Below are positions 1 through 64,000 of a stretch of DNA of 64,000 bases, one piece after another. The stretch's first letter is position 1; every line of letters starts with the position of its first letter. Both the position numbers and the translations under genes were made by a program. Origin of the DNA: Trichlorobacter thiogenes (GTDB lineage: Bacteria; Desulfobacterota; Desulfuromonadia; Geobacterales; Pseudopelobacteraceae); the NCBI RefSeq assembly GCF_900167465.1, contig NZ_FUWR01000001.1, positions 241,269-305,268 of the forward strand, read 5' to 3'. The notes beneath the pieces are model-generated. The model was given only the letters and a program-made list of their open reading frames with translations. It searched no databases and had not been told where the DNA came from.

Positions 1-38
1 CCATTTTTTATGAACTTGAAGATATCATTGACTGATGT

Positions 39-209
39 ATGTCCGTAACTATTACGGATCATTTACTACTATTTCCTAATCCTATACTAAAAGAGCAGCT
101 ATCAGGCAAAGGTGAGTATGTCTTGGCTATATGGTGCGCGGAGGCAGGTGCCTCAGATGATCAGGGCTCTTTTATGGCGGATATCCATTGGAAACAACTT
201 ACTTTTTAG
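39..209 (+). CDS. Small hypothetical ORF (56 aa) at window edge
   Basis: A 56-codon ORF from ATG to TAG that I do not recognise. It begins three bases after an in-frame TGA (33-35) that closes the end of another reading frame entering from the left edge. It may be a separate small gene or the tail of a gene broken by that stop. Its last bases overlap the 3' end of the convergent gene on the minus strand. There is no clear ribosome binding site and the composition is AT-rich like the rest of the island. Confidence is low. Confidence 0.3.
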   Translation: MSVTITDHLLLFPNPILKEQLSGKGEYVLAIWCAEAGASDDQGSFMADIHWKQLTF

Positions 210-978
210 GTGATGACATGTTTTTAAACGTCAAGTTTGACTCACTTGATTGACCCTTGGCACCAACTGGACCAGAACTCAGCACAACACCAATCACAAT
301 TGACACAATAGAGATCAGTATTCCTCCTATGGCTAGGTATGTGCCTGTCTTATGTCGCCTGTCGGCTTGTATTTGGGCCTGTGTTTGGGCTTGCTTTTGC
401 TCAGCATCATACGCTGCCAAGCTTGCCATATGTCTTAATATCTCATCCTTTACATTAACAAGTTGATCAGCAGCCTTCTCATATTGCGAAAACTGCTCCT
501 CTTCTTCAGCTTTACATGTAACGTCTTTTCTGCATTTTTCAGCTGTAACAAGTGTTTTTGCCTCTTCAAACGGCCTAATTATCTTTGCTGATGCATCTGG
601 TATCACAACAAACAGTGTGTTTTTAGAGAATGAATCAAGATATTCGTCAATCTCTTCAGCAAGTGCAATTGCTATTACGTCATAAGCATCATATGCGGCC
701 CGGTATAGATGTCCATGCGCTTTATCAAGATTCTTATGGCAATATTTAAACTCATCACCTTCGTATTCCTCAGCAATAGGAAGCTGATACAGCACAGCAT
801 GAGCTCGGGCGACATGGTCAAACGCCGACCTCAACTCCACTATTGCCGGCACTGAAAGCTTCTGTTCCTTATTAGCTCTTTCAGACGTAATGACGATCTG
901 CTTGACCTTCTGATAAAACCCAATAAGGTCGATGTATTCAATTCTGAGCTGTTCTTGCTGTTCTGCTGTGAGTGGCAT
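199..978 (-). CDS. Hypothetical protein with C-terminal membrane anchor
   Basis: A 259-residue protein that I do not assign to a family. Roughly the first 210 residues look helical, soluble and acidic. A Gln/Ala-rich helical stretch (about 192-208) follows, then one hydrophobic segment of about 21 residues near 215-238 and a short Ser/Lys-rich tail. This predicts a tail-anchored protein with its bulk in the cytoplasm. An AGG sits 7 bases before the ATG. It lies in the AT-richer integrase-bearing island, downstream of a 71-aa gene and separated from it by a terminator, so it is probably cargo of the element. Function unknown. Confidence 0.7.
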   Translation of the reverse strand: MPLTAEQQEQLRIEYIDLIGFYQKVKQIVITSERANKEQKLSVPAIVELRSAFDHVARAHAVLYQLPIAEEYEGDEFKYCHKNLDKAHGHLYRAAYDAYDVIAIALAEEIDEYLDSFSKNTLFVVIPDASAKIIRPFEEAKTLVTAEKCRKDVTCKAEEEEQFSQYEKAADQLVNVKDEILRHMASLAAYDAEQKQAQTQAQIQADRRHKTGTYLAIGGILISIVSIVIGVVLSSGPVGAKGQSSESNLTFKNMSSPKK

Positions 979-1012
979 TAATTAACCTACCCCGATTGAT
1001 TATTTATCTGAC

Positions 1013-1040
1013 AAAAAAAAGGAGCCAAATTGGCTCCTTT
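1013..1040 (-). terminator. Rho-independent terminator
   Basis: On the minus strand the stem AAAGGAGCC / GGCTCCTTT closes over a short AAT-type loop and runs into eight T residues. It lies just beyond the stop of the 71-aa gene and separates it from the membrane-anchored gene. Confidence 0.85.
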
Positions 1041-1058
1041 AGACGCGTGTGTAGTAGT

Positions 1059-1274
1059 TTAACGTAGCGCTTTAGGCGTATGCTGACGAAGCTTTTCCCT
1101 CTTGGCGTTAAGGTCACCGGTACCAACCAAATAATCAGCGTAGCAACGGGTGCTCTGCCTCACGAGAATACCATGTGGGCAGCAAGCATCGTCTGAATTA
1201 TAGGCCGACCTAAAATTTGTGCCGAAGAGTTCCTTTTCGCTGAGCCCAGTAAGCCTCTTGGCTATATTGCTCAT
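1059..1274 (-). CDS. Small hypothetical protein (71 aa)
   Basis: A 71-residue basic protein that I do not recognise. It has a CC pair (DDACCPHG, about residues 29-36) and one more Cys near 44, perhaps a small metal site. A strong ribosome binding site (GGGAGAGAAGGG) lies just before the ATG and a strong terminator follows the stop, so this is very probably a real single-gene transcription unit. It belongs to the AT-rich island next to the integrase. A 12-bp palindrome lies about 57 bp upstream of the start. Confidence 0.65.
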   Translation of the reverse strand: MSNIAKRLTGLSEKELFGTNFRSAYNSDDACCPHGILVRQSTRCYADYLVGTGDLNAKREKLRQHTPKALR

Positions 1275-1330
1275 AACCCTTCTCTCCCTTTTGATAAAAC
1301 AATGAATTAAAAAAATGACTAAATTTTAAA

Positions 1331-1342
1331 CTTACATGTAAG
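1331..1342. promoter_or_regulatory. 12-bp perfect palindrome upstream of the 71-aa gene
   Basis: CTTACATGTAAG is a perfect palindrome in the otherwise gene-free AT-rich stretch 1275-1530, upstream of the minus-strand gene starting at 1274. It could be a dimeric repressor site. I see nothing else definable in that 256-bp gap. Confidence 0.3.
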
Positions 1343-1530
1343 CTGTCAATGAACTGCACTTTTTATATTATATCGGCGAATTGTCAAGCGCTTTTAGGTA
1401 ATACCAAACCCCACCATCATGTATTTTGTATACAGAACTTACACCACCACTATATCTATGGATTATCAGCAGTTTTTTATTTTAAAACTGTATTTATACG
1501 AGTGGCTACTAAACCTTACCACCAAACAGC

Positions 1531-2769
1531 CTATATGCAAGCGCCTGCCACCAGATTCTTGTCCCCAACTGAAGGGGCATCAGCAATCAATTCCGTGATC
1601 CTGTCCGCTATTTTTTGCATCGGCCCCCGCAGCCGTTCTGTTGTGATCTGGATATACCCACCGGTAACATCATTCCCCATGCTGTGATTCAGTAAAGCCT
1701 TCAAGCTGTAGTGTGGCACGTCCAGGCTTTCAGCAATAGTGATGAAGGTACGTCGAAGGTCATGGAAACAGAACTGGACATCGGTTACAGCTATGATGTC
1801 CCGCTTGTAGTTGTCAGGATTACTCAGGAATGGCGAGGGATGCTTGCCGGGGAAGATATATTCATTCTCATACCCGGCAGCCCGACGCTTCAACAGCAAC
1901 TTGTAAAGCTGTTCTGACATAGGCATGGTCACCTGATCGTCTTCCGGCTTTTCACCCCGCTTCTTTTCAGGAATGAAAGAGAATGCCTTCCTCTTAAAAT
2001 CAATGTCAGACCATTTTAAGCGGGCCGCTTCATTACGCCTTAAGCCGGTGTATAGCAGCAACAGCATGTAATCCCGCCCCTTGGGGTTATTGTAATCATT
2101 CACCGCTTTAAACCATACCGGCAAGTCTTCAGGCGTGATGAAGGTGGTACGGCGCTTCTTCTTCGCCCAATCACGTTCTCGGACCTCCCGCACACCGTCA
2201 ACAGGATTCCTGTGGATCACCCCAGGGTGTAAGGCTAGGCCAAACCGGAAAAGGCTTCTGAGCAGCTTGACGGCGTTGATTGCCTGTGACTTGCCGTTGA
2301 TGATTTCCAGCTGTTCCAGGCGATCCAGAACCATGCTGCCGGTTATAGTGTCCGCTGGTAGTGTCAACCAGTCCTTGAAGTGGTTCTCCATCCAGGCGTT
2401 ATATTGACGGATTGTTGCCGGGGCCAAGGTCTTCTTGGTAGACATATATTGACGGTGGAGGTCTGCAACGGTTATTGTCTCAGCCTTCGGCTGGCGGCCA
2501 GGATGGGGATCAATACCGGACTTGAGCTTTTGCAGATACGTGGTAGCCTCTGATCTGGCCTGTTCACAAGTGAAGAGACCAAAGGCTCCGATAGGTATAA
2601 ACGGTTTTTTGGTAGTGCCGCGTTGTCTGGAACGGACGAAGAAGGTTAAGGCGTCCTTGGTTGCACGCACACCAAAACCAGCTAAGTCAGTATCAAAATA
2701 ATCTACCTGGCCGGCTGTCGGCTTGACTATATTTTTAAGGTTGGCCTTGGTGATTTTTAAGCTTGGCAT
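1531..2769 (-). CDS. Tyrosine recombinase / phage-type integrase
   Basis: A 412-residue integrase. The N-terminus looks like the arm-binding domain of phage integrases (KITKANLKNIVKP, FVRSRQRGTTKK), followed by a SAM-like core-binding domain and a C-terminal catalytic domain. The catalytic set is visible: Arg in TGLRRNEA, the HDLRR box (His-x-x-Arg), a His in LLNHSMG, and the nucleophile Tyr in GGYIQ. I chose the ATG at 2769 because AGGGGG precedes it; an upstream in-frame start at 2844 has no such site. It is read away from smc and probably mobilises the AT-rich island at the left of the window. The attachment site could not be identified. Confidence 0.9.
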   Translation of the reverse strand: MPSLKITKANLKNIVKPTAGQVDYFDTDLAGFGVRATKDALTFFVRSRQRGTTKKPFIPIGAFGLFTCEQARSEATTYLQKLKSGIDPHPGRQPKAETITVADLHRQYMSTKKTLAPATIRQYNAWMENHFKDWLTLPADTITGSMVLDRLEQLEIINGKSQAINAVKLLRSLFRFGLALHPGVIHRNPVDGVREVRERDWAKKKRRTTFITPEDLPVWFKAVNDYNNPKGRDYMLLLLYTGLRRNEAARLKWSDIDFKRKAFSFIPEKKRGEKPEDDQVTMPMSEQLYKLLLKRRAAGYENEYIFPGKHPSPFLSNPDNYKRDIIAVTDVQFCFHDLRRTFITIAESLDVPHYSLKALLNHSMGNDVTGGYIQITTERLRGPMQKIADRITELIADAPSVGDKNLVAGACI

Positions 2770-2782
2770 AGTAGCCCCCTGT

Positions 2783-2815
2783 AGTGTCCAACTCAGTGTC
2801 CTTAAAGTGGCCACT
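2783..2815. promoter_or_regulatory. Triple AGTG(T/G)CC repeat upstream of the integrase
   Basis: AGTGTCC occurs at 2783-2789 and 2795-2801. A third, variant copy AGTGGCC at 2806 forms the perfect palindrome AGTGGCCACT (2806-2815). The spacing is 12 and 11 bp, about one helical turn, just upstream of the integrase start. This suggests an operator array or integrase arm sites in the 130-bp gap between int and smc. Confidence 0.4.
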
Positions 2816-2899
2816 GTGACAAAAATACAGTAACAAATGAGCATACTCTATGCAACAGCTTTCAAGTAAATATCATATGTTAGATAACACCATCATACT

Positions 2900-5800
2900 A
2901 TGAAAATCAAACGACTCGAGATAGCGGGATTTAAATCATTTGCAGACAAGGTTGTGCTGGACTTCCAGCAGGGCGTAACCGGCGTGGTGGGTCCCAACGG
3001 CTGCGGCAAATCCAATATTGTTGATGCCATCCGCTGGTGCATGGGAGAGCAGTCCGCCAAAAACCTGCGTGGCAAGGCGATGGAGGATGTGATCTTCCTT
3101 GGCAGCGAAAACCGCAAGCCCTTAGGAATGGCCGAGGTGTCACTGGTCTTTTCCACCGAAGATGGCCGTGCTCCGGCCAAGTATCTGGAATTCATCGAGA
3201 TCCAGCTGACCCGCCGACTTTACCGCGATGGTGAAAGCGAATACCTGATCAATAAAACCCCCTGCCGCCTGCTGGATATCTCTGAACTGTTTATGGATAC
3301 CGGGGTCGGCACCAAGGCCTATTCAATCATAGAGCAGGGCAAGATCGGCCAGATCCTGCATTCACGGCCTGAAGAGCGTCGCCTGCTGATTGAGGAGGCT
3401 GCCGGTGTCACCAAATACAAGACTAGAAAACAGCTGGCCCTTAAAAAGATTGATGCCACCCGCCAGAACCTTTTGCGGCTTTCTGATGTATTGGGAGAAA
3501 TCAAACGACAGCTGAATGCCCTGCAACGGCAGGCCAAAAAGGCAGAGAAATTTCGTGAACATCGAGAAGAACTGCGGGAGATTGACCTGCTCTTTACCCT
3601 GCATCAGGCCGATAGCCTGCAGGCCGAGCATCAACAGACCCAACAACAGCTTAGTGAGCAACAACAGCGGATACAGGAGGTCTCAAGCGCTGCTGATACG
3701 TCAGAAAACCTGGTAGAGTTGCAACGTCTGGCCATGCTGGAGTCAGAAAAAGGGCTGTCTGCACAGCAGGAAGAGCTGTTCCGGGTGAGAAGCGAGGCGG
3801 TTGCCTGCGAGAACGGGCTGAGTTTTCGCCGCAAAGAGCGTGAGACCATCACCGAGCGCCTAGCCCGGCTCGAACTTGAGCAGCAGACGATCACAGAACG
3901 GCGCGAAAACCTGGTTGCCGAACTGGCCAGGCTGCAGCAGCACCAACAGACCACCGGCAGCGACCTGGCGGCTGCAGAAGCCCAGCTCGCCACTCTGCAG
4001 GAAGAACAGCAAGAACAGGAACAGGGCTTTGAGACCTTAAGCCGCCGGATAGAGACCCAACGTCGTGACCTGTTCAGCGCCACCGGTGAGGCCGCGCAAT
4101 ACCGCACCCGCCAGGAGACGGCCCAGAAACGCCTCGCAGTTTTGGCTGAACGGCTTGAGCGTCACAGCCATGAACAGATTGTTGTCATGGAAAAGCAGCA
4201 TGAAAACAGAAGTTGTTACACCACCCTGACTGAGCAGCTTGAGCTTCGCAGACAGGCACAACAGGCCGCTGCCGCACAGATCACCCTGCTGGCAGAGCAG
4301 GAGCAGCTTCTGAAGACAAAGGTGCCGGAACTGGACAAGCTGGTCCAGGCCCAGCGGGATGAACTCAGTCGCAACAGCTCACGGCTGACCTCGCTGCAGG
4401 AGCTTGAGGCCCAGTTTGCCGGGTATGGACAAGGGGTGCGGCAGTTAATGACCGAATCCCCACTGCGTGAGCGGTTGGGCGGCATGCTGGCTGATACCCT
4501 GCTGGTGCCGGAAGAGTATGAACTGGCTGTCGAATCGGTGCTGGCTGAACGGCTGCAGGCGGTGCTTTGTAACAACCAGCAGGACCTGATCAGCGCACTC
4601 CAGTATCTGCGTGAACAGGCAACAGGACGCGCTCAACTGACAGCACCGCAGCAGCAACCGGTCACGCCGCAACAGATTAGCGGAACCACTCCGTTGCTGG
4701 CACTGCTTGAGGTTTCCGGACAGGCAGCCACGCAACTGCAGCGGATGCTCGCTCCGGTACATCTGGCCGACTCCCTTGAGGCCGCCCTGGACCTGTCCCG
4801 CAGCTATCCTGACCTGACCTTTGTGACACGGGCTGGCGAGGTCGTCGCCTCCGACGGTACCGTCAGCGGTGGCCCACCGGAATCAGCTCAGGGCGGCATT
4901 ATCCATAAAAAGCGGGAAATCAGGTCGTTAGAGCTGCTGGTGCAGGAACTGTCCCAGACTCTGGCCAGCAGCGAGGCAGAACAGAAGCGGGTCCGATCTG
5001 AACTGCAGGAGGTGGGGCAAGAGCTGCAGGCCGCCCGTGCCGATCAACACCAGCTTGATCTGCTGCTGTCAGGACTGATCAAAGATCAGCAGCAGCTTGA
5101 TGCCGAGGCCGGACGGCTTGCTGAACGCCTGGAACTGCTGGTGCATGAACGGGCAACCCTGGAGGAAGAACAAACTGGCCTGCAGGAAGAGCAGAGAGCG
5201 GCAACCATCGGCCAGCAGGAAGCCGAGGCCCGCGCCAAAAATCTTGAGCAGGAGTCGCAGACATTAAGTGCTGAACTTGAAGGCCGCCGCCTGATCCTTG
5301 CCGCAGCCCGTGAGGCGCTGACGGCCCAACGGGTGGCTGTTGCCACCCTGCGTGAACAGGGCGAGGCCCATCAGCGAACGGTTATTTCACTCACCTCCCA
5401 ACTGGCTGAACTGGACCTGCGAATTCAAAACAGTTCAGCAGAACGCGAACAGACCGAAAACAGTCGTCAACGTCTGAATAGCGAGTTGGAGAGCGAGGAA
5501 CAACGGCTGCAGATCCTGCTTGAACAGCAGATCAAACAGGATGAGCTGCTACAGGTCGTACGCCAACAGCACGAAGCTGCAGCCATGCAACTGGCCACAG
5601 CAGAGCATGATGCCCGCCTGCGCCGGGAAGAGCGAGAGGCGATCCGCCAACTGCATGCCGATCTCTCGCTCAAGGTCTCCTCACTGTTACTGCAGCAGGA
5701 GCACCTTGAACAGTCACTACAGGATCGCCACCGGCTGAGCCTGAGCGAGGTACGTGAACGGCTGGGTGAGCGGGAACTTGATCCGGTCGCAGCCCGCATC

Positions 5801-6427
5801 CGCCAGACCGACCTGGAGCGGCTGATCGACGAACTGGGCGAAGTCAACCTGATGGCAATTGAAGAGTACGCCGGCATGGAACAGCGCTACGACTTCCTGG
5901 CCGGCCAGAAGGCGGATCTTGAAGAATCCCTGAATGACCTGCAACAGGCGATCCACAAGATTAACCGCACCACCCGCAAACGGTTCCTGGAGACCTTCAC
6001 CCTGATCAATGAAAAGTTCCAGGAGGTCTTTCCGCGGCTGTTCTGCGGCGGCAAGGCAGAACTGCGTCTGACCGATGAACAGGATCTGCTTGAGACAGGC
6101 ATTGATATTATCGTACAGCCTCCCGGTAAAAAGCTGGCCAACGTGATGCTGCTGTCCGGTGGAGAAAAGGCGTTAACCGCCGTTGCTCTGATCTTCTCAA
6201 TCTTCCTGATCAAGCCGACCCCGTTCTGCCTGCTGGACGAGGTGGATGCGCCGCTGGACGATGCCAATATCGGCCGTTTTAACGACATGGTACGGGAGAT
6301 GAGCGCCATCTCCCAGTTCATCATCATTACCCACAACAAGACCACCATGGCGGTTGCCGACACCCTCTACGGCATCACCATGGAGGAACCGGGGGCCTCA
6401 CGGCTTGTGTCGGTCCGATTGCATTAA
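2900..6427 (+). CDS. smc: Chromosome segregation protein SMC
   Basis: SMC of 1175 residues, the usual length. It is the ATPase of the Smc-ScpAB condensin that compacts and resolves the replicated chromosome. The Walker A motif GPNGCGKSN is at 31-39. A long Gln/Glu/Leu-rich coiled coil is broken by a hinge at about 507-665 (containing GTVSGGPPESAQGG). A second coiled arm follows, then the C-loop signature LSGGEKAL near 1085 and Walker B FCLLDEVDAPLDD near 1110. scpA and scpB are not in the window. It opens a plus-strand run with ftsY, and its start lies 131 bp from the divergent integrase gene. Confidence 0.97.
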   Translation: MKIKRLEIAGFKSFADKVVLDFQQGVTGVVGPNGCGKSNIVDAIRWCMGEQSAKNLRGKAMEDVIFLGSENRKPLGMAEVSLVFSTEDGRAPAKYLEFIEIQLTRRLYRDGESEYLINKTPCRLLDISELFMDTGVGTKAYSIIEQGKIGQILHSRPEERRLLIEEAAGVTKYKTRKQLALKKIDATRQNLLRLSDVLGEIKRQLNALQRQAKKAEKFREHREELREIDLLFTLHQADSLQAEHQQTQQQLSEQQQRIQEVSSAADTSENLVELQRLAMLESEKGLSAQQEELFRVRSEAVACENGLSFRRKERETITERLARLELEQQTITERRENLVAELARLQQHQQTTGSDLAAAEAQLATLQEEQQEQEQGFETLSRRIETQRRDLFSATGEAAQYRTRQETAQKRLAVLAERLERHSHEQIVVMEKQHENRSCYTTLTEQLELRRQAQQAAAAQITLLAEQEQLLKTKVPELDKLVQAQRDELSRNSSRLTSLQELEAQFAGYGQGVRQLMTESPLRERLGGMLADTLLVPEEYELAVESVLAERLQAVLCNNQQDLISALQYLREQATGRAQLTAPQQQPVTPQQISGTTPLLALLEVSGQAATQLQRMLAPVHLADSLEAALDLSRSYPDLTFVTRAGEVVASDGTVSGGPPESAQGGIIHKKREIRSLELLVQELSQTLASSEAEQKRVRSELQEVGQELQAARADQHQLDLLLSGLIKDQQQLDAEAGRLAERLELLVHERATLEEEQTGLQEEQRAATIGQQEAEARAKNLEQESQTLSAELEGRRLILAAAREALTAQRVAVATLREQGEAHQRTVISLTSQLAELDLRIQNSSAEREQTENSRQRLNSELESEEQRLQILLEQQIKQDELLQVVRQQHEAAAMQLATAEHDARLRREEREAIRQLHADLSLKVSSLLLQQEHLEQSLQDRHRLSLSEVRERLGERELDPVAARIRQTDLERLIDELGEVNLMAIEEYAGMEQRYDFLAGQKADLEESLNDLQQAIHKINRTTRKRFLETFTLINEKFQEVFPRLFCGGKAELRLTDEQDLLETGIDIIVQPPGKKLANVMLLSGGEKALTAVALIFSIFLIKPTPFCLLDEVDAPLDDANIGRFNDMVREMSAISQFIIITHNKTTMAVADTLYGITMEEPGASRLVSVRLH

Positions 6428-6484
6428 GCCGATAGTTCTGGTATGTAAAACGATCATTTCTGCAGCCATTGCGAGGAACAGACA

Positions 6485-6841
6485 ATGCCGTTTCAGTCCG
6501 TATTAAAAGAGCTGGTGGATTCCGTACCCCATGCCGTGGGTGCCATTCTGGTTGATTGGGAAGGGGAGGCGGTTCAGGAATACTGCCATTGCGATTCCTA
6601 CGACATGCGCTTTGTTGCTGCCCACAAAGGGATTGTGCTCTCACGCCTGCGGGAAACCCATGCTGACAATCAGGGTGGAGTTATTGAGGATGTGGTGGTC
6701 ACCTCAGAACGCCAGATTTTGCTGATCGGTGTCGTTGACCCAGACTATTCACTGGTATTACAGGCAGATAGAGCTTGTCCAATGGGAGTGGCACGCTACC
6801 ACTTCAACAATGCCCTGACACGCCTGAAAAAGGAACTTTGA
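6485..6841 (+). CDS. Roadblock/LC7-domain protein
   Basis: A 118-residue protein resembling the roadblock/LC7 fold: a short N-terminal helix (VLKELVDSVPHAVGAIL), a central beta sheet and the closing strand/helix typical of MglB-like regulators. Such proteins often dimerise and act on small Ras-like GTPases, or regulate NTPases. No GTPase partner lies beside it, but its stop overlaps the ATG of ftsY (TGATG), so it is translationally coupled to an SRP-receptor GTPase. A GAGGA sequence precedes the start. The family call is from pattern recognition and the partner is unknown. Confidence 0.7.
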   Translation: MPFQSVLKELVDSVPHAVGAILVDWEGEAVQEYCHCDSYDMRFVAAHKGIVLSRLRETHADNQGGVIEDVVVTSERQILLIGVVDPDYSLVLQADRACPMGVARYHFNNALTRLKKEL

Positions 6842-7869
6842 TGTCTGAAGAAAAAAAAGGATTTCTGCGGGGCATGTTTGAGCGGGTAACCGGAACTGCT
6901 CCTCAGGAACCTGAATCCCCACAGCAAGTTACGGATGATACCCAGAAAAAGCCAGGGCTGTTTGAGCGACTGAAGTCAGGCCTCAAAAAAACCACTGATG
7001 GACTGGTTGGTCGGATTGATGCCCTGGTGTTAGGTAAAAAAGAGATTGATGCCGATACGTTGGAGGAGCTGGAAGAGATCCTGATCACCTCTGACATCGG
7101 GGTTAAGACAACGGTTGAACTGATCCGCAGCCTGGAGCAGCGCCTCTCCCGCAATGAGCTGAAAGATGGCGCTGCCCTGCGCGGGGCACTGAAGGAAGAG
7201 CTGCTCTCGCGCCTGCTGGCACATCATACCCCGCTGCAAACCGATGGTGCAGCACCGTTTACCATTCTGGTGGTGGGGGTCAATGGTGTTGGCAAGACCA
7301 CCACCATCGGCAAACTGGCAGCAAAATTTGCTGCCGAAGGCAAGAAAGTTCTGCTGGCTGCCGGTGACACCTTCCGCGCTGCAGCCGCAGAACAGCTTGA
7401 AATCTGGGGAGAACGGGCCGGAGTAGCGGTCATCCGTCACCAGGAAGGGGCCGACCCTTCGGCCGTCGCCTTTGATGCCTGCAAGGCAGCGGTCAGTCGC
7501 GGCACTGAGATACTGATCATCGACACAGCCGGACGGCTGCACACCAAAGTCAACCTGATGGAGGAGATGAAGAAGATCCACCGGGTTATCGGACGTGAAA
7601 TACCCGGCGCACCCCATGAGACCCTGCTGGTTCTGGATGGTGCCACCGGCCAGAATGCCCTTTCACAGGCCCGTCTGTTCAAAGAGTCTGCCGGGGTGAC
7701 CGGTATTGCCCTGACCAAGCTGGATGGCACTGCCAAAGGTGGTATTGTAGTGGCAGTATCCCATGAGTTCAGCCTGCCTGTTCGCTACATCGGCGTAGGT
7801 GAAGGGGTTGACGACCTGCGTGTATTTGACCCTAACGAGTTTGTGGATGCCCTCTTCCAGACCTCATAA
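6841..7869 (+). CDS. ftsY: Signal recognition particle receptor FtsY
   Basis: SRP-receptor GTPase of 342 residues that docks Ffh-ribosome complexes to the membrane translocon. A short charged N-terminal part is followed by the helical N domain and the G domain. P-loop GVNGVGKTT is near 146, DTAGRLHT near 228 and TKLDGTAKGG near 293. The N-terminal A region is short compared with the long acidic one of E. coli. I chose the ATG at 6841, which overlaps the previous stop (TGATG), rather than an in-frame start at 6775 inside the upstream gene. Confidence 0.96.
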   Translation: MSEEKKGFLRGMFERVTGTAPQEPESPQQVTDDTQKKPGLFERLKSGLKKTTDGLVGRIDALVLGKKEIDADTLEELEEILITSDIGVKTTVELIRSLEQRLSRNELKDGAALRGALKEELLSRLLAHHTPLQTDGAAPFTILVVGVNGVGKTTTIGKLAAKFAAEGKKVLLAAGDTFRAAAAEQLEIWGERAGVAVIRHQEGADPSAVAFDACKAAVSRGTEILIIDTAGRLHTKVNLMEEMKKIHRVIGREIPGAPHETLLVLDGATGQNALSQARLFKESAGVTGIALTKLDGTAKGGIVVAVSHEFSLPVRYIGVGEGVDDLRVFDPNEFVDALFQTS

Positions 7870-7904
7870 CCGGCATAGCACGGAACCGCCCATGCAAATG
7901 GGCC

Positions 7905-7933
7905 TTGACTTTATTCAGGAAAATCAATACATT
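7905..7933 (+). promoter_or_regulatory. Sigma-70-type promoter for zapB-zapA
   Basis: TTGACT (7905-7910), a 17-bp spacer and TACATT (7928-7933) lie between ftsY and zapB. Transcription would begin near 7940, just upstream of the AAGGAG ribosome site of zapB. Confidence 0.6.
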
Positions 7934-7960
7934 ATTGCACCCTCAGAAGGAGATTGCTCC

Positions 7961-8137
7961 GTGGAAACAGAACTTTTTGAAAAACTTGAAGAAAAAATCA
8001 GCAACCTGCTGACTAACTATGCTGCTTTAAAGGAAGAAAACCGGATTCTGGCAGATGAAAACGAGCGCCTCCGGCAGGAGCGTGAAGGCCTGAAAGGCCG
8101 CGTTGATGCTATCCTGAGTAAACTAGAAGGCGTGTAA
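7961..8137 (+). CDS. zapB: ZapB-like cell-division coiled-coil protein
   Basis: A 58-residue protein that is almost entirely a heptad coiled coil (ISNLLTNYAALKEENRILAD and onward), like the ZapB/DUF904 proteins that bridge ZapA-decorated FtsZ rings. The start is GTG at 7961, 8 bases after AAGGAG. The longer open frame upstream reads through a promoter and lacks coding character. It ends three bases before zapA, so the two are surely co-transcribed, which supports the division role. Confidence 0.75.
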   Translation: METELFEKLEEKISNLLTNYAALKEENRILADENERLRQEREGLKGRVDAILSKLEGV

Positions 8138-8140
8138 GGC

Positions 8141-8440
8141 ATGATCAAGGCCCATCTGGTTACGGTACTGGGACGAGAAATCCCGGTCCGCAGCTCCGCA
8201 CCGGAAGAAAAGGTGCGGGAGGTTGAGGCCTTTGTAAATACCCGGATCGAGGCGATCCGTGAGCGGCTGACCACAGCCGACCCGCAACTGTTGGTAACCC
8301 TGGCCTTGCTGAACCTGTCAGAATCCTATCTGGAACTGCAGGGACGCCAGGACGGTTCAAACAGGCTGGAAGCCCGTATCACCAGCATGCTTGAACAACT
8401 TGATAATGCATTGCAACCACAAGGCACCAGTTTGAGCTAA
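8141..8440 (+). CDS. zapA: Cell division protein ZapA
   Basis: A 99-residue ZapA, the FtsZ-ring cross-linking protein. The N-terminal beta segment (HLVTVLGREIPVRSS) is followed by a helix with the conserved EVEAFVNTRIEAIR pattern, then the LLVTLALLNLSESYLEL helix and a coiled C-terminal tail used for tetramer formation. It is co-transcribed with zapB. Downstream comes a probable 6S RNA and then fthC, matching the widespread zapA-ssrS-ygfA arrangement of proteobacteria. Confidence 0.88.
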   Translation: MIKAHLVTVLGREIPVRSSAPEEKVREVEAFVNTRIEAIRERLTTADPQLLVTLALLNLSESYLELQGRQDGSNRLEARITSMLEQLDNALQPQGTSLS

Positions 8441-8475
8441 AAGCAGGACAAGCACGTGGTCTCTTCAGGGAGACT

Positions 8476-8505
8476 TTGATATATAAACCACCAACGCATT
8501 AACTA
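8476..8505 (+). promoter_or_regulatory. Promoter of the candidate 6S RNA
   Basis: TTGATA (8476-8481) and TAACTA (8500-8505) are separated by 18 bp. Transcription would start near 8512. A small hairpin (GTCTC / GAGAC, 8459-8474) just upstream may end the zapA transcript. Confidence 0.45.
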
Positions 8506-8511
8506 TTTGTA

Positions 8512-8696
8512 CCTGTTCAGTTTCCGTGGCATCAGCTGCGTACTGATATCTGCACTGGCTTATATATCCCCGGTATGTAAGGGGCCTTCGGCAGACAGAA
8601 CCATTGGGAACTGCCGAACTATCCTTCCATCCTCCCTGCAGCAGACCAGACCCGACACCCGGGTAACCCCCTGTTTGTGCGTGTGTTATTGTGAGG
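8512..8696 (+). ncRNA. ssrS: Candidate 6S RNA
   Basis: The 261-bp gap between zapA and fthC has no convincing gene but has a promoter at its left. Established synteny puts 6S RNA, the RNA that binds sigma-70 RNA polymerase, exactly here in many proteobacteria. In the sequence a strong stem TTCGGCAG / CTGCCGAA (8587-8594 with 8611-8618) lies close to the middle of the predicted ~185-nt transcript, as the apical arm of 6S would. I could not trace the closing stem, so both ends are estimates. The identity rests mainly on context. Confidence 0.5.
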
Positions 8697-8701
8697 GCCC
8701 T

Positions 8702-9280
8702 ATGCCTAAAAAGGCCTTACGACGTGACCTGCTTGCGCGGCGTCGCGCCATGGATCAGGCCACTTGGCAGACTGCCAGTGGGTCTGCCCAACAACGTTTA
8801 GCTGACCTGGAGCTGTTTCAGCAGGCAGCCTGTATCGCCCTCTACTCGCCGATTCAGCAGGAGGTTGACACCGAGCTGCTGTTTGCAACGGCACGCGCTG
8901 CAGGAAAACGGGTTTTGTACCCGCTTGTCTGCGATAACAACCTGCAGTTCCGGGAAGTTACCGAAACAGGTCAGCGTACCGCAGGTGCCTTTGGTATCCT
9001 TGAGCCCTGCAGACTGGGTGAGGACCACACCCTTGAAACAGTAGACCTGATCGTGGTCCCGGGTGTTGCCTTTGATCTACAGGGGCATCGGATCGGTTTT
9101 GGCAAGGGCTACTATGACCGCTGCCTGAGCCAGCTTCAAAAACATGGCATCCTTGTTGGTTTGTGTCATGATTTCCAGCTGTTGGAGCAGATCCCGGCAG
9201 AGGGTCATGATATCAGAATGCAGTATATTGTTACGGATAAACGGATTGTCCAGGTAGTGACCGGCAGCCTGCCGGATTAA
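8702..9280 (+). CDS. fthC: 5-formyltetrahydrofolate cyclo-ligase
   Basis: A 192-residue cytoplasmic enzyme that uses ATP to convert 5-formyl-THF to 5,10-methenyl-THF. The basic N-terminus RRDLLARRRAM, the PIQQEVDTELLF segment and the C-terminal nucleotide motif GFGKGYYDR (near 137) are typical. I chose the ATG at 8702, preceded by GAGGG, because the in-frame extension upstream runs through the candidate 6S RNA. It is the ygfA homologue that usually follows ssrS. Confidence 0.92.
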   Translation: MPKKALRRDLLARRRAMDQATWQTASGSAQQRLADLELFQQAACIALYSPIQQEVDTELLFATARAAGKRVLYPLVCDNNLQFREVTETGQRTAGAFGILEPCRLGEDHTLETVDLIVVPGVAFDLQGHRIGFGKGYYDRCLSQLQKHGILVGLCHDFQLLEQIPAEGHDIRMQYIVTDKRIVQVVTGSLPD

Positions 9281-9298
9281 CATAAAGGAGGATGACGT

Positions 9299-10864
9299 AT
9301 GATAACAAGTATCGTTATGGCACTGGTAATCGTTGCGGTCGCAGGTGCGGCATATTTTGCCGGCAACCGTTTTGGACGCAAGAGCACTGAAGGACTTGTG
9401 GCACAGGCTGAAGAGCTTGCTGCCCGGCTGCTTGAGGATGCCCGGCGTGAGGCAGATAATATTGCCAAGGAAGCAGAACTGAAGGCCAAAGATGCGGCCC
9501 TTGAGGCAAAAGAAGCAGCAGAAGGCGAACTGAAGGAAAAAAAGAGAGAAATTCAGGTTCAGGAAAAACGGATACAGCAGAAAGAAGAACATCTGGACAA
9601 AAAAGCGGTGCTGGTTGATCAAAAAGAGATGGATCTGCTCAAAAAAGAACAGACTGTATCAACAAAAGAACAAACCCTGACTGCCAAGGAAGAAGAGTTG
9701 AACAAGGCAGCTGGCGAGCAGCGTGCAAAGCTGGAGCAGATCTCCGGTATGACCTCTGAAGAGGCAAAAAACTCCTTGATCGAGGCGATGGAAAGTGAAG
9801 CCAAGCACGATGCGGCCAAACGGATCAAGCTGATTGAGGATGAAGCCAAAGAAACCGCTGACAAGAAGTCAAAAGAAATCATTGCCGCAGCGATTCAACG
9901 CTATGCTGGCGAATATGTTTCAGAAAAATGTGTTTCCGTGGTGCCGCTGCCCTCCGATGAGATGAAAGGGCGGATCATCGGTCGTGAAGGCCGTAACATC
10001 CGTGCCCTGGAGGCAGCCACCGGGATTGACCTGATTATTGACGATACCCCGGAAGCAGTGATCCTGTCCGGTTTCAACCCGGTACGTCGTGAAGTTGCCC
10101 GTTTATCATTGGAAAAGCTGCTGGCCGATGGCCGGATTCACCCGGGCCGGATCGAAGAAGTGGTTTTAAAATCAGAGGAAGAGGTTGAAAAAGCGATCAA
10201 AGAGGCTGGCGAACAGGCCGCCTTTGACCTGGGTGTCCATGGCATTCACCCCGAAGTGCTCAAGCTGATCGGTCGCCTCAAGTACCGCACCTCCTACACC
10301 CAGAACGTCTACCAGCACTCACTGGAAGTTGCCTTCCTGTGCGGCATCATGGCAGCCGAGCTGGGGATCAACGTCAAGCAGGCCAAGCGGGCCGGTCTGT
10401 TGCATGACCTGGGCAAGGCAGTTGACCATGAGGTGGAGGGCTCCCATGCCGTAATCGGTGCTGACCTGGCCCGTAAGTACGGTGAATCACCAAAGATTGT
10501 CCACGCCATTGCAGCCCACCATGAGGATGAAAAACCATCCACCATCCTGGCGGTACTGGTCCAGGCAGCAGATGCCCTGTCCGGCGCACGTCCCGGCGCA
10601 CGGCGCGAGATGATGGAATCCTATGTCAAGCGGTTGGAAGATCTGGAGCGGATCGCCACCTCGTTTGACGGCGTACAGGGCTCCTTTGCCATCCAGGCCG
10701 GTCGTGAGATCCGGGTTATGGTCTCCAGCGACAAAGTCTCCGACGAGCAGTCGGTTCTGATGGCACGTGAGATTGCCAAAAAGATCGAGAGCGAAATGAC
10801 CTATCCCGGCATGATCAAGGTCAACGTCATCAGAGAAACCCGTGCCACCGAGTACGCCAAGTAA
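9299..10864 (+). CDS. rny: Ribonuclease Y
   Basis: A membrane-bound endoribonuclease that starts mRNA decay, 521 residues as usual. It has one N-terminal membrane helix (about 4-22), a long Lys/Glu/Ala-rich coiled coil to about 200, a KH RNA-binding domain around [15 protein letters not shown] (near 223), and an HD phosphodiesterase domain with HSLEVAF (near 340) and [12 protein letters not shown] (near 367). AAGGAGG precedes the ATG. The next gene follows immediately, as in the common rny-ymdB pair. Confidence 0.96.
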
Positions 10865-11650
10865 ATGTCAGTCAGAATTCTTTTTATAGGTGATATTGTT
10901 GGCAGCCCAGGCAGGACGGCCATCAGCCGGGAATTACACCGGCTGGTGGACCGTCATGCCATTGATCTGATTATAGCCAATGGCGAGAACGCTGCCGGTG
11001 GTTTCGGCATCACCCCTGACACCGCTGCAGAGCTGTATCGTCACGGGGTCCACCTGCTGACCAGCGGCAACCATATCTGGGACAAGAAGGACAACTCCGG
11101 TTTTCTGGATCGGGAAGAGCGGATCATCCGGCCGCTCAACTACCCCCCTGGCACACCGGGCCGTGGCTCAACAGTGGTAGAAACTCCTGCCGGTATCAAG
11201 GTTGGGGTACTGAATCTGGAAGGTCGGGTTTATATGAAAAACCTGGACTGTCCCTTCCGTTGCGCCGATGCAGAGCTGGAACAGCTACGAAAGAAAACAT
11301 CCATCATCCTGCTGGACTTTCATGCCGAGACCACTTCAGAAAAGGCATCTCTGGGCTGGTATCTGGATGGCCGGGTCTCTGCCGTAGTGGGTACCCACAC
11401 CCATGTCCAGACCGCCGATGAACGGATTCTGCCGGGCGGCACCGCCTACATCACCGATGTGGGAATGACCGGCTCCTTTGATTCGGTCATCGGGGTAGAT
11501 AAAGGGCAGGCGATCCAGCGCTTTCTGACCCAGCAGTCGGTCAAGTTTGATATCCCCAAAAAGGATCTGCGGATCAACGCCGTGGTGATCGGGGTAGACA
11601 CAAAGACCGGCAAGGCCGTCAGTATTGAACGAATTAATGCAGCTTGTTGA
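10865..11650 (+). CDS. YmdB-type metallophosphoesterase
   Basis: A 261-residue member of the TIGR00282/YmdB calcineurin-like family; in Bacillus YmdB is a cyclic-nucleotide phosphodiesterase affecting development. Metal-binding motifs seen are GDIVGSPGR at the N-terminus, NGENAAGG, SGNHIWD, HAETTSEK and GTHTHVQTAD. The ATG follows the rny stop directly, so the two are co-translated. The native substrate in this lineage is not evident. Confidence 0.9.
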   Translation: MSVRILFIGDIVGSPGRTAISRELHRLVDRHAIDLIIANGENAAGGFGITPDTAAELYRHGVHLLTSGNHIWDKKDNSGFLDREERIIRPLNYPPGTPGRGSTVVETPAGIKVGVLNLEGRVYMKNLDCPFRCADAELEQLRKKTSIILLDFHAETTSEKASLGWYLDGRVSAVVGTHTHVQTADERILPGGTAYITDVGMTGSFDSVIGVDKGQAIQRFLTQQSVKFDIPKKDLRINAVVIGVDTKTGKAVSIERINAAC

Positions 11651-11667
11651 ACAGCTAAAACAAGCTT

Positions 11668-11774
11668 TTAACGCAGAGAAAAATGAGAGAGATACGAGGC
11701 GCAGAGATTATATTTTCAGGCAAGATCAGCTAGTTAGTTCTCTGCGTCTTTGCATCTCTGCATCCCTGCGTTAA
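11668..11774. repeat. Palindromic CTCTGCG-family repeat, copy 1
   Basis: About 107 bp bounded by the inverted ends TTAACGCAG / CTGCGTTAA, with further GCAGAG and CTCTGC blocks inside. It fills most of the gap between the ymdB-type gene and tyrS and is followed by TTTTTT, so it may also end transcription. Related copies are at 15323, 18441 and 48366. Confidence 0.75.
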
Positions 11775-11858
11775 GTTTTTTATCCGTGGCAATCCGCTCA
11801 ATCAGCGTCATCCGCGGTCTATTATCATGGCTTTTCATGCCTTTCACGGAGTATTACC

Positions 11859-13064
11859 ATGAGTATCCCCGCTGCCGAACAGATCGCCGTTATCAAGCGC
11901 GGCTGTGTTGAACTGCTGATCCAGAAGGAACTGGAAGACAAACTGGCCACTGGCCGCCCGTTGATCATCAAGGCCGGTTTTGACCCCACTGCGCCTGACC
12001 TGCACCTGGGTCATACGGTACTAATCCAGAAACTGCGTCAGTTTCAGCAGTTAGGCCATGATGTCCACTTCCTGATCGGCGACTTCACCGGTATGATCGG
12101 CGACCCAACCGGCAAGTCCGAGACCCGCAAGGTGCTGACCCGCGAAGATGTTCTGCGCAATGCCGAAACTTACAAAGAGCAGGTCTTCAAGATCCTTGAC
12201 CCGGAAAAGACCAAGGTGGTTTTCAACTCCTCCTGGCTGAACGAACTGGGCTGCGGCGGCATGATCGGCCTGGCCTCCAAGTACACCGTGGCCCGGATGC
12301 TAGAGCGGGACGATTTCCACAAGCGCTACACCACCCAGCAGCCGATTGCGATCCATGAATTTCTGTACCCCCTGATCCAGGGCTATGACTCAGTGGCAAT
12401 GAAGGCGGATCTGGAGCTGGGCGGTACGGACCAGAAGTTCAACCTGCTGATGGGGCGTGAGTTGCAGCGTGAGTGGGGGCAGACACCCCAGTGTGTCTTG
12501 ACCATGCCGCTGCTAGAAGGCCTGGATGGCGTCAACAAGATGTCAAAATCATTGGGCAACTACATTGGCATCAGCGAGGCACCCGATGAGATCTTCGGCA
12601 AGGTCATGTCCATCTCTGATGAACTGATGCTGCGTTACTATGAACTGCTCTCTGACAAGAGCATTGCCGAAATCGAGCAACTGAAGGTTAATCTGGCTGA
12701 TGGTTCCCTACACCCGATGGCAGCCAAAAAGGCGCTTGGCCGGGAGATCGTGACCCGCTTCCACGGGGCTGGTACCGGTGATGCTGCTGAAGAAAACTTT
12801 GTCAAACGGTTTAAGGAAAACGAGATCCCGGATGAGATGCCCCAGGTCAGCTATGGCATGGCAGATTGCCCGCTGCTGCTGGCCAAGGCCTTGACTGAGG
12901 CCGGCCTGACCAAGTCCAATGGCGAAGCCCGCCGCTCCATTGATCAGGGCGGAGTCAAGCTGAATGGTGAGAAGGTCAGCAACACCAATCTGGAGCTGAC
13001 CGCCAGCGGCGAGTACATCGTCCAGATCGGCAAACGCCGCTTTGCCAGGATCGTAATCGGATGA
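11859..13064 (+). CDS. tyrS: Tyrosyl-tRNA synthetase
   Basis: A class I aminoacyl-tRNA synthetase of 401 residues that charges tRNA-Tyr. The HIGH-type motif appears as PDLHLGHT near 46 and the KMSKS loop near 226. The C-terminal 60 residues form an S4 RNA-binding domain ([20 protein letters not shown]). GGAG precedes the ATG by 7 bases. No T-box is visible upstream. The preceding gap is mainly a palindromic repeat. Confidence 0.97.
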
Positions 13065-13091
13065 CCGTAATGACTTAATAATCAATCTGTG

Positions 13092-13121
13092 CAAAAGGGA
13101 CTGCCTCGGTGGTTCCTTTTG
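13092..13121 (+). terminator. Possible weak terminator after tyrS
   Basis: CAAAAGG (13092-13098) can pair with CCTTTTG (13115-13121) shortly after the tyrS stop. The T tract is poor, so termination is uncertain. Confidence 0.3.
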
Positions 13122-13136
13122 TGTTTGGAGCAGCAG

Positions 13137-14333
13137 ATGGAACAGCGGATAGTAGGACAAGATACGGTCAGGATGCTGGAACTGGGCCACCCCTGGATCA
13201 TTGCAGACAATTTCACCAAGCGTTGGCCCAAGGGTAAAACTGGTGATCTGGTACAGCTGACTGATGAACGGGGCAAACCTATGGCCATTGCCCTGCTGGA
13301 CCCAGCTGACCGGATCGTGGCACGGGTGCTGAGCCATCAAGCGATGCAGTTTGACCGTGGCTGGATCAAAAAGAGGCTGCAGTCCACCATCAGCCTACGG
13401 GAAAGACATGCTGACCTGAGCAACACCACCGCCTACCGTCTGGTGAATGCCGAAGGTGATGGCCTGCCCGGCCTGACCGTGGACCGCTACGGGGAGTATC
13501 TGATGATCCAGCTCTACTGCGAAGGCTGGCGTCCCCACCTGAAACTGGTGACCAGTGTATTGCAAGAGCTGCTGCAACCGCTCGGAATCTATGAAAAAGC
13601 ACGTCCCCATAACACCCGTGAGCTTGAGGCGGTCAGTGACAGCAAGAAGTACGGCAGATTGCTGGCAGGCAGCGCAGCACCGCAACGGCTGGAGGTACAG
13701 GAAAACGGTCTGACCTTTCTGGTCTCACTGGAAGAAGGACTGAACACCGGACTGTTTCTGGACCAACGGGAAAACCGTCGCGGTCTGATGCCCCGCATGG
13801 CTGGCAAACGCTTCCTGAACCTGTTTGCCTACACCGGCGCCTTTTCCGTGGCTGCTGCAGCAAGCGGGGCAACCCAGGTCACCTCGGTGGACGTCTCTCC
13901 CGGTTATACAGACTGGAACCGGGCCAATTTCAGTGCTAACCGCCTTAATCACAAGAAACACCGTTTTCTGGTGGGTGACTGCATGGCCAGACTTGCGGAA
14001 CTGGCAAGCAGCAAGGAACAGTTTGATATCATCATGATGGACCCGCCCTCCTTCTCCACCACGGCTAAGGGGCGCTTTACCACCCGTGGCGGCACCAGTG
14101 ATCTGGTGGCAGCCTGCCTGCCACTACTGGTCGATGGCGGCCTGCTGATCTGTTCTTCCAACCACCAGAAGACTGATCTGGCTGACTACCTGAAAGAGCT
14201 GCGCCGGGGTGCCCTGCAAGCAAAGTCAGAACTACGGGTGATTGAGCAAAAGGGACAACCGGCTGATTTCCCCTACCCGGTTACCCTGCCTGAGGGACGC
14301 TACCTGAAGTATCTGGTCTGCGTGAAGGGATAA
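13137..14333 (+). CDS. Class I SAM-dependent rRNA methyltransferase (RlmI type)
   Basis: A 398-residue methyltransferase of the RlmI/YccW family, which makes 5-methylcytosine in 23S rRNA. The N-terminal PUA-like part contains GHPWIIADNF. The Rossmann domain has the SAM motif FLNLFAYTGAFSVAAA near 228 and the catalytic-loop motif MMDPPSFS near 300. The ATG at 13137 has GGAG 6 bases upstream; an earlier in-frame start at 13089 lies in the terminator-like hairpin. Exact rRNA position is inferred from the family only. Confidence 0.85.
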   Translation: MEQRIVGQDTVRMLELGHPWIIADNFTKRWPKGKTGDLVQLTDERGKPMAIALLDPADRIVARVLSHQAMQFDRGWIKKRLQSTISLRERHADLSNTTAYRLVNAEGDGLPGLTVDRYGEYLMIQLYCEGWRPHLKLVTSVLQELLQPLGIYEKARPHNTRELEAVSDSKKYGRLLAGSAAPQRLEVQENGLTFLVSLEEGLNTGLFLDQRENRRGLMPRMAGKRFLNLFAYTGAFSVAAAASGATQVTSVDVSPGYTDWNRANFSANRLNHKKHRFLVGDCMARLAELASSKEQFDIIMMDPPSFSTTAKGRFTTRGGTSDLVAACLPLLVDGGLLICSSNHQKTDLADYLKELRRGALQAKSELRVIEQKGQPADFPYPVTLPEGRYLKYLVCVKG

Positions 14334-14336
14334 ACG

Positions 14337-16115
14337 TTGACTGAAAAACAGGACACCATACCAAGCCACACCACCCCCGAAGCCTGGCTACGGCAACAGG
14401 CCCGCAGTGTCAAAGGCAGTATGCTGACCGCGATCCTGGCCGCCTTTATCGGTGGTCTGCTGATTATCCTGCAGGCCCGGTTGCTGGCCACTGTCTGCCA
14501 GCGTGCTGTAATTGAGGGGTTTGGCCTGGCTCCGTTGCTGCCGTTGCTGGCATGGCTGGGTCTGATCGCCCTGCTGCGGGGCTTGGCCGCCTATCTGAGC
14601 GAACATGCAGCGATCAAGGCAGCAGCACAGGTCAGACAGCAGGTCCGCACTGCCCTGTACCAGCGGCTGCTACTGCTGCGTCCGACCGGTATGGCTGGCG
14701 AAGTGGGGCCGTTGACCGAGGTGGTGACTGCCGGAGTGGAAGGTCTTGAGGCCTACATTGCCCGTTTCCTGCCCCAGATGGTGCTGGCCGGTCTGTTACC
14801 ACTGGCAGTGCTGCTAGTGGTGCTGCCGTCAGAATGGCGCTCCTCACTGGTGCTGATCTTCTCGGCACCGTTTATCCCGCTCTTGATGGTGCTGATCGGC
14901 AAGGGGACCGAAACCCTCAACCGCCGCCAGTTTGCCCGGCTTTCCCGCATGGCAGCTCATCTGCTGGATCTGGTGCAGGGGTTGCCCGACCTGAAGATAT
15001 TTGGCGCTGCCAAACGGGAGGCAGAGCTGGTTGCGCAGGTTTCGGACCAGTATCGGGTCGGCACCATGGCGGTGTTGCGGGTGGCCTTTCTGTCGGCCTT
15101 TACCCTGGAATTCTTCTCAACCGTGGGCACGGCAGTGGTGGCGGTGATCATCGGTTTCCGTCTGCTGGCTGGAAACCTGTCCCTGCTGGATGGCTTGTTT
15201 GTACTGTTGTTGGCACCGGAATACTACCTACCGCTACGCAACCTGGGGCTGGCCTACCACAGCCGGATGAACGGTATGGCTGCGGCTGAACGGATTATTC
15301 CGTTGCTGCAACAAAAAGATCTTTTGCCACAGAGGTCACAGAGGAACACAGAGGAAGAAATCAATACCGATACTTATTCACCTCTTCATTCCTCTGCGAA
15401 CCTCCTCGTCCTCTGCGGTGAGTCCATTGAGGTTGTTTGCACATCAGTCAGCTTCCGTTACGGGGGTGATCGTGGCGGGGTACAGGATATCTCGCTGACC
15501 ATCCCGGCAGGCAGCATGGTCGCCCTGGTGGGTGCCAGCGGCAGTGGTAAATCCACCCTGGCCCGACTACTGCTGGGGCTGGCCCAGCCGGAATCCGGGC
15601 AGATCACCGTCAATAACATTGACCTTGCACAGCTGGATCAGGCTGCCTGGCGTTCACAACTGGCCTGGGTGCCGCAACAGCCGTTCTTCTTCAGTGCCAC
15701 TATCCGGGAAAACCTGCTGCTGGGCAGGCCCGATGCCGATGATCAGGCGATCCAGCAGGCCCTGGCAGCTGCAAGCCTGACGGGAGTGATCAACGCACTG
15801 CCGGAAGGGCTGGCAACCCGCTTGGGTGATCGCGGGGCTGGACTGTCCGGTGGTGAACTGCGACGTCTGGCCCTGGCACGGGTCTTTCTGCGGGATGCCG
15901 GCCTGGTAGTGCTGGATGAGCCGACAGCCGGGCTGGATGCAGACAACGAACAGCTGGTGCTGGATGCCATGGAGCGGCTAGCTGCTGGACGGACAATGCT
16001 GATCATCAGCCACCGCGAGGCCACCATCAGCCGCTGTCAACAGGTTGTGGTGCTGGCAGCAGGCAGGCTGGAGCAGGTCACCACCTCCCAGGAGTATCTG
16101 GAGGTGACAGCATGA
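14337..16115 (+). CDS. cydD: ABC exporter CydD (thiol exporter / cytochrome bd assembly)
   Basis: One half of the CydDC heterodimer, a membrane ABC transporter that exports cysteine/glutathione and is needed for cytochrome bd maturation. About 330 residues of membrane domain precede a nucleotide-binding domain with Walker A GASGSGKSTL near 398, signature LSGGELRR near 503 and Walker B LVVLDEPTAGLD near 522. The start is TTG at 14337 with AAGGGA upstream. Odd: residues about 329-363, in the linker between the two domains, are encoded by a dispersed palindromic repeat inserted in frame. Its stop overlaps the cydC start by four bases (ATGA). cydA and cydB are not in the window. Confidence 0.92.
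   Translation: MTEKQDTIPSHTTPEAWLRQQARSVKGSMLTAILAAFIGGLLIILQARLLATVCQRAVIEGFGLAPLLPLLAWLGLIALLRGLAAYLSEHAAIKAAAQVRQQVRTALYQRLLLLRPTGMAGEVGPLTEVVTAGVEGLEAYIARFLPQMVLAGLLPLAVLLVVLPSEWRSSLVLIFSAPFIPLLMVLIGKGTETLNRRQFARLSRMAAHLLDLVQGLPDLKIFGAAKREAELVAQVSDQYRVGTMAVLRVAFLSAFTLEFFSTVGTAVVAVIIGFRLLAGNLSLLDGLFVLLLAPEYYLPLRNLGLAYHSRMNGMAAAERIIPLLQQKDLLPQRSQRNTEEEINTDTYSPLHSSANLLVLCGESIEVVCTSVSFRYGGDRGGVQDISLTIPAGSMVALVGASGSGKSTLARLLLGLAQPESGQITVNNIDLAQLDQAAWRSQLAWVPQQPFFFSATIRENLLLGRPDADDQAIQQALAAASLTGVINALPEGLATRLGDRGAGLSGGELRRLALARVFLRDAGLVVLDEPTAGLDADNEQLVLDAMERLAAGRTMLIISHREATISRCQQVVVLAAGRLEQVTTSQEYLEVTA
15323..15424. repeat. CTCTGCG-family palindromic repeat inside cydD, copy 2
   Basis: About 102 bp with left blocks CACAGAGG...CACAGAGG and right end CCTCTGCGGTGA, matching the intergenic copy at 18441-18564. 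Length near 34 codons keeps the cydD frame open and adds a Ser/Thr/Glu/Leu-rich linker with no likeness to CydD relatives. Confidence 0.8.
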
Positions 16116-17752
16116 GAGAACTGCTACGGATGCTGAGGCCTGCCAGACAACACTGGCGCTGGATGGCTGGCGGCATCGGGCTAGGTGTGGCGGTCATCGC
16201 TGCCAATGCCGCCCTGATGGCGATCTCCGGCTGGTTCATCGCCTCCATGGCTGTGGCCGGGGTTACCCAGGCCTCCTTTAACTACTTCTTTGCCTCAGCC
16301 TCCATCCGTGCCCTGGCCATTCTGCGGGCTCTGGGTCGCTATGGCGAGCGGCTGGTGACCCATGAGGCAGCCTTCCATATCCTGGCTTCGTTACGGGTCT
16401 GGCTGTTTAAGCGTCTGATTCCACTGGCACCGGCCGGGCTTGAAAGCTACGCTGGCGGTGATCTGGCCGGTCGGCTGCGGGCCGATGTTGACAGCCTGGA
16501 AAACCTCTACCTGCGGATTATTGCGCCGATTTTCACCGGCGGTTTAACCATCCTTTTGGCTGGGCTGTTTGTGTTTGCCTGGAGCGGTTCAGCAGCCCTG
16601 GTGTTGGTGACACTACTACTGCTGGCCGGACTGCTACTGCCGCTGCTGGCACGTCATCTGGCTGCACAGCCGGGCAAACGCTCAACAGAACTGGCCGGGG
16701 CGCTGCGCACCACGATAACGGAAGGGCTGCAGGGGGCAGAAGAACTGCTGCTGCTGGGGGCAACCGATAAACAGGCCCAGACGGTTGAGACGCTGTCCAG
16801 CGGTCTGGTGCAGCAACAGGTCCGGCTGGGGCAGATCAGCAGCCTAACCCTGGCCGGTGTCACCACCTGTGGTGCTTTGGCCATGGCTGGCCTGGCCCTG
16901 GTCTGTATCCCGCTGGTACAGGGGGGGCAGCTGACAGGCCCGAATCTGGTGATGCTGCTGCTGTTCAGCGCTGCCTCCTTTGAGGCGGTTGGCCCACTGG
17001 CCCATTCACTGCAACTGATCCCTGCCACCAGTGAGGCGATCCGTCGGATTCGGGAGCTGGCTGATGCACAGGTGCCGCTGCTAGAACCGCTGCAGCCCCG
17101 AACACCGGAGTCATGCAGGATTGTGCTGGATCAGGTCAGTTGCAGCTATGGTGGTGGGCAGGCAGTGCTGGAGCAGTTCTCGCTGGCCATCAATCCAGGT
17201 GAACGGGTGGCGGTGGTGGGCCCCAGTGGTAGCGGTAAATCCACCCTGATTGAACTTCTGCTCCGTTTCCGCCCCTATCAAGGCAACATCAGTATTGGTG
17301 GTTGTGAACTGCGTGACATTGCACCGGATCAGCTTGCCGGGCTGGTTGCCGCAGTGCCGCAGCAACCGCACCTGTTTAACAGCACGATCCGGGAAAACAT
17401 CCTGCTGGGACGTGAGATTACGGATGAGCAACTGACTGCTGTCCTGTCTGACAGTGGCCTTGAACAGTGGATCGCCGACCTGCCCCAGAGGCTGGACACC
17501 CCGGTGGGTGAAACCGGCAGCGCCGTGTCCGGTGGCGAGGCGCGGCGGATCGCCCTGGCCCGCGCTCTGGTAACGAATGCGCCGATCCTGCTGCTGGATG
17601 AGCCAACCGAAGGGCTGGATGGCGCTCTTGAGCAGTCTGTGGTACAACATCTGACAGATCGCTTGCAGGGCACCACTGTGCTGGTGGCGACCCATCGACC
17701 GGCCTGTCTGGCACTGGCCCAGCGGGTAGTACGGATCGGCAAAACGATTTAA
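16112..17752 (+). CDS. cydC: ABC exporter CydC
   Basis: The partner of CydD, 546 residues. A membrane domain with several hydrophobic helices (first pair at about 20-60) is followed by a nucleotide-binding domain with Walker A GPSGSGKSTL near 370, signature VSGGEARR near 472 and Walker B ILLLDEPTEGLDG near 491. It overlaps the cydD stop, so expression is coupled. Unlike CydD its inter-domain linker is of ordinary composition, which makes the repeat in CydD stand out. Confidence 0.92.
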   Translation: MRELLRMLRPARQHWRWMAGGIGLGVAVIAANAALMAISGWFIASMAVAGVTQASFNYFFASASIRALAILRALGRYGERLVTHEAAFHILASLRVWLFKRLIPLAPAGLESYAGGDLAGRLRADVDSLENLYLRIIAPIFTGGLTILLAGLFVFAWSGSAALVLVTLLLLAGLLLPLLARHLAAQPGKRSTELAGALRTTITEGLQGAEELLLLGATDKQAQTVETLSSGLVQQQVRLGQISSLTLAGVTTCGALAMAGLALVCIPLVQGGQLTGPNLVMLLLFSAASFEAVGPLAHSLQLIPATSEAIRRIRELADAQVPLLEPLQPRTPESCRIVLDQVSCSYGGGQAVLEQFSLAINPGERVAVVGPSGSGKSTLIELLLRFRPYQGNISIGGCELRDIAPDQLAGLVAAVPQQPHLFNSTIRENILLGREITDEQLTAVLSDSGLEQWIADLPQRLDTPVGETGSAVSGGEARRIALARALVTNAPILLLDEPTEGLDGALEQSVVQHLTDRLQGTTVLVATHRPACLALAQRVVRIGKTI

Positions 17753-17770
17753 CCTGAAGGAGAAGAGACC

Positions 17771-18112
17771 ATGAGCTTTCTGATCAACTGGCTGTTATCC
17801 GGTCTGGCCATTATCATCACCGCCTACCTGTTACCAGGTGTGCATCTGTCCGGTATCAAAGCGGCTCTACTGACGGCAGTGGCTCTGGGGCTGATCAATG
17901 CGGTTATCAAACCGGTCTTGAAACTATTAACCCTGCCGCTGACTATTATGACCCTGGGGTTGTTCAGCTTGGCACTGAATGCCCTGTTGATCATGCTGAC
18001 CGCCAAACTGGTGCCCGGCTTTCAGGTACAAGGCTTTCTCTGGGCCCTGGCCTTCAGTCTGGTATTGGCACTGGTGAACTGGGTCTTGAGTATTTTCAAA
18101 CAAGATGATTGA
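17771..18112 (+). CDS. YvlD / phage-holin-IV family membrane protein
   Basis: A 113-residue protein with four hydrophobic helices spanning nearly the whole length, containing the family patterns [20 protein letters not shown] and [15 protein letters not shown]. Members of this superfamily are widespread bacterial inner-membrane proteins whose role is poorly known; the holin name comes from distant similarity only. AAGGAG precedes the start. Its last eight bases overlap the next gene. Confidence 0.85.
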
Positions 18113-18425
18113 GATTAACGAAGCAGATATCAGGGTGGAGTTCTACCGTGCCTCCGGGCCAGGCGGGCAACACCGCAACACCACCGATTCAGCCGTGCGG
18201 ATCAGGCACCTGCCGACCGGGATTGTGGTGCATGCAGCCGAGAACCGCTCCCAGCTGCGTAACCGTGAAGTAGCTATGGAGCGGCTACGGCTGGCGCTGG
18301 AAAAGCGTAACCGGGTGGAAAAGAAACGCTTGGCAACCAAAGTACCCAAGGGGCAGAAACTGCAACGGGTTGCGGAAAAGCGGATGGCGGCACAGCGCAG
18401 GAAGATGCGGAAACCGGAAGAGTAA
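18105..18425 (+). CDS. Small GGQ peptide-release-factor-like protein
   Basis: A 106-residue protein consisting of the catalytic domain of class I release factors. It has the SGPGGQH motif near 17-23, NTTDSAVRI after it as in RF2, and a very basic C-terminal tail. There is no codon-recognition domain. By analogy with ArfB/ICT1, such proteins hydrolyse peptidyl-tRNA on stalled ribosomes, the basic tail entering the empty mRNA channel. The body resembles RF2 more than ArfB, so a release-factor-like rescue factor is the best call. Confidence 0.8.
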
Positions 18426-18440
18426 CAAACAAAACTTATA

Positions 18441-18564
18441 TTTACCGCAGAGAGCACAGAGGTTCGCAGAGGAAAGCTGAAACGCAGATATAATTATAAA
18501 CGACAGGCTATTTACTGTTTATTTAAATAATCCTCTGTGTTACTCCGCGTCCTCTGCGGTGAAC
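18441..18564. repeat. CTCTGCG-family palindromic repeat, copy 3
   Basis: About 124 bp with left end ACCGCAGAG...GCACAGAGG and right end CCTCTGCGGTGAAC. It lies between two convergent genes, six bases from the stop of the minus-strand gene, and matches the copy inside cydD. Confidence 0.8.
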
Positions 18565-18568
18565 TGTT

Positions 18569-18826
18569 TTACATCAAAAACGATGCGGCTACCGCCTGAT
18601 CAGTCCCTTTCAGTCGCGTCACCATCTTGTGCCGCTCTTCCGCCGGGATCAGAGCGGCCAGGTGATCACGGGCACTGTCCGGACTGCCGGCAATGGCAGA
18701 TGCCATCTGAAACATGATCTCAAGAGAAAGCCCGGCACGATGGCCTTCAACCAGCTTGCCTATTTCAGCGCGGCGTTGGTCCTCACTCCAGGTTTTATAG
18801 ATATCAACACCGATATTTGCGAGCAT
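18569..18826 (-). CDS. Hypothetical protein (85 aa)
   Basis: An 85-residue, probably all-helical soluble protein that I do not recognise. AAGGGA lies 8 bases before the ATG. It is the last of four minus-strand genes starting with the antitoxin at 19736; a 71-bp gap separates it from the FliG-N-like gene. Its stop lies next to a palindromic repeat. Confidence 0.6.
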   Translation of the reverse strand: MLANIGVDIYKTWSEDQRRAEIGKLVEGHRAGLSLEIMFQMASAIAGSPDSARDHLAALIPAEERHKMVTRLKGTDQAVAASFLM

Positions 18827-18897
18827 GGGGTGATCCCTTCAGATTGGATTGAAGTTGCGTTGGTAGCACGGGACAGCAATGGATGGCAACCGCAAAA

Positions 18898-19116
18898 CTA
18901 ACGTATCAGGCGGTCCAACAGCCGGTCGATCTCCTCAATCACGACAGTTGGCAGTTGATCGGTCTGGACAATCCGGTTCACCAGATCAGCCTGGATAAAA
19001 CCGGGCAGCAGTTTCAGGATCTCTCCGGCATGTTCGGCAGGCAGGCGGGACAAGGCTACCGCAATGGTCTGGGGATGTTCATTCAGCAGCTCTTTGGCGA
19101 TACGACGGTAGTCCAT
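18898..19116 (-). CDS. Small FliG-N/MgtE-N-like protein (72 aa)
   Basis: A 72-residue helical protein. The segment ALSRLPAEHAGEILKLLPGF resembles the repeated helices of FliG N-terminal and MgtE N-terminal domains. No flagellar or magnesium-transport gene is nearby, so the resemblance is structural at best. It starts 6 bp after the PIN-toxin stop with no clear Shine-Dalgarno, so it probably depends on translation of the toxin gene. Confidence 0.55.
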   Translation of the reverse strand: MDYRRIAKELLNEHPQTIAVALSRLPAEHAGEILKLLPGFIQADLVNRIVQTDQLPTVVIEEIDRLLDRLIR

Positions 19117-19122
19117 GGGTGA

Positions 19123-19518
19123 TTACGGTGCAATAAGCAGACGGCTTATTTCGTCATAAAGCAGAAACTGTTTATCTGCACTGATAACAGGAAGATGATG
19201 AGTGATTGATGTTGCGATAATCAGACGATCCTGGGGATCTTTATGATGTTCCGGCAGAGAAGCAGCAAGCCGGGCTATTTCAGCGGTAATTGGCAGGCAG
19301 TTGACACCAGCTTCAGAAAACACACCTGAAAACCACTCATCCAGACTGATCTCCAGTTCAATTCTGCCATGTCTGACAAGCCATTCTATTTCAAAACATG
19401 AAATTGCAGAAACAGCCAGTGACTCTGCTTCTTCGATAGTTGCAACCAAAGGTGAAGGCAGCTTTCCAGCAGTGCCATTGATCCACCAAAGCAGGATATG
19501 CGTGTCAAGCAACAGCAT
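19123..19518 (-). CDS. PIN-domain toxin (VapC type)
   Basis: A 131-residue PIN-domain RNase. The acidic residues expected for metal binding are visible: Asp in LLLDTHILLWW near residue 5, Glu in SCFEIEWL near 43, and Asp in DPQDRLIIATSITH near 97. VapC toxins cleave tRNA or rRNA. It overlaps the antitoxin stop (TGATG), the standard coupling for such pairs. A FliG-N-like small gene follows directly. Confidence 0.82.
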   Translation of the reverse strand: MLLLDTHILLWWINGTAGKLPSPLVATIEEAESLAVSAISCFEIEWLVRHGRIELEISLDEWFSGVFSEAGVNCLPITAEIARLAASLPEHHKDPQDRLIIATSITHHLPVISADKQFLLYDEISRLLIAP

Positions 19519-19736
19519 CAGGCAATGTTCCAGTCCTGGGCTGGAGCAGACGACATGACATCGCCAATCTCGCGCAGTTTTCCGCGAAGATGCGCAGGCA
19601 CTTTGTTCTTCTTCGCTGGCAATGGGGTGTCAAGGAGCAGCATGATTACTTCAACGGATTTGCCGGGCGGCAGCAGCGGCAGGCCGGTAAGATGACCAGT
19701 CGAATCTGTCTGCGTTACAATTCGTTGGGCTTGCAT
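19518..19736 (-). CDS. Antitoxin partner of the PIN toxin
   Basis: A 72-residue protein (LTGLPLLPPGKSVEVIMLLL) with the size and position of a VapB-type antitoxin. I chose the ATG at 19736, which follows AAGGAGG by 9 bases, over an in-frame start at 19793. The C-terminal part is charged and probably wraps the toxin. The antitoxin call rests mainly on linkage; I do not place the DNA-binding fold. Confidence 0.65.
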   Translation of the reverse strand: MQAQRIVTQTDSTGHLTGLPLLPPGKSVEVIMLLLDTPLPAKKNKVPAHLRGKLREIGDVMSSAPAQDWNIA

Positions 19737-19896
19737 GTCAGATAACCTCCTTTTACTTTGTTGAAATATAGCCCAATACTTCAGATATAACAAGCGGTCC
19801 TGAATTTCGGGTTGTGGTGCATTTTAATGGAAGCTGGACAGAATCAGTGTTAAAAAATCTCTCTACTACGAATAATCAAATGATGGAAAACAAACT

Positions 19897-21681
19897 ATGG
19901 CCCTGATTACCCTGCGCGACATATCCCTGGCCTTTGGCGGCCCTCCGCTTTTTGATGGTATCAACCTGCAGATAGAACCGGGGGACCGGCTCTGCCTGAT
20001 GGGCAGAAACGGTACCGGCAAATCCACCCTGATGAAACTGATCAGCGGAGAGATCCCGCCTGAAGGGGGCGAAGTCATTCGCAGCCAGGGGCTACGGGTT
20101 GCGCTGGTCTCCCAGGAGATCCCCCAGGGGGTGGCTGGTACGGTCTTTGAGGTGGTGGCGCAGCATCCCCATGCGGCCATCGGCGCTGAGCAATGGGAGC
20201 ATGAGCAGCAGGTGGAGCGGGTGCTGAACCGGCTGCATCTGGAGCCGGAAGCTGAGTTTTCAAGCCTCTCCGGCGGCACCAAACGACGGGTGCTGCTGGC
20301 CCGGGCACTGGTGGCTGCGCCGGATATCCTGCTGCTGGACGAGCCGACCAACCACCTGGATATTGAAACCATCCTCTGGCTGGAGGAGTTTCTGGCCAGA
20401 AACATCACCACCTGCATCTTTGTTACCCACGACCGGGCCTTTGCCCGGCGACTGGCGAATAGAATTGCCGAGCTGGATCGGGGCAGAATCTATGCCTTTT
20501 CCTGCGGGTATGATCAGTTTGTGGAGCGTCGCGAGGCGCTGCTGGAGGCAGAGATCACCCGCCTGGCCCTGTTTGACAAGAAACTAGCCCAGGAAGAGGC
20601 GTGGGTTCGTCAGGGGATCAAGGCTCGCCGCACCCGCAACGAAGGCAGGGTGCGGGCATTGAAAGCACTGCGGGAGGAATACCGCCAGCGGCGCACCCGC
20701 CAGGGTACCGCAACCATCCGGCTGCAGGAGGCAGATCGCTCCGGTCGGCTGGTGATTGAGGCAGAGCAGGTCGGTTTCAGCTATGGCGACCGCACCGTGA
20801 TCCGCGATCTCTCCACCACCATCATGCGGGGTGACAAGCTGGGGATCATCGGGCCCAACGGTTCCGGCAAGACCACCCTGCTGCGGCTGTTACTGGGTGA
20901 GCTGGAGCCCCAGTCCGGGGTCATCCGCCAGGGCACCCGGCTGGAAGTGCTCTACATGGATCAGATGCGGGACCAGCTTGATCCCCAGAAAAGCGTGGCT
21001 GAAAACGTGGGGGAAGGGAATGACACCCTGATCATCGGCGGAAAATCACGCCATATTATCGGCTACCTGCAGGATTTCCTGTTCTCACCGGAGCGTGCCC
21101 GTTCGCCGGTCTCAATCCTCTCCGGCGGTGAGCGCAACCGACTGCTGCTGGCCAAGCTGTTCACCAAGCCGGGCAACGTGCTGGTGCTGGATGAGCCGAC
21201 CAACGACCTGGATGCCGAGACCCTTGAGCTGCTGGAAGACCTGTTGATGGAATACTCCGGCACCCTGCTGCTGGTCAGCCACGACCGGGAATTCCTGAAT
21301 AACGTGGTCAGCTCCACCCTGGCGATCAACAGCGACGGCACTGTCAAGGAGACCGTCGGTGGCTATGATGACTGGCTGCGGGAGCAACAGCTTGAGGCTG
21401 CCCCTCCGGCTGCAGCAAAACCGGCTCAGGAAAAGGGCAAACCGCAGAAAGAGCGGCCTCGCAAGCTCTCCTTCAAGGAAGAGCGAGAGCTTGAGGCGCT
21501 GCCGGAGCGGATCACCACCCTTGAGGCAGAGCAGGAGCAGATCCACAGCACCCTGGCTGATCCTGATTTTTATAAAAATCGCGGGGCCGAGGCGGTGACC
21601 TTGAATGCCCGGCTTGAAGCCATTGATGCCGAACTGCTAGCTGCCTATGCCCGCTGGGAAGAGCTGGAGGCGTTGCGATGA
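19897..21681 (+). CDS. uup: ABC-F family ATPase (Uup-like)
   Basis: A soluble protein of 594 residues with two ATP-binding cassettes and no membrane segment. First Walker A GRNGTGKST is near 37 with signature LSGGTKRR near 123; second Walker A GPNGSGKTT is near 319 with signature LSGGERNR near 408. An inter-cassette linker and a C-terminal charged coiled coil (about 515-594) match Uup. ABC-F proteins bind the ribosomal E site and relieve stalling; Uup has also been linked to transposon excision. Stop overlaps the next gene (ATGA). Confidence 0.88.
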   Translation: MALITLRDISLAFGGPPLFDGINLQIEPGDRLCLMGRNGTGKSTLMKLISGEIPPEGGEVIRSQGLRVALVSQEIPQGVAGTVFEVVAQHPHAAIGAEQWEHEQQVERVLNRLHLEPEAEFSSLSGGTKRRVLLARALVAAPDILLLDEPTNHLDIETILWLEEFLARNITTCIFVTHDRAFARRLANRIAELDRGRIYAFSCGYDQFVERREALLEAEITRLALFDKKLAQEEAWVRQGIKARRTRNEGRVRALKALREEYRQRRTRQGTATIRLQEADRSGRLVIEAEQVGFSYGDRTVIRDLSTTIMRGDKLGIIGPNGSGKTTLLRLLLGELEPQSGVIRQGTRLEVLYMDQMRDQLDPQKSVAENVGEGNDTLIIGGKSRHIIGYLQDFLFSPERARSPVSILSGGERNRLLLAKLFTKPGNVLVLDEPTNDLDAETLELLEDLLMEYSGTLLLVSHDREFLNNVVSSTLAINSDGTVKETVGGYDDWLREQQLEAAPPAAAKPAQEKGKPQKERPRKLSFKEERELEALPERITTLEAEQEQIHSTLADPDFYKNRGAEAVTLNARLEAIDAELLAAYARWEELEALR

Positions 21682-21905
21682 AAGCAGTAGATCCTTTACA
21701 CGGCGTCACCCTTGAAACAATTTTAAAGGAGCTGGTCAGCCAGATCGGCTGGGCTGCAATGGGCAATGCCGTTGATATTCGCTGCTTTACCTATGATCCT
21801 AACATCAAATCCAGCCTTACCTTTCTGCGCCGCACCCCCTGGGCCAGAGCCAAGGTCGAAGAACTCTATCTTCGCCAGAAAGCGACAACCTGTGAAAAAC
21901 ACTGA
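21678..21905 (+). CDS. VF530-family small DNA-binding protein
   Basis: A 75-residue protein with the characteristic DPLHGVTLETILKELV start, GWAAMGNAVDIRCF centre and SSLTFLRRTPWARAKVE end of the VF530 (DUF2132) family, named from a Vibrio fischeri structure and thought to bind DNA. It overlaps both neighbours, so uup, this gene and the helicase form a tight translationally coupled set. Precise function unknown. Confidence 0.85.
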   Translation: MKAVDPLHGVTLETILKELVSQIGWAAMGNAVDIRCFTYDPNIKSSLTFLRRTPWARAKVEELYLRQKATTCEKH

Positions 21906-23202
21906 TATCTCCTTTGATTCCCTTGGCCTGCGCCCTGAACTGCTGAGCGCCATTGCCAGCCTGGGCTATACCAACCCCACCCCGATTCAGGCCGAGGCTA
22001 TTCCCGTGATATTTGAAGGGGGCGACCTGCTTGCCGGAGCCCAGACCGGCACCGGCAAGACCGCTGCCTTTGCCCTGCCGATCGTCCAGATGCTGGCTGA
22101 AACCACCCCTGCAGAAAAACGCCGCAAGCCCCGAGCCCTGGTGCTGGTACCCACCCGTGAACTGGCTGCCCAGGTCAGCGACGAGATGAACCGCTATGCC
22201 CGTCGCCTGTCGCTGCGCTCCACCATGATCTACGGCGGCGTAACCATCCAGGCCCAGATTGAACGGCTGCACCGCGGCGTGGATATTGTAGTGGCAACGC
22301 CGGGACGGCTGCTGGATCATGCCGAGCGGGGCACTATTGATCTTTCTCGGATCAAGTTTCTGGTGTTGGATGAGGCAGACCGGATGCTGGATCTGGGTTT
22401 TATCGATGACATCAAAAAGGTTGCAGAGTATCTGCCTGCCAAGCATCAGGCCCTGTTGTTCTCAGCCACCTACTCCCAAAATATCAAGCAGTTGGCTGAT
22501 CAGCTACTGGAGCAGCCCAAACGGATTGAGGTGGCCCGCCGCACCCTGACCGCCGAGGCCGTGACCCAGGCGATCTATCAGGTGGAGCGCAGCCGCAAAC
22601 GGGAGATGCTGTCTTTTTTGATCCGCAAAAACGGCTGGAATCAGGTACTGGTCTTTACCCGCACCCGCTATGGCGCAGATAAACTGACTGAAGAACTGCT
22701 CTTTGACGGGATCAAGGCGGCTGCTATCCACAGTAATAAAAGTCAGTCGATCCGCACCCGCACCCTGGCTGAATTCAAACAGGGCACCTTCCGGGTACTG
22801 GTGGCAACCGATGTGGCAGCCCGCGGCCTGGATATCGAGCGCCTACCCCATGTGGTAAACTACGATCTGCCCCAGGTGCCTGAAGATTATGTGCATCGGA
22901 TTGGCCGCACCGGACGGGCCGGAGAAGAGGGGATCGCCATTTCGCTGGTCAGCCAGGAAGAACAGATTCTGTTGGCTGCCATTGAAAAGCTGGTCAAGCA
23001 GAGCATTCCGCGCCAAAGTCTGGCAGAATTTCCTCAGTATGCGGTTAGACGGACGGTGAAGGCAAAGGAAGGCAAGCTGGCTAAAGAGCAGGCCAAGCCA
23101 AAGAAGACAGAGGTTAAAGCTGCAACCCCCAAGCGGAAAAAGGTGGTGCCGGAGCGTCCTGCCCCCAAGACCGGCCGCCGGGGACAGCGAACAAGCAAGT
23201 AG
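21892..23202 (+). CDS. DEAD-box RNA helicase (RhlE type)
   Basis: A 436-residue helicase. The Q motif region (SLGYTNPTPIQAEAIP) precedes motif I AQTGTGKT near 50, DEAD near 161, SAT near 190 and motif VI HRIGRTGRAGE near 335. A Lys/Arg-rich tail (about 385-436) presumably binds RNA. I chose the GTG at 21892, giving the usual family N-terminus; the open frame extends upstream to 21766 but only as a shadow of the VF530 gene. It acts in rRNA or mRNA remodelling. Confidence 0.9.
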   Translation: MKNTDISFDSLGLRPELLSAIASLGYTNPTPIQAEAIPVIFEGGDLLAGAQTGTGKTAAFALPIVQMLAETTPAEKRRKPRALVLVPTRELAAQVSDEMNRYARRLSLRSTMIYGGVTIQAQIERLHRGVDIVVATPGRLLDHAERGTIDLSRIKFLVLDEADRMLDLGFIDDIKKVAEYLPAKHQALLFSATYSQNIKQLADQLLEQPKRIEVARRTLTAEAVTQAIYQVERSRKREMLSFLIRKNGWNQVLVFTRTRYGADKLTEELLFDGIKAAAIHSNKSQSIRTRTLAEFKQGTFRVLVATDVAARGLDIERLPHVVNYDLPQVPEDYVHRIGRTGRAGEEGIAISLVSQEEQILLAAIEKLVKQSIPRQSLAEFPQYAVRRTVKAKEGKLAKEQAKPKKTEVKAATPKRKKVVPERPAPKTGRRGQRTSK

Positions 23203-23210
23203 AATCTGCT

Positions 23211-23335
23211 ATTCCGATTCCAAATCAAGAGTGATATCAAGGCGGCGAGGATTGAGGCGACGAAGGCGTACAGGCAGTACGTTGAGGAGCCGAAGACGAG
23301 CCAACGCAGAGAGCGCCTTGAGTTGAAATCGGAAT
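23211..23335. repeat. Palindromic repeat family C, copy 1
   Basis: About 125 bp with inverted ends ATTCCGATT / AATCGGAAT and a core containing GGCGACGAAGGCGTAC and CCAACGCAG. The core closely matches, in opposite orientation, the element at 48128-48248. Its right end is the last base of the stop codon of the minus-strand PIN toxin. Confidence 0.8.
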
Positions 23336-23721
23336 TATACCGCTATAATCGTATCACTGTATCTGGCCACCTGCGCATCATGGGTTACAAGCCTGAGCGG
23401 TTCATGCAGTGCCTGTGCAACCAGCATCCGGTCAAACGGATCAGCATGCAGGGGTGCCAAAGCCTCAACAGCAACAGCGTGTTCAGGACTGATGGCCAAC
23501 AGGCGATAACCTGATTCACGAAACCAGCCAAGCGCTTCAGCACTGGAAACCGGCATGTTGGTACGGCCAAGACTGTACTTGATCGATATTTCCCAGATGG
23601 AGGCTGCACTGACAAAGATCTCATTCTCTGGCGCGGTGATCAATGCCCTGGCTGCACCGGATAGTCGGGGATCATCACTAATGGCCCAGAGTGCAATATG
23701 GGTATCCAGCAATAGTCTCAT
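23335..23721 (-). CDS. PIN-domain toxin (type II)
   Basis: A 128-residue PIN RNase: LLLDTHIALWA at the N-terminus with the first catalytic Asp, a Glu in SIWEISIKY near 44, Asp in HADPFDRMLVAQAL near 95 and Asp in VTHDAQVARY. It overlaps the antitoxin stop by four bases. Its own stop codon coincides with the end of a dispersed repeat. Same general class as the toxin at 19123 but paired with a different antitoxin family. Confidence 0.85.
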   Translation of the reverse strand: MRLLLDTHIALWAISDDPRLSGAARALITAPENEIFVSAASIWEISIKYSLGRTNMPVSSAEALGWFRESGYRLLAISPEHAVAVEALAPLHADPFDRMLVAQALHEPLRLVTHDAQVARYSDTIIAV

Positions 23722-23963
23722 ACTGCCTGCCCCGCGAACAGCCTGGCAATAGCCTCATTATCAGCGTCAAAGCTGTCAGGCAGTACGAATTTTCCCTTGG
23801 CAATTCCCAGCCGTTGACCCACCGGTTTTTCAGCAAGTGGCGCCAGACGGGCAACAGGTCTGCCATTACGGGCAATCACAACCTCTTGTTCACGACCGCT
23901 TTCAATCGCTTCAACCAATCGTGAAAGATTGGTCTTTGCTTCAAACATGTTTACGTTTTGCAT
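23718..23963 (-). CDS. Phd/YefM-family antitoxin
   Basis: An 81-residue antitoxin with the family start MFEAKTNLSRLVEAIE and the VVIARNGRPVARLAPL strand-turn, followed by an extended tail (FDADNEAIARLFAG) that would occupy the toxin active site. Phd proteins also repress their own promoter. AAGGAGGGCGA lies upstream of the start. Confidence 0.88.
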   Translation of the reverse strand: MQNVNMFEAKTNLSRLVEAIESGREQEVVIARNGRPVARLAPLAEKPVGQRLGIAKGKFVLPDSFDADNEAIARLFAGQAV

Positions 23964-24037
23964 AAATCGCCCTCCTTGCTAAACCAAGTCTAGCAGATGC
24001 GGATCTGGTTGGCAAGCAGGCTCACCCAACTACCAAC

Positions 24038-24081
24038 CAACCTGGTGATCAGGTTGTATTTTTTCAGCTATCAGCTACACT
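24038..24081 (+). promoter_or_regulatory. Promoter and operator-like inverted repeat before the histidine kinase
   Basis: CAACCTG / CAGGTTG (24038-24044 with 24050-24056) is an inverted repeat that overlaps a TTGTAT -35 box (24054-24059). TACACT (24076-24081) lies 16 bp further on. Transcription from it would begin at or next to the ATG at 24089. Confidence 0.4.
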
Positions 24082-24088
24082 TGGTCCC

Positions 24089-25777
24089 ATGCAACGATTA
24101 CGCATACCAATCATATTCCTGTTCCTGAGTCTCTGTTTTCAGGTCAGCGCCCTTGCCAAGACCATCATCGTGGGCGGCGATCGGGACTATCCCCCCTATG
24201 AATTCCTTGATTCAAGCGGAAAACCCACCGGTTACAATGTAGAGCTGACCAAGGCCATCGCCGAGGTAATGGGCCTGCAGGTAGAGTTCCGGCTGGGGGG
24301 CTGGTCTGAGCAGTTGCGGGATCTGAAGGAAGGCAGGATCGACCTGTTGCAGGGGATTTCCTGGTCTGAACAGCGGGCCACCCAGATTGACTTCACCCCG
24401 CCCCACACCGTTGTCAACCACGCCATCTTTGCCCGCAAGGAGTCACCTGTTGTCAGCTCACTGACCGAGTTGAAGGGCAAAAAAGTCACCCTGCACCGCG
24501 ACGGGATCATGCATGAGCAACTGCTCCGCCAGGGCTACGGCCCGGATCTGGTACCCACCCCCACCCCGGCCGATGCGTTGCGGCTGCTGGCTTCAGGGCA
24601 ATGCGACTACGCCGTGGTTGCCATCGTGCCGGGTATGTATATCATCCGCGAATACAAACTAACCAATCTGGTGCCGGTGGCCCGCAGTATCGCTTCACAG
24701 AAATACGGCTACGGGGTTCGTAAGGACAATGCTGAACTGCTAGCCAAGATGACCGAAGGGCTGGCAATCCTGAAAAAAACCGGCCAGTATGACGCTATCC
24801 ATGCCAAATGGCTGGGGGTACTGGAGCCTGAAGGGCTTGCACTGGGCAAGGTGATCAAGCTGGCCGCTCTGGTGCTTACGCCGCTGGTGCTGGTACTGGG
24901 GGGAATGGCGTTCTGGTCCCGCTCTTTGCATAAACAGGTTGCTCTGCGCACCGCTGACCTGACCCATGAGATTGCTGAACGGACCGCTGCCGAGCAGGAA
25001 CTGCGGCGCAACCAGCAGCAGTTGGTGCAGGCCGACAAAATGGCAGCCCTGGGGGTACTGGTCTCCGGGGTGGCCCATGAGATCAACAATCCCAACGGAC
25101 TGATTTTACTTAATATGCCTATTCTGAAGGATGTCTGTAATGATGCCCTGGCGGCCCTTGAGCAGCAGCAGAACCAGATTGAACTGGGCGGCCTGTCGTT
25201 TAACCGTGTCAAGGACGAGCTACCCCTGATGCTGGATGAGATGCAGGACGGAGCACGACGGATCAAGCGGATTGTGGAGGACCTGAAGGACTTTGCCCGT
25301 CAGGATGATGCTGCCCTGATGGAGCCGCTGGAACTGAATCAGGTGACCCAGGCTGCGGTGCGGCTGGTGGATCGCTCTTTACGCACGGCAACCAACCGGT
25401 TTGAGGCTGAGTACACCGAACCGCTGCCGATGATACAGGGCAACAGCCAGCGGATTGAACAGGTACTGGTCAACCTGCTGCTGAACGCCTGCCAGGCATT
25501 AACCGACCAGAATCGTGGTGTTTTCCTGCGCACCTTTATCGATCATGCAACCAATAGTGTAGGAGTTTTAGTCCGGGACGAAGGTTGTGGCATTGCGCCC
25601 GAGCATCTGGACCGCCTGACTGACCCGTTCTTCACCACCAAGCGGGAGAGCGGTGGCACCGGTCTGGGGCTGTCGGTCTCGACCGGGATCGTCAAGGAAC
25701 ATGGCGGCAGTCTGTTGTTTTCCTCACCACCTGGCCAGGGGACCACGGTCACATTACTGCTACCTATTACCCAGTAA
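24089..25777 (+). CDS. Histidine kinase with periplasmic solute-binding sensor
   Basis: A 562-residue sensor kinase. A signal-like N-terminal helix (1-22) is followed by a SBP_bac_3 amino-acid/polyamine-binding fold in the periplasm (GGDRDYPPYEFLDSSGKPTG), a membrane helix near 255-275, a coiled coil, the H-box VSGVAHEINNPNG (His near 330) and a GHKL ATPase (NLLLNACQAL, VRDEGCGI, GGTGLGLSVS). No PAS domain is visible. The ligand is probably a small organic solute. No cognate regulator lies next door; the OmpR-type regulator at 27638 is separated by two genes. Confidence 0.88.
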   Translation: MQRLRIPIIFLFLSLCFQVSALAKTIIVGGDRDYPPYEFLDSSGKPTGYNVELTKAIAEVMGLQVEFRLGGWSEQLRDLKEGRIDLLQGISWSEQRATQIDFTPPHTVVNHAIFARKESPVVSSLTELKGKKVTLHRDGIMHEQLLRQGYGPDLVPTPTPADALRLLASGQCDYAVVAIVPGMYIIREYKLTNLVPVARSIASQKYGYGVRKDNAELLAKMTEGLAILKKTGQYDAIHAKWLGVLEPEGLALGKVIKLAALVLTPLVLVLGGMAFWSRSLHKQVALRTADLTHEIAERTAAEQELRRNQQQLVQADKMAALGVLVSGVAHEINNPNGLILLNMPILKDVCNDALAALEQQQNQIELGGLSFNRVKDELPLMLDEMQDGARRIKRIVEDLKDFARQDDAALMEPLELNQVTQAAVRLVDRSLRTATNRFEAEYTEPLPMIQGNSQRIEQVLVNLLLNACQALTDQNRGVFLRTFIDHATNSVGVLVRDEGCGIAPEHLDRLTDPFFTTKRESGGTGLGLSVSTGIVKEHGGSLLFSSPPGQGTTVTLLLPITQ

Positions 25778-25888
25778 CAAACAAAGCTAAGTGCTTTGGC
25801 ACGCAGAACAACTGCTTTTCCCAGGGGAATTGACAGCATGCGGTGATCAGGCCTATGCTGTCGCTATTACACGATGAGGAATACAGGT

Positions 25889-26419
25889 ATGCCATCCGCA
25901 ATCATAGAGATCATCCAGGGCGATATCATCACATTAGCGGTTGATGCCATTGTCAATGCTGCCAATAACACCCTGCTGGGTGGTGGCGGTGTGGATGGTG
26001 CCATCCACAAGGCTGCCGGTCCCCGGTTGGTGCAGGAATGCGCCAGCCTGGGGGGCTGCCCGACTGGCGAAGCGCGCATTACCAAGGGGTACAACCTGCC
26101 TGCCCGGTTTGTGATCCACACCGTAGGGCCGGTCTGGACCGACGGGACAAAGGGCGAGCCGGAGCTACTGGCGGCATCGTACCGGAACAGCTTTGCGCTG
26201 GCCCGTCAGCACGCTATTCGCAGTATCGCCTTTCCAGCCATCAGTTGTGGGGTGTTTGGCTATCCCATGAAACAGGGTGCGGCCATTGCCCTGCAGGAGT
26301 CACTTTTGGCCGCCCAATCCGGCGATTTTGACCGGATTATCCTGATCCAGTACAGTGTCCCGGCCCTTGAATGTTTTCAGGCCGTTGCCCGGCAACTGGC
26401 GATCCCCTTCCATCCATGA
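25889..26419 (+). CDS. Macrodomain protein (O-acetyl-ADP-ribose deacetylase type)
   Basis: A 176-residue single macrodomain. [16 protein letters not shown] at the N-terminus, [17 protein letters not shown] (ADP-ribose loop), HTVGPVW and [10 protein letters not shown] are the hallmark motifs of the MacroD/YmdB group that removes ADP-ribose from proteins or hydrolyses O-acetyl-ADP-ribose. GAGG sits 9 bases before the ATG at 25889; another ATG at 25874 would add five residues. Its stop overlaps the permease start (ATGA). Confidence 0.9.
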
Positions 26420-27645
26420 GCAACGTTATCCAGGCATTGCGCATCGCCCTGCGGGCCTTGCGGATCAACAAGATGCGTTCCTTCCTGACCATGCTGGGGA
26501 TCATTATCGGCATTGCGGCGGTGATCGCCATGATGGCGGTCGGTTCCGGCGCCAGCTATGTCATCTCGCAGCAGATAGCCAGTATCGGCAGTAATATCCT
26601 GCTGGTTTTGCCCGGTTCCATGACCAGTGGTGGTCTGCGTACCGGTAGCGGTGGGGTGCAGACCCTGAAGGCAGATGATGCCAGGGCCATGATGAGCGAA
26701 TGCCCTTCGGTTGACCTTGCCGCATCGGTGGTGCGCAGCTCCGGCCAGATCGTCTACGGCAACCAGAACTGGTCCACCCTGCTGATGGGCACCACGCCGG
26801 AGCTGTTTATCATCCGTGAATGGCCGCCAGCCATTGGACGCAGCATTACCAGCTCGGACAATGATGGCGCTGCCAAGGTCTGTCTGATCGGCCGTACCAT
26901 TGCCCAGAACCTGTTTGGCGCAGAAGATCCGCTGGGCAAGATGATCAGGATCAAGAAGGTGCCGTTTACGGTGATCGGTGTGCTGGAGGGGAAAGGGCAA
27001 TCGCCCCAGGGCACTGACCAGGATGATGTGATCTTTGTGCCGCTACGCACGGCCCAGCGTAAATTGATGGGCAGCCAGTTCCCGGACACGGTCGGTTCCA
27101 TTCTGGTTAAGGCCAAGAGCGAAGAACAGCTTCCCAAGGCTGAAAAAGAGATCAATGACCTGCTGAACCAGCGTCATCGCACCAGTAATAGCAAAGAACC
27201 TGATTTTACGGTGCGTAACCTCTCAGAAATACTGGCCGTGGCAGAACAATCCTCCAAGGCGATGTCACTGCTGCTGGGGGCGGTTGCCTCCATCTCCCTG
27301 ATTGTTGGTGGTATCGGTATTATGAACATCATGTTGGTCTCGGTCACGGAACGGACCCGAGAGATCGGCATCAGAATGGCGATTGGGGCCAAAAAGAACG
27401 ATATCCTGCTGCAATTTTTGACTGAAGCGGTACTTTTAACGGTCATGGGCGGCCTGATTGGTATCGCCCTCGGGGCTGGCGGCGCCACGGTGGTATCCCG
27501 TATCCTCTCATGGCCTACCCTGATTTCCCCCCTTTCCATTACGGTCGCCGTGCTGTTTTCCGGCGCCGTGGGGATCTTTTTTGGTTTCTATCCGGCCCGC
27601 AAGGCTGCCGGTCTGAACCCGATTGAGGCGTTACGGTATGAGTGA
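26416..27645 (+). CDS. MacB/FtsX-type ABC transporter permease
   Basis: A 409-residue permease of the MacB family: a first membrane helix near 20-42 ([20 protein letters not shown]), a periplasmic domain of about 220 residues, and three C-terminal helices with the conserved [15 protein letters not shown] loop and the closing NPIEALRYE. MacB permeases move macrolides, peptides or lipoproteins by mechanotransmission, with an ATPase and a membrane-fusion protein. Neither partner gene is adjacent here, which is unusual. It overlaps both the macrodomain gene and the response regulator gene. Confidence 0.85.
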
Positions 27646-28345
27646 TGACAAACCACGTATCATGCTGGTGGAAGATGAGCTGCATCTGGCACGGGGGATC
27701 TGTTTTAACCTGGAGCTTGATGGCTATGTGGTCAGCCATTTTGACCGGGGCGAGACTGCGCTGGAGGCGTTGCGAGTGGAACGCTGCAATCTGATTATTC
27801 TTGATGTGATGCTGCCCGGCATGGATGGTTTTCAGGTCTGCAAGGAGATGAGGGAGCTTGATTCACGGGTGCCGATCCTGATGCTCACCGCCCGCTCTGA
27901 AGATGTGGACCGGGTCAGTGGTCTTGAGAGTGGCGCGGATGATTACCTGACCAAGCCGTTTAACCTGGCCGAGTTTCTGCTGCGGGTCAAAGGAATGCTG
28001 CGCCGTTCCTCCTGGTACCGTCCTGATCCGGTGGAAGAAGGCTACCAGTTTGGTGTCAACGAGGCCTACCTGCTCTCTTATCGGGCCAAGACCGCCCAGG
28101 GCGAGATCGATCTGACCGAGATGGAGGTGCGGGTGTTGTCACTCTTCTTTCAGCGGGAAGGACAGGTGATTCCCCGTGGTGAACTGCTGGAATCGGTCTG
28201 GGGTTACAGCTCTGACACCGAGACCCGTACCTTGGACAACTTTGTGGTGCGGCTGCGTAAGTATTTTGAGCCAGACCCGACCCGTCCGACCCACTTCCTG
28301 ACCGTGCGCGGGGTGGGTTACCGTTTTTCCCGTAGTGGAGCCTGA
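27638..28345 (+). CDS. OmpR-family response regulator
   Basis: A 235-residue two-domain regulator. The receiver has acidic pocket VEDE, phosphoacceptor Asp in LIILDVMLPGMDG near 52, Thr in MLTARSED and Lys in YLTKPF. The C-terminal winged helix ends with NFVVRLRKYFEP and VRGVGYRF. The ATG at 27638 overlaps the permease stop by eight bases. Its kinase may be the periplasmic-sensing kinase at 24089, but that is an inference from proximity. Confidence 0.9.
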   Translation: MSDDKPRIMLVEDELHLARGICFNLELDGYVVSHFDRGETALEALRVERCNLIILDVMLPGMDGFQVCKEMRELDSRVPILMLTARSEDVDRVSGLESGADDYLTKPFNLAEFLLRVKGMLRRSSWYRPDPVEEGYQFGVNEAYLLSYRAKTAQGEIDLTEMEVRVLSLFFQREGQVIPRGELLESVWGYSSDTETRTLDNFVVRLRKYFEPDPTRPTHFLTVRGVGYRFSRSGA

Positions 28346-28347
28346 TC

Positions 28348-28671
28348 ATGCCCCCGCGTCGTCCCCAATCCCGTAAACTCCCTTCTGCTGAAGAACTCAG
28401 TCAGTTGGTCAATCAACTGAAATCAGGTAATAAACCCACTAATGCCAACTACCGCGAGCAATCCCTCAAGATCCACGGTTGGATCTGCGCCAAGTGTGGC
28501 CGGGAATTTGAACGGGAAAATCTGCAACTGCTGACCGTCCACCACAAGGACGGTAATCACCACAATAATCCCCCCAATGGTTCAAACTGGGAAAATCTCT
28601 GCGTCTATTGTCATGATGATGAGCATAGCCGTCTAATTCTGGCGGAGTATCTGAACGGAACCAAACCATGA
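28348..28671 (+). CDS. HNH-endonuclease-fold protein (YajD-like)
   Basis: A 107-residue protein with an HNH motif: CAKCGREF (zinc Cys pair), [12 protein letters not shown] (catalytic His pair), [14 protein letters not shown] (Asn, second Cys pair and His). It resembles YajD-type small HNH proteins of unknown biological role. The gene overlaps the selB start by four bases (ATGA) and lies 2 bp after the response regulator, so it appears embedded in one transcript. Confidence 0.85.
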
Positions 28672-30578
28672 AACACCTGATCCTCGGCACAGCCGGACAT
28701 ATTGACCACGGCAAGACCTCGTTGGTTAAGGCACTGACTGGTACTGATACCGACCGGCTGAAGGAAGAGAAGGCCCGTGGCATCACGATTGAGCTGGGTT
28801 TTGCCCACCTGCAGCTGCCGGGTGGGATTGAGTTTGGCGTGGTGGATGTGCCGGGCCATGAGAAGTTTGTGCGGGCCATGGTGGCCGGTGTGGCCGGCAT
28901 GGATCTGGTGATGCTGGTGATTGCTGCGGACGAGGGGATCATGCCCCAGACCCGTGAACACCTGGATATCCTGCGGCTGTTGGGGGTGCATACCGGTCTG
29001 GTGGCATTGACCAAGTCCGATATGGTGGAGCCGGATTGGCTGCCGCTGGTGCAGGAAGAGGTGCGGGAGTTTGTGGAAGGTACCTTTCTGGAGACTGCCC
29101 CGATTATTCCGGTTTCCTCCAAAACAGGGGCCGGTCTGGATGACCTGAAGGCAGAGCTGGCACGTCTGGCTGAGGGTGCAGCGGAAAAGAAGCGGGACGG
29201 TGCCTTTCGGCTGCCGGTGGATCGGGTCTTTACGGTGGCCGGTTTTGGCACCGTGGTAACCGGTACCCTGCTGGCCGGTGAGATCAAGCTGGGCGATGAG
29301 CTGGAGTTGCTGCCGCGGAAGGTCACCGGTCGGGTGCGGGGTATTCAGGCCCACGGCGCCAGGACAGAGGTCGGGCAGGCAGGTCAACGGCTGGCAGTGA
29401 ACCTGCAGGGGATCGATCTGGATCAGGCCCATCGTGGTGATGTGGTGGTTCCAACCGGGATCTTCCGCACCAGCCGCCGGGTGGATGTGCGGCTGGATCA
29501 TCTGGCTTCGGCAAGCCGTGACCTGAAACATCGTTCAACAGTACGGTTCCATTCCGGCACCTCTGAGGTCACCGCCCAGATTATCCTGCTGGAACATGAT
29601 GCCCTGCCGCCGGGCCAGAGCGGCTATGCCCAGTTACGGTTGGATCAACCGCTGCTACTGGTGTCAGGAGATCCGTACCTGATCCGGGCCACTTCACCCT
29701 CGATTACCATTGGCGGCGGCATCGTGCTTGACCCGTTTCCTCCGGCGCGCCGACGGCGCAGTGAAGATGCCCTGCGGTTGCTGGTGTCGCTGGATGCAGC
29801 AGAACATCAGCGCACCTGCGGCCTGATTGTTGCCCAGGCACTGCTGTCCGGTGTCTCATTTGATGAGATCGTGCTGCGCTCCGGTATTGCCCGCAAGCAG
29901 GCTGAGGCCGCTTTGCAGGGGCTGTTGACGACAGGCGAAATTATACAGATGACCCGTGAGCCGCGTATCTTTCTGGCCAGGTCTGCTGTTGCCAGCCTGA
30001 AGCAGTTGCTGGTGGATGAGTTATCCGGCTATCTTGCGGCCAATCCACTTAAGAATGGCATCGGCAAGGAAGAGTTGAAGACCCGTATCCCCAGGCGCAG
30101 TGATCAGCGTTTTTTTGCCCCGCTGCTGGCAGAGCTGGAAAAAGAGGGCGCACTGCTTGCCGACCGGGAGTTGGTCCGGCCGGTTGGGATAAAAAAACAG
30201 ACGGGTGCGCACTCTTCAGGGCTTGGCACCAGAATCTGTAAGCTGCTGGCAGAGCATGGGATTGAGCCGCCCACCATCAGGGAGCTTGGTGACGCACTGC
30301 GTTGTACAGAAAAAGAGGTCCGGAATCACCTGGCAGCCTTGGTTCGTGAGGGTTTGGCGGCACGGGTTTCGGGAGATATCTTCTATGATGCCAAGGTGTT
30401 GGATGGTATTCGAGATCAGTTGACCAGTCATCTCAAGGCAAAGGGCGAAATCATTCCTGCTGAATTTCGTGAGCTGACCGGGCTTTCACGCAAGTTTATG
30501 ATTCCACTGCTTGAATTCTTTGATAATGAAAAGCTGACTATCCGGGTTGGTGACAAGCGTATTTTAAGAAAGCGCTAG
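28668..30578 (+). CDS. selB: Selenocysteine-specific elongation factor SelB
   Basis: A 636-residue translation GTPase that delivers Sec-tRNA to UGA codons followed by a SECIS hairpin. The EF-Tu-like G domain shows GHIDHGKTS at 10-18, RGITIELGF and DVPGHEKF near 60, then two beta-barrel domains and C-terminal winged helices (about 380-636) that bind SECIS RNA. This implies a selenoproteome in the organism; selA, selC and selD were not found in the window. Confidence 0.95.
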
Positions 30579-30640
30579 CACTTGCTTTTATGAAAATCCA
30601 CGGTACAGTTGTGCCATCACGTCATTTTGAGGAGGATTAA

Positions 30641-30943
30641 ATGAAAGCTGGAGCACTGATTGTTTGCGGTATGGCACTGCTGATGCTGGCTGGCTGCGGT
30701 AAAACCAAAGAGACGTATGAAAAGAGTTTTAAAGACTCCTTCAAGACCAGTTTTGTTAAATCCTGTACCGAAAGTGCCAAGAAGGGCGGCCTCAAGGAGG
30801 ATCAGGCCAAGGCTAAATGTGACTGCGTGGGCACCTATCTGGTGGGTAAATATTCATCCATTGAACTTACCAAATTGTCTGCCAATACTGAATCCGCCTC
30901 AAGTAAGCAGATCTTTGATGAGGCCATTAACTCCTGTAAATAG
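30641..30943 (+). CDS. Small lipoprotein
   Basis: A 100-residue secreted lipoprotein: a hydrophobic signal (AGALIVCGMALLML) ends in the lipobox LAGC, so Cys19 should be lipidated. The mature part is Lys/Ser-rich with three further Cys residues (SCTES, KCDC) and a C-terminal Cys that could form disulfides. A strong GGAGG precedes the ATG and a strong terminator follows. No family recognised. Confidence 0.75.
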   Translation: MKAGALIVCGMALLMLAGCGKTKETYEKSFKDSFKTSFVKSCTESAKKGGLKEDQAKAKCDCVGTYLVGKYSSIELTKLSANTESASSKQIFDEAINSCK

Positions 30944-30972
30944 CCGTGCTATTTTCAAGGGTTATTAGTTGC

Positions 30973-31000
30973 GGGGCGCTACGTGCGCCCCTTTTATTTT
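30973..31000 (+). terminator. Rho-independent terminator after the lipoprotein gene
   Basis: Stem GGGGCGC / GCGCCCC over a 5-base loop, followed by TTTTATTTT. Confidence 0.9.
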
Positions 31001-31024
31001 CTGGTACAATAAAGGCTTGAGAAT

Positions 31025-31052
31025 TTGCCGCAAATCGTATAGATTCTATAAG
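31025..31052 (+). promoter_or_regulatory. Putative promoter of ppdK
   Basis: TTGCCG (31025-31030), a 16-bp spacer and TATAAG (31047-31052) lie in the AT-rich leader. A second -10-like TATACT at 31061 lacks a good -35. Assignment is tentative. Confidence 0.3.
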
Positions 31053-31120
31053 TTGTTGATTATACTAATAATAAAACCTTTTCATGGATAGTAAAACCGA
31101 TCTAATTCAAGGAGGACGCA

Positions 31121-33799
31121 ATGGCAGAGAAGTACGTGTACTTTTTCGGGAATGGCAAGGCTGAAGGCCGGGCCGACATGAAGAATCTGTTGGGCGGCAA
31201 AGGGGCCAACCTGGCCGAGATGACCAGCATCGGGTTGCCGGTGCCGCCGGGCTTTACCATCAGCACCGATGTTTGTACCTACTATTATGCCAATGGCGAA
31301 ACCTATCCAACCTCGTTAAATGATGAAGTTGAAGCCAACCTGAAGCAGGTTGAAGCGATTATGGACCGTGTTTTTGGTGATGCCAAAAACCCGCTGCTGG
31401 TTTCGGTCCGTTCCGGCGCCAGGGCCTCCATGCCCGGCATGATGGATACCATCCTGAATCTGGGTCTGAATAACACAACAGTACAGGGGATCATTGCCCA
31501 GTCCGGCGATGAGCGCTTTGCCTATGATGCCTACCGCCGCTTTGTACAGATGTATGCCGATGTTGTGATGGGGATGGATAAGCATGCCCTTGAGCATCTG
31601 CTGGAGCTGAAAAAGGCAGAGAAAAATGTCCATCTGGATACCGATCTGACCGCTGCAGACTGGAAGGATCTGGTGGCCCAGTTCAAGGCCAAGATCAAGC
31701 AAGACCTTGGACAAGAGTTTCCTGAAGATCCCAAGCAGCAGCTGTGGGGCGCCATCGGCGCGGTGTTCGGTTCCTGGATGAACCAGCGCGCCATCACCTA
31801 CCGCAAGCTGAACAACATCCCGGCTGATTGGGGCACTGCCGTTAACGTGCAGTCCATGGTCTACGGTAACATGGGCGAGGATTGCGCCACCGGCGTGGCC
31901 TTTACCCGTGACCCCTCCACCGGCGACAACTACTTCTATGGTGAGTATCTGGTCAATGCCCAGGGCGAGGATGTGGTGGCCGGTATCCGCACACCGCAGC
32001 CGATCAACAACCACCAGAAAAAGCCGGGCGACCTGCCTTCCATGGAAGACGTGCTGCCTGAATGCTACAAGCAACTGGCTGATATCAGAAACATTCTTGA
32101 GAAGCATTACAAGGATATGCAGGATATCGAGTTTACCATTGAAAAGGGCAAGCTGTTCATGCTCCAGACCCGTAACGGCAAGCGGACCGCCACCGCTGCC
32201 ATCAAGGTTGCCGTTGATATGGTGCAGGAAGGGCTGATTGATGAAAAGACCGCTGTGCTGCGGGTGGCTCCTTCACAGCTTGACCAGCTGCTGCACCCCT
32301 CCCTTGATCCCAAGGCGGAGAAAAAGGTGATCGCCAAAGGTCTGCCTGCCTCCCCCGGCGCTGCCGGTGGTACGGTTGTCTTTACTGCTGATGAGGCAGA
32401 AGAACTGGCCAAGAACGGCAAGAAGGTGATTCTGGTTCGGATCGAGACCTCACCAGAAGATATCCACGGCATGCATGCGGCCCAGGGCATTCTGACCGCC
32501 CGTGGCGGCATGACCTCCCACGCTGCTGTGGTTGCCCGTGGCATGGGCAAGTGCTGCGTTGCCGGTTGCGGCGATATCAAGGTTAACTATGCCGATCAGT
32601 CCTTTGTTGCCAAAGACGGCGTTGTGGTTAAAAAGGGGGATATGATCACCCTGGACGGCTCCACCGGACAGGTTATGCTGGGTGAAGTCAAGACCGTACC
32701 GCCGCAACTGACCGGTGACTTTGGCAAGCTGATGGTCTGGGTTGACCAGTTCCGTAAGCTGAAGGTCCGCACCAACGCCGATACCCCCCACGATGCCAAG
32801 GTGGCCCGTGAGTTTGGCGCTGAAGGGATCGGCCTTTGCCGTACCGAGCATATGTTCTTTGAGGCTGAGCGGATCGCCGCCGTGCGTGAGATGATTCTGT
32901 CTGCTGATGTTGAGGGTCGTGAGAAGGCGCTGGCCAAGATTCTGCCAATGCAAAAGGGCGATTTTATTGGCCTCTTCCGTGAGATGAAGGGGCTGCCGGT
33001 TACCATCCGTCTGCTTGATCCGCCACTGCATGAATTCCTGCCCCAGGAAGATAAGGATATCAACGAACTGGCCATTACCATGAAGGTTCCGGCCCAGACC
33101 CTGAAGGCCAAGGTGGAGTTCCTGCATGAGTTCAACCCGATGCTGGGCCATCGTGGCTGCCGTCTGGGGATCACCTATCCTGAGATCTACGACATGCAGG
33201 TGCGGGCCATCATGGAAGCTGCCTGTGAGTTAGTTAAAAATGAAGGCTTCTCCATTGTACCGGAGATCATGATTCCGCTGATCGCCACCGTGAAGGAGCT
33301 GGCCGTATTGAAGGCCAACGCCGTTAAGATTTGCGATGAAGTGATTGCCCAATATGGCGTTAAGCTGGAGTACCTGATCGGCACCATGATCGAACTGCCC
33401 CGCGCAGCCCTGACCGCTGACGAGATCGCGGTTGAGGCAGAGTTCTTCTCCTACGGCACCAACGACCTGACCCAGACCACCTTTGGTCTGTCCCGTGACG
33501 ATGCCGGTCGGTTCCTGCCGTTCTATGTGGATGCAGGCATTCTGCCGGAAGATCCGTTTGTCTCCCTGGATCAGAACGGCGTCGGTCAACTGGTCAAGAT
33601 GGGCTGCGAAAAAGGTCGTTCCACACGTCCCAACATCAAGCTGGGAATCTGCGGCGAGCATGGCGGTGATCCTGAATCGGTCATCTTCTGCCACAAGATC
33701 GGCCTGGATTATGTCTCCTGCTCACCATTCCGGGTGCCTATCGCCCGTTTGGCAGCAGCCCATGCCGCACTGGGTGGGGGCACTGATAATACCAAGTAA
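31121..33799 (+). CDS. ppdK: Pyruvate, phosphate dikinase
   Basis: An 892-residue cytoplasmic enzyme interconverting pyruvate, ATP and phosphate with PEP, AMP and pyrophosphate. The N-terminal ATP-grasp part begins [13 protein letters not shown]. The swivelling domain carries the catalytic His in [13 protein letters not shown] near 467, and the C-terminal TIM barrel ends with [12 protein letters not shown] near 843. AAGGAGGACGCA precedes the ATG. In Desulfuromonadales it serves gluconeogenesis from acetate. It is a single-gene unit bounded by terminators. Confidence 0.97.
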
Positions 33800-33823
33800 C
33801 CTGGCCTGACGCATAACAACCAG

Positions 33824-33858
33824 AAAGGGCGGGATCGAGCTGATCCCGCCCTTTTTAT
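33824..33858 (+). terminator. Rho-independent terminator after ppdK
   Basis: A 13-bp perfect stem AAAGGGCGGGATC / GATCCCGCCCTTT with a 5-base loop and a T-rich tail. Confidence 0.92.
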
Positions 33859-33894
33859 TGACGCCTCCTGTCATCAGGGGCTACAGTTCTCCCC

Positions 33895-35250
33895 ATGTCT
33901 GCCCTGCTGCGCCGCATATTCCCCTGTCTGGATGGTAAACCTGCCTCAATCCGCTGTTCGGTCTTCCGGCTCTCCATGCCGGTGCTGCTCTCTTCCCTGT
34001 TTCAACGTCTGGTTGCCATTGTTGATATCTTTCTGACCGGTGGCTTGGGGGCCTCGGCCATTGCCGCCACCGGGCTTGGTCAACTGCAAATATTCTGCAT
34101 AATGACAATATTCTGGGGGCTGTCCACCGGCACCACCGTGGTGATCGCCCACCTGACCGGTGCGGGCCGACACGAAGATGCCAGGCGGGCTGCCGGTACT
34201 GCGGTGCTGTTCTGCCTGGGTTTGACTGCGATCGTTTCGCTGATCGGGGCCTATGGCGGTGGTGAGCTGGCTCGTCTGATGGGGGCAGCGCCAGAGGTAC
34301 AGCGGTTGGCCCATGAGTATATCCGGCTGGTCTTTCTCTGGCTGGTCTGGACCACCGGGGTCAACATCCTCTCGGCCATTATGCACGGCGTGGGCAATAC
34401 CCGCACCCCGATGGAAGGGATTCTGTTGGTTAACATCCTGCACGTACTGCTGGCCTGGCCGCTGATCTACGGCAAACTGGGGATGCCTGCACTGGGGGTT
34501 AAAGGGGCGGCAATCGCCATTAACTGCTCGGAATTCATCGGTTGCTCCTATCTGCTCTGGCAGGCATTCCGGCGTGGCTACCTGACCATCGGGCTGCCGG
34601 ATCGGGAGCTGTTCAGCAGGATCTGGCAAGTGGGTTGGCCGGTGGCACTGGAACGGGTGGCCCAGCAATCCGGCCAGCTGGTCTACTCCAGCGTGGTGAT
34701 CGCCTATGGCACCACCGCCTATGCTGCCCATCAGATCGGACTTTCCATTGAATCGCTCTCCTTTATGCCCGGTGCCGGGATGGGGATCGCTGCCGCCACT
34801 CTGATGGGGCAGTCGCTGGGGGCAAAGAAATACCAGCGTGCCCACGTTAGCCATGTCGAGGCGTTACGGCTGGCCCTGGTGGTGATGGGGGTCATGGCGT
34901 TGATTTTTCTGCTGATACCGCAGTATCTGGTGATGATCTTTACCCATGACCCGGAGGTGATCCGGCAAGGTTCAGTATTTCTGCGGATTGTGGCCTTTGC
35001 CCAGATTCCGCTGGCAATTTCCTTTGTCTATGCCGGTTCGCTGCGGGGTGCCGGGGATACCTTCTACGTCTTTATCGTGACGTTGCTCACCATGTGGGGG
35101 GTGCGGGTGCTGCTGGCCTGGATCGCCGGGCCGGTGCTGCACCTGTCACTGTATGCGGTCTGGGGGGTGTTTCTGGTGGATTGGTATGTGCGGGCCGCCG
35201 CCTTTGCCTGGCGGTATCACAAGCGGGATTTACATGGGGTAATGTTATAA
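33895..35250 (+). CDS. MATE-family multidrug/solute exporter
   Basis: A 451-residue inner-membrane protein with about twelve hydrophobic helices in two pseudo-repeats. The repeats begin with SMPVLLSSLFQRLVAIVDIF and, in the second half, GWPVALERVAQQSGQL. MATE transporters use sodium or proton gradients to expel cationic compounds. Substrate cannot be told. No good ribosome site is visible before the ATG. A palindromic repeat follows the stop immediately. Confidence 0.9.
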   Translation: MSALLRRIFPCLDGKPASIRCSVFRLSMPVLLSSLFQRLVAIVDIFLTGGLGASAIAATGLGQLQIFCIMTIFWGLSTGTTVVIAHLTGAGRHEDARRAAGTAVLFCLGLTAIVSLIGAYGGGELARLMGAAPEVQRLAHEYIRLVFLWLVWTTGVNILSAIMHGVGNTRTPMEGILLVNILHVLLAWPLIYGKLGMPALGVKGAAIAINCSEFIGCSYLLWQAFRRGYLTIGLPDRELFSRIWQVGWPVALERVAQQSGQLVYSSVVIAYGTTAYAAHQIGLSIESLSFMPGAGMGIAAATLMGQSLGAKKYQRAHVSHVEALRLALVVMGVMALIFLLIPQYLVMIFTHDPEVIRQGSVFLRIVAFAQIPLAISFVYAGSLRGAGDTFYVFIVTLLTMWGVRVLLAWIAGPVLHLSLYAVWGVFLVDWYVRAAAFAWRYHKRDLHGVML

Positions 35251-35251
35251 G

Positions 35252-35418
35252 CCTAGAAAAGCAGTTGCACGCGGAGGCGCGGAGACGCGAAGAATAAAAT
35301 ATTTAGTTACGGTATGTTACTGTTTCATCTGTAGGGTTATTCCTTGTTTTCAGGTAACTACTTGATTTTCTCCGCGAGCTTCGCGGCTCCGCGTGAGTAA
35401 CTGCCGTTTTCAGGATAA
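35252..35418. repeat. Palindromic repeat family B, copy 1
   Basis: About 167 bp, near-identical over its full length to 43087-43256. Left arm has GCACGCGGAG, right arm CTCCGCGAGCTTCGCGGCTCCGCG, then GTGAGTAACTGCCGTTTT. It separates the MATE gene from the convergent yheU-type gene. Confidence 0.88.
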
Positions 35419-35420
35419 AA

Positions 35421-35672
35421 CTACTGCACTGGGACAATATTCCAGCTTCCTGATGTCAGATCAAACAGTATCCGCGCCTGTCCGGCCTTCAACTGCTGCA
35501 ATACCTGCTCAATCTTCTCCTCCAGGGTAAAACCGGCATCAGACAGCTCAGACCACTCCCGGCTGACAAAATCAGCCAGCAGGGCCTGCAGGATCTCTGG
35601 ATCAATCCGTTCCAACGGGATCTCAACACCCTCTTCTGTTGCATCAGCCCGGTATTGTTCATCTTCCACCAT
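35421..35672 (-). CDS. YheU/UPF0270-family protein
   Basis: An 83-residue protein matching the small YheU family: IPLERIDPEILQALLADFVS, LEEKIEQVLQQLKAGQARIL and the closing WNIVP. The family is conserved in proteobacteria with unknown role. It starts 3 bp after the stop of the YaeQ-like gene, so the two are co-transcribed. Confidence 0.75.
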   Translation of the reverse strand: MVEDEQYRADATEEGVEIPLERIDPEILQALLADFVSREWSELSDAGFTLEEKIEQVLQQLKAGQARILFDLTSGSWNIVPVQ

Positions 35673-35675
35673 CAG

Positions 35676-36215
35676 CTAGCCCTGTGCATAACGTTTGGGT
35701 GTCGTTTCCAACGTCTCGTTGCCGTCCTGCAGGTAGAGGTTGCCTTCGGTTATGGTGATTGACCAGGTAACAGCACGCTTAAGTCGGCTAACCAGTTGGT
35801 TGATAAACTCCTGTTCCAGGATGATGACCGTGATATTGCTGCTGTTAATCAGCTTGTCCAGATGCTGGCGTTCCCAACCGGGCAGCTTTGCACCAAAGGC
35901 AACCAGTGCCACCTGATCAGCATGCCGCCGGGCCTTCAGCAGCCGCTCAGGATCAGGCAGGCCCACCTCAATCCATGATCTGATCCGGTCGTCCGGCGCC
36001 TTTGACCAGAGATCCGGCTCATCCCCCTCACTGATCCCCTTGGTAAAGACAAGCCCCTCTTCATACAGCAGGGCATAGGCCAGCAGTCTGCCCACCAACC
36101 GCTCCTCGGTCTCAGACGGGTGACGGGCCGCCGTGGCCTGCAGGGTTTCATAGATACCGCGATCAAGATCGGAAAGCTGGATAGTTGCCTTATATATGGT
36201 TACCGGTAATGCCAT
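35676..36215 (-). CDS. YaeQ-family protein
   Basis: A 179-residue protein of the YaeQ family, whose structure is a variant of the PD-(D/E)XK nuclease fold. Family features visible: IYKATIQLSDLDRGIYETL at the start, ETEERLVGRLLAYALLYEEGL, LWSKAPDDRIRSWIEVGLPD and DQVALVAFG. E. coli YaeQ was once linked to suppression of RfaH loss; its true role is unknown. AAGGAG lies 10 bases upstream of the ATG. Confidence 0.88.
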   Translation of the reverse strand: MALPVTIYKATIQLSDLDRGIYETLQATAARHPSETEERLVGRLLAYALLYEEGLVFTKGISEGDEPDLWSKAPDDRIRSWIEVGLPDPERLLKARRHADQVALVAFGAKLPGWERQHLDKLINSSNITVIILEQEFINQLVSRLKRAVTWSITITEGNLYLQDGNETLETTPKRYAQG

Positions 36216-36386
36216 CTGGCAGATACTCCTTGGTCTGTTGGTGGGCTACAGTATCACGGACAACCTGAATGGTGCGTAAAAACTGGTCTGCGGCAGATTC
36301 AGCACTAAAACCGGACTTTTAGCTTGATGATTACATGGTTATGGGTAGTATTGGTGTAGGCCAACCGCCCTGTTAAAGGATAGCCC

Positions 36387-36821
36387 ATGAAAAAACTGAT
36401 CCTGTTCTTACTTCTGCTGGCAACAGCAGCCCACGCAGAAACCTACAAATGGACTGACAGTGCCGGCACAATACACTTTTCAGAATCTCTGGCAGAGGTT
36501 CCGGCCAGCTACCGCAAGAGCGCCAGACCGCTGGGGATCAGTACCTCGACAGCCAGCCCGGCTGCCACTTCCGGCTCCACAAAAAGCAGTAATGACTTCA
36601 GCGGTGTAGAAAATCTGAAAGAACGGATGCTGCAGGATCAAGGGGCGATGGAGCAGATCCGCGCCTTGCAAAATGATCCTGAAATGCAGGCCCTGTTGAG
36701 CGATCCTAATGTCATACGGGCAGTACAATCAGGTGATTACAGCGTGCTGGTCAATAATCCTTCCTTTTTACGGCTGCTTAATAATCCACGGGTTAAAGAG
36801 ATAGGGAAGCGGATGCAGTAG
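36387..36821 (+). CDS. DUF4124-domain periplasmic protein
   Basis: A 144-residue exported protein. A signal peptide (1-17, ending AHA) is followed by the DUF4124 pattern ETYKWTDSAGTIHFSESL, a Ser/Thr/Ala-rich linker, and a helical C-terminal part with repeated DPE/DPN/NPS/NPR turns (LQNDPEMQALLSDPNVIRAV), reminiscent of STI1-type helical repeats. That similarity to Hsp70-co-chaperone modules is notable because an Hsp70-like gene follows 81 bp downstream, although this protein should be periplasmic. Confidence 0.75.
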   Translation: MKKLILFLLLLATAAHAETYKWTDSAGTIHFSESLAEVPASYRKSARPLGISTSTASPAATSGSTKSSNDFSGVENLKERMLQDQGAMEQIRALQNDPEMQALLSDPNVIRAVQSGDYSVLVNNPSFLRLLNNPRVKEIGKRMQ

Positions 36822-36902
36822 GCAACAAAATACCGATTAATCAGGAGAATATCCTGATTTGCCACCATCTTTATTGAAGAAAATACGGAGAATCATCTGT
36901 TT

Positions 36903-39359
36903 ATGAAAAGTATGTATATCGGCATTGATCTTGGTACGACCAATTCAACAATCGCATCCTTTGACGGAGAGGCCGTAAACGTGATTGCCAATCCGTTCGG
37001 TGAAAATCTGACGCCTTCCGTGGTCAGAATCGACCCGCGGGGTGGTACCACGATAGGCCGGCGTGCCTACCGTTTTTTGGAAAGTGACCCGCTTAATACC
37101 CGCAGTGAGTTTAAACGCCTGATGGGAACGGAGACAAAACTGGAGTTTCCGATGGCGCAACAATCGTTTCTGCCTGAAGAACTTTCAGCACAGGTGCTTT
37201 CATCACTTTTGTCCGATGCCAGCGATCTGCTCGGCTACCAACCGAAAAAGGCCGTCATTTCGACCCCGGCACTTTTTGAGCTTCCGCAGAATCATGCCAC
37301 CGTGCAGGCCGGTAAACTGGCCGGGCTGGAAGAGGTGGTGCTTATTCAAGAGCCGATTGCAAGCGCTATTGCGGCAGGGTGGCGGAAAGAACTGGGCGGC
37401 ATGTGGCTTATCTTCGATCTTGGCGGCGGCACCCTTGATGTCTCGCTTCTGGAGACAAAAGATGAGCGGCTACGAGTGGTTGACCACGGCGGCGACAATT
37501 TTCTCGGGGGCAAGGATTTTGACAATGCCATGGTTGACTGGGCATTAGCGAAGCTGCATGAACAGTTTGGCCTGAGCGAGGTCCGGCGTGACAATCCTGA
37601 GAGCCGATCCATTCTGAACCGGTTGAAGGCAGCCTGTGAACAGACGAAGATTGAGTTGTCCCGTGTACAGAGGTCCATGATATCAGTGCCGGAACTGTGC
37701 CGCGACGCAGCGGGCAACAGTGTGGAGGTTGAGCTTGAGATAACGCGGGCCGATTATGAGGCGCTGATAGAATCGCTGGTGGCGCGCGGTCTTGCGGTCT
37801 GTTTAGCATTGTTGGAAAAGGCAAAAGTAACACCGGACGAAATCATTCATGTTGTCTTTGTTGGTGGCCCAACGTTGACACCGTTGTTGCGGCAACGGAT
37901 AGGCGATGCTTTTGGTGGTCGAATCGCCGAAGGTATTGATCCAATGACTATTGTTGCACGGGGGGCAGCGCTCTATGCGGCAACCGCCGGTCTTGATGCC
38001 CGGCCAAACGAACCGGCAGCGCAGCAGCCTGCCGGGCTTGCCGTCCGGGTTGAATACCCGCCTGTTACCGCCGATGCCGAACCGTTTGTGGTTGGGCGCT
38101 TCATTCCCGGACCGGACGAATTGCTGCCGGCAAAAGTCCTTATTAAACGGGATGATAGCCAGTTTAGCACCCCTGAAGCAACAGTCACCGCCGAAGGAAC
38201 CTTTGTCCTGCAGCTTCAGCTTCAGAGACATGTGCGGAATCTCTTTCACCTTAGCGCATTCAGTGAGACCGGTGCGCCTATCCCGATTCAAGCGCCTGAT
38301 TTCGCTATTGTGCATGGGGTTTCCATTGCAGACCCGCCGCTGTCACGATCAGTGGGCGTTGCCCTCTCCGACGACACCGTGCATGTCTATTTCAAGAAAG
38401 GCACGGCCCTTCCTGCGCGCAAAACCTTTGCCCACCAGACCATCAGAACGGTAGTGGCGGGAAGTGCAGAAGACCTGCTCTCGGTTCCCATTATTCAGGG
38501 AGAATTCCACCGCGCCCACCGCAACGGACTGATCGGCACCCTGACCATTGGTGGCGTGAAGCAAACCTTACCAGCGGGGAGCCGTATGGAGGTCACGCTC
38601 CATCTTGACCGCTCCGGGCAGATGCAGGCCCGGGCTGATATTCCCTCAATCGGCCAGAGCTTTGAAAACATTGTCCATATTCTGGTCCCAACCGCCACAC
38701 TTGAAACGCTGGAACAGGGGCTGGCATCGACTGAAAAGCGCTCGGCTGATCTGCTGCGTAAAGGGTTTTCCAGCGGCGAAAAATCAGCAGTAAAAATACT
38801 GGAATCAGTGCCGGGGCTGATGTTGGAGGCTCGCCGCTGCATTGAATCAGCTCGTGGTGACGACCCTGATGCGCAGCAGCGGTTGCATCGTTTGCTGAAC
38901 GAAATAGACTCAGCGCTTGATGCTGCAGAAGAAGCATTCGAGTGGCCGCAACTGGTTAATGAGGCGAACGAACAGATCCAGATTGCGATGGCGTGGGTGT
39001 CGGGCTGGGGGACACCTGCAGAGCAGCGCTTGCTTGACCAGGCCATGGAAAAAGCTTCTACAGCACTTCAGACAGCGGACGCCCTTGAACTTGATCGACA
39101 GGTCAAGTCGATCAAAGCGGTAACCCTGGCGGCAGTAAACCGCAATCCAGAATCGGTCTATTATGATTTTGAATGGTATGTGGAAAATATCACCCTTGCC
39201 ACCGATCTGCCCCGCGCAACAGAGCTGATCAACAAGGGCCGTGGTGCAGCCAGCAACCGTGACCGCGATGCGTTGCGGGCCATCAATCGGCAGCTGTATC
39301 CCCTTTTCCCCGGTACAGAAGAAGAACGAAGCAAAAGTTACGGTTCTGGAGTGCATTAA
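36903..39359 (+). CDS. Hsp70-like chaperone with long C-terminal extension
   Basis: An 818-residue DnaK relative. The ATPase domain has GIDLGTTNST near 7, FDLGGGTLDVSLL near 172 and FVGGPTLTPLL near 319. The substrate-binding region diverges strongly from DnaK and a long helical C-terminal part (about 560-818) has no DnaK counterpart. It begins a four-gene operon with a small companion and two membrane proteins, which points to a dedicated membrane-linked chaperone rather than the housekeeping DnaK. The stop shares its final base region with the next start (TAATG). Confidence 0.85.
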   Translation: MKSMYIGIDLGTTNSTIASFDGEAVNVIANPFGENLTPSVVRIDPRGGTTIGRRAYRFLESDPLNTRSEFKRLMGTETKLEFPMAQQSFLPEELSAQVLSSLLSDASDLLGYQPKKAVISTPALFELPQNHATVQAGKLAGLEEVVLIQEPIASAIAAGWRKELGGMWLIFDLGGGTLDVSLLETKDERLRVVDHGGDNFLGGKDFDNAMVDWALAKLHEQFGLSEVRRDNPESRSILNRLKAACEQTKIELSRVQRSMISVPELCRDAAGNSVEVELEITRADYEALIESLVARGLAVCLALLEKAKVTPDEIIHVVFVGGPTLTPLLRQRIGDAFGGRIAEGIDPMTIVARGAALYAATAGLDARPNEPAAQQPAGLAVRVEYPPVTADAEPFVVGRFIPGPDELLPAKVLIKRDDSQFSTPEATVTAEGTFVLQLQLQRHVRNLFHLSAFSETGAPIPIQAPDFAIVHGVSIADPPLSRSVGVALSDDTVHVYFKKGTALPARKTFAHQTIRTVVAGSAEDLLSVPIIQGEFHRAHRNGLIGTLTIGGVKQTLPAGSRMEVTLHLDRSGQMQARADIPSIGQSFENIVHILVPTATLETLEQGLASTEKRSADLLRKGFSSGEKSAVKILESVPGLMLEARRCIESARGDDPDAQQRLHRLLNEIDSALDAAEEAFEWPQLVNEANEQIQIAMAWVSGWGTPAEQRLLDQAMEKASTALQTADALELDRQVKSIKAVTLAAVNRNPESVYYDFEWYVENITLATDLPRATELINKGRGAASNRDRDALRAINRQLYPLFPGTEEERSKSYGSGVH

Positions 39360-39646
39360 TGCCTGAAAAGAATCTTGCTGCAGAAAATATGCTGCGGCGG
39401 CATCTGGCCAATCCGTTTCTTGTGCTTTCACTTCCGGTTGATGCGGGCATTGAGCAGATTGAGCGCCAGGGGCAGAAAATCCTGATGATGCTAGCGGCAG
39501 GCATGTCTGAATCCGCCTCGTACGAAACGCCACTTGGTACCCGTTCCCTGTCTGAAGAACTGGTGCGCGAGGCGATTGCAGAACTGCGCGATCCAGACCG
39601 GCGGCTGATCCATGAATGGTGGGCACGGGCCTGGAGGAAGCCATGA
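39359..39646 (+). CDS. Small Hsp70-operon companion protein (J-domain-like)
   Basis: A 95-residue soluble protein. The phrase NPFLVLSLPVDAGIEQIERQ resembles the opening of J-domain-like modules, and a C-terminal ELRDPDRRLIHEWWA matches the later helix of such modules, but the HPD tripeptide of true J domains is absent. Start and stop overlap both neighbours. Its role as co-chaperone is inferred from linkage. Confidence 0.65.
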   Translation: MPEKNLAAENMLRRHLANPFLVLSLPVDAGIEQIERQGQKILMMLAAGMSESASYETPLGTRSLSEELVREAIAELRDPDRRLIHEWWARAWRKP

Positions 39647-40326
39647 ACATTGGCGCGATCCTGCTCATTATGTATCTCTTCAGCCGATTTTTTAAAAACA
39701 AGGAGACAACAAGCCCTGTAAGCATACTGGCCGGACAGGAAATCTCATCTCGGACCATCATTGTATCGGTCTACACGGTGGTCTTATTTTTTATTGTTAC
39801 CTACACGACCATGGTGTACTGCCAGTCCTATCTGGATCAAATCCGCTCCAGCTGGCTTCGTGACATCGCATCGTTCCTTGTCTATATCGTCATCCCCATC
39901 ATACTGCTTCGTTGCGTACCGCCCTGGCTGGCATGGCGGGTACTGCGTCATCTGGGGCATTCACTTCCCGCACGGTTTATCTTCTGGTTTACGCCTGGCA
40001 AGGGAAAGGCTGACCTGGTCGGTTTTGGCCGTCTGGTTGAGGCATCACGTGGACATGATCCCAGCGCCACAAAGCCTCCACCTTCAACGCTGAAGAAAAG
40101 ACTCCGCGTTTTTTTTATGCTGGGCGAGCAGGAACCACAGGGAGACCTTGATGCCTGGGCAGTTGCAGCAGACGCCCTGTATGCAGAGATCTCCGGCGAC
40201 ACGCAAAAAGCGGGAAACTACAGACATTCCTTTAACCTGCTGCCCCGGCGCTCGCAAGTTCCCCGGCTGATACGGATCTTTGCCTTTGAACAGTTTGCCC
40301 TGCATGCCGCCCGGCGCGGTGCCTAG
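39643..40326 (+). CDS. Membrane protein of the Hsp70-like operon
   Basis: A 227-residue protein beginning MNIGAILLIMYLF at the ATG overlapping the previous stop (ATGA). Hydrophobic segments lie near 2-13, 41-62 and 78-100, followed by a soluble, probably cytoplasmic, C-terminal half. No family recognised. The tight coupling to the Hsp70-like gene suggests it recruits the chaperone to the membrane. Confidence 0.65.
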   Translation: MNIGAILLIMYLFSRFFKNKETTSPVSILAGQEISSRTIIVSVYTVVLFFIVTYTTMVYCQSYLDQIRSSWLRDIASFLVYIVIPIILLRCVPPWLAWRVLRHLGHSLPARFIFWFTPGKGKADLVGFGRLVEASRGHDPSATKPPPSTLKKRLRVFFMLGEQEPQGDLDAWAVAADALYAEISGDTQKAGNYRHSFNLLPRRSQVPRLIRIFAFEQFALHAARRGA

Positions 40327-40368
40327 GGAACGGTTGACAACTGCGCTGCCTTCGGTGCGGGACGCAGT

Positions 40369-41571
40369 ATGCCTCTGCTCAGATTACTGGCCAGGGGCCA
40401 CCTGACCGGCAGCTGTAACCGGGCATTGCTGGTGCTGTACTGGATCATTGCGCCATGCCGTCTGGCCACCTTTCCGTATCTGCGATCATTGCTGTCACCG
40501 CAGAAATCTTCTGATGTTCAGACCGTAACACCGCCTGATGAGACCTTCCAGATTGCGCATTTGCGTTTGCTGAATGATGCTGCCGAAGGCAGGCCGATTG
40601 AATTGGCACAGGTGCTTAGTATTGCTGCAGCATGGCAATCGACGTTCACCAGTGAGAGTTATGCCGCCACCCTTGCCCGTGGCATGGAAGTCGGCGCGCG
40701 GGATTCCCATGGTGTTGCTGATGCGATCCCCGAAGAACTGCTGGCCGAGTTGGAGGAGTTAGTTGCAGTAGCAACCGGCGGCTTACCGGAGGAGCTACTT
40801 GAAAATTGGGAGGAATGGCGGGAAACCCTGGTGGGAACGCTTGTAATCCGGCTTCGCAGCCGCCTTTTTCAGAAACTGGAAGAATCGGCGGACCATTTTT
40901 TTGATGGTGATGCTGAACAGGCGCCCCCATTGCTGCAATGCTGGGATACGTGGCTGGCCATGCATGACGCGACAGAACGGCTCGGCTATCTGATGGGTAC
41001 TGAAGATGTGGCAACCGCCTGGTACGGTGGTCTCCAGATCACCGCCTGGAACGGCGCCTGCCGGGTATCCAACACCTACGGCAGTAAAGGTAACTGGATC
41101 AGTTACCTTATGTTTTCATGGGTGGTCAGGGTAGCCGATATTGTCGAAGATGCAGAAGCGGCCAGAGTCAACCGGAATAACGCCGCCACCTGCGGCATTC
41201 CGCTCTACACGACCTTTGAATCGTTCCTGCGTTTGCCACTAAGAATCTACAAATGGTTTCTGGGGTGTCTCATGCGGGTCTGCTCCTTTGCCTGGTGGGG
41301 TCGGGAAACACCCCGTTTTTTGCTCAATATACGCAGCGCACTAGTGAACCGCATAACCATTGTACTGCCTGCGGGAGGCGCTGTAGTTGCCGTCTCTATA
41401 TTCTTGTCTCTATGGTCATTCAGCGATCTTATAGTGAGCTCACTAATGGGGCTTCCGATACTGGTAGCCGGGATCGCCCTGCTCTACATCCTGGCCTTGC
41501 GGATAGAGAAGAAACGGCAACGGGAGGGTAGTCACATGGCACCGGAAAAAGAGGCGGAGGAAATAGGCTAA
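40369..41571 (+). CDS. Second membrane protein of the Hsp70-like operon
   Basis: A 400-residue protein with an N-terminal hydrophobic stretch near 20-35, a long soluble middle rich in acidic helices (EELLAELEELVAVATGGL), and two C-terminal membrane helices (about 328-380) ending in a charged cytoplasmic tail. No family recognised. The start codon lacks a strong Shine-Dalgarno, with 42 bp separating it from the preceding gene. It seems to close the operon. Confidence 0.65.
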   Translation: MPLLRLLARGHLTGSCNRALLVLYWIIAPCRLATFPYLRSLLSPQKSSDVQTVTPPDETFQIAHLRLLNDAAEGRPIELAQVLSIAAAWQSTFTSESYAATLARGMEVGARDSHGVADAIPEELLAELEELVAVATGGLPEELLENWEEWRETLVGTLVIRLRSRLFQKLEESADHFFDGDAEQAPPLLQCWDTWLAMHDATERLGYLMGTEDVATAWYGGLQITAWNGACRVSNTYGSKGNWISYLMFSWVVRVADIVEDAEAARVNRNNAATCGIPLYTTFESFLRLPLRIYKWFLGCLMRVCSFAWWGRETPRFLLNIRSALVNRITIVLPAGGAVVAVSIFLSLWSFSDLIVSSLMGLPILVAGIALLYILALRIEKKRQREGSHMAPEKEAEEIG

Positions 41572-41622
41572 GCGGCGTTCCGGTTGTGTCGTAAATACAG
41601 AGTTACCCACAAAGGAAGAAAG

Positions 41623-42309
41623 ATGAGAACTATTATCTTCACCGCGTTGCTTTTGGGAGTGTCTATGAGTGCTTTTGCTGATCTTGAGAACGGAATAAAA
41701 GCATATAACGCAGGGAATTTTGACACGGCACGAATTGAGTTTTCAAAAGCCGCGCAAAAAAATGATCCGAAGGGCAAACACTTGCTAGCATCCCTTTATT
41801 ATCAGGGACATGGGGTGAAAAAGGACATAAAGAAAGCTGTCACACTGTTTACAGAGGCCGCAGAAGGTAATTACGGTCCCTCGCAAGCAAACCTTGGGTT
41901 AATGTATCACAATGGAGACGGTGTGGCGCCTGATATGAAGAAGGCAATTCATTATTATGAGGCTGCTGCAAACAAAGGAGATTTACAGTCAACTTTTAAC
42001 TTGGGCCAGATTTACCGTAAAGGCGAGGGAGTAAATCAAGATATGAACAAGGCCGTTCATTACTACAAAAAAGCCGCCGATGTGGGCCATATCCCAAGCA
42101 TCAACGAGTATGGCTTACTTTTCGCTCAAGGAACTGGCGTAAGATTAGACTATGTTGAGGCATACGCCTGGATTTCGTTCGCCGCTGCTTCTGGCGACGC
42201 CCAAGCCTCAAAAAACCTGAAACAGCTTGAGCAGATACTTGGCGGAGAAGTCAAGAAAGGGAAAAAGAGGGCCGATGAAGTTCGTAAGATGATCCAAAAG
42301 AAAGGCTAA
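41623..42309 (+). CDS. Secreted SEL1-repeat protein
   Basis: A 228-residue exported protein: signal peptide MRTIIFTALLLGVSMSAFA, then about five SEL1-like TPR repeats of 36 residues, each with the pattern A...YY.G.GV..D..KA..(Y/L)...AA..G. SEL1 repeats are protein-interaction solenoids. AAGGAAG precedes the ATG at 41623; the longer frame from 41584 would put a charged stretch before the signal. It may work with the chaperone operon upstream, but only proximity suggests it. Confidence 0.8.
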   Translation: MRTIIFTALLLGVSMSAFADLENGIKAYNAGNFDTARIEFSKAAQKNDPKGKHLLASLYYQGHGVKKDIKKAVTLFTEAAEGNYGPSQANLGLMYHNGDGVAPDMKKAIHYYEAAANKGDLQSTFNLGQIYRKGEGVNQDMNKAVHYYKKAADVGHIPSINEYGLLFAQGTGVRLDYVEAYAWISFAAASGDAQASKNLKQLEQILGGEVKKGKKRADEVRKMIQKKG

Positions 42310-42453
42310 CCAGCGCCAAGACCGGCCGATAAACCGGCTGGTTACGCTTATGCCGTTAAGCCCCGCAGCTCTCTCCCCATCCACATTATGTTCAAACCAT
42401 GCGCGTCAAAAGCCGATATGAATGTCATGTATGACATGCTTCAGGAGGCGGAT

Positions 42454-43062
42454 ATGGTCAGCTCGGTTGGAACATTTTTGAATCCAGTGCCGGAAACCAA
42501 GGCAGGCAATTCTTTTACATCCGCCAGCAAATCAGATTTTGATACCATCCTGGCAAGTCTCAAGCACAATACTGAAAACAGCGCTGCTGCAGAAACGGAT
42601 AAAACTGATCTGGTAAAACCGGCCACGGTACAGGTTGATCAGGAAGACGAGGCTGCTGCAACAAAAGAGCTGCTAGCATTAATGAAAATGCTGATGTTTG
42701 GAAAAATCGACTACAGTGTTCTCGGCAATTCCGATACCAATAAGCAGGTGGCTGACGGTCCTGTGCGGGCCGAGCTGGAGAGGTTAAAAACTGTTATCAG
42801 AAAGATCATGGACCCAAGCGGTGAGAGCGGTTCTTCTGATCAGGACAAGCTGTCACTAAAAATCCTCTTTGATAACCTGCCGGACGAAACTAAAGCGTTG
42901 TTAAAAAGAGCTTTTCCAGACCTTGAGCAGCTGCTTAAAAAAGAAGAAAAGAAAATTGCCGAAGAAAAGGCGAAGAATGTCGAACAGTTCCTGAATGCTA
43001 GTGTGCCAGTAGCCATGAGCGAATACATGCCTGAAGCCGCCGCTGCGAATACCTTCCTCTAA
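42454..43062 (+). CDS. Hypothetical protein (202 aa)
   Basis: A 202-residue protein that I do not recognise, acidic and largely helical, with a Lys/Glu-rich segment near 170-190 (LLKKEEKKIAEEKAKN). I chose the ATG at 42454 because AGGAGG precedes it by 6 bases; an in-frame start at 42388 lacks one. No signal peptide or membrane helix. A repeat follows the stop. Confidence 0.6.
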   Translation: MVSSVGTFLNPVPETKAGNSFTSASKSDFDTILASLKHNTENSAAAETDKTDLVKPATVQVDQEDEAAATKELLALMKMLMFGKIDYSVLGNSDTNKQVADGPVRAELERLKTVIRKIMDPSGESGSSDQDKLSLKILFDNLPDETKALLKRAFPDLEQLLKKEEKKIAEEKAKNVEQFLNASVPVAMSEYMPEAAAANTFL

Positions 43063-43086
43063 TTACGAGACAATGACTGGAATAAC

Positions 43087-43256
43087 CCTAGAAAAAGCAG
43101 TCGCACGCGGAGCCCCGGAGACGCGAAGAGTAAAATCGTATGGTTACGGCATGTTATTGTTTCACCTGCAGGGCTGATCCTTGATTTTAGGTAACTACAT
43201 GATTTTCTCCGCGAGCTTCGCGGCTCCGCGTGAGTAACTGCCGTTTTAAGGATAAC
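43087..43256. repeat. Palindromic repeat family B, copy 2
   Basis: About 170 bp, near-identical to 35252-35418 in the same orientation, with arms rich in CGCGGAG / CTCCGCG. It fills most of the 240-bp gap between the hypothetical gene and the convergent btuD. Confidence 0.88.
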
Positions 43257-43302
43257 TGGGTTTGACTGACTTTTTTATGGGTCAGTTCATGCCCTTCACT
43301 CC

Positions 43303-44031
43303 TTACCCGCCAATCCCCGCCACCTGAAAGCCCGGATCAAGATCAAAGGTTTGCTGCACCAGTTGTTGAGTCAGTATCTCTGTTGGCAGCCCATCGGCCA
43401 GTAGCTGCCCCTGGCGGATCACCAGCAGGCGATCCAGATTGCGGGCCAGGATCAGGTCATGCAGTGAAATCATGACCGTCAGGTTGTGGGTCTGGCAGAG
43501 TGACCGCAGCAGGGTCAGCAGTTCATACTGGTAGCGCAGGTCTAACCCGGCCAGCGGTTCATCCAGCAGCAGGGTCTTACCCCCCTGAGCCAGGATCATG
43601 GCAATAAAGGCCCGCCGTCGTTCGCCGCCGCTGATCTGGGCCAGCGGGGTCTGTTCGTGCCCTTCCAACCCCACCGCAGCCAGCACTTCTTTGCAGGAAA
43701 GCAGATGATCTTTGCGGGCTGCAGCACGGCCCATCTCCACCAGTTCACCCACACGAAACGGTAATGGCGCTTCAATGGATTGGGGCAGGTAGCCAAGACG
43801 GGTAGCCCGCTCTTCACCCTTCCAGGAACGGACCGGTTTGCCATCCAGCTGAACTTGCCCAACTGTGGGGGTCAGTAAACCAGCGCCCAGCCGTAGCAGG
43901 GTGGATTTGCCGGAGCCGTTGGCGCCGATCAGCCCCACTAGTTCACCCTTGGCCAGATTGCAGGAAAACTGCACCACGCAGGGGGCGCTGCCGTAGCTGA
44001 AACAGACCTGATCAAACCTGAGGCTGCTCAT
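43303..44031 (-). CDS. btuD: Corrinoid ABC transporter ATPase BtuD
   Basis: A 242-residue ABC ATPase of the FecE/BtuD class. Walker A GANGSGKST is at 36-44, signature ISGGERRRAF near 129 and Walker B LLLDEPLAGLD near 150. It is last in the btuB-F-C-D run downstream of a cobalamin riboswitch, so vitamin B12 or other corrinoids are the likely cargo. It overlaps the permease gene by four bases. Confidence 0.85.
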   Translation of the reverse strand: MSSLRFDQVCFSYGSAPCVVQFSCNLAKGELVGLIGANGSGKSTLLRLGAGLLTPTVGQVQLDGKPVRSWKGEERATRLGYLPQSIEAPLPFRVGELVEMGRAAARKDHLLSCKEVLAAVGLEGHEQTPLAQISGGERRRAFIAMILAQGGKTLLLDEPLAGLDLRYQYELLTLLRSLCQTHNLTVMISLHDLILARNLDRLLVIRQGQLLADGLPTEILTQQLVQQTFDLDPGFQVAGIGG

Positions 44032-44993
44032 CGCATACCTCCATTGGTGGCCCGGCGCAGCATGATCAGAAACCAGGGGGCGCCGATCAGGGCGGTGACC
44101 ACCCCGGCCGGGATCTCCACCGGCGGCAGTACGCTGCGGCCGACCGTATCAGCCAGGCAGAGCAGCATGCCGCCCCCAATGGCAGACAGCGGCAGCACCC
44201 GTCGGGCATCAGCACCCACCAGGGCACGCACGGCATGGGGCACCATCAGCCCCACAAACCCGACAATGCCACCCAGGGCTACCGATGCAGCAGTCAGCAA
44301 GGAGGCTGCCAGCACCAGCAGGGTCCGTTCCCGTCCCGGCTCCAGGCCCAGGCCAAAGGCCACTTCATCCCCCAGGGCAAGGGCGTTCAGGCCCCGCCTC
44401 CGGGCCAGTGCCAGCACAAAGCCGAATAACATCAACAGGCTGGCCATTGGCACCACTGACCAGTCTGCCGCGGCCAGATCACCGGCCATCCAGAGCAAGG
44501 CCCGTTTGACCCCATCGGCCTGGGCCAGGGACATGACCAGCATCAGGATGGCAGACAGGAAAAAGCCGATCCCCACCCCGGCAAGTAGTAAGCGCTCTGC
44601 TCGTACCCCCCAGGCATCCCGTCCCAAGGAGACCACCACAGCACTGGTGACCAGGGCTCCGGTCAGTGCCAGCAGCGGCACCAGCCAAACCCCGGTCCCC
44701 TGGGTTGCCAGCAGTCCAAAGGCAGCGGCCAGGGCAGCACCGCTGGAGGTGCCCAGCACATAGGGATCAGCCAACGGGTTGCGAAAGACCCCCTGCAGAA
44801 TCGCTCCGGCCACACCCAGTGAGCCCCCCATCAGCAACGCCACCACAATTCTGGGCAGGCGCAGATCCAGCACGATCTTCAGTTGCAACGGGTCAAGGTT
44901 AAAGGGATTAATGGTCTGTTGACCAAGGGAGAGCGACAGCAGCAGGACCACACCCAGGCAGCCCAGCATGATGAACAGGGGATGGCGTTTCAT
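44028..44993 (-). CDS. btuC: Corrinoid ABC transporter permease BtuC
   Basis: A 321-residue FecCD-family permease with about ten membrane helices. Typical phrases are GGSLGVAGAILQGVFRNPLADP and FVGLMVPHAVRALVG (ATPase-coupling loop). It imports corrinoid from the periplasmic BtuF. The ATG at 44993 is used; a GTG four codons earlier is possible. A palindromic repeat of about 140 bp lies between it and btuF. Confidence 0.87.
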   Translation of the reverse strand: MKRHPLFIMLGCLGVVLLLSLSLGQQTINPFNLDPLQLKIVLDLRLPRIVVALLMGGSLGVAGAILQGVFRNPLADPYVLGTSSGAALAAAFGLLATQGTGVWLVPLLALTGALVTSAVVVSLGRDAWGVRAERLLLAGVGIGFFLSAILMLVMSLAQADGVKRALLWMAGDLAAADWSVVPMASLLMLFGFVLALARRRGLNALALGDEVAFGLGLEPGRERTLLVLAASLLTAASVALGGIVGFVGLMVPHAVRALVGADARRVLPLSAIGGGMLLCLADTVGRSVLPPVEIPAGVVTALIGAPWFLIMLRRATNGGMR

Positions 44994-45016
44994 GGATAAC
45001 AACACCTAAAACGGTA

Positions 45017-45157
45017 GATTGCCGCAAAAGATCGCAAAGAGTTAAAAGAAAACAACTTGTTATAAAATAAAAACAGTCGGGCAAAGCAGTAACCCAAAAC
45101 AATACTGAAACACCAATAAGATCTTTGTGTTCCTTGCGTTCTTTCGCGGCTGAAACA
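45017..45157. repeat. Palindromic repeat with CGCAAAGA / TCTTTGTG arms
   Basis: About 141 bp bounded by GCCGCAAAAGATCGCAAAGA on the left and CTTTGTGTTCCTTGCGTTC then TTTCGCGGC on the right. It looks like a diverged member of the CTCTGCG family and separates btuF from btuC inside one operon. Confidence 0.65.
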
Positions 45158-45168
45158 GTTTTGGAGGT

Positions 45169-45999
45169 TCATGGTTTACCGCCTTTATGAGCCAGTTCCA
45201 GGCAATGCCTCAGCTCAGCGATCCCTTCCGGGATGCGGGGGCCGGGGCGGTAGAGGGCATCGCTGACCATGCAGACCCGGCCTTGTTTGACAGTATCCAG
45301 TGAATTCAGGTGCCCCAGCATCCGCTTCATCGGTCCGGCCAGTTTTTCCCCCTGGCCTGCAATGATCAGCTGCGGGTTGCGGGTGATGACCGCCTCCAGT
45401 GAAAGCCGGGGATAACCGGAACGGGCATCACTGGCGATGTTGCTCATACCGGACAGTTTCATGGCATCATCCAGCATGGAACCGGGACCGGCAGCCACCA
45501 GCGGGTCTGGCCAGATCACAAACATGGTCTTGACCGGCGAAGTGGTTTTAAGCGGTTTCAGTGACTGCTCAATCCGGCTTGCCAACTGGTTTGCCGGTTG
45601 TTGTACCCCAAGATCGCTACCCAATTGCCTGACTGCCGGTGCCAGCTTGTCCAGACGGGAACCGTGGAAGGTGACCGTCCTGATCCCCAGTTTTTGCAGC
45701 CGTTTAGCCAGCTTGGAGCCGATTCCCTCTTCATCCACCAGCACCACATCCGGCTTTAGGTTCAGCACCGCCTCCAACGACGGGTTGGCCGGTCCCCCCA
45801 CGGTAGGCTTGCCTTTGATCGAGGCTGGCCGGTCGCAGAAGGTGGTTACCCCCACCAGATTTTTCTCCAACCCCAGCGCGCAGGCCATCTCGGTCAGGCT
45901 GGGTGCCAGCGAAACGATCCGCCTGGGCGGCTCCCCGGCAAAACCGGGGAGCGCCACCAGCAGGATAAGGCAGCTTATGCAGAGACATAGCTTTTTCAT
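45169..45999 (-). CDS. btuF: Periplasmic corrinoid-binding protein BtuF
   Basis: A 276-residue solute-binding protein with a signal peptide (cleavage near residue 21) and two alpha/beta lobes. RRIVSLAPSLTEMACALG and VGVTTFCDRPA are typical of BtuF. It hands corrinoid from the BtuB outer-membrane receptor to BtuCD. The start is 3 bp beyond the btuB stop, so the two are co-translated and a btuB frameshift could also reduce its expression. Confidence 0.88.
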   Translation of the reverse strand: MKKLCLCISCLILLVALPGFAGEPPRRIVSLAPSLTEMACALGLEKNLVGVTTFCDRPASIKGKPTVGGPANPSLEAVLNLKPDVVLVDEEGIGSKLAKRLQKLGIRTVTFHGSRLDKLAPAVRQLGSDLGVQQPANQLASRIEQSLKPLKTTSPVKTMFVIWPDPLVAAGPGSMLDDAMKLSGMSNIASDARSGYPRLSLEAVITRNPQLIIAGQGEKLAGPMKRMLGHLNSLDTVKQGRVCMVSDALYRPGPRIPEGIAELRHCLELAHKGGKP

Positions 46000-46002
46000 C
46001 AG

Positions 46003-47896
46003 TTAAAACGATACCTTTACGCCGCCATAGGCACCAATGCCGGGGGTGCCATAACCGGCCACCTCTTCATATTGGCGGTCAAACAGGTTGTCGACACGCC
46101 CGAAAACCTGCAGATTTTTGGTAATATCGTAGGAACCAGCCAGATTCACCAGCAGATAGTCTTTCATCTTTTGGGTGTTTGAAGCATTGGCATAGCGAGT
46201 GCCCACATAGACCAACCCAAGATTGACGTTCGCCTTTTTCAGGAAGCTGTAGTTGATGTCAAAGCTTGCCTTGTTCTTGGGGCGGCGTACCAGCTGCTTG
46301 CCGCTGATGTCATCCCTGGTCTCCAGATAGGTGTAGGACACCTTGAAGGTCAGGTCATCCACCGGCTGCAGTGCGGCGGTCAGCTCTAGCCCGTGGGTGT
46401 GCGCCTTGGCAATGTTGTTATATTTATAGGTGTTCATATCAAAATCAATCATCTGTGAATATTCATTTCTGAACCAGGTGGCCCCCAGGGTGGTCTTCAT
46501 AAATGGCAGACCCTGCTCTACACCAACATCCCAGCCGATGCTCTTGTCCGGTTTCAGGTCCGGTGAGCCGTAGCTTGAATAAAGCTGGTACAGCGAAGGT
46601 GCCTTGAAGCCAGTGCCGTAGCTGCCCTTCAGTCTGGTGTCAGTCTGTTTGATCAGGTAGGCAGTGGTGAAGCGGTAGGTGGCCTCAGTGCCAAACTTGC
46701 TGTGATCATCCACCCGAACACCGAAGGTGGAGAACCAGGCATCGAACAGATTCAGCTGATCCTGCAGATAGACACCGGTGGTGCGGGCAAATTTTTCATC
46801 AAAATTATTAGTCCCCCATAAACTACTATAAGAGTCAGTTTTGGCATTGTCTTCAGATGTCTCAATGCCAAGCACCAGAGTGGTTGTTTTGTGCAGTTTC
46901 AGGGTATGCTGCCAATCCAGTTTGACGCTCTGGCCATGGAACGAACTGCGAAGAATTTCCAAGTTTGTATTATCGAGGTCATTGTCATCACGCCAGCTGA
47001 TATCACTGAACGATACCCCCCAGTTTCTGATCCCACATCCCGTTAAACAGTGATAACCAGCCCTGACTGCGGAAAAACAGTTCGTCTGACTTCATGATGT
47101 GGTTCGGGTCGTCTTTACCCGCGCCGCCGCCGTTGTCAACCGAGGTACGGGAGCGGTCATAACGCAGGGTCAGGTCGATCTCCGAATTGCTGGTTGGCGT
47201 AATGCCCAGTCGTCCGGCCACTGCTGTGTTCTGATAACCGTCCCGCTCTGTGTTGCCGTAACGCTCAGCTGCTGCAGAAACACCACCCGTGTCCAGCCGG
47301 GAAACGCTTAGCGAGTACTGCAGCAGGTTGGTACCGCCATTGATACCGGCGTTTTCCCGTGCCGTGGCAAAGGAACCGCCCTCTGCAGACAGAAAACCTT
47401 TCAGCTTGCCATCGCCACGTTTGGTGATGATGTTGATCACCCCGCCGATGGCGTGGGAGCCGTAGAGGGTACTCTGTGGACCACGCAGGATCTCGATCCG
47501 CTCAATGTTGTCGGTGGTCAGGTTGGAAAAGTTGTAGCCACCACCACTGGAAGAGGGGTCATTCATCTCGATGCCGTCAATCAGCACCAGGGTATGCTCT
47601 GATTTGGCCCCACGCATGAACACGGCTGTGGTGCCGCCAAAGCTGCCGGTGCGGACCAGATCCAGCCCCGGCACCATCCGCAGTGCATCGGCCACGGTCC
47701 GTTTTTGCTGCTGCTCAATCTCCTTGGCAGTGACCACGGTTATCGAGCTGCCCACCTGCTCAATCGGCACCTCATCACGGGTGGCGGTAACCACCACCTC
47801 ACCCAGTTGTGTGGTCTTTTCCTCTGCCACTGCAGATCCACAGACTGCCAATACCAGCCCCAATGCTACCGCATACTTCTGTCTACTGCGTTTCAT
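46003..47896 (-). pseudogene. btuB: TonB-dependent corrinoid receptor BtuB, frameshifted
   Basis: Two adjoining frames together encode one full-length receptor of about 630 residues. The first (47896 to 47003) has a signal peptide, a TonB-box region QLGEVVVTATR and the plug domain (GSHAIGGVINIITKRG); the second (to 46003) has the rest of the beta barrel and the terminal GVKVSF. The break is at a run of six C at 47016-47021. Removing one base restores LGVSFSDISWRDDND and links the halves perfectly. This is either a recent mutation, a switchable homopolymer or a sequencing error. An interrupted cobalamin riboswitch lies upstream. Confidence 0.85.
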
Positions 47897-47948
47897 CTAC
47901 TGCTACCTCCCTCGGGTTATTCAGATGGAGCGGTCTTCCGGCTTAACC

Positions 47949-48075
47949 GGGTCATCAAAAACTGTTGCGGAGGCTGTCTACTGCGTTGCGCGGTGCTCAC
48001 TCCCTCGGCTACCTAGCTTGGTATGCCTCGGTCGTTGTGTTCCATCCAGCCTTCCTCTCGACGTTTTTATGTCCC
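47949..48075. repeat. Palindromic repeat family D within the btuB riboswitch
   Basis: About 127 bp with imperfect inverted ends GGGTCATCAAAAAC and GTTTTTATGTCCC, inserted between the GGGAAGGC block and the terminal AGCCGGAAGACC block of the riboswitch. Only one copy is recognised in the window. Confidence 0.7.
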
Positions 48076-48127
48076 GGTATGGGCACCCTACTAGTCCGCC
48101 TTCCCAGTTTCCCAGTGGCTGTACCCT

Positions 48128-48248
48128 CCGCTTCCATTTTAAGGCGCTGGCTGCGTTGGCTTCGTCGTCGGCTTCCTCAACGTACTTTGTAGTACGCCTT
48201 CGTCGCCTCCTCCTTGCCGTCTTGCCATCATCCTTAAACTGAAAACGG
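48128..48248. repeat. Palindromic repeat family C, copy 2, within the btuB riboswitch
   Basis: About 121 bp with 17-bp imperfect inverted ends (CCGCTTCCATTTTAAGG on the left, complement of CCGTTTTCAGTTTAAGG on the right). Its core matches the element at 23211-23335 in opposite orientation. Confidence 0.85.
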
Positions 48249-48365
48249 AACTGACTTGGGTTGGACGTTCGTTCCCTTCACGGCTGCGGGGCAGCGGGGG
48301 CATTTAACCCCTCTTCCTCAACTCCATCTGTTGTGAAAATAAACTATGTTTGAAGCATTAACAGC

Positions 48366-48553
48366 TTAACGCAGAGATGCAGAGCTGCGGAGATGCAGAG
48401 AAAAATCAATAAAATTGTATAACTTTTCTGGTTTGACGGCTTAATTCCTTAAACTTTATGTTTCTCTCTGCGAACCTCTGTGTCCTCTGCGGTGAACGGT
48501 TTTTATAGGATGCTTTTCTCTGTGCCTCTGTCCCTCATGCCTCTCTGCGTTAA
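48366..48553. repeat. CTCTGCG-family repeat, large composite copy
   Basis: About 188 bp with outer ends TTAACGCAG / CTGCGTTAA and an internal CCTCTGCGGTGAACGG end like that of the 18441 copy, so it looks like two copies nested or fused. The right end covers the stop codon of cbiZ. Together with the split riboswitch it accounts for nearly all of the 653-bp gap 47897-48549. Confidence 0.8.
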
Positions 48554-49383
48554 GGTTTTTTCTTCAGCTTGAATCCGTTCTGCTTTTCCAACGCCTCCAA
48601 CACTGCCTGATGTACGGCCTTGGCAATCAGATCACCGATCCGGCTGTGGCCACCGCTGTAGGTGACCTTGGGGCCGGTGGTGCCGCTTACTACAATTACG
48701 CTGTCGGTGCCGGTGCCGGTGGCCTGCACCCCTTTGGTGTAACTGCTGGTCACCTTCAGATCTTCCAGCGCTGTGGTTTTAGCCTCGGTGATGGTGACCA
48801 CGGCCCGGGCCAGGGCTCCGTCGGTTAAACGTGCATTGGTCAGCACAATGATGTTGATGGTGCCGGCTGGCGGGTCGGATGGCTCGATATTGGTACCTTC
48901 GTCAACACCGGCCCTCAGGGCATTACTTTTTGCTCCGGCCGTGACCAGCGCTGTCACGGTAAAAGGTGGAAATTGTTTGGTCACTACAGCCAGGTTATCC
49001 ATATCCGCTGCCGTGCCCACCAGGGTCAGGTCTGCAGGCTGCAGGCCCAGTTTATTAGCGATCATCCCTTTGCGTTGCTGTTCATAGGTCTTGCCACCGC
49101 ACTGCAACTTGGTGGCCAGCTCAACAGCCAGTTTCTTCCAGAGCAGGGGATGGGCGCTATGGTTAATCGCTCCCAGGCCATTGATGATGCCGTCGCTGGT
49201 GGAGAGCAGGTGACGCCGCTCGGGTAGTTGTACAATCAGGCTCTTCTCCCAGAGACCGTCCCGTTCAGTCTTCAGTATCCGGGCGGTTGCACCGAGTTCG
49301 GGCGGTAATGTCAGGTTGGCTGCGAACAGTGGTGCAGCCATGAGCAGGCAGATGATTGTCAACATCGGGATGATTTTACGCAT
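48550..49383 (-). CDS. cbiZ: Adenosylcobinamide amidohydrolase CbiZ with signal peptide
   Basis: A 277-residue protein whose body matches CbiZ: GINHSAHPLLW-like motif (GAINHSAHPLLWKK), ALVTAGAKSNALRAG, GTINIIVLTNARLTDGALAR, ATGTGTDSVIVVSG and YSGGHSRIGDLI. CbiZ cuts the aminopropanol side chain so that cobinamide or foreign cobamides can be rebuilt. Odd: residues 1-22 (IIPMLTIICLLMAAPLFAA) form a clear signal peptide, placing the enzyme in the periplasm, whereas characterised CbiZ is cytoplasmic. It overlaps the TrpD-like gene by eight bases, and its stop lies in a dispersed repeat. Confidence 0.9.
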   Translation of the reverse strand: MRKIIPMLTIICLLMAAPLFAANLTLPPELGATARILKTERDGLWEKSLIVQLPERRHLLSTSDGIINGLGAINHSAHPLLWKKLAVELATKLQCGGKTYEQQRKGMIANKLGLQPADLTLVGTAADMDNLAVVTKQFPPFTVTALVTAGAKSNALRAGVDEGTNIEPSDPPAGTINIIVLTNARLTDGALARAVVTITEAKTTALEDLKVTSSYTKGVQATGTGTDSVIVVSGTTGPKVTYSGGHSRIGDLIAKAVHQAVLEALEKQNGFKLKKKP

Positions 49384-50482
49384 TGCAGTCTCCTTTTTTT
49401 ACCCGTTCAAACCGCTCCAGCCCGACTTCAGCGTTGCTGTTCTGGCAGGCAACCCACTGCTGCAGTCTGCTCAGGGCTGCACCGCTAGCCAGGGTTTCCT
49501 GTGCCATGGTAACCCCCTGTTTCAGATCCGTCGCCTTACCGGCAGTCCAGAGCAGCGCACCGGCATTCAGACTGACAAATTCCTCGCAGGCACTGAAACG
49601 ACCGGTACCGCTAATAACCTGCATGAAACGCCGGATCTCGTCTTCCCGTGCGTTACAGGCGGCAATCTCCTCACCGCGACGGCAGGCCAGCCCCAGATCT
49701 TCGGGGACGATGGTGAACTGTTCCTGCTGTTCTCCCTGAAAGCGGCAGACCGTTGAAGGGCCGCAGATTGACAGCTCATCCATCCCCAGGCCGCTGGTCT
49801 GATCAATGCCATGTACCACCATGCCCTGTTGGTAGCCGATTTTGGCCATGACCGCTGCGGTGGCAGGTACCATCTGGCGGCTGTAGACCCCCCGTAGCGC
49901 CTGACGAGGGCGGGCTGGATTGGCCAGTGATGCTGCAATGTTAAGGGTTGAACCAAAGCGGATCTGGGAGAGGATGCGCCCCAGGCCACCGGGGTGGATG
50001 GCCGGGGACATGCCGTTAAACAGGCCGATTCCGGCCTGACGGATGCTGTCGGCCACCTGCGCAGGGGCACAGTCCACATCAATCCCCACTGCTTCCATAA
50101 TATCCACGGTGCCGCAGCGTGAGGTAATGGCCCGGGCACCGTGGCGCGCCATGACTACCCCGTTGGCTGCCCCTACAATGGCAGCGGCGCTGCTGACGTT
50201 GAAGGTCTTGAAGCCGTCCATGCCGGTGCCGGAGTTCTCAAACAACCCGTCCGGCAGATCTTCCGGGTGGATCGTGTCAAACTCGTCAATGGCCTGCCAG
50301 GCCCCGGCGATCTCGTCAACGGTTTCGCCCTTGGCGGTCAGTGCTGCCAGCAAGGCCCCCTGCTGCAGTTGACTTTGCCGGTCCAGCATCAGTTCACGGA
50401 ACAGCAGATAGCTCTGCTCCTGTGTCAGGTCCTGTTTCTCAATCAGCAGCTGAATCTGTGCACCAAACTGTTCAGGGGTCAT
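49376..50482 (-). CDS. Anthranilate-phosphoribosyltransferase-like protein in a B12-regulated operon
   Basis: A 368-residue member of the TrpD/nucleoside-phosphorylase class II fold. The PRPP loop GTGGDG of TrpD appears as GTGMDGFKTFNVSSAAA and the KHGNR box as ARHGARAITSRCG. No trp gene is nearby; instead it is coupled (ATGA) to a dehydrogenase and overlaps cbiZ downstream of a cobalamin riboswitch. Activation of a lower-ligand base, in the way CobT does, is a tempting inference but unproven; a true TrpD role seems unlikely from context. Start chosen at the ATG overlapping the previous stop. Confidence 0.75.
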   Translation of the reverse strand: MTPEQFGAQIQLLIEKQDLTQEQSYLLFRELMLDRQSQLQQGALLAALTAKGETVDEIAGAWQAIDEFDTIHPEDLPDGLFENSGTGMDGFKTFNVSSAAAIVGAANGVVMARHGARAITSRCGTVDIMEAVGIDVDCAPAQVADSIRQAGIGLFNGMSPAIHPGGLGRILSQIRFGSTLNIAASLANPARPRQALRGVYSRQMVPATAAVMAKIGYQQGMVVHGIDQTSGLGMDELSICGPSTVCRFQGEQQEQFTIVPEDLGLACRRGEEIAACNAREDEIRRFMQVISGTGRFSACEEFVSLNAGALLWTAGKATDLKQGVTMAQETLASGAALSRLQQWVACQNSNAEVGLERFERVKKGDCNA

Positions 50483-51483
50483 GGTGTGCAGGCCTCCGGG
50501 TAAAGGTGGATCTTCATGCACTGACGGCTGGCCACCAGCTCAAGGGCTTCAGCCAGTTTAGACAGCGGCATCCGATGGCTGATCAGGTCACCTACCTCAA
50601 GCCTGCCGGACTGCAGCAGGGCGATCGCCTGTCTACCGTGACGGTAACAACAGCCGTAGGCCCCCACCACCGTCTGCTCCAGATAGTGCAGTTGGTTGAA
50701 ATCAGTAGTGATAGCAGGGGTTTCTTTTGAGAGTCCGGAAAAGACCACCAATCTGCCACGGGGCGCCAGGCGGGTCAGGGCCTGTTGATAGGCGTCATTA
50801 TTGCCGACCGCCACCACGCAGACATCAAACAGTTGCTCAGGGGGCTCAGCTACACCCTTCGCCAGTTTTCTGCGTTGTGGGTCCGGTTCAATCACGGTGG
50901 GCAGGGCATCGTAAGCGGTTGCTGCTCTGGCCAGCAACTGTCCTGCCGGACCGCCGCCCCAGATGGCAATGGTCTCAAAGGGAGCCAGTCGGGCCAGTTC
51001 CAGTGCATTCAGGCAGCAGGAGAGTGGCTCGGCAAAGACCGCCTGCTCATCACTCAGCCCTTCCGGTAAGGGGATCAGGCTTTTCAGTGGCGCAACCACG
51101 TAACCGGCAAAACCACCATCGCGATGGAAGCCCATAATCCGCATGAAGCGGCAGAGATTTTCAGCTCCAGCTTTGCAGGCCGGACAGCTGCCGCACCATT
51201 CACCGGGGTAGACATAACATCTCTGATGTAAAAGAGTTGTGTCGCATCCCGCTCCCAGCGCTACTACCTCCCCCACCACCTCTTCACCGGGAATACAGGG
51301 CAGTACCAGATCACGATGTCCGACCTGGATGATCTTCAGGTCAGTGCGGCAAAGACCGGTTACGGTGACACGCAGCAGCACCTCACCCGGTCCCGGTTGG
51401 GGAACCGGACGCTGTTCAAACTGAAACGAGCCGATCTCACGCACGGAGACCGCCTGCATGGTGGCGGGTAACGGTTGGGGCAT
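50479..51483 (-). CDS. Zinc-dependent medium-chain dehydrogenase in a B12-regulated operon
   Basis: A 334-residue MDR-family enzyme. The four structural-zinc cysteines are in CGSCPACKAGAENLC, the catalytic Cys in GLCRTDL, and a Rossmann motif in IWGGGPAGQLLA. In the usual GHE catalytic motif the His is replaced by Glu (PGEEVVGEV), so zinc binding or specificity may differ. It lies first after the 26-codon ORF below the riboswitch and is coupled to the TrpD-like gene. No Shine-Dalgarno precedes the ATG, so it may depend on translation of that small ORF. Substrate unknown. Confidence 0.8.
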   Translation of the reverse strand: MPQPLPATMQAVSVREIGSFQFEQRPVPQPGPGEVLLRVTVTGLCRTDLKIIQVGHRDLVLPCIPGEEVVGEVVALGAGCDTTLLHQRCYVYPGEWCGSCPACKAGAENLCRFMRIMGFHRDGGFAGYVVAPLKSLIPLPEGLSDEQAVFAEPLSCCLNALELARLAPFETIAIWGGGPAGQLLARAATAYDALPTVIEPDPQRRKLAKGVAEPPEQLFDVCVVAVGNNDAYQQALTRLAPRGRLVVFSGLSKETPAITTDFNQLHYLEQTVVGAYGCCYRHGRQAIALLQSGRLEVGDLISHRMPLSKLAEALELVASRQCMKIHLYPEACTP

Positions 51484-51490
51484 GGCCGGA

Positions 51491-51571
51491 CTACCGTAAC
51501 CTGTTGGTTGAATTGAATTTGTTGCTGGAAGCTGAAAAGATTTCCGGCGCGGATTGCTGCTGGTTGTACAT
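51491..51571 (-). CDS. 26-codon ORF directly below a cobalamin riboswitch
   Basis: An ATG preceded by GGGGGAGG at 7 bases opens a 26-residue peptide rich in Asn, Gln and Ser (YNQQQSAPEIFSASSNKFNS). It ends 7 bp before the start of the dehydrogenase gene, which has no ribosome site of its own. It may be a leader peptide whose translation the riboswitch controls and which couples to the genes below. No family recognised. Confidence 0.5.
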   Translation of the reverse strand: MYNQQQSAPEIFSASSNKFNSTNRLR

Positions 51572-51592
51572 GTGTTGCCTCCCCCGAAGCCT

Positions 51593-51772
51593 ACGAATGG
51601 AGCGGTGTTCCGGCTCAGGGCGACCTACTTGCCCGCCTTCCCAGGATAATATCCCAGTGGCTGTACCCTCCCCGGAACTGGGTTGGGTTGGACGTTCGTT
51701 CCCTTTACGGCTGCGGGGCAGCGGGGGAATAGCTCTATAACAAGCGGCACCCCTCTTCCGCGCTTCCATTCG
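51593..51772 (-). promoter_or_regulatory. Cobalamin riboswitch (compact)
   Basis: On the minus strand the conserved series CCCCCGCTGCCCCGCAGCCG, GGGAACGAACGTCC, CAGCCACTGGG, CTGGGAAGGCGG and GAGCCGGAACACCGCTCC lies in about 180 bp, the usual length for the element. It follows cbiE by 66 bp and precedes the 26-codon ORF, dehydrogenase, TrpD-like gene and cbiZ. High adenosylcobalamin is expected to reduce expression of these genes. Confidence 0.92.
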
Positions 51773-51838
51773 GTTTTTGAAATGATCGGCAGTATGGTTA
51801 GCCTTTTTAGCGTGAAAAAGCAAGCCCTGCAGCGGGGG

Positions 51839-52465
51839 TTAAGGGGCGTGTCGCAGTAAAATCAGGATGTTCAGATCTGAGCAGGGGAGCTGTAGCAGAC
51901 TGGGCAGGTCGGTGCAGGTAGATTTTTCCGTGGGCAGCCCCAGGTCTTCACAAAGCCATGCCGTGCAGGGGGCTGATTCCTGTTTCAGCAGTTCCCGGGC
52001 AATCACCTTTGGGCTGTTCTCCTGATCAGTCAGGATGCAGACTTTGTCTGCCGCAGCAATCCTGTCAAGGATATCACCAAGTTTTCTGCCGTGGGCCGAT
52101 ACCACCAGCGCATCATCCCAGGGTTCTTTGATCATGGCAAAGGCGTATTGTATGCTGGAGATATTACTGATGATTCTGATCCGCTGCTTGGGCAGGTGGT
52201 TCAGCAGGAAGCGCCCCACACCAAAGTAGAGCGGGTCACCGGAGGCCAGCATGGCGGCCCTTTTGGTGGTCGTTTCAAGCTGGTGCAACAGATCAGGCAG
52301 TTTTCCCAGAGGGATCTTCTCGCCAGGATGTTCAGAAAACAGCGCCAGATGGCGCGGGTGGCCGATCAGCAGTTCTGCCTGCATGATCGCCTTGCGGGCG
52401 GCGCCGGTCAGGCTATCCAGGCCGCCGATCCCCATGCCGATTAACGTTATTTCCGGTTGCTGCAT
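51839..52465 (-). CDS. cbiE: Cobalt-precorrin-7 C5-methyltransferase CbiE
   Basis: A 208-residue SAM-dependent tetrapyrrole methylase. ITLIGMGIGGLDSL at the N-terminus is the SAM-binding loop and ASGDPLYFGVGRFLL the second conserved loop. It methylates C5 of cobalt-precorrin-7. Often CbiE is fused to or followed by CbiT (C15 methylation and decarboxylation), but this protein ends at ILILLRHAP and no cbiT follows. It overlaps cbiJ by 19 bases. Confidence 0.9.
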   Translation of the reverse strand: MQQPEITLIGMGIGGLDSLTGAARKAIMQAELLIGHPRHLALFSEHPGEKIPLGKLPDLLHQLETTTKRAAMLASGDPLYFGVGRFLLNHLPKQRIRIISNISSIQYAFAMIKEPWDDALVVSAHGRKLGDILDRIAAADKVCILTDQENSPKVIARELLKQESAPCTAWLCEDLGLPTEKSTCTDLPSLLQLPCSDLNILILLRHAP

Positions 52466-53232
52466 GATTGCTCCAGGTGTGTTGCGATTGCGGTAATGAT
52501 CTCGGTGATGGTGGTAAACGCCTCACAACCGCCCAGTTGCTGCGGCTGATGGATCAGGATAACCCGGCAGCCGGTCCGTCGGGCCGCCTCCAGTTTTTCC
52601 GGCAGGCCACCGGCAGCGCCGCTGTCTTTAGTCACCAGAACACCGATACCAAGCCGGTTGATCAGCTCTGCAGTCTCCTGGACGGAAAAGGGGCCGCGGG
52701 CTGCAATGATCTGATCAGGTTCAAGTCCGGCTGCACGGCAGGCCTGCTCCGATTCCGGGTGAGGCAGCACCCTGGCAAAGAGCGGAATACCGGCAGCTTG
52801 AACTGCCGCCGTATAGGGCAGCAGATTGCGGGAACCGGTGGTCAAGAGGATCGGTCTGCCAAGGGAAACCGCCTGCCGGGCTGCCTCGTGATGCCCGCTT
52901 ACCCGGACCACCTCGTCTTCGCGGCAATCGCAGGCCGTGCGTTGCCAGCGCAGGCAGGGGATACTGACGGCGGCTGCCGCTGCCCGGGCGGTTGTGTGGG
53001 CCTCGGTTGCAAAGGGATGGGTGGCATCCACCAACACTCTGACCTGCTCCTGCCGGAGCAACAGCTCCATCTGTTGCTGATTCAGGCGGCCATGACGGCG
53101 CATAAGCAGCGGGTGCTCCGGCAGATCCAGCGGAACGTCGGTTGCCGTTGAAATCAGGGTCTGCCAGCCCTGGGCTGCACAGGCTGCGGCCAACGGGGCC
53201 GTCTCGCTGGTACCACCCAACAGCAGGATCAC
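52447..53232 (-). CDS. cbiJ: Cobalt-precorrin-6A reductase CbiJ
   Basis: A 261-residue NADH/NADPH-dependent reductase. The N-terminal ILLLGGTSETAPLA nucleotide-binding loop, VLVDATHPFATEA and ILLTTGSRNLLPY, plus VTKDSGAAGGLPEKLEAA in the C-terminal half, are characteristic of CbiJ/CobK. The start is GTG overlapping the cbiH stop (CTGTGA). Confidence 0.92.
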   Translation of the reverse strand: MILLLGGTSETAPLAAACAAQGWQTLISTATDVPLDLPEHPLLMRRHGRLNQQQMELLLRQEQVRVLVDATHPFATEAHTTARAAAAAVSIPCLRWQRTACDCREDEVVRVSGHHEAARQAVSLGRPILLTTGSRNLLPYTAAVQAAGIPLFARVLPHPESEQACRAAGLEPDQIIAARGPFSVQETAELINRLGIGVLVTKDSGAAGGLPEKLEAARRTGCRVILIHQPQQLGGCEAFTTITEIITAIATHLEQSCSNRK

Positions 53233-54008
53233 AGGCGGTAGCCCCGCGCCGTAACCAGCATACCGTTTAGCTCACGGGTGTCTGAATTGCCGATAATCAC
53301 CAGCGAACGCATGGTGATGGTCTGCTCCAGCAGGTTGCCCAAGGTGGTCAGGGTAGTGGTTTCATCCGCTGCACTGGCTGCGGTGACAATCCCCACCGGG
53401 GTGGCTGCCGGACGGTGGCGCAGCAGGATCTCCACCGCCTCTTCCAACTGTCTGACCCGCTTGGTGCTGCGGGGGTTGTACAGCGCCAGTGCCATATCGG
53501 CCTGGGCCAGCAGTTCGATCCGTTGCCTGATCCGCTCCCACGGAATCAGCAGGTCGCTCAGGCTGATACAGGCATAGTCCAGCATCAGCGGCGCACCCAG
53601 ACGGGCCGCTGCGGCATTGGCCGCAGAGACACCGGGGATGATCTCGATGGTGCACTGAAAATCGTGGGCCTGGGCCAGTTCCAGGGCCAGACCGGCCATG
53701 CCGTACACCCCCGGATCGCCGGAAGAAACCAGCGCCACCGTCGCTCCTTCTGCGGCGCGGCGCAAGGCAGCCATGCAGCGTTCCCGCTCCTGCTTCATGC
53801 CGGAGACGATCAGCTCCTTGCCGCCAGTCAGGTCAGCCACGGAGTCTATGTAGGGGGTGTAGCCCACCACGACGCTGCTTCGACTGATGGCCTGCACAGC
53901 CCGTCCGGTCCGGTCAAGGGGGGCGCCAGGGCCCAGCCCTACGACAAACAGTCTTCCTGCGCCACCGCCACGGTGACCCCCTGTATGATGGTTTTGGGTA
54001 GTAGTAAT
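53229..54008 (-). CDS. cbiH: Cobalt-precorrin-3B C17-methyltransferase CbiH with apparent ATT start
   Basis: The ring-contraction methyltransferase of the anaerobic pathway. The SAM loop FVVGLGPGAPLD must be part of the protein, but the first GTG in frame (53897) lies after it, and no ATG, GTG or TTG exists upstream in the open frame. An ATT at 54008 in the same frame follows AAGGAG by 6 bases, giving a 259-residue product, a normal length. The start would lie inside cbiG (70-base overlap). A CTG at 53951 is a weaker alternative. Other motifs: SSGDPGVYGMAGLALE and IEIIPGVSAANAAAARLG. Confidence 0.8.
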   Translation of the reverse strand: MTTTQNHHTGGHRGGGAGRLFVVGLGPGAPLDRTGRAVQAISRSSVVVGYTPYIDSVADLTGGKELIVSGMKQERERCMAALRRAAEGATVALVSSGDPGVYGMAGLALELAQAHDFQCTIEIIPGVSAANAAAARLGAPLMLDYACISLSDLLIPWERIRQRIELLAQADMALALYNPRSTKRVRQLEEAVEILLRHRPAATPVGIVTAASAADETTTLTTLGNLLEQTITMRSLVIIGNSDTRELNGMLVTARGYRL

Positions 54009-54718
54009 TGTGTTCTCCTTCCGGCCAGAAGCGCTGCCGGTTCTGCAACCGCCGGTAGCCCGACCCTGGTTTGTACAAAATCGGAACGGCTAAAACAACG
54101 GGCCGTTCCCCTGATCTCTGCAGAGCTGATGATCCGCAGTGGCAGCCCCAGCCTGTGCGCCGCCTGCAGCAACCCTGCCTCATCCGCTTTCAGATCTGCC
54201 GATGCCAGCAGACGCACCTGATCCATCCGGCAGCCTGCCAACTGCACCCCTTCGGTAACGGCTGCCATAACCCGCTCCGCCGCTGTCCCCCGGCGGCAGC
54301 CGATGCCAACGATTATCCGCTTGAGCGCCTCAGATGAGGTGGTGATGACCGGCTCTGCTCCGATCAGATTAGCCAGCCGCAGGGCGCAGTCATTGGCGCC
54401 CCCTTCATGACCGGAAAGCAGGCTGATTACCCAGCGGCCGTGCAGATCAGTCACCACCACTGCCGGATCGCTCAGCTTGTGCTGCAGCACCGGGGCCAGC
54501 GCCCGCACCACCACCCCGGCAGGGGCGGCATAGACCAGCTCACGGTAACGATTGAAGATCTCGGCAGTCAGCGGGATGATGGCGCTGAAAACAGTTACAT
54601 CGTCAGGCAACTCCGGCACTGCCTGATGAACATACAGATCCGCCTCCGGCTCATGGCAACGGATCTTTTGCAGCAGGGCCAGTCCTTCTGCAGACAGGGT
54701 GATCAGTGCGGTCTTCAT
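53939..54718 (-). CDS. cbiG: Cobalt-precorrin-5A hydrolase CbiG (compact form)
   Basis: A 259-residue protein that opens the delta-lactone of cobalt-precorrin-5A, releasing acetaldehyde. The N-terminal domain has AAPAGVVVRALAPVL and LLSGHEGGANDCALRLA; the C-terminal domain has VGIGCRRGTAAE and LASADLKADEAGL. At 259 residues it is shorter than classical CbiG (about 350), apparently lacking the middle segment. Its 3' end contains the likely cbiH ribosome site and ATT start. Confidence 0.9.
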   Translation of the reverse strand: MKTALITLSAEGLALLQKIRCHEPEADLYVHQAVPELPDDVTVFSAIIPLTAEIFNRYRELVYAAPAGVVVRALAPVLQHKLSDPAVVVTDLHGRWVISLLSGHEGGANDCALRLANLIGAEPVITTSSEALKRIIVGIGCRRGTAAERVMAAVTEGVQLAGCRMDQVRLLASADLKADEAGLLQAAHRLGLPLRIISSAEIRGTARCFSRSDFVQTRVGLPAVAEPAALLAGRRTQLLLPKTIIQGVTVAVAQEDCLS

Positions 54719-55473
54719 GGCGTTGTGGCGTTGCGGTATTCGTGAGAAAATCCGGCATCATACAGCTTTGATACCGGGATGTCGCGCCCCAGGGCATGGC
54801 CCACCACAATCAGTGCGGTCTTGCGCAGTCCGGCCTGGGCCGCCTGCTGCGGGATATCCGCCAGAGTACCCTTCAGGATCTGCTGATCCGGCCAGGAGGC
54901 GTGGTACACCACGGCAACCGGGCAGTCCGGGCCGTAGAACGGGCTCAAGGTGGCGCATACCTCATCAATCTTGTGGGTTGAGAGATAGATACAGAGGGTG
55001 GAACAACTGGCCGCCAGTAAGGCCAGATCCTCTTTTTCCGGCATCGGTGTCCGCCCGGCGGTGCGGGTCAGGATCACGGTCTGGGACACCTCCGGTGCGG
55101 TCAGCTCGGCCTTTAGCGCAGCGGCAGCGGCCTGAAAGGCGCTGATACCCGGCACCACTTCATAGCTGATGCCGTATTGATCAAGGGCGTTCATCTGTTC
55201 GCGGATCGCACCGTACAGGGCCGGTTCGCCGGAATGGAGCCGAACCGTAGCAAGCCCCCGCTTTGCGGCATCCCGCATGACCGCCACGGTCTCTTCCAGA
55301 GTCATGGCTGCAGAGTCATGACGTTCCGCATCAGGCGGCAAGAGGGTCAGGATATCTGGATTTACCAGCGATCCGGCATAGATACAGACCGCTGCCTGCC
55401 GCAACAGCCGTTCCGCCTTGCGGGTCAACAGCTCCGGGTCGCCCGGTCCGGCGCCAACAAAATATACCATCAT
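54715..55473 (-). CDS. cbiF: Cobalt-precorrin-4 C11-methyltransferase CbiF
   Basis: A 252-residue SAM-dependent methylase. YFVGAGPGDPELLTRKAERL is the SAM-binding loop, HSGEPALYGAIREQM the second loop, and VVPGISAFQAAAAAL and VILTRTAGRTPMPE are CbiF-specific. Overlaps both neighbours by four bases. Confidence 0.93.
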   Translation of the reverse strand: MMVYFVGAGPGDPELLTRKAERLLRQAAVCIYAGSLVNPDILTLLPPDAERHDSAAMTLEETVAVMRDAAKRGLATVRLHSGEPALYGAIREQMNALDQYGISYEVVPGISAFQAAAAALKAELTAPEVSQTVILTRTAGRTPMPEKEDLALLAASCSTLCIYLSTHKIDEVCATLSPFYGPDCPVAVVYHASWPDQQILKGTLADIPQQAAQAGLRKTALIVVGHALGRDIPVSKLYDAGFSHEYRNATTP

Positions 55474-56546
55474 AGAAGAGATTCCTTTCCTTGCCAGGCG
55501 GTGAGGTCGCCACTGCTGCCCAGCCGGTCACCGTTGTTATCGGTCAGCACCACCGCCACCGGAAAAGCGGGGGCAAAGGTGCGGATAATTGAGGCCACAA
55601 TCGCATCGGCCAGGCTGTTTCCCAAGATCAGGCGAGCTGTTGGTGTAAGGGCCTGAAACAGCCCCTCCACCGTGGGTGTCCCGTCCGGCGCCGTGCCGAA
55701 CAACTCAGCACAGCGTCCGGTTACCAGCGGCAGGGCAGAATCGGAACGGGCAGAATGGGTATCCCACTGACCAGCCGCCAGCTTGACCAGCTTGCCGGGG
55801 TGCCCCAGCAACAAAAGCCGTTCAAGGGGTTCGGTTACAGCCAGCTTCAGCAGATAGCCCCACTCATTGCCCACCTCCACCAGTTGGTGTTCCCTGATCC
55901 TGCACTGCCGCTCGGCTGCCCGTGCCCCGATATGCCCCGGCACCAGGATCGGATCGTTGATGCCGCAGGCCAGGGTGATGGCAAAGGAACAGCGAATGGT
56001 CTCCTGCACCGCCTCGTGGCTGAAAGGCCGCACCCGGCCGGTGGTGCCCAGTACCGACAGCCCCCCTGTAATCCCCAGACGGGGGTTAAAGGTTCTGGCG
56101 GCCAGCTCTCTGCCGCCGGGAATGGCAACGGTGATGACCAGCCCGTCCCTGGTTATCTGTCGCACCGCCTGCTCGATCATCCGGCGCGGGGCCGGGTTGA
56201 TGGCCGCTTCTCCGGGAGGGATTGCCAGGCCGGGCAGTGTAACGGTGCCGACCCCTTCACCGGCCTGAAACCTGATTTCGCTGCCGGGACAGCGGGCAAC
56301 CGTTACCACCACGGTGGAACCGTGGGTCACATCCGGGTCATCTCCGGCATCTTTCCTGATTGATGCGCTGCAGCTTTCATCACCACGGGACAGACCGGCA
56401 ACCGGCAACTGCACCGGACTGCCGTCCGGCAGGATCAGTTCAATACAGGGAGGAACCGGCTGACCATACAGCGCCAGGGTGGCCGCCTGTGCGGCGGCAG
56501 CGGCACAGCAGCCGGTGGTGTAGCCTCCTCGCAGCTCCTTACTCAC
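55470..56546 (-). CDS. cbiD: Cobalt-precorrin-5B C1-methyltransferase CbiD
   Basis: A 358-residue enzyme specific to the anaerobic pathway, adding the C1 methyl. The family opening RGGYTTGCCAAAAAQAA appears at about residues 6-22, then GDDPDVTHGSTVVVTV, INPAPRRMIEQAVR, GITGGLSVLGTTGRVRPFS and LLGHPGKLVKLAAGQWDTHS. Its presence marks the oxygen-independent route. Confidence 0.94.
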   Translation of the reverse strand: MSKELRGGYTTGCCAAAAAQAATLALYGQPVPPCIELILPDGSPVQLPVAGLSRGDESCSASIRKDAGDDPDVTHGSTVVVTVARCPGSEIRFQAGEGVGTVTLPGLAIPPGEAAINPAPRRMIEQAVRQITRDGLVITVAIPGGRELAARTFNPRLGITGGLSVLGTTGRVRPFSHEAVQETIRCSFAITLACGINDPILVPGHIGARAAERQCRIREHQLVEVGNEWGYLLKLAVTEPLERLLLLGHPGKLVKLAAGQWDTHSARSDSALPLVTGRCAELFGTAPDGTPTVEGLFQALTPTARLILGNSLADAIVASIIRTFAPAFPVAVVLTDNNGDRLGSSGDLTAWQGKESLL

Positions 56547-57280
56547 TCCCAGCCTTTCCGTCCCAGTTGCACAATCACGGTGGACATATAGCCCATTGCA
56601 TCCGGCAGGTCGTCGGTCAGGCGGTTGATGATCACTTCACGCCCCTCCTGTTCCACATGGCAGACCAGTCTGGCCCGCTCCAGCAGGCCCTGCCGGGTAA
56701 GCAGTTCGGTCAACGCCTTCAGACGAGGTCCCACCTTGTACAGCACCAGGGTTTCACATTGCTGTAGCGCTGCTTCAACCTGTTCCAGCCGGACTGCAGG
56801 CATCAGGATCAGGCGGTCATCCTGAATGGTCAGGGGATCGCCGAATCGGGCAGCGGCGGCCTGCATGGCGCTGATGCCCGGCACCAGATGTATCCGTTCA
56901 GCGGGCATCCGTGTTGCCAATGCCTCCAGCAGGTAGGCGCTGGTGCTGTAGAACAGCGGGTCGCCGATGGTGATCTGCACCACCGACTGTCCCTGTTTGC
57001 AGCGCGTTGCAGCCAGATCGGCAGCATCGGCCCAGCACTGACGGGTTGCGTCCTGATTGCGCTCCATCGGGTAGCTGTTTTCAATCAACTCCTGTTGGTG
57101 CAGCAACGGTCGAATGGCGGTAACCGCCAGACTTTCATCGCTTTTACTGGAGCGGGGGGCGATGATGACGTCGGCAGTCTCCACCAGCCGGGCAGCCCGC
57201 AGGGTCACCAGATCCGGCGCACCCGGCCCGACCCCCACCGCATAAAAATGACCGGGCAACGCCTGTTCAAATGGGTTCAT
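56543..57280 (-). CDS. cbiL: Cobalt-precorrin-2 C20-methyltransferase CbiL
   Basis: A 245-residue methylase. The loop YAVGVGPGAPDLVTLRAARL, VIIAPRSSKSDESLA, ITIGDPLFYSTSAYLLEAL and LVPGISAMQAAAARFGDPL match CbiL. It acts directly after cobalt insertion. Overlaps cbiK and cbiD by four bases. Confidence 0.92.
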   Translation of the reverse strand: MNPFEQALPGHFYAVGVGPGAPDLVTLRAARLVETADVIIAPRSSKSDESLAVTAIRPLLHQQELIENSYPMERNQDATRQCWADAADLAATRCKQGQSVVQITIGDPLFYSTSAYLLEALATRMPAERIHLVPGISAMQAAAARFGDPLTIQDDRLILMPAVRLEQVEAALQQCETLVLYKVGPRLKALTELLTRQGLLERARLVCHVEQEGREVIINRLTDDLPDAMGYMSTVIVQLGRKGWE

Positions 57281-58065
57281 CGGGTTCCTCCAAATCCGCC
57301 GCTGATGGCGTTCTCAAGATGCTGACCGTACAGTGCAAGTATCTGTTCATTCATGCCTGCCGGACCGCTGCAGGTGGTGACGCCGGCCCCGACCTGAGAC
57401 TTCCAGGAGTCCTCTTCATCCCCCATGATGTCGTTCATGACATGGTCACCTGCCACCAGCATCAGCGGGATAAAGTGGACCGCACCGCAAGTCTGGGCCA
57501 TTTCCCGCGCCCTGTCCAGGGGCGCCGTGCCGGGGTTGTCCCCTTCAACGGTGGCCACCATCACCTGGGGATTGCGGGCCTCGATCAGGGCGGCAAACTG
57601 TCTGATTTCATGATTGAACTGATCGTGCTGTTCATTGCCGTGGCAGCCGATCACCGTGGGAATCCCAACCGGAATTTCCGATTCAAGGGCGCTGATGACC
57701 GCTTCAAGATCCTGTTCTGTGGTCAAAAGCGGCGTGGCGCAGACGGTTTGCAACTCCGGTTCTGCGGCAATGGCAGCGGTAATCTTGCCGAATTCCTGTC
57801 CCGGCACGATCAGAAACGGCAGCACCGCCACCCGGCTGAGCCCCTGCTGTTTGAAATCAGCCAGCAGCTCCGGCAGGTTGGGCACCGCAATCCCCCGCTC
57901 TTGCAATCTGCGGATCACCATTTGAGAGGTAAAGGCACGTTTGATCGTCATCTGCGGATAACGGGCCGCCATCTGTGCTTCAATCCAGTCATAGACCTTC
58001 AGGCCCGCATCGGCGGTGGTGCCAAAAAATACCAGTGCCAATGCCTGGTTGGTAGTGGTGGTCAT
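57277..58065 (-). CDS. cbiK: Sirohydrochlorin cobaltochelatase CbiK
   Basis: A 262-residue class II chelatase that inserts cobalt into sirohydrochlorin. LALVFFGTTADAGLKVYDWI at the N-terminus, TVIGCHGNEQHDQFN in the middle and HFIPLMLVAGDHVMNDIMGD, which carries the second metal-binding His, are typical of CbiK. No signal peptide is seen, so it is cytoplasmic, unlike some sulfate-reducer CbiK. Confidence 0.92.
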   Translation of the reverse strand: MTTTTNQALALVFFGTTADAGLKVYDWIEAQMAARYPQMTIKRAFTSQMVIRRLQERGIAVPNLPELLADFKQQGLSRVAVLPFLIVPGQEFGKITAAIAAEPELQTVCATPLLTTEQDLEAVISALESEIPVGIPTVIGCHGNEQHDQFNHEIRQFAALIEARNPQVMVATVEGDNPGTAPLDRAREMAQTCGAVHFIPLMLVAGDHVMNDIMGDEEDSWKSQVGAGVTTCSGPAGMNEQILALYGQHLENAISGGFGGTR

Positions 58066-58748
58066 GGTTCTTTCCCTTCTTGCTGGTTGGCGATGGAACA
58101 GACGGCATGCAGGGTTGCCACTGCCAGCGGAGATCCGCCCCGTCTGCCGGTTATGGCGATGAACGGCACCCCAAGCTCCATCAACTCTTCTTTGCTTTCA
58201 ATCACATGCACAAACCCCACCGGCATGGCCACCACCAGCGCCGGTCTGATGCCTTCTTCAATGATCATCCGGTTCAGTTCCAGCAGCGCCACCGGCGCGT
58301 TGCCGAACAACAGGATGCCGCCGTCCGCCATGCTGCGGGCCTTACGCATGGCAAACAGGGAACGGGGCAGGCCGCTCTGGCGGGCCTCTTCCGCCACATC
58401 GGCATCTGCCACATGGCAGCAGACCGATTCCGGGCCGTAGGCCGGACAGACCGAGCGCAGGCGGGGTAGCGACAGGCCGGAGCGGATCATGTTGGAGTCG
58501 CTAAAGACCGGTCTGCCTGCCTGCAGTGCTGCTGCGCCTGCCGTCAGGGCATCGGGAGAAAAGCGGATCAGCTCGGTCAGACCAAAATCAGCAGTGGTGT
58601 GAATCAGGCGACGTACCACCTGCCACTGGTCAGGTAGAAAGCCATGTTCCGGTGCAAGTTGGTCAATACAGGCAAAGGAACGCTCTTCAATCTGCTCGCC
58701 GCTTAACGGCCGGGCCAACAGCGAATGAAGCAACGGTGTACGGGTCAT
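58062..58748 (-). CDS. cbiC: Cobalt-precorrin-8 methylmutase CbiC
   Basis: A 228-residue CbiC/CobH that moves the methyl from C11 to C12, giving cobyrinate. Conserved phrases are RRLIHTTADFGL (containing the active-site His), FSDSNMIRSGL, FGNAPVALLEL, VAMPVGFVHVIESKEEL and ITGRRGGSPLAVATLHA. It overlaps cbiA and cbiK. Confidence 0.93.
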   Translation of the reverse strand: MTRTPLLHSLLARPLSGEQIEERSFACIDQLAPEHGFLPDQWQVVRRLIHTTADFGLTELIRFSPDALTAGAAALQAGRPVFSDSNMIRSGLSLPRLRSVCPAYGPESVCCHVADADVAEEARQSGLPRSLFAMRKARSMADGGILLFGNAPVALLELNRMIIEEGIRPALVVAMPVGFVHVIESKEELMELGVPFIAITGRRGGSPLAVATLHAVCSIANQQEGKEP

Positions 58749-60121
58749 AGAAAACTCCTGCAGGTCTGGACAAAACTGGCGGCTGCTTCAGGGTGGGCGG
58801 CAAACTGCAGGTGAAGGTAGCTTGCCAGAATTCCCTGCTGGGCATAGCCGTCCCGGCTTGGTTGGGTGGTTCGACGTTTCATAACCAGGTACGGGCGTAC
58901 CGCGGTCTGACCGGTTTCTTCAATAATCTCTGAATAGTGGAACTCATGCCCCCGCAGGGTCTGACCGGCGTTTCCCAGCAGGCAGTCCTGGGTCAGGGTG
59001 GCTTCAACATAGCCTAACGCCTTCCGTCTGGGCAGCATTCTGGTCCAGAACGGCAGCAGTCCGGCCATCTGGTGGCGGCTGCCGTCCAGCAGTTCAATCC
59101 CCCGGGACAGGTACATCAGACCGCCACACTCCGCATAGAGAGGCCTGCCGGTGGCGCTGAAAGAACGGATCGCCTCCAGCATCCGGCCATTGGCGGCAAG
59201 TTGCGCCCCATACTCTTCAGGATAGCCGCCCCCCAGATAGATCCCCTGCAGGTCAGGAGGCAGGCCGTGATCCAGAAGCGGAGAAAACGGCACCAGCTCT
59301 GCACCCTGGGCCGCCAACGCCTCAAGGTTGTCCGGGTAGTAAAAGTGGAAGGCCACGTCTCTGGCAATGCCGATCCTGACCGGTTGGTGCGATGCTGCGG
59401 CCTGCAGCTGTGGCGGGAGGTGCAGCGTTGGCGCAGCAGCAGCCAGTGCCAGAATGCTGTCAAGCTGCAGACTGCATTCCACCTGATCAGCCAGTTCAGC
59501 CAGCAGGGTTGGTGTCAGCAGGTCGCTTCCGGCGGTTACCAGCCCCAGGTGGCGGCTGGGCAGGGCGGGCAGCCCGTTACGCGGTACCGCCCCAATCAGG
59601 GGGGGCAAACCTGCCGACTGCAGGGCATCCGACAGCATGGCGGCATGGCGGTCGGAACCGGACTGGTTGGCAATGACACCGCTGATCTCCACCCCGGCCT
59701 CAAAACCGCAGAACCCCCGAACCACGGCAGCCAGACTGCGGGCAACTCCGTGGCTGTTGACCACCAGCAACACCGGCGCAGCAAGCCAGCGGGCGATTTC
59801 AGCGCTGCTGCCTGCGGATGTTGTGGCATCGGCGCCGTCAAACAGCCCCATTACCCCTTCAACCACCGCAATGTCGGCATCGGCGGACTTTTCTGCAAAC
59901 AGCCTGCGGACGTAATTTTCGCCGCACATCCAGCCGTCCAGGTTGTAGCAGGGCCTGCCGGATGCCAGGGCTAGCCAGGTGGGGTCAAGAAAATCCGGCC
60001 CCACCTTGAAGGTCTGCACCTTGAGCCCCCGGCGGGTAAGTGACGCAACCAGCCCCAGGGTGAGGGAGGTCTTGCCGACACCGCTGCCGGTACCGGCGAT
60101 CATGATGCGGGGCAGGTTCAT
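58745..60121 (-). CDS. cbiA: Cobyrinate a,c-diamide synthase CbiA
   Basis: A 458-residue glutamine amidotransferase that amidates the a and c side chains of cobyrinate using ATP. P-loop GTGSGVGKTSLTLGL is near residue 9, VEGVMGLFDG near 83, and the class I GATase triad Cys is in YAECGGLMYLSRG near 330. The C-terminal His lies in GHEFHYSE. The gene order cysG-cbiA-cbiC-cbiK continues with short overlaps. Confidence 0.94.
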   Translation of the reverse strand: MNLPRIMIAGTGSGVGKTSLTLGLVASLTRRGLKVQTFKVGPDFLDPTWLALASGRPCYNLDGWMCGENYVRRLFAEKSADADIAVVEGVMGLFDGADATTSAGSSAEIARWLAAPVLLVVNSHGVARSLAAVVRGFCGFEAGVEISGVIANQSGSDRHAAMLSDALQSAGLPPLIGAVPRNGLPALPSRHLGLVTAGSDLLTPTLLAELADQVECSLQLDSILALAAAAPTLHLPPQLQAAASHQPVRIGIARDVAFHFYYPDNLEALAAQGAELVPFSPLLDHGLPPDLQGIYLGGGYPEEYGAQLAANGRMLEAIRSFSATGRPLYAECGGLMYLSRGIELLDGSRHQMAGLLPFWTRMLPRRKALGYVEATLTQDCLLGNAGQTLRGHEFHYSEIIEETGQTAVRPYLVMKRRTTQPSRDGYAQQGILASYLHLQFAAHPEAAASFVQTCRSFL

Positions 60122-61527
60122 GCTTCGGTCCCGCTTATGGTGACGCAGGGAAACCAGTCCATGGCCGGAATTACGTTTACCACATCCCCCACCACCACCA
60201 GACCGGGCCGCTCGGGCCGGTGCCGTTCTGCCAATCCGGCAATGGTTGCCAGGGTGCCCAGGTAGCGGGTTTGGGTTGGATGGGTGCCTTTGGTGATCAG
60301 CGCCACCGGCGTGGCAGGAGCCCGGCCGCAGCGGATCAGGTTTCCGGCAATTTCCTGCAGCACGGTACTACCCATCAGCAGTACCAGGGTGTCCGGCCCC
60401 TGGGCCATCCGCTGCCACTCCTGATCCGACAGCAGTTCGCCTTCCTTTTTATGCATGCTGTAGAAACCGACCGATGAGGCGAATTCACGATCGGTTACCG
60501 GGATGCCGGCATAGGTCGGTGCTGCCAGCGCGCTGGTGACACCGGGGATGATCTCAAAGGGGATACCGTGCTTGGCCAGCAGACGGGCCTCTTCTCCCCC
60601 CCGGCCAAACATCAGCGGGTCGCCCCCCTTCAGGCGTACCACCGCAGCGCCGGTTGCAGCCTTTTCCAGCATCAGATCGTTGATTTCAGCCTGTGTACGG
60701 CAGGTGCCTCCCTTATGCTTGCCCACATCAATATGCTCAGCATCCGGGCAATACTGCTGCAAAAACAGCGGGTTGGCATAGCCGTCGTACAACACCACCT
60801 CTGCCTGTTGCAACCGCTCCGCACCTTTGACGGTAATCAGACCGGGATCGCCGGGTCCGGCGCCGATCAGGCAGACCGGCTGGATGGTTGTTGTGGCGGC
60901 CTTGATCCCTGCTGCGGCAGCGAGCAGCTCGCGGGCCTCTGCATGGTTGCCTGACCTGATCAACGACAGCGCCCTGCCGGAACAGCGGGACAGTGCCCGC
61001 AGGCCGCTTTTGCGCTGCTGTTGCGCCAGTCGTTGCCACGCTGCAGAACCACGGATTTCCTCTGTCATGGCACCATATACGCTGTATGCCTCGTCGTAGC
61101 GTGCTGCTGCCTGATCACGCAGCATGCGGCTGAAGGCCGGATTGACACCGTCGGTGCCAAAAGAGACGGTCAGCGTTCCCTGTCGCAGGGTGGCAGGCAG
61201 AAAGAAATCACCGGCATCGGCCTGATCGGTACGTTGCGCCAGAACGCCCAGTTTCTCAGCATCAGCAAGCACTGAAGCATTCACCTGCTGATCATCGGTG
61301 GCGGCAATGGCCAGAAATATCCCTGCCAGCAGACTGCTATCATACGGTTGGCAGAGACAGGTTACCCCGGCCTGCTGCCAGACCGGATCATGGCAAAAGG
61401 CAGGCGCAACAGCGGTGACACGTGCTCCGTACTCAAGCAACTTCATGCACTTGCGCGCAGCAACAAGTGATCCGCCCACAATCAGGCAGGGGCGGTTATC
61501 CATCTGGATATGGATCGGGAGAAACAT
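60118..61527 (-). CDS. cysG: CysG-type fusion: precorrin-2 dehydrogenase + uroporphyrinogen-III methyltransferase
   Basis: A 469-residue bifunctional protein. The N-terminal half has a Rossmann loop (CLIVGGSLVAARKCMKLL) and AATDD, matching the precorrin-2 dehydrogenase/chelatase part of CysG. The C-terminal half, from VCLIGAGPGDPGLITVKGAE near 215, is the SUMT (CobA) methylase with VRLKGGDPLMFGRGGEEA. It makes sirohydrochlorin for CbiK, so siroheme or cobalamin. Its position in the cbi operon points to cobalamin use. Confidence 0.92.
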   Translation of the reverse strand: MFLPIHIQMDNRPCLIVGGSLVAARKCMKLLEYGARVTAVAPAFCHDPVWQQAGVTCLCQPYDSSLLAGIFLAIAATDDQQVNASVLADAEKLGVLAQRTDQADAGDFFLPATLRQGTLTVSFGTDGVNPAFSRMLRDQAAARYDEAYSVYGAMTEEIRGSAAWQRLAQQQRKSGLRALSRCSGRALSLIRSGNHAEARELLAAAAGIKAATTTIQPVCLIGAGPGDPGLITVKGAERLQQAEVVLYDGYANPLFLQQYCPDAEHIDVGKHKGGTCRTQAEINDLMLEKAATGAAVVRLKGGDPLMFGRGGEEARLLAKHGIPFEIIPGVTSALAAPTYAGIPVTDREFASSVGFYSMHKKEGELLSDQEWQRMAQGPDTLVLLMGSTVLQEIAGNLIRCGRAPATPVALITKGTHPTQTRYLGTLATIAGLAERHRPERPGLVVVGDVVNVIPAMDWFPCVTISGTEA

Positions 61528-62388
61528 TTAAATGCTCCTAACAGATACAGACTGTTGTCTGATCAAGGCGGTCAGTTCACTGATACTGCGGGGTGGTACT
61601 GCTTCTGCAGGGATTAACCGCTGTTCAAGCAGACTCTGGTAGACCGTGATTACAGCGGGGATGCCAAGGGCCTGTCCGGAAAAAAGATGCAGCAGATCCG
61701 GTAACTGTCCGGTCTGGAGGGCATGCATGCAGCTTCCGTTGGCAAGCAGCAGCATCTGGTCTGACCAGCGGTAGATGAAATCGATGTCATGGCTGGCAAT
61801 GATGATGGTCATGCCGCGCCGGTGCAGGGTTTCAAGGATCGCTTCAAGTTCATCCTGCATCGGTTGGTCAAGTCCGGCCATCGGTTCGTCAAGTATCAGC
61901 ACCTCCGGCTCCATTGCCAGCAGACCGGCGATACACACCCGCTTTTTCTGGCCATGGCTTAATGCATGCACCGGCTTGTCGGCATAGGCACCCATGCCGA
62001 CCGTCTGCAGTGCCGTCGCAACCCTGGCCCGCACCTCTGCTGTCCCGAGCCCGAGATTGATCGGGCCGAAGGAGACATCCTCCTGTACGCTGGCAGATAA
62101 CAGTTGGCTGTCGGGGTTTTGAAACAGAAGCCCCACCTGCGAACGAAGCCGCTGCAGGCCTAAGCGGCTATAATCAAGCGGCAGGCCGTTAAAGCAGACC
62201 GTTCCGTCAACAGGTCGAAGAATACCGTTTAGCTGCAACAAAAGAGTGGTTTTGCCGGCTCCGTTAACCCCCATAACCGCAGTGCGGCTGCCGCGTCTGA
62301 TCGTCAGGCTGCACTGGTCAAGCCCGTTGCTGCCGTCAGGATAGCGGTAGCTGACGGCAGCAAGTCTGAAAAGTTCAGGCATGGTCAT
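61528..62388 (-). CDS. cbiO: Cobalt ECF transporter ATPase CbiO
   Basis: A 286-residue ATPase of the cobalt energy-coupling-factor transporter. Walker A GVNGAGKTT is at 40-48, a Q-loop follows in LLFQNPDSQLLS, the signature is LSHGQKKRVCIAG near 145 and Walker B LILDEPMAGLD near 166. The first three bases of its stop region overlap the start context of the next gene closely. It is followed directly by the cysG fusion. Confidence 0.93.
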   Translation of the reverse strand: MTMPELFRLAAVSYRYPDGSNGLDQCSLTIRRGSRTAVMGVNGAGKTTLLLQLNGILRPVDGTVCFNGLPLDYSRLGLQRLRSQVGLLFQNPDSQLLSASVQEDVSFGPINLGLGTAEVRARVATALQTVGMGAYADKPVHALSHGQKKRVCIAGLLAMEPEVLILDEPMAGLDQPMQDELEAILETLHRRGMTIIIASHDIDFIYRWSDQMLLLANGSCMHALQTGQLPDLLHLFSGQALGIPAVITVYQSLLEQRLIPAEAVPPRSISELTALIRQQSVSVRSI

Positions 62389-63113
62389 ACCGGTAAAAGG
62401 GCAATCATGATCAGGCCTGCACCGGCACAGAGCGAAACAGCCAGATCGCGCCTCGCATGACCGTAGACAGGCGTAAGAAAGCGCAAGCTGCCATCATTGC
62501 AGCGTGCGCTGGCCGCCAGATCAAGGGCGGCGGCCCGTTGCCAGACCTGCAAGGTAACGGCGGCGACCAGTTGCCCCAGGGCGCGCAGGGAATGGCGATA
62601 GTTGGCATAGCCCAGGCGGGCTGACTGGGCAGTCCGTATCTGCTGCACGGCATCCGAAAAAACAAACAGCATCCGGTAGCCGATCACCGCCATGTCCAGG
62701 AGCAGGTCAGGTAGTTTCAGTTTACGCAGTAATGAAAGTATCTCGGTCATGGGGGTGGTCAACGCAACAAACAGCAATGCGGTAACCGAAGCGGCGGCTC
62801 TGCCGCAGAGTTGAGCCGCCTGATCACGACCGGCGCCGGTAAACGTGATGCCGGAGCTGTCAAATGACACCAGCAGGGTCAGGGTACTGAGCCCCAGGAA
62901 GAGCAGGGCAGGGGCAATGGCACGCAGATACCGGCTGACCGGGATACCGGCTCCGATGATGGTGATCAGGGCAATGACAAACGCCACGGTTCCTGACATT
63001 CCGGGCCGCCCGGCCAGAAAAGCGGCACTGATGCCGCAGAGGCAGAAAACCGCCTTGGCGGCAGGAGAAACCTGCCGCCAACGGTTATTGTATGCAGATT
63101 GATCAATCAACAC
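62385..63113 (-). CDS. cbiQ: Cobalt ECF transporter T component CbiQ
   Basis: A 242-residue inner-membrane protein with about five hydrophobic helices and a cytoplasmic region containing AARS-type coupling motifs typical of T components (TAQSARLGYANYRHS, and LAASARCNDGSL). It connects CbiO to the CbiMN substrate-capture unit. Confidence 0.9.
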   Translation of the reverse strand: MLIDQSAYNNRWRQVSPAAKAVFCLCGISAAFLAGRPGMSGTVAFVIALITIIGAGIPVSRYLRAIAPALLFLGLSTLTLLVSFDSSGITFTGAGRDQAAQLCGRAAASVTALLFVALTTPMTEILSLLRKLKLPDLLLDMAVIGYRMLFVFSDAVQQIRTAQSARLGYANYRHSLRALGQLVAAVTLQVWQRAAALDLAASARCNDGSLRFLTPVYGHARRDLAVSLCAGAGLIMIALLPV

Positions 63114-63438
63114 GGGGGCGGTTCAGTTCCTTCTGCAATCTACTCCTGGTTGCTGCGCTCCCTAGATAATAGCCGATAAATCCGGCCCCCAGTGCTGCCT
63201 GCAGTGCAAACAGCAGTGATTCTATTTCGCCGCTGGGCGGCTCAAAAAAAGGCTCAAACCAGGGCTTGTAGTCAGGGACAATCTGTTTGATCAGATCCTC
63301 TGCCTGCCCATCGGCACCGGCAAAAATTTCAACCTTTTTCCCGTCCGGTCCTGGTTCGGGGCGCTGAACCGTAACAAGCGGAATCAGTGCCAGTACAATA
63401 ACGGCAATGATCAGAGATATATTTTGATACGGTTTCAT
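63103..63438 (-). CDS. cbiN: Cobalt transport protein CbiN
   Basis: A 111-residue protein with membrane helices at about 8-25 and 75-95 and a periplasmic loop between them ([35 protein letters not shown]). CbiN is the small auxiliary subunit that helps load cobalt into CbiM. It overlaps cbiM by four bases and cbiQ by eleven. Confidence 0.93.
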
Positions 63439-64000
63439 GCCTTCACCTCCTGGGGGATCGGCAGATTCATCGATTGCAGCTCACGGGCGTTGTAGCGGGC
63501 CAGGGCGTTGAACACCAGCACGGTCAAAAAACCCTCGCTGGCTGCCAGCGGGATCTGGGTCAGGGCAAAGATACCGGCAAACTTGGCAAGGGAAGCGGTA
63601 AAACCGCCAACCGGATCAGGAAAGGCCAATGCCAGTTGCAGCGAGGTGGTAACGTAGGTCAACAGATCGCCCAGGGCAGCAGCCAGAAAGACTGAAAGCC
63701 CAAAAGGGAGTTTAATCGCCTGGGCCATGCGAAAAATGCCGTAAGCCGCAAAGGGGCCAACAATTGCCATGGAAAAGATGTTGGCCCCCAGTGTTGTCAG
63801 GCCCCCATGGGCCAGCAGGATCGCTTGAAACAGCAGCACTATCGCACCCAAGGGGGCCATTGCTGCCGGGCCGAACAGGAGCGCACCAAATCCGGTACCG
63901 GTTGGATGGGAACAACTGCCGGTAACTGACGGGATTTTTAATGCTGAAAGTACAAAGGTAAAGGCGGTGGCCACCCCCAGCAACATCCGCTGTTCCGGGT
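63435..64000 (-). CDS. cbiM: Cobalt-binding ECF S component CbiM (5' end outside window)
   Basis: The substrate-binding membrane subunit of the cobalt ECF transporter. The visible 188 codons start in mid-protein ([18 protein letters not shown]), with the conserved [20 protein letters not shown] and [13 protein letters not shown]. The Met at 63986 is internal: the frame is open to the window edge, and the metal-binding N-terminal segment of CbiM is missing, so the gene is cut by the edge. It heads the visible cbi operon; its promoter lies outside. Confidence 0.92.

Follow-up and report, generated by a model that had tools for sequence, protein, structure and literature searches.

How does a repeat that is dispersed mainly between genes come to be translated inside a conserved transporter, and is it kept there because it is useful? 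This question is raised by the 64,000-nucleotide stretch analysed here (the window, G000:C29:241269-305268), which is part of a 3.57 Mb draft genome. A preliminary description had proposed that about 102 bp of its cydD gene, at 15323-15424, resemble an intergenic element at 18441-18564 and are read in an open frame, giving some 34 foreign residues in the linker between the membrane and ATPase domains. The cydD gene (14337..16115, + strand) encodes an ABC half-transporter of 592 aa (TIGR02857, 598.2 bits for a cut-off of 435), in which Pfam places the membrane domain at residues 30-285 and the ATPase domain at residues 383-531. A partner half-transporter of 546 aa with ABC_membrane and ABC_tran domains is encoded beside it (16112..17752, + strand); it is taken to be cydC from this position, and the two genes are kept adjacent in the relatives compared.

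The repeat, called element A in the following, was aligned from 10 full copies of the window's own genome, among them the window copies that begin at 15323 and 18441; the aligned copies measure 85-140 bp. A has an inverted-repeat (palindromic) architecture and forms a hairpin; its two arms, each of about 30 bases, consist of CACAGAG/CTCTGTG-like units and enclose a variable loop. The consensus fold contains 20 pairs, three of which carry two-sided changes in the 10 copies, most clearly the outermost pair (AU in five copies, GC in four and GU in one). Both window copies are full-length matches of one covariance model, the cydD copy at 15323..15423 (+ strand, 86.7 bits) and the intergenic copy at 18441..18564 (+ strand, 103.6 bits), and the likeness first noticed between them was thus confirmed. 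A third copy, of A or of a close cousin, lies outside long open reading frames at 48364..48497 (60.5 bits on the - strand, 52.1 bits on the + strand). In the cydD copy, the alignment and the consensus fold place the 5' arm at 15326..15355 and the 3' arm at 15390..15419, on either side of an inter-arm loop (15356..15389) that varies between species; all three lie on the + strand. As the cydD copy had helped to build the covariance model, a separate profile was made from the nine other aligned copies, and this leave-one-out profile matched the cydD stretch with E 4.6e-16 (- strand) and 1.1e-15 (+ strand) over 130-131 model positions. Read in frame, the copy gives CydD residues 330-363, which lie between the membrane domain and the ATPase domain. 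As this 101-bp copy has two stop-free frames out of six, an open frame is by itself unremarkable.

A is a genome-dispersed and mostly intergenic repeat. A blastn search of the own genome gave 28 matches of the family (E<=1), a count that includes the query itself and at least one chance-looking match (C7:14201). The covariance model gave 71 matches on both strands (E<=0.01), equivalent to 41 distinct places, so that the genome-wide hits expected for the element were indeed found. Model matches were also present in 11 of the 15 genomes of the genus (E<=0.001) and in 59 of the 76 family genomes searched (E<=1e-6, with stricter filters). A described Rfam family was ruled out by a search of the window, in which A matched none at the gathering score and the only match was a cobalamin riboswitch (51584-51800, - strand, 56.3 bits). 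Like MITEs, A is short, has terminal inverted repeats and codes for no mover of its own. Neither a clean empty site nor a target duplication was found at the two places compared, the cydD linker and 18441-18564, both of which show replacement. The search for a mover consisted of a count of Y1 transposases in the own genome and identified none for A. This count comprised 28 Y1_Tnp matches. Most of them are fragments located where contigs end, suggesting that an element of the IS200/IS605 type is present in many copies; one Y1_Tnp frame of 119 aa, at C17:17902-18150, is a candidate mover of the repeats.

To what extent the CydD linker departs from its usual state can be seen from the orthologues. 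CydD was matched in 58 of 147 genomes, and 50 proteins were aligned, the own one included and the rows of G034 and G004 incomplete. When the leave-one-out profile was run on the 50 CydD genes, only three carried A, those of the own genome, G011 and G009, and the next match had an E of 2.9. Outside the genus (35 CydDs), 31 proteins have a compared linker span of 52 residues, two have 53 and one has 62 (G021), and in one (G034) the span is truncated. The three A carriers have spans of 73 (own), 78 (G011) and 77 (G009) residues; in the rest of the genus the span is 65 in G014 and G001, 79 in G007, 52-56 in eight genomes and incomplete in G004. The nearest plain relative, G005 (91.0% identical outside the linker), has 52 residues against the 73 of the own CydD. 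Its linker reads PLPDAAGGQLVVPFRAPEI where G011 reads PLPTKDLL...LCGESVEI, and the own CydD additionally lacks PLPT. Since the linker is plain in most CydDs, the A insert is a derived gain, lying in frame inside a conserved gene whose orthologues mostly lack it. About 12 native residues were replaced, for a net gain of 26 residues in G011, 25 in G009 and 21 in the own protein. The foreign residues of the preliminary description are therefore real, but the exact gap of about 34 residues it expected at 329-363 is not; a clean 34-residue insertion is ruled out by the linker alignment, which shows replacement. Orthologues with the same residues encoded by different DNA, which it had named as the sign of ordinary protein evolution, were not seen among the aligned CydDs: the residues of the non-carriers differ, and the three carriers share the DNA and both junctions. 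That both junctions are common at the DNA level supports one common gain.

A is not the only repeat in this linker, which has been used by at least two, probably three, repeat families. The linkers of G014 and G001 contain a second dispersed repeat, B. Besides the linker itself, G014 contains a further, 97% identical copy of this DNA, and the own genome contains one as well; counting both strands, five genomes have 11-15 matches each, and G001 has two, including its own cydD linker (81%). In G014, a right flank of the plain type (IPEI) stands beside the B element. For the arms of the G007 linker (C), short dispersed matches were obtained in G007 itself and in all five of the other genomes searched. 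The G007 linker scored 19.7 bits with the A model (E 0.007 in 20 kb), which found nothing at the G014, G001 and G005 loci, suggesting that C is probably a distant cousin of A and B probably a separate family. In total, repeat-bearing CydD linkers were found in 6 of the 15 genomes of the genus, which is taken to be Trichlorobacter; cydD was the starting question, and the count of repeats in this gene is biased accordingly. The screen of other CydD linkers used the A profile, and none of the 34 complete linkers outside the genus shows a comparable expansion.

The structure of CydD predicted by AlphaFold from an 18-sequence alignment (mean pLDDT 78.3, pTM 0.64) has a pLDDT below 50 at residues 1-7, 118-123 and 327-358. 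The last of these stretches corresponds to the insert and lies between a helix that ends at 325 and a strand that starts at 366. This fits a flexible loop at residues 327-358, although low confidence is also common where a sequence occurs in few relatives. The E. coli CydD chain of solved structures (7zd5_D) matched with E 3.7e-94, its alignment showing gaps in the insert stretch.

From these data we consider it likely that the repeat entered a tolerant linker once, in the ancestor of a tight species group, and persists there as a near-neutral, longer disordered loop. A non-autonomous, hairpin-forming interspersed repeat, MITE-like or REP-like, would have entered the cydD linker a single time, presumably by transposition, in that ancestor and in a stop-free frame. 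About 12 native linker residues would have been lost at entry or later, and the two CydD domains would have been kept, joined by the longer disordered loop. The retention of both domains suggests that selection let the insert stay, in a protein that would still be made and working. The other repeats found in the linker of other lineages would be explained if this linker is among the few sites of a conserved gene that tolerate 13-27 extra residues with little harm.

The history of the locus is, however, complex. In a tree of four segments (rlmI, the two cydD parts outside the linker, and cydC, part of which is missing for G014), the own sequence groups with G014, and the AU test rejects trees in which the A carriers are united (p 0.00035-0.00057). 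The tree of cydD alone, outside the linker, has weak inner support (41-74), and split counts within cydD conflict in all directions. Two other genes of the window were left unused: in one, the G014 match is 65% identical over 1-1071 of 1175 residues and is perhaps not an orthologue; in the other, neither G009 nor G014 gave a match that reached the threshold. With the clade of A carriers rejected, a single gain requires that the linker was subsequently lost or exchanged, and the simplest reading would be that A was gained once and that close species then lost or swapped their linker alleles. At the intergenic place 18441-18564, between the same two flanking genes, A is present in the own genome and G009, and another sequence in G011 and G005. 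The latter sequence begins GTACGAGGA and may be a further repeat, which would make this a site occupied by different repeats in different relatives.

These same observations bear on a different account, in which repeats target or copy into this stretch of cydD and the linker alleles are then swapped between close species. Three observations speak for such a mechanism: repeats of at least two families, and probably of three, occupy this one linker in 6 of the 15 genus genomes, the A carriers do not form a clade, and 18441-18564 shows a like pattern. However, B is also found inside other genes, no common target sequence was noticed, and tolerance alone predicts that long linkers would be used repeatedly; we regard this account as unlikely. 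Another reading, also unlikely, is that the interdomain linker of CydD is a recurrent acceptor site in the genus. Native linkers would have given way, in different lineages, to dispersed repeats of at least two and probably three families, close species would have exchanged them, and the repeat resident in a given linker would set its length and sequence. If this were true, with targeting or selection on length behind it, it would represent a new kind of variable protein segment, located in a transporter of respiratory-chain assembly.

Single entry into a tolerant linker, which we favour, does not by plain neutrality predict how similar the arms are in two of the carriers. In cydD, the own and G011 arms differ at 2 of 81 nt and at no synonymous position, while the body of the gene has 142 synonymous codon differences in 549 codons; among 3000 comparison windows, three were as low in nucleotide differences and one in synonymous differences. 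The loop, in contrast to the arms, differs in 7 of 10 comparable codons. The arms of G009 differ by 14 nt from both the own and the G011 arms, an ordinary number, with as few differences in 2179 and 1995 of 3000 windows, respectively, and again no difference is synonymous (0 of 3000 windows in each comparison). In all three carrier pairs the differing arm codons are thus nonsynonymous, a pattern opposite to the mark left by protein-level constraint. We read the arm likeness as arising at the DNA level, whether by conversion with other copies, through structure or by local exchange, and do not take it as evidence of a useful peptide.

The preliminary description had gone further and spoken of domestication, meaning here that the insert would be kept because its peptide or its mRNA hairpin is useful, for example through linker length or through a pause of translation between the domains. 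Its frame is open in three species, the own and G011 arms are nearly unchanged, and the A DNA hairpin folds better than shuffled sequences (z -2.37, 1 of 200 shuffles being as good). Nevertheless, besides the nonsynonymous arm codons and the divergence of G009, the loop is largely changed between the own genome and G011, the region is disordered in the predicted structure, G005 has a plain linker and G014 has another repeat in its place. Domestication therefore seems improbable to us, and the earlier proposal holds for entry into genes, by A in cydD and by B in several genes, while a selected function finds no support. Finally, although linker sequences vary among CydDs, an origin by ordinary protein evolution with a chance likeness to the repeat is practically ruled out by the full-length match to the profile built without the cydD copy (E 4.6e-16) and by the 47 other CydD genes, where nothing scored better than E 2.9.

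How often such repeats are found in genes was examined for both families. For A, 101 copies or A-like copies from ten genomes were considered, including 39 of the 41 own places (C27:29162, C19:27475, the G007 matches and the weaker genus matches were left out). At least one stop-free frame is present in 67 of the 101, and 13 open frames extend at least 40 codons past both ends: the three of CydD and ten others. Nine of these ten frames have no Pfam match; in the tenth (L204), a NamZ_N domain begins 58 residues beyond the repeat, so that the repeat probably lies upstream of the start of that gene. Only the three orthologous cydD copies of the 101 lie inside a recognised protein domain layout, indicating that entry of A into genes is rare. 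For B, 41 copies outside cydD were considered (five weaker places being left out), of which five lie in recognisable proteins. Two are in one PfaB/FabA-like protein of the own genome (L252:2-1699, G000:C35) and one in its G009 counterpart (L279, G009:C138), of similar arrangement; this protein has no Pfam match and shows below-cut-off matches to PfaB/acyltransferase and FabA models, with the B repeats between them. One separates the two domains of MurG in G005, and another follows the MmeI target-recognition domain of an MmeI-like protein of G009 (L272, G009:C256). Six further open frames run through B, five without a Pfam match and one (L243) with a phosphopantetheinyl transferase domain, which was left out of the count as the domain lies more than 100 residues after B. 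So far, the in-gene repeats fall between or after domains.

Translated palindromic repeats are already known from Rickettsia and Geobacter, and the cydD case is another instance. The Rickettsia palindromic elements, described as 105-146 bp long and translated in 19 reading frames, with one host enzyme shown to be made and active, resemble A in being palindromic repeats found both between genes and in frame inside conserved proteins (PMC2229807). They differ in host and presumably also in sequence; moreover, A is in one gene here and B in a few. In Geobacter, of the same bacterial family as the host of A, translated repeats were reported in 2009-2010, for G. bemidjiensis and G. metallireducens, in the latter as multicopy sequences 'even within genes'; as far as their descriptions go, these families, which include heptanucleotide and octanucleotide repeats, do not look like A (PMC2996986, PMC2700814). 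The in-frame MITEs described in enterobacteria and Coxiella are, like A, short non-autonomous inverted repeats that add coding sequence (PMC2759123, PMC5896051). However, the Coxiella insertions reported in genes of known function are at 3' ends (PMC5896051), whereas A lies in the middle of a two-domain protein. REP sequences, moved by REP-associated tyrosine transposases, are also dispersed palindromes and mostly intergenic according to their description (PMC2817692), but A exceeds them in length and consists of a variable loop flanked by arms of about 30 bases each. Among the titles and abstract openings listed by searches of open-licence literature, none deals with repeats within cydD or with repeats of Trichlorobacter.

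What may surprise a specialist is that one linker has been used repeatedly. The case as a whole documents, in nature, how mobile repeats add coding sequence to a conserved membrane transporter, since close relatives display the plain linker, other repeats at this position and common junctions. It provides a ready test of the length to which the linker of an ABC transporter can be extended, and of whether repeats like these are passengers or are kept. For annotators it is also a warning, as similar peptides in unrelated proteins can be repeat DNA and not a domain.

Several minor observations were made on repeats of this kind. In the MmeI-like protein of G009 (L272), a second stretch besides B is rich in LPxGEGxGEG and, judged by eye, looks like another translated repeat. 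At contig ends of the own genome, an insertion sequence with a protein starting MGKNLFIGIDVSK was found in six copies (L305-L310). Each of the six begins 1-3 bases past a CTCTGTG that lies in the 3' arm of an A-like or C-like hairpin. From its motif, we take this insertion sequence to be IS110-like. Insertion sequences that target REP elements have been described (PMC1525189). Within the window, a two-copy repeat at 35257-35418 and 43093-43255 (about 90% identity), with ACGCGGAGGCGCGGAGACGCGAAG-type arms and CTCCGCG on the 3' side, is probably a further hairpin family related to A and C. In addition, a 58-bp near repeat of part of the cobalamin riboswitch is present at 48246-48303, 93% identical to 51673-51730.
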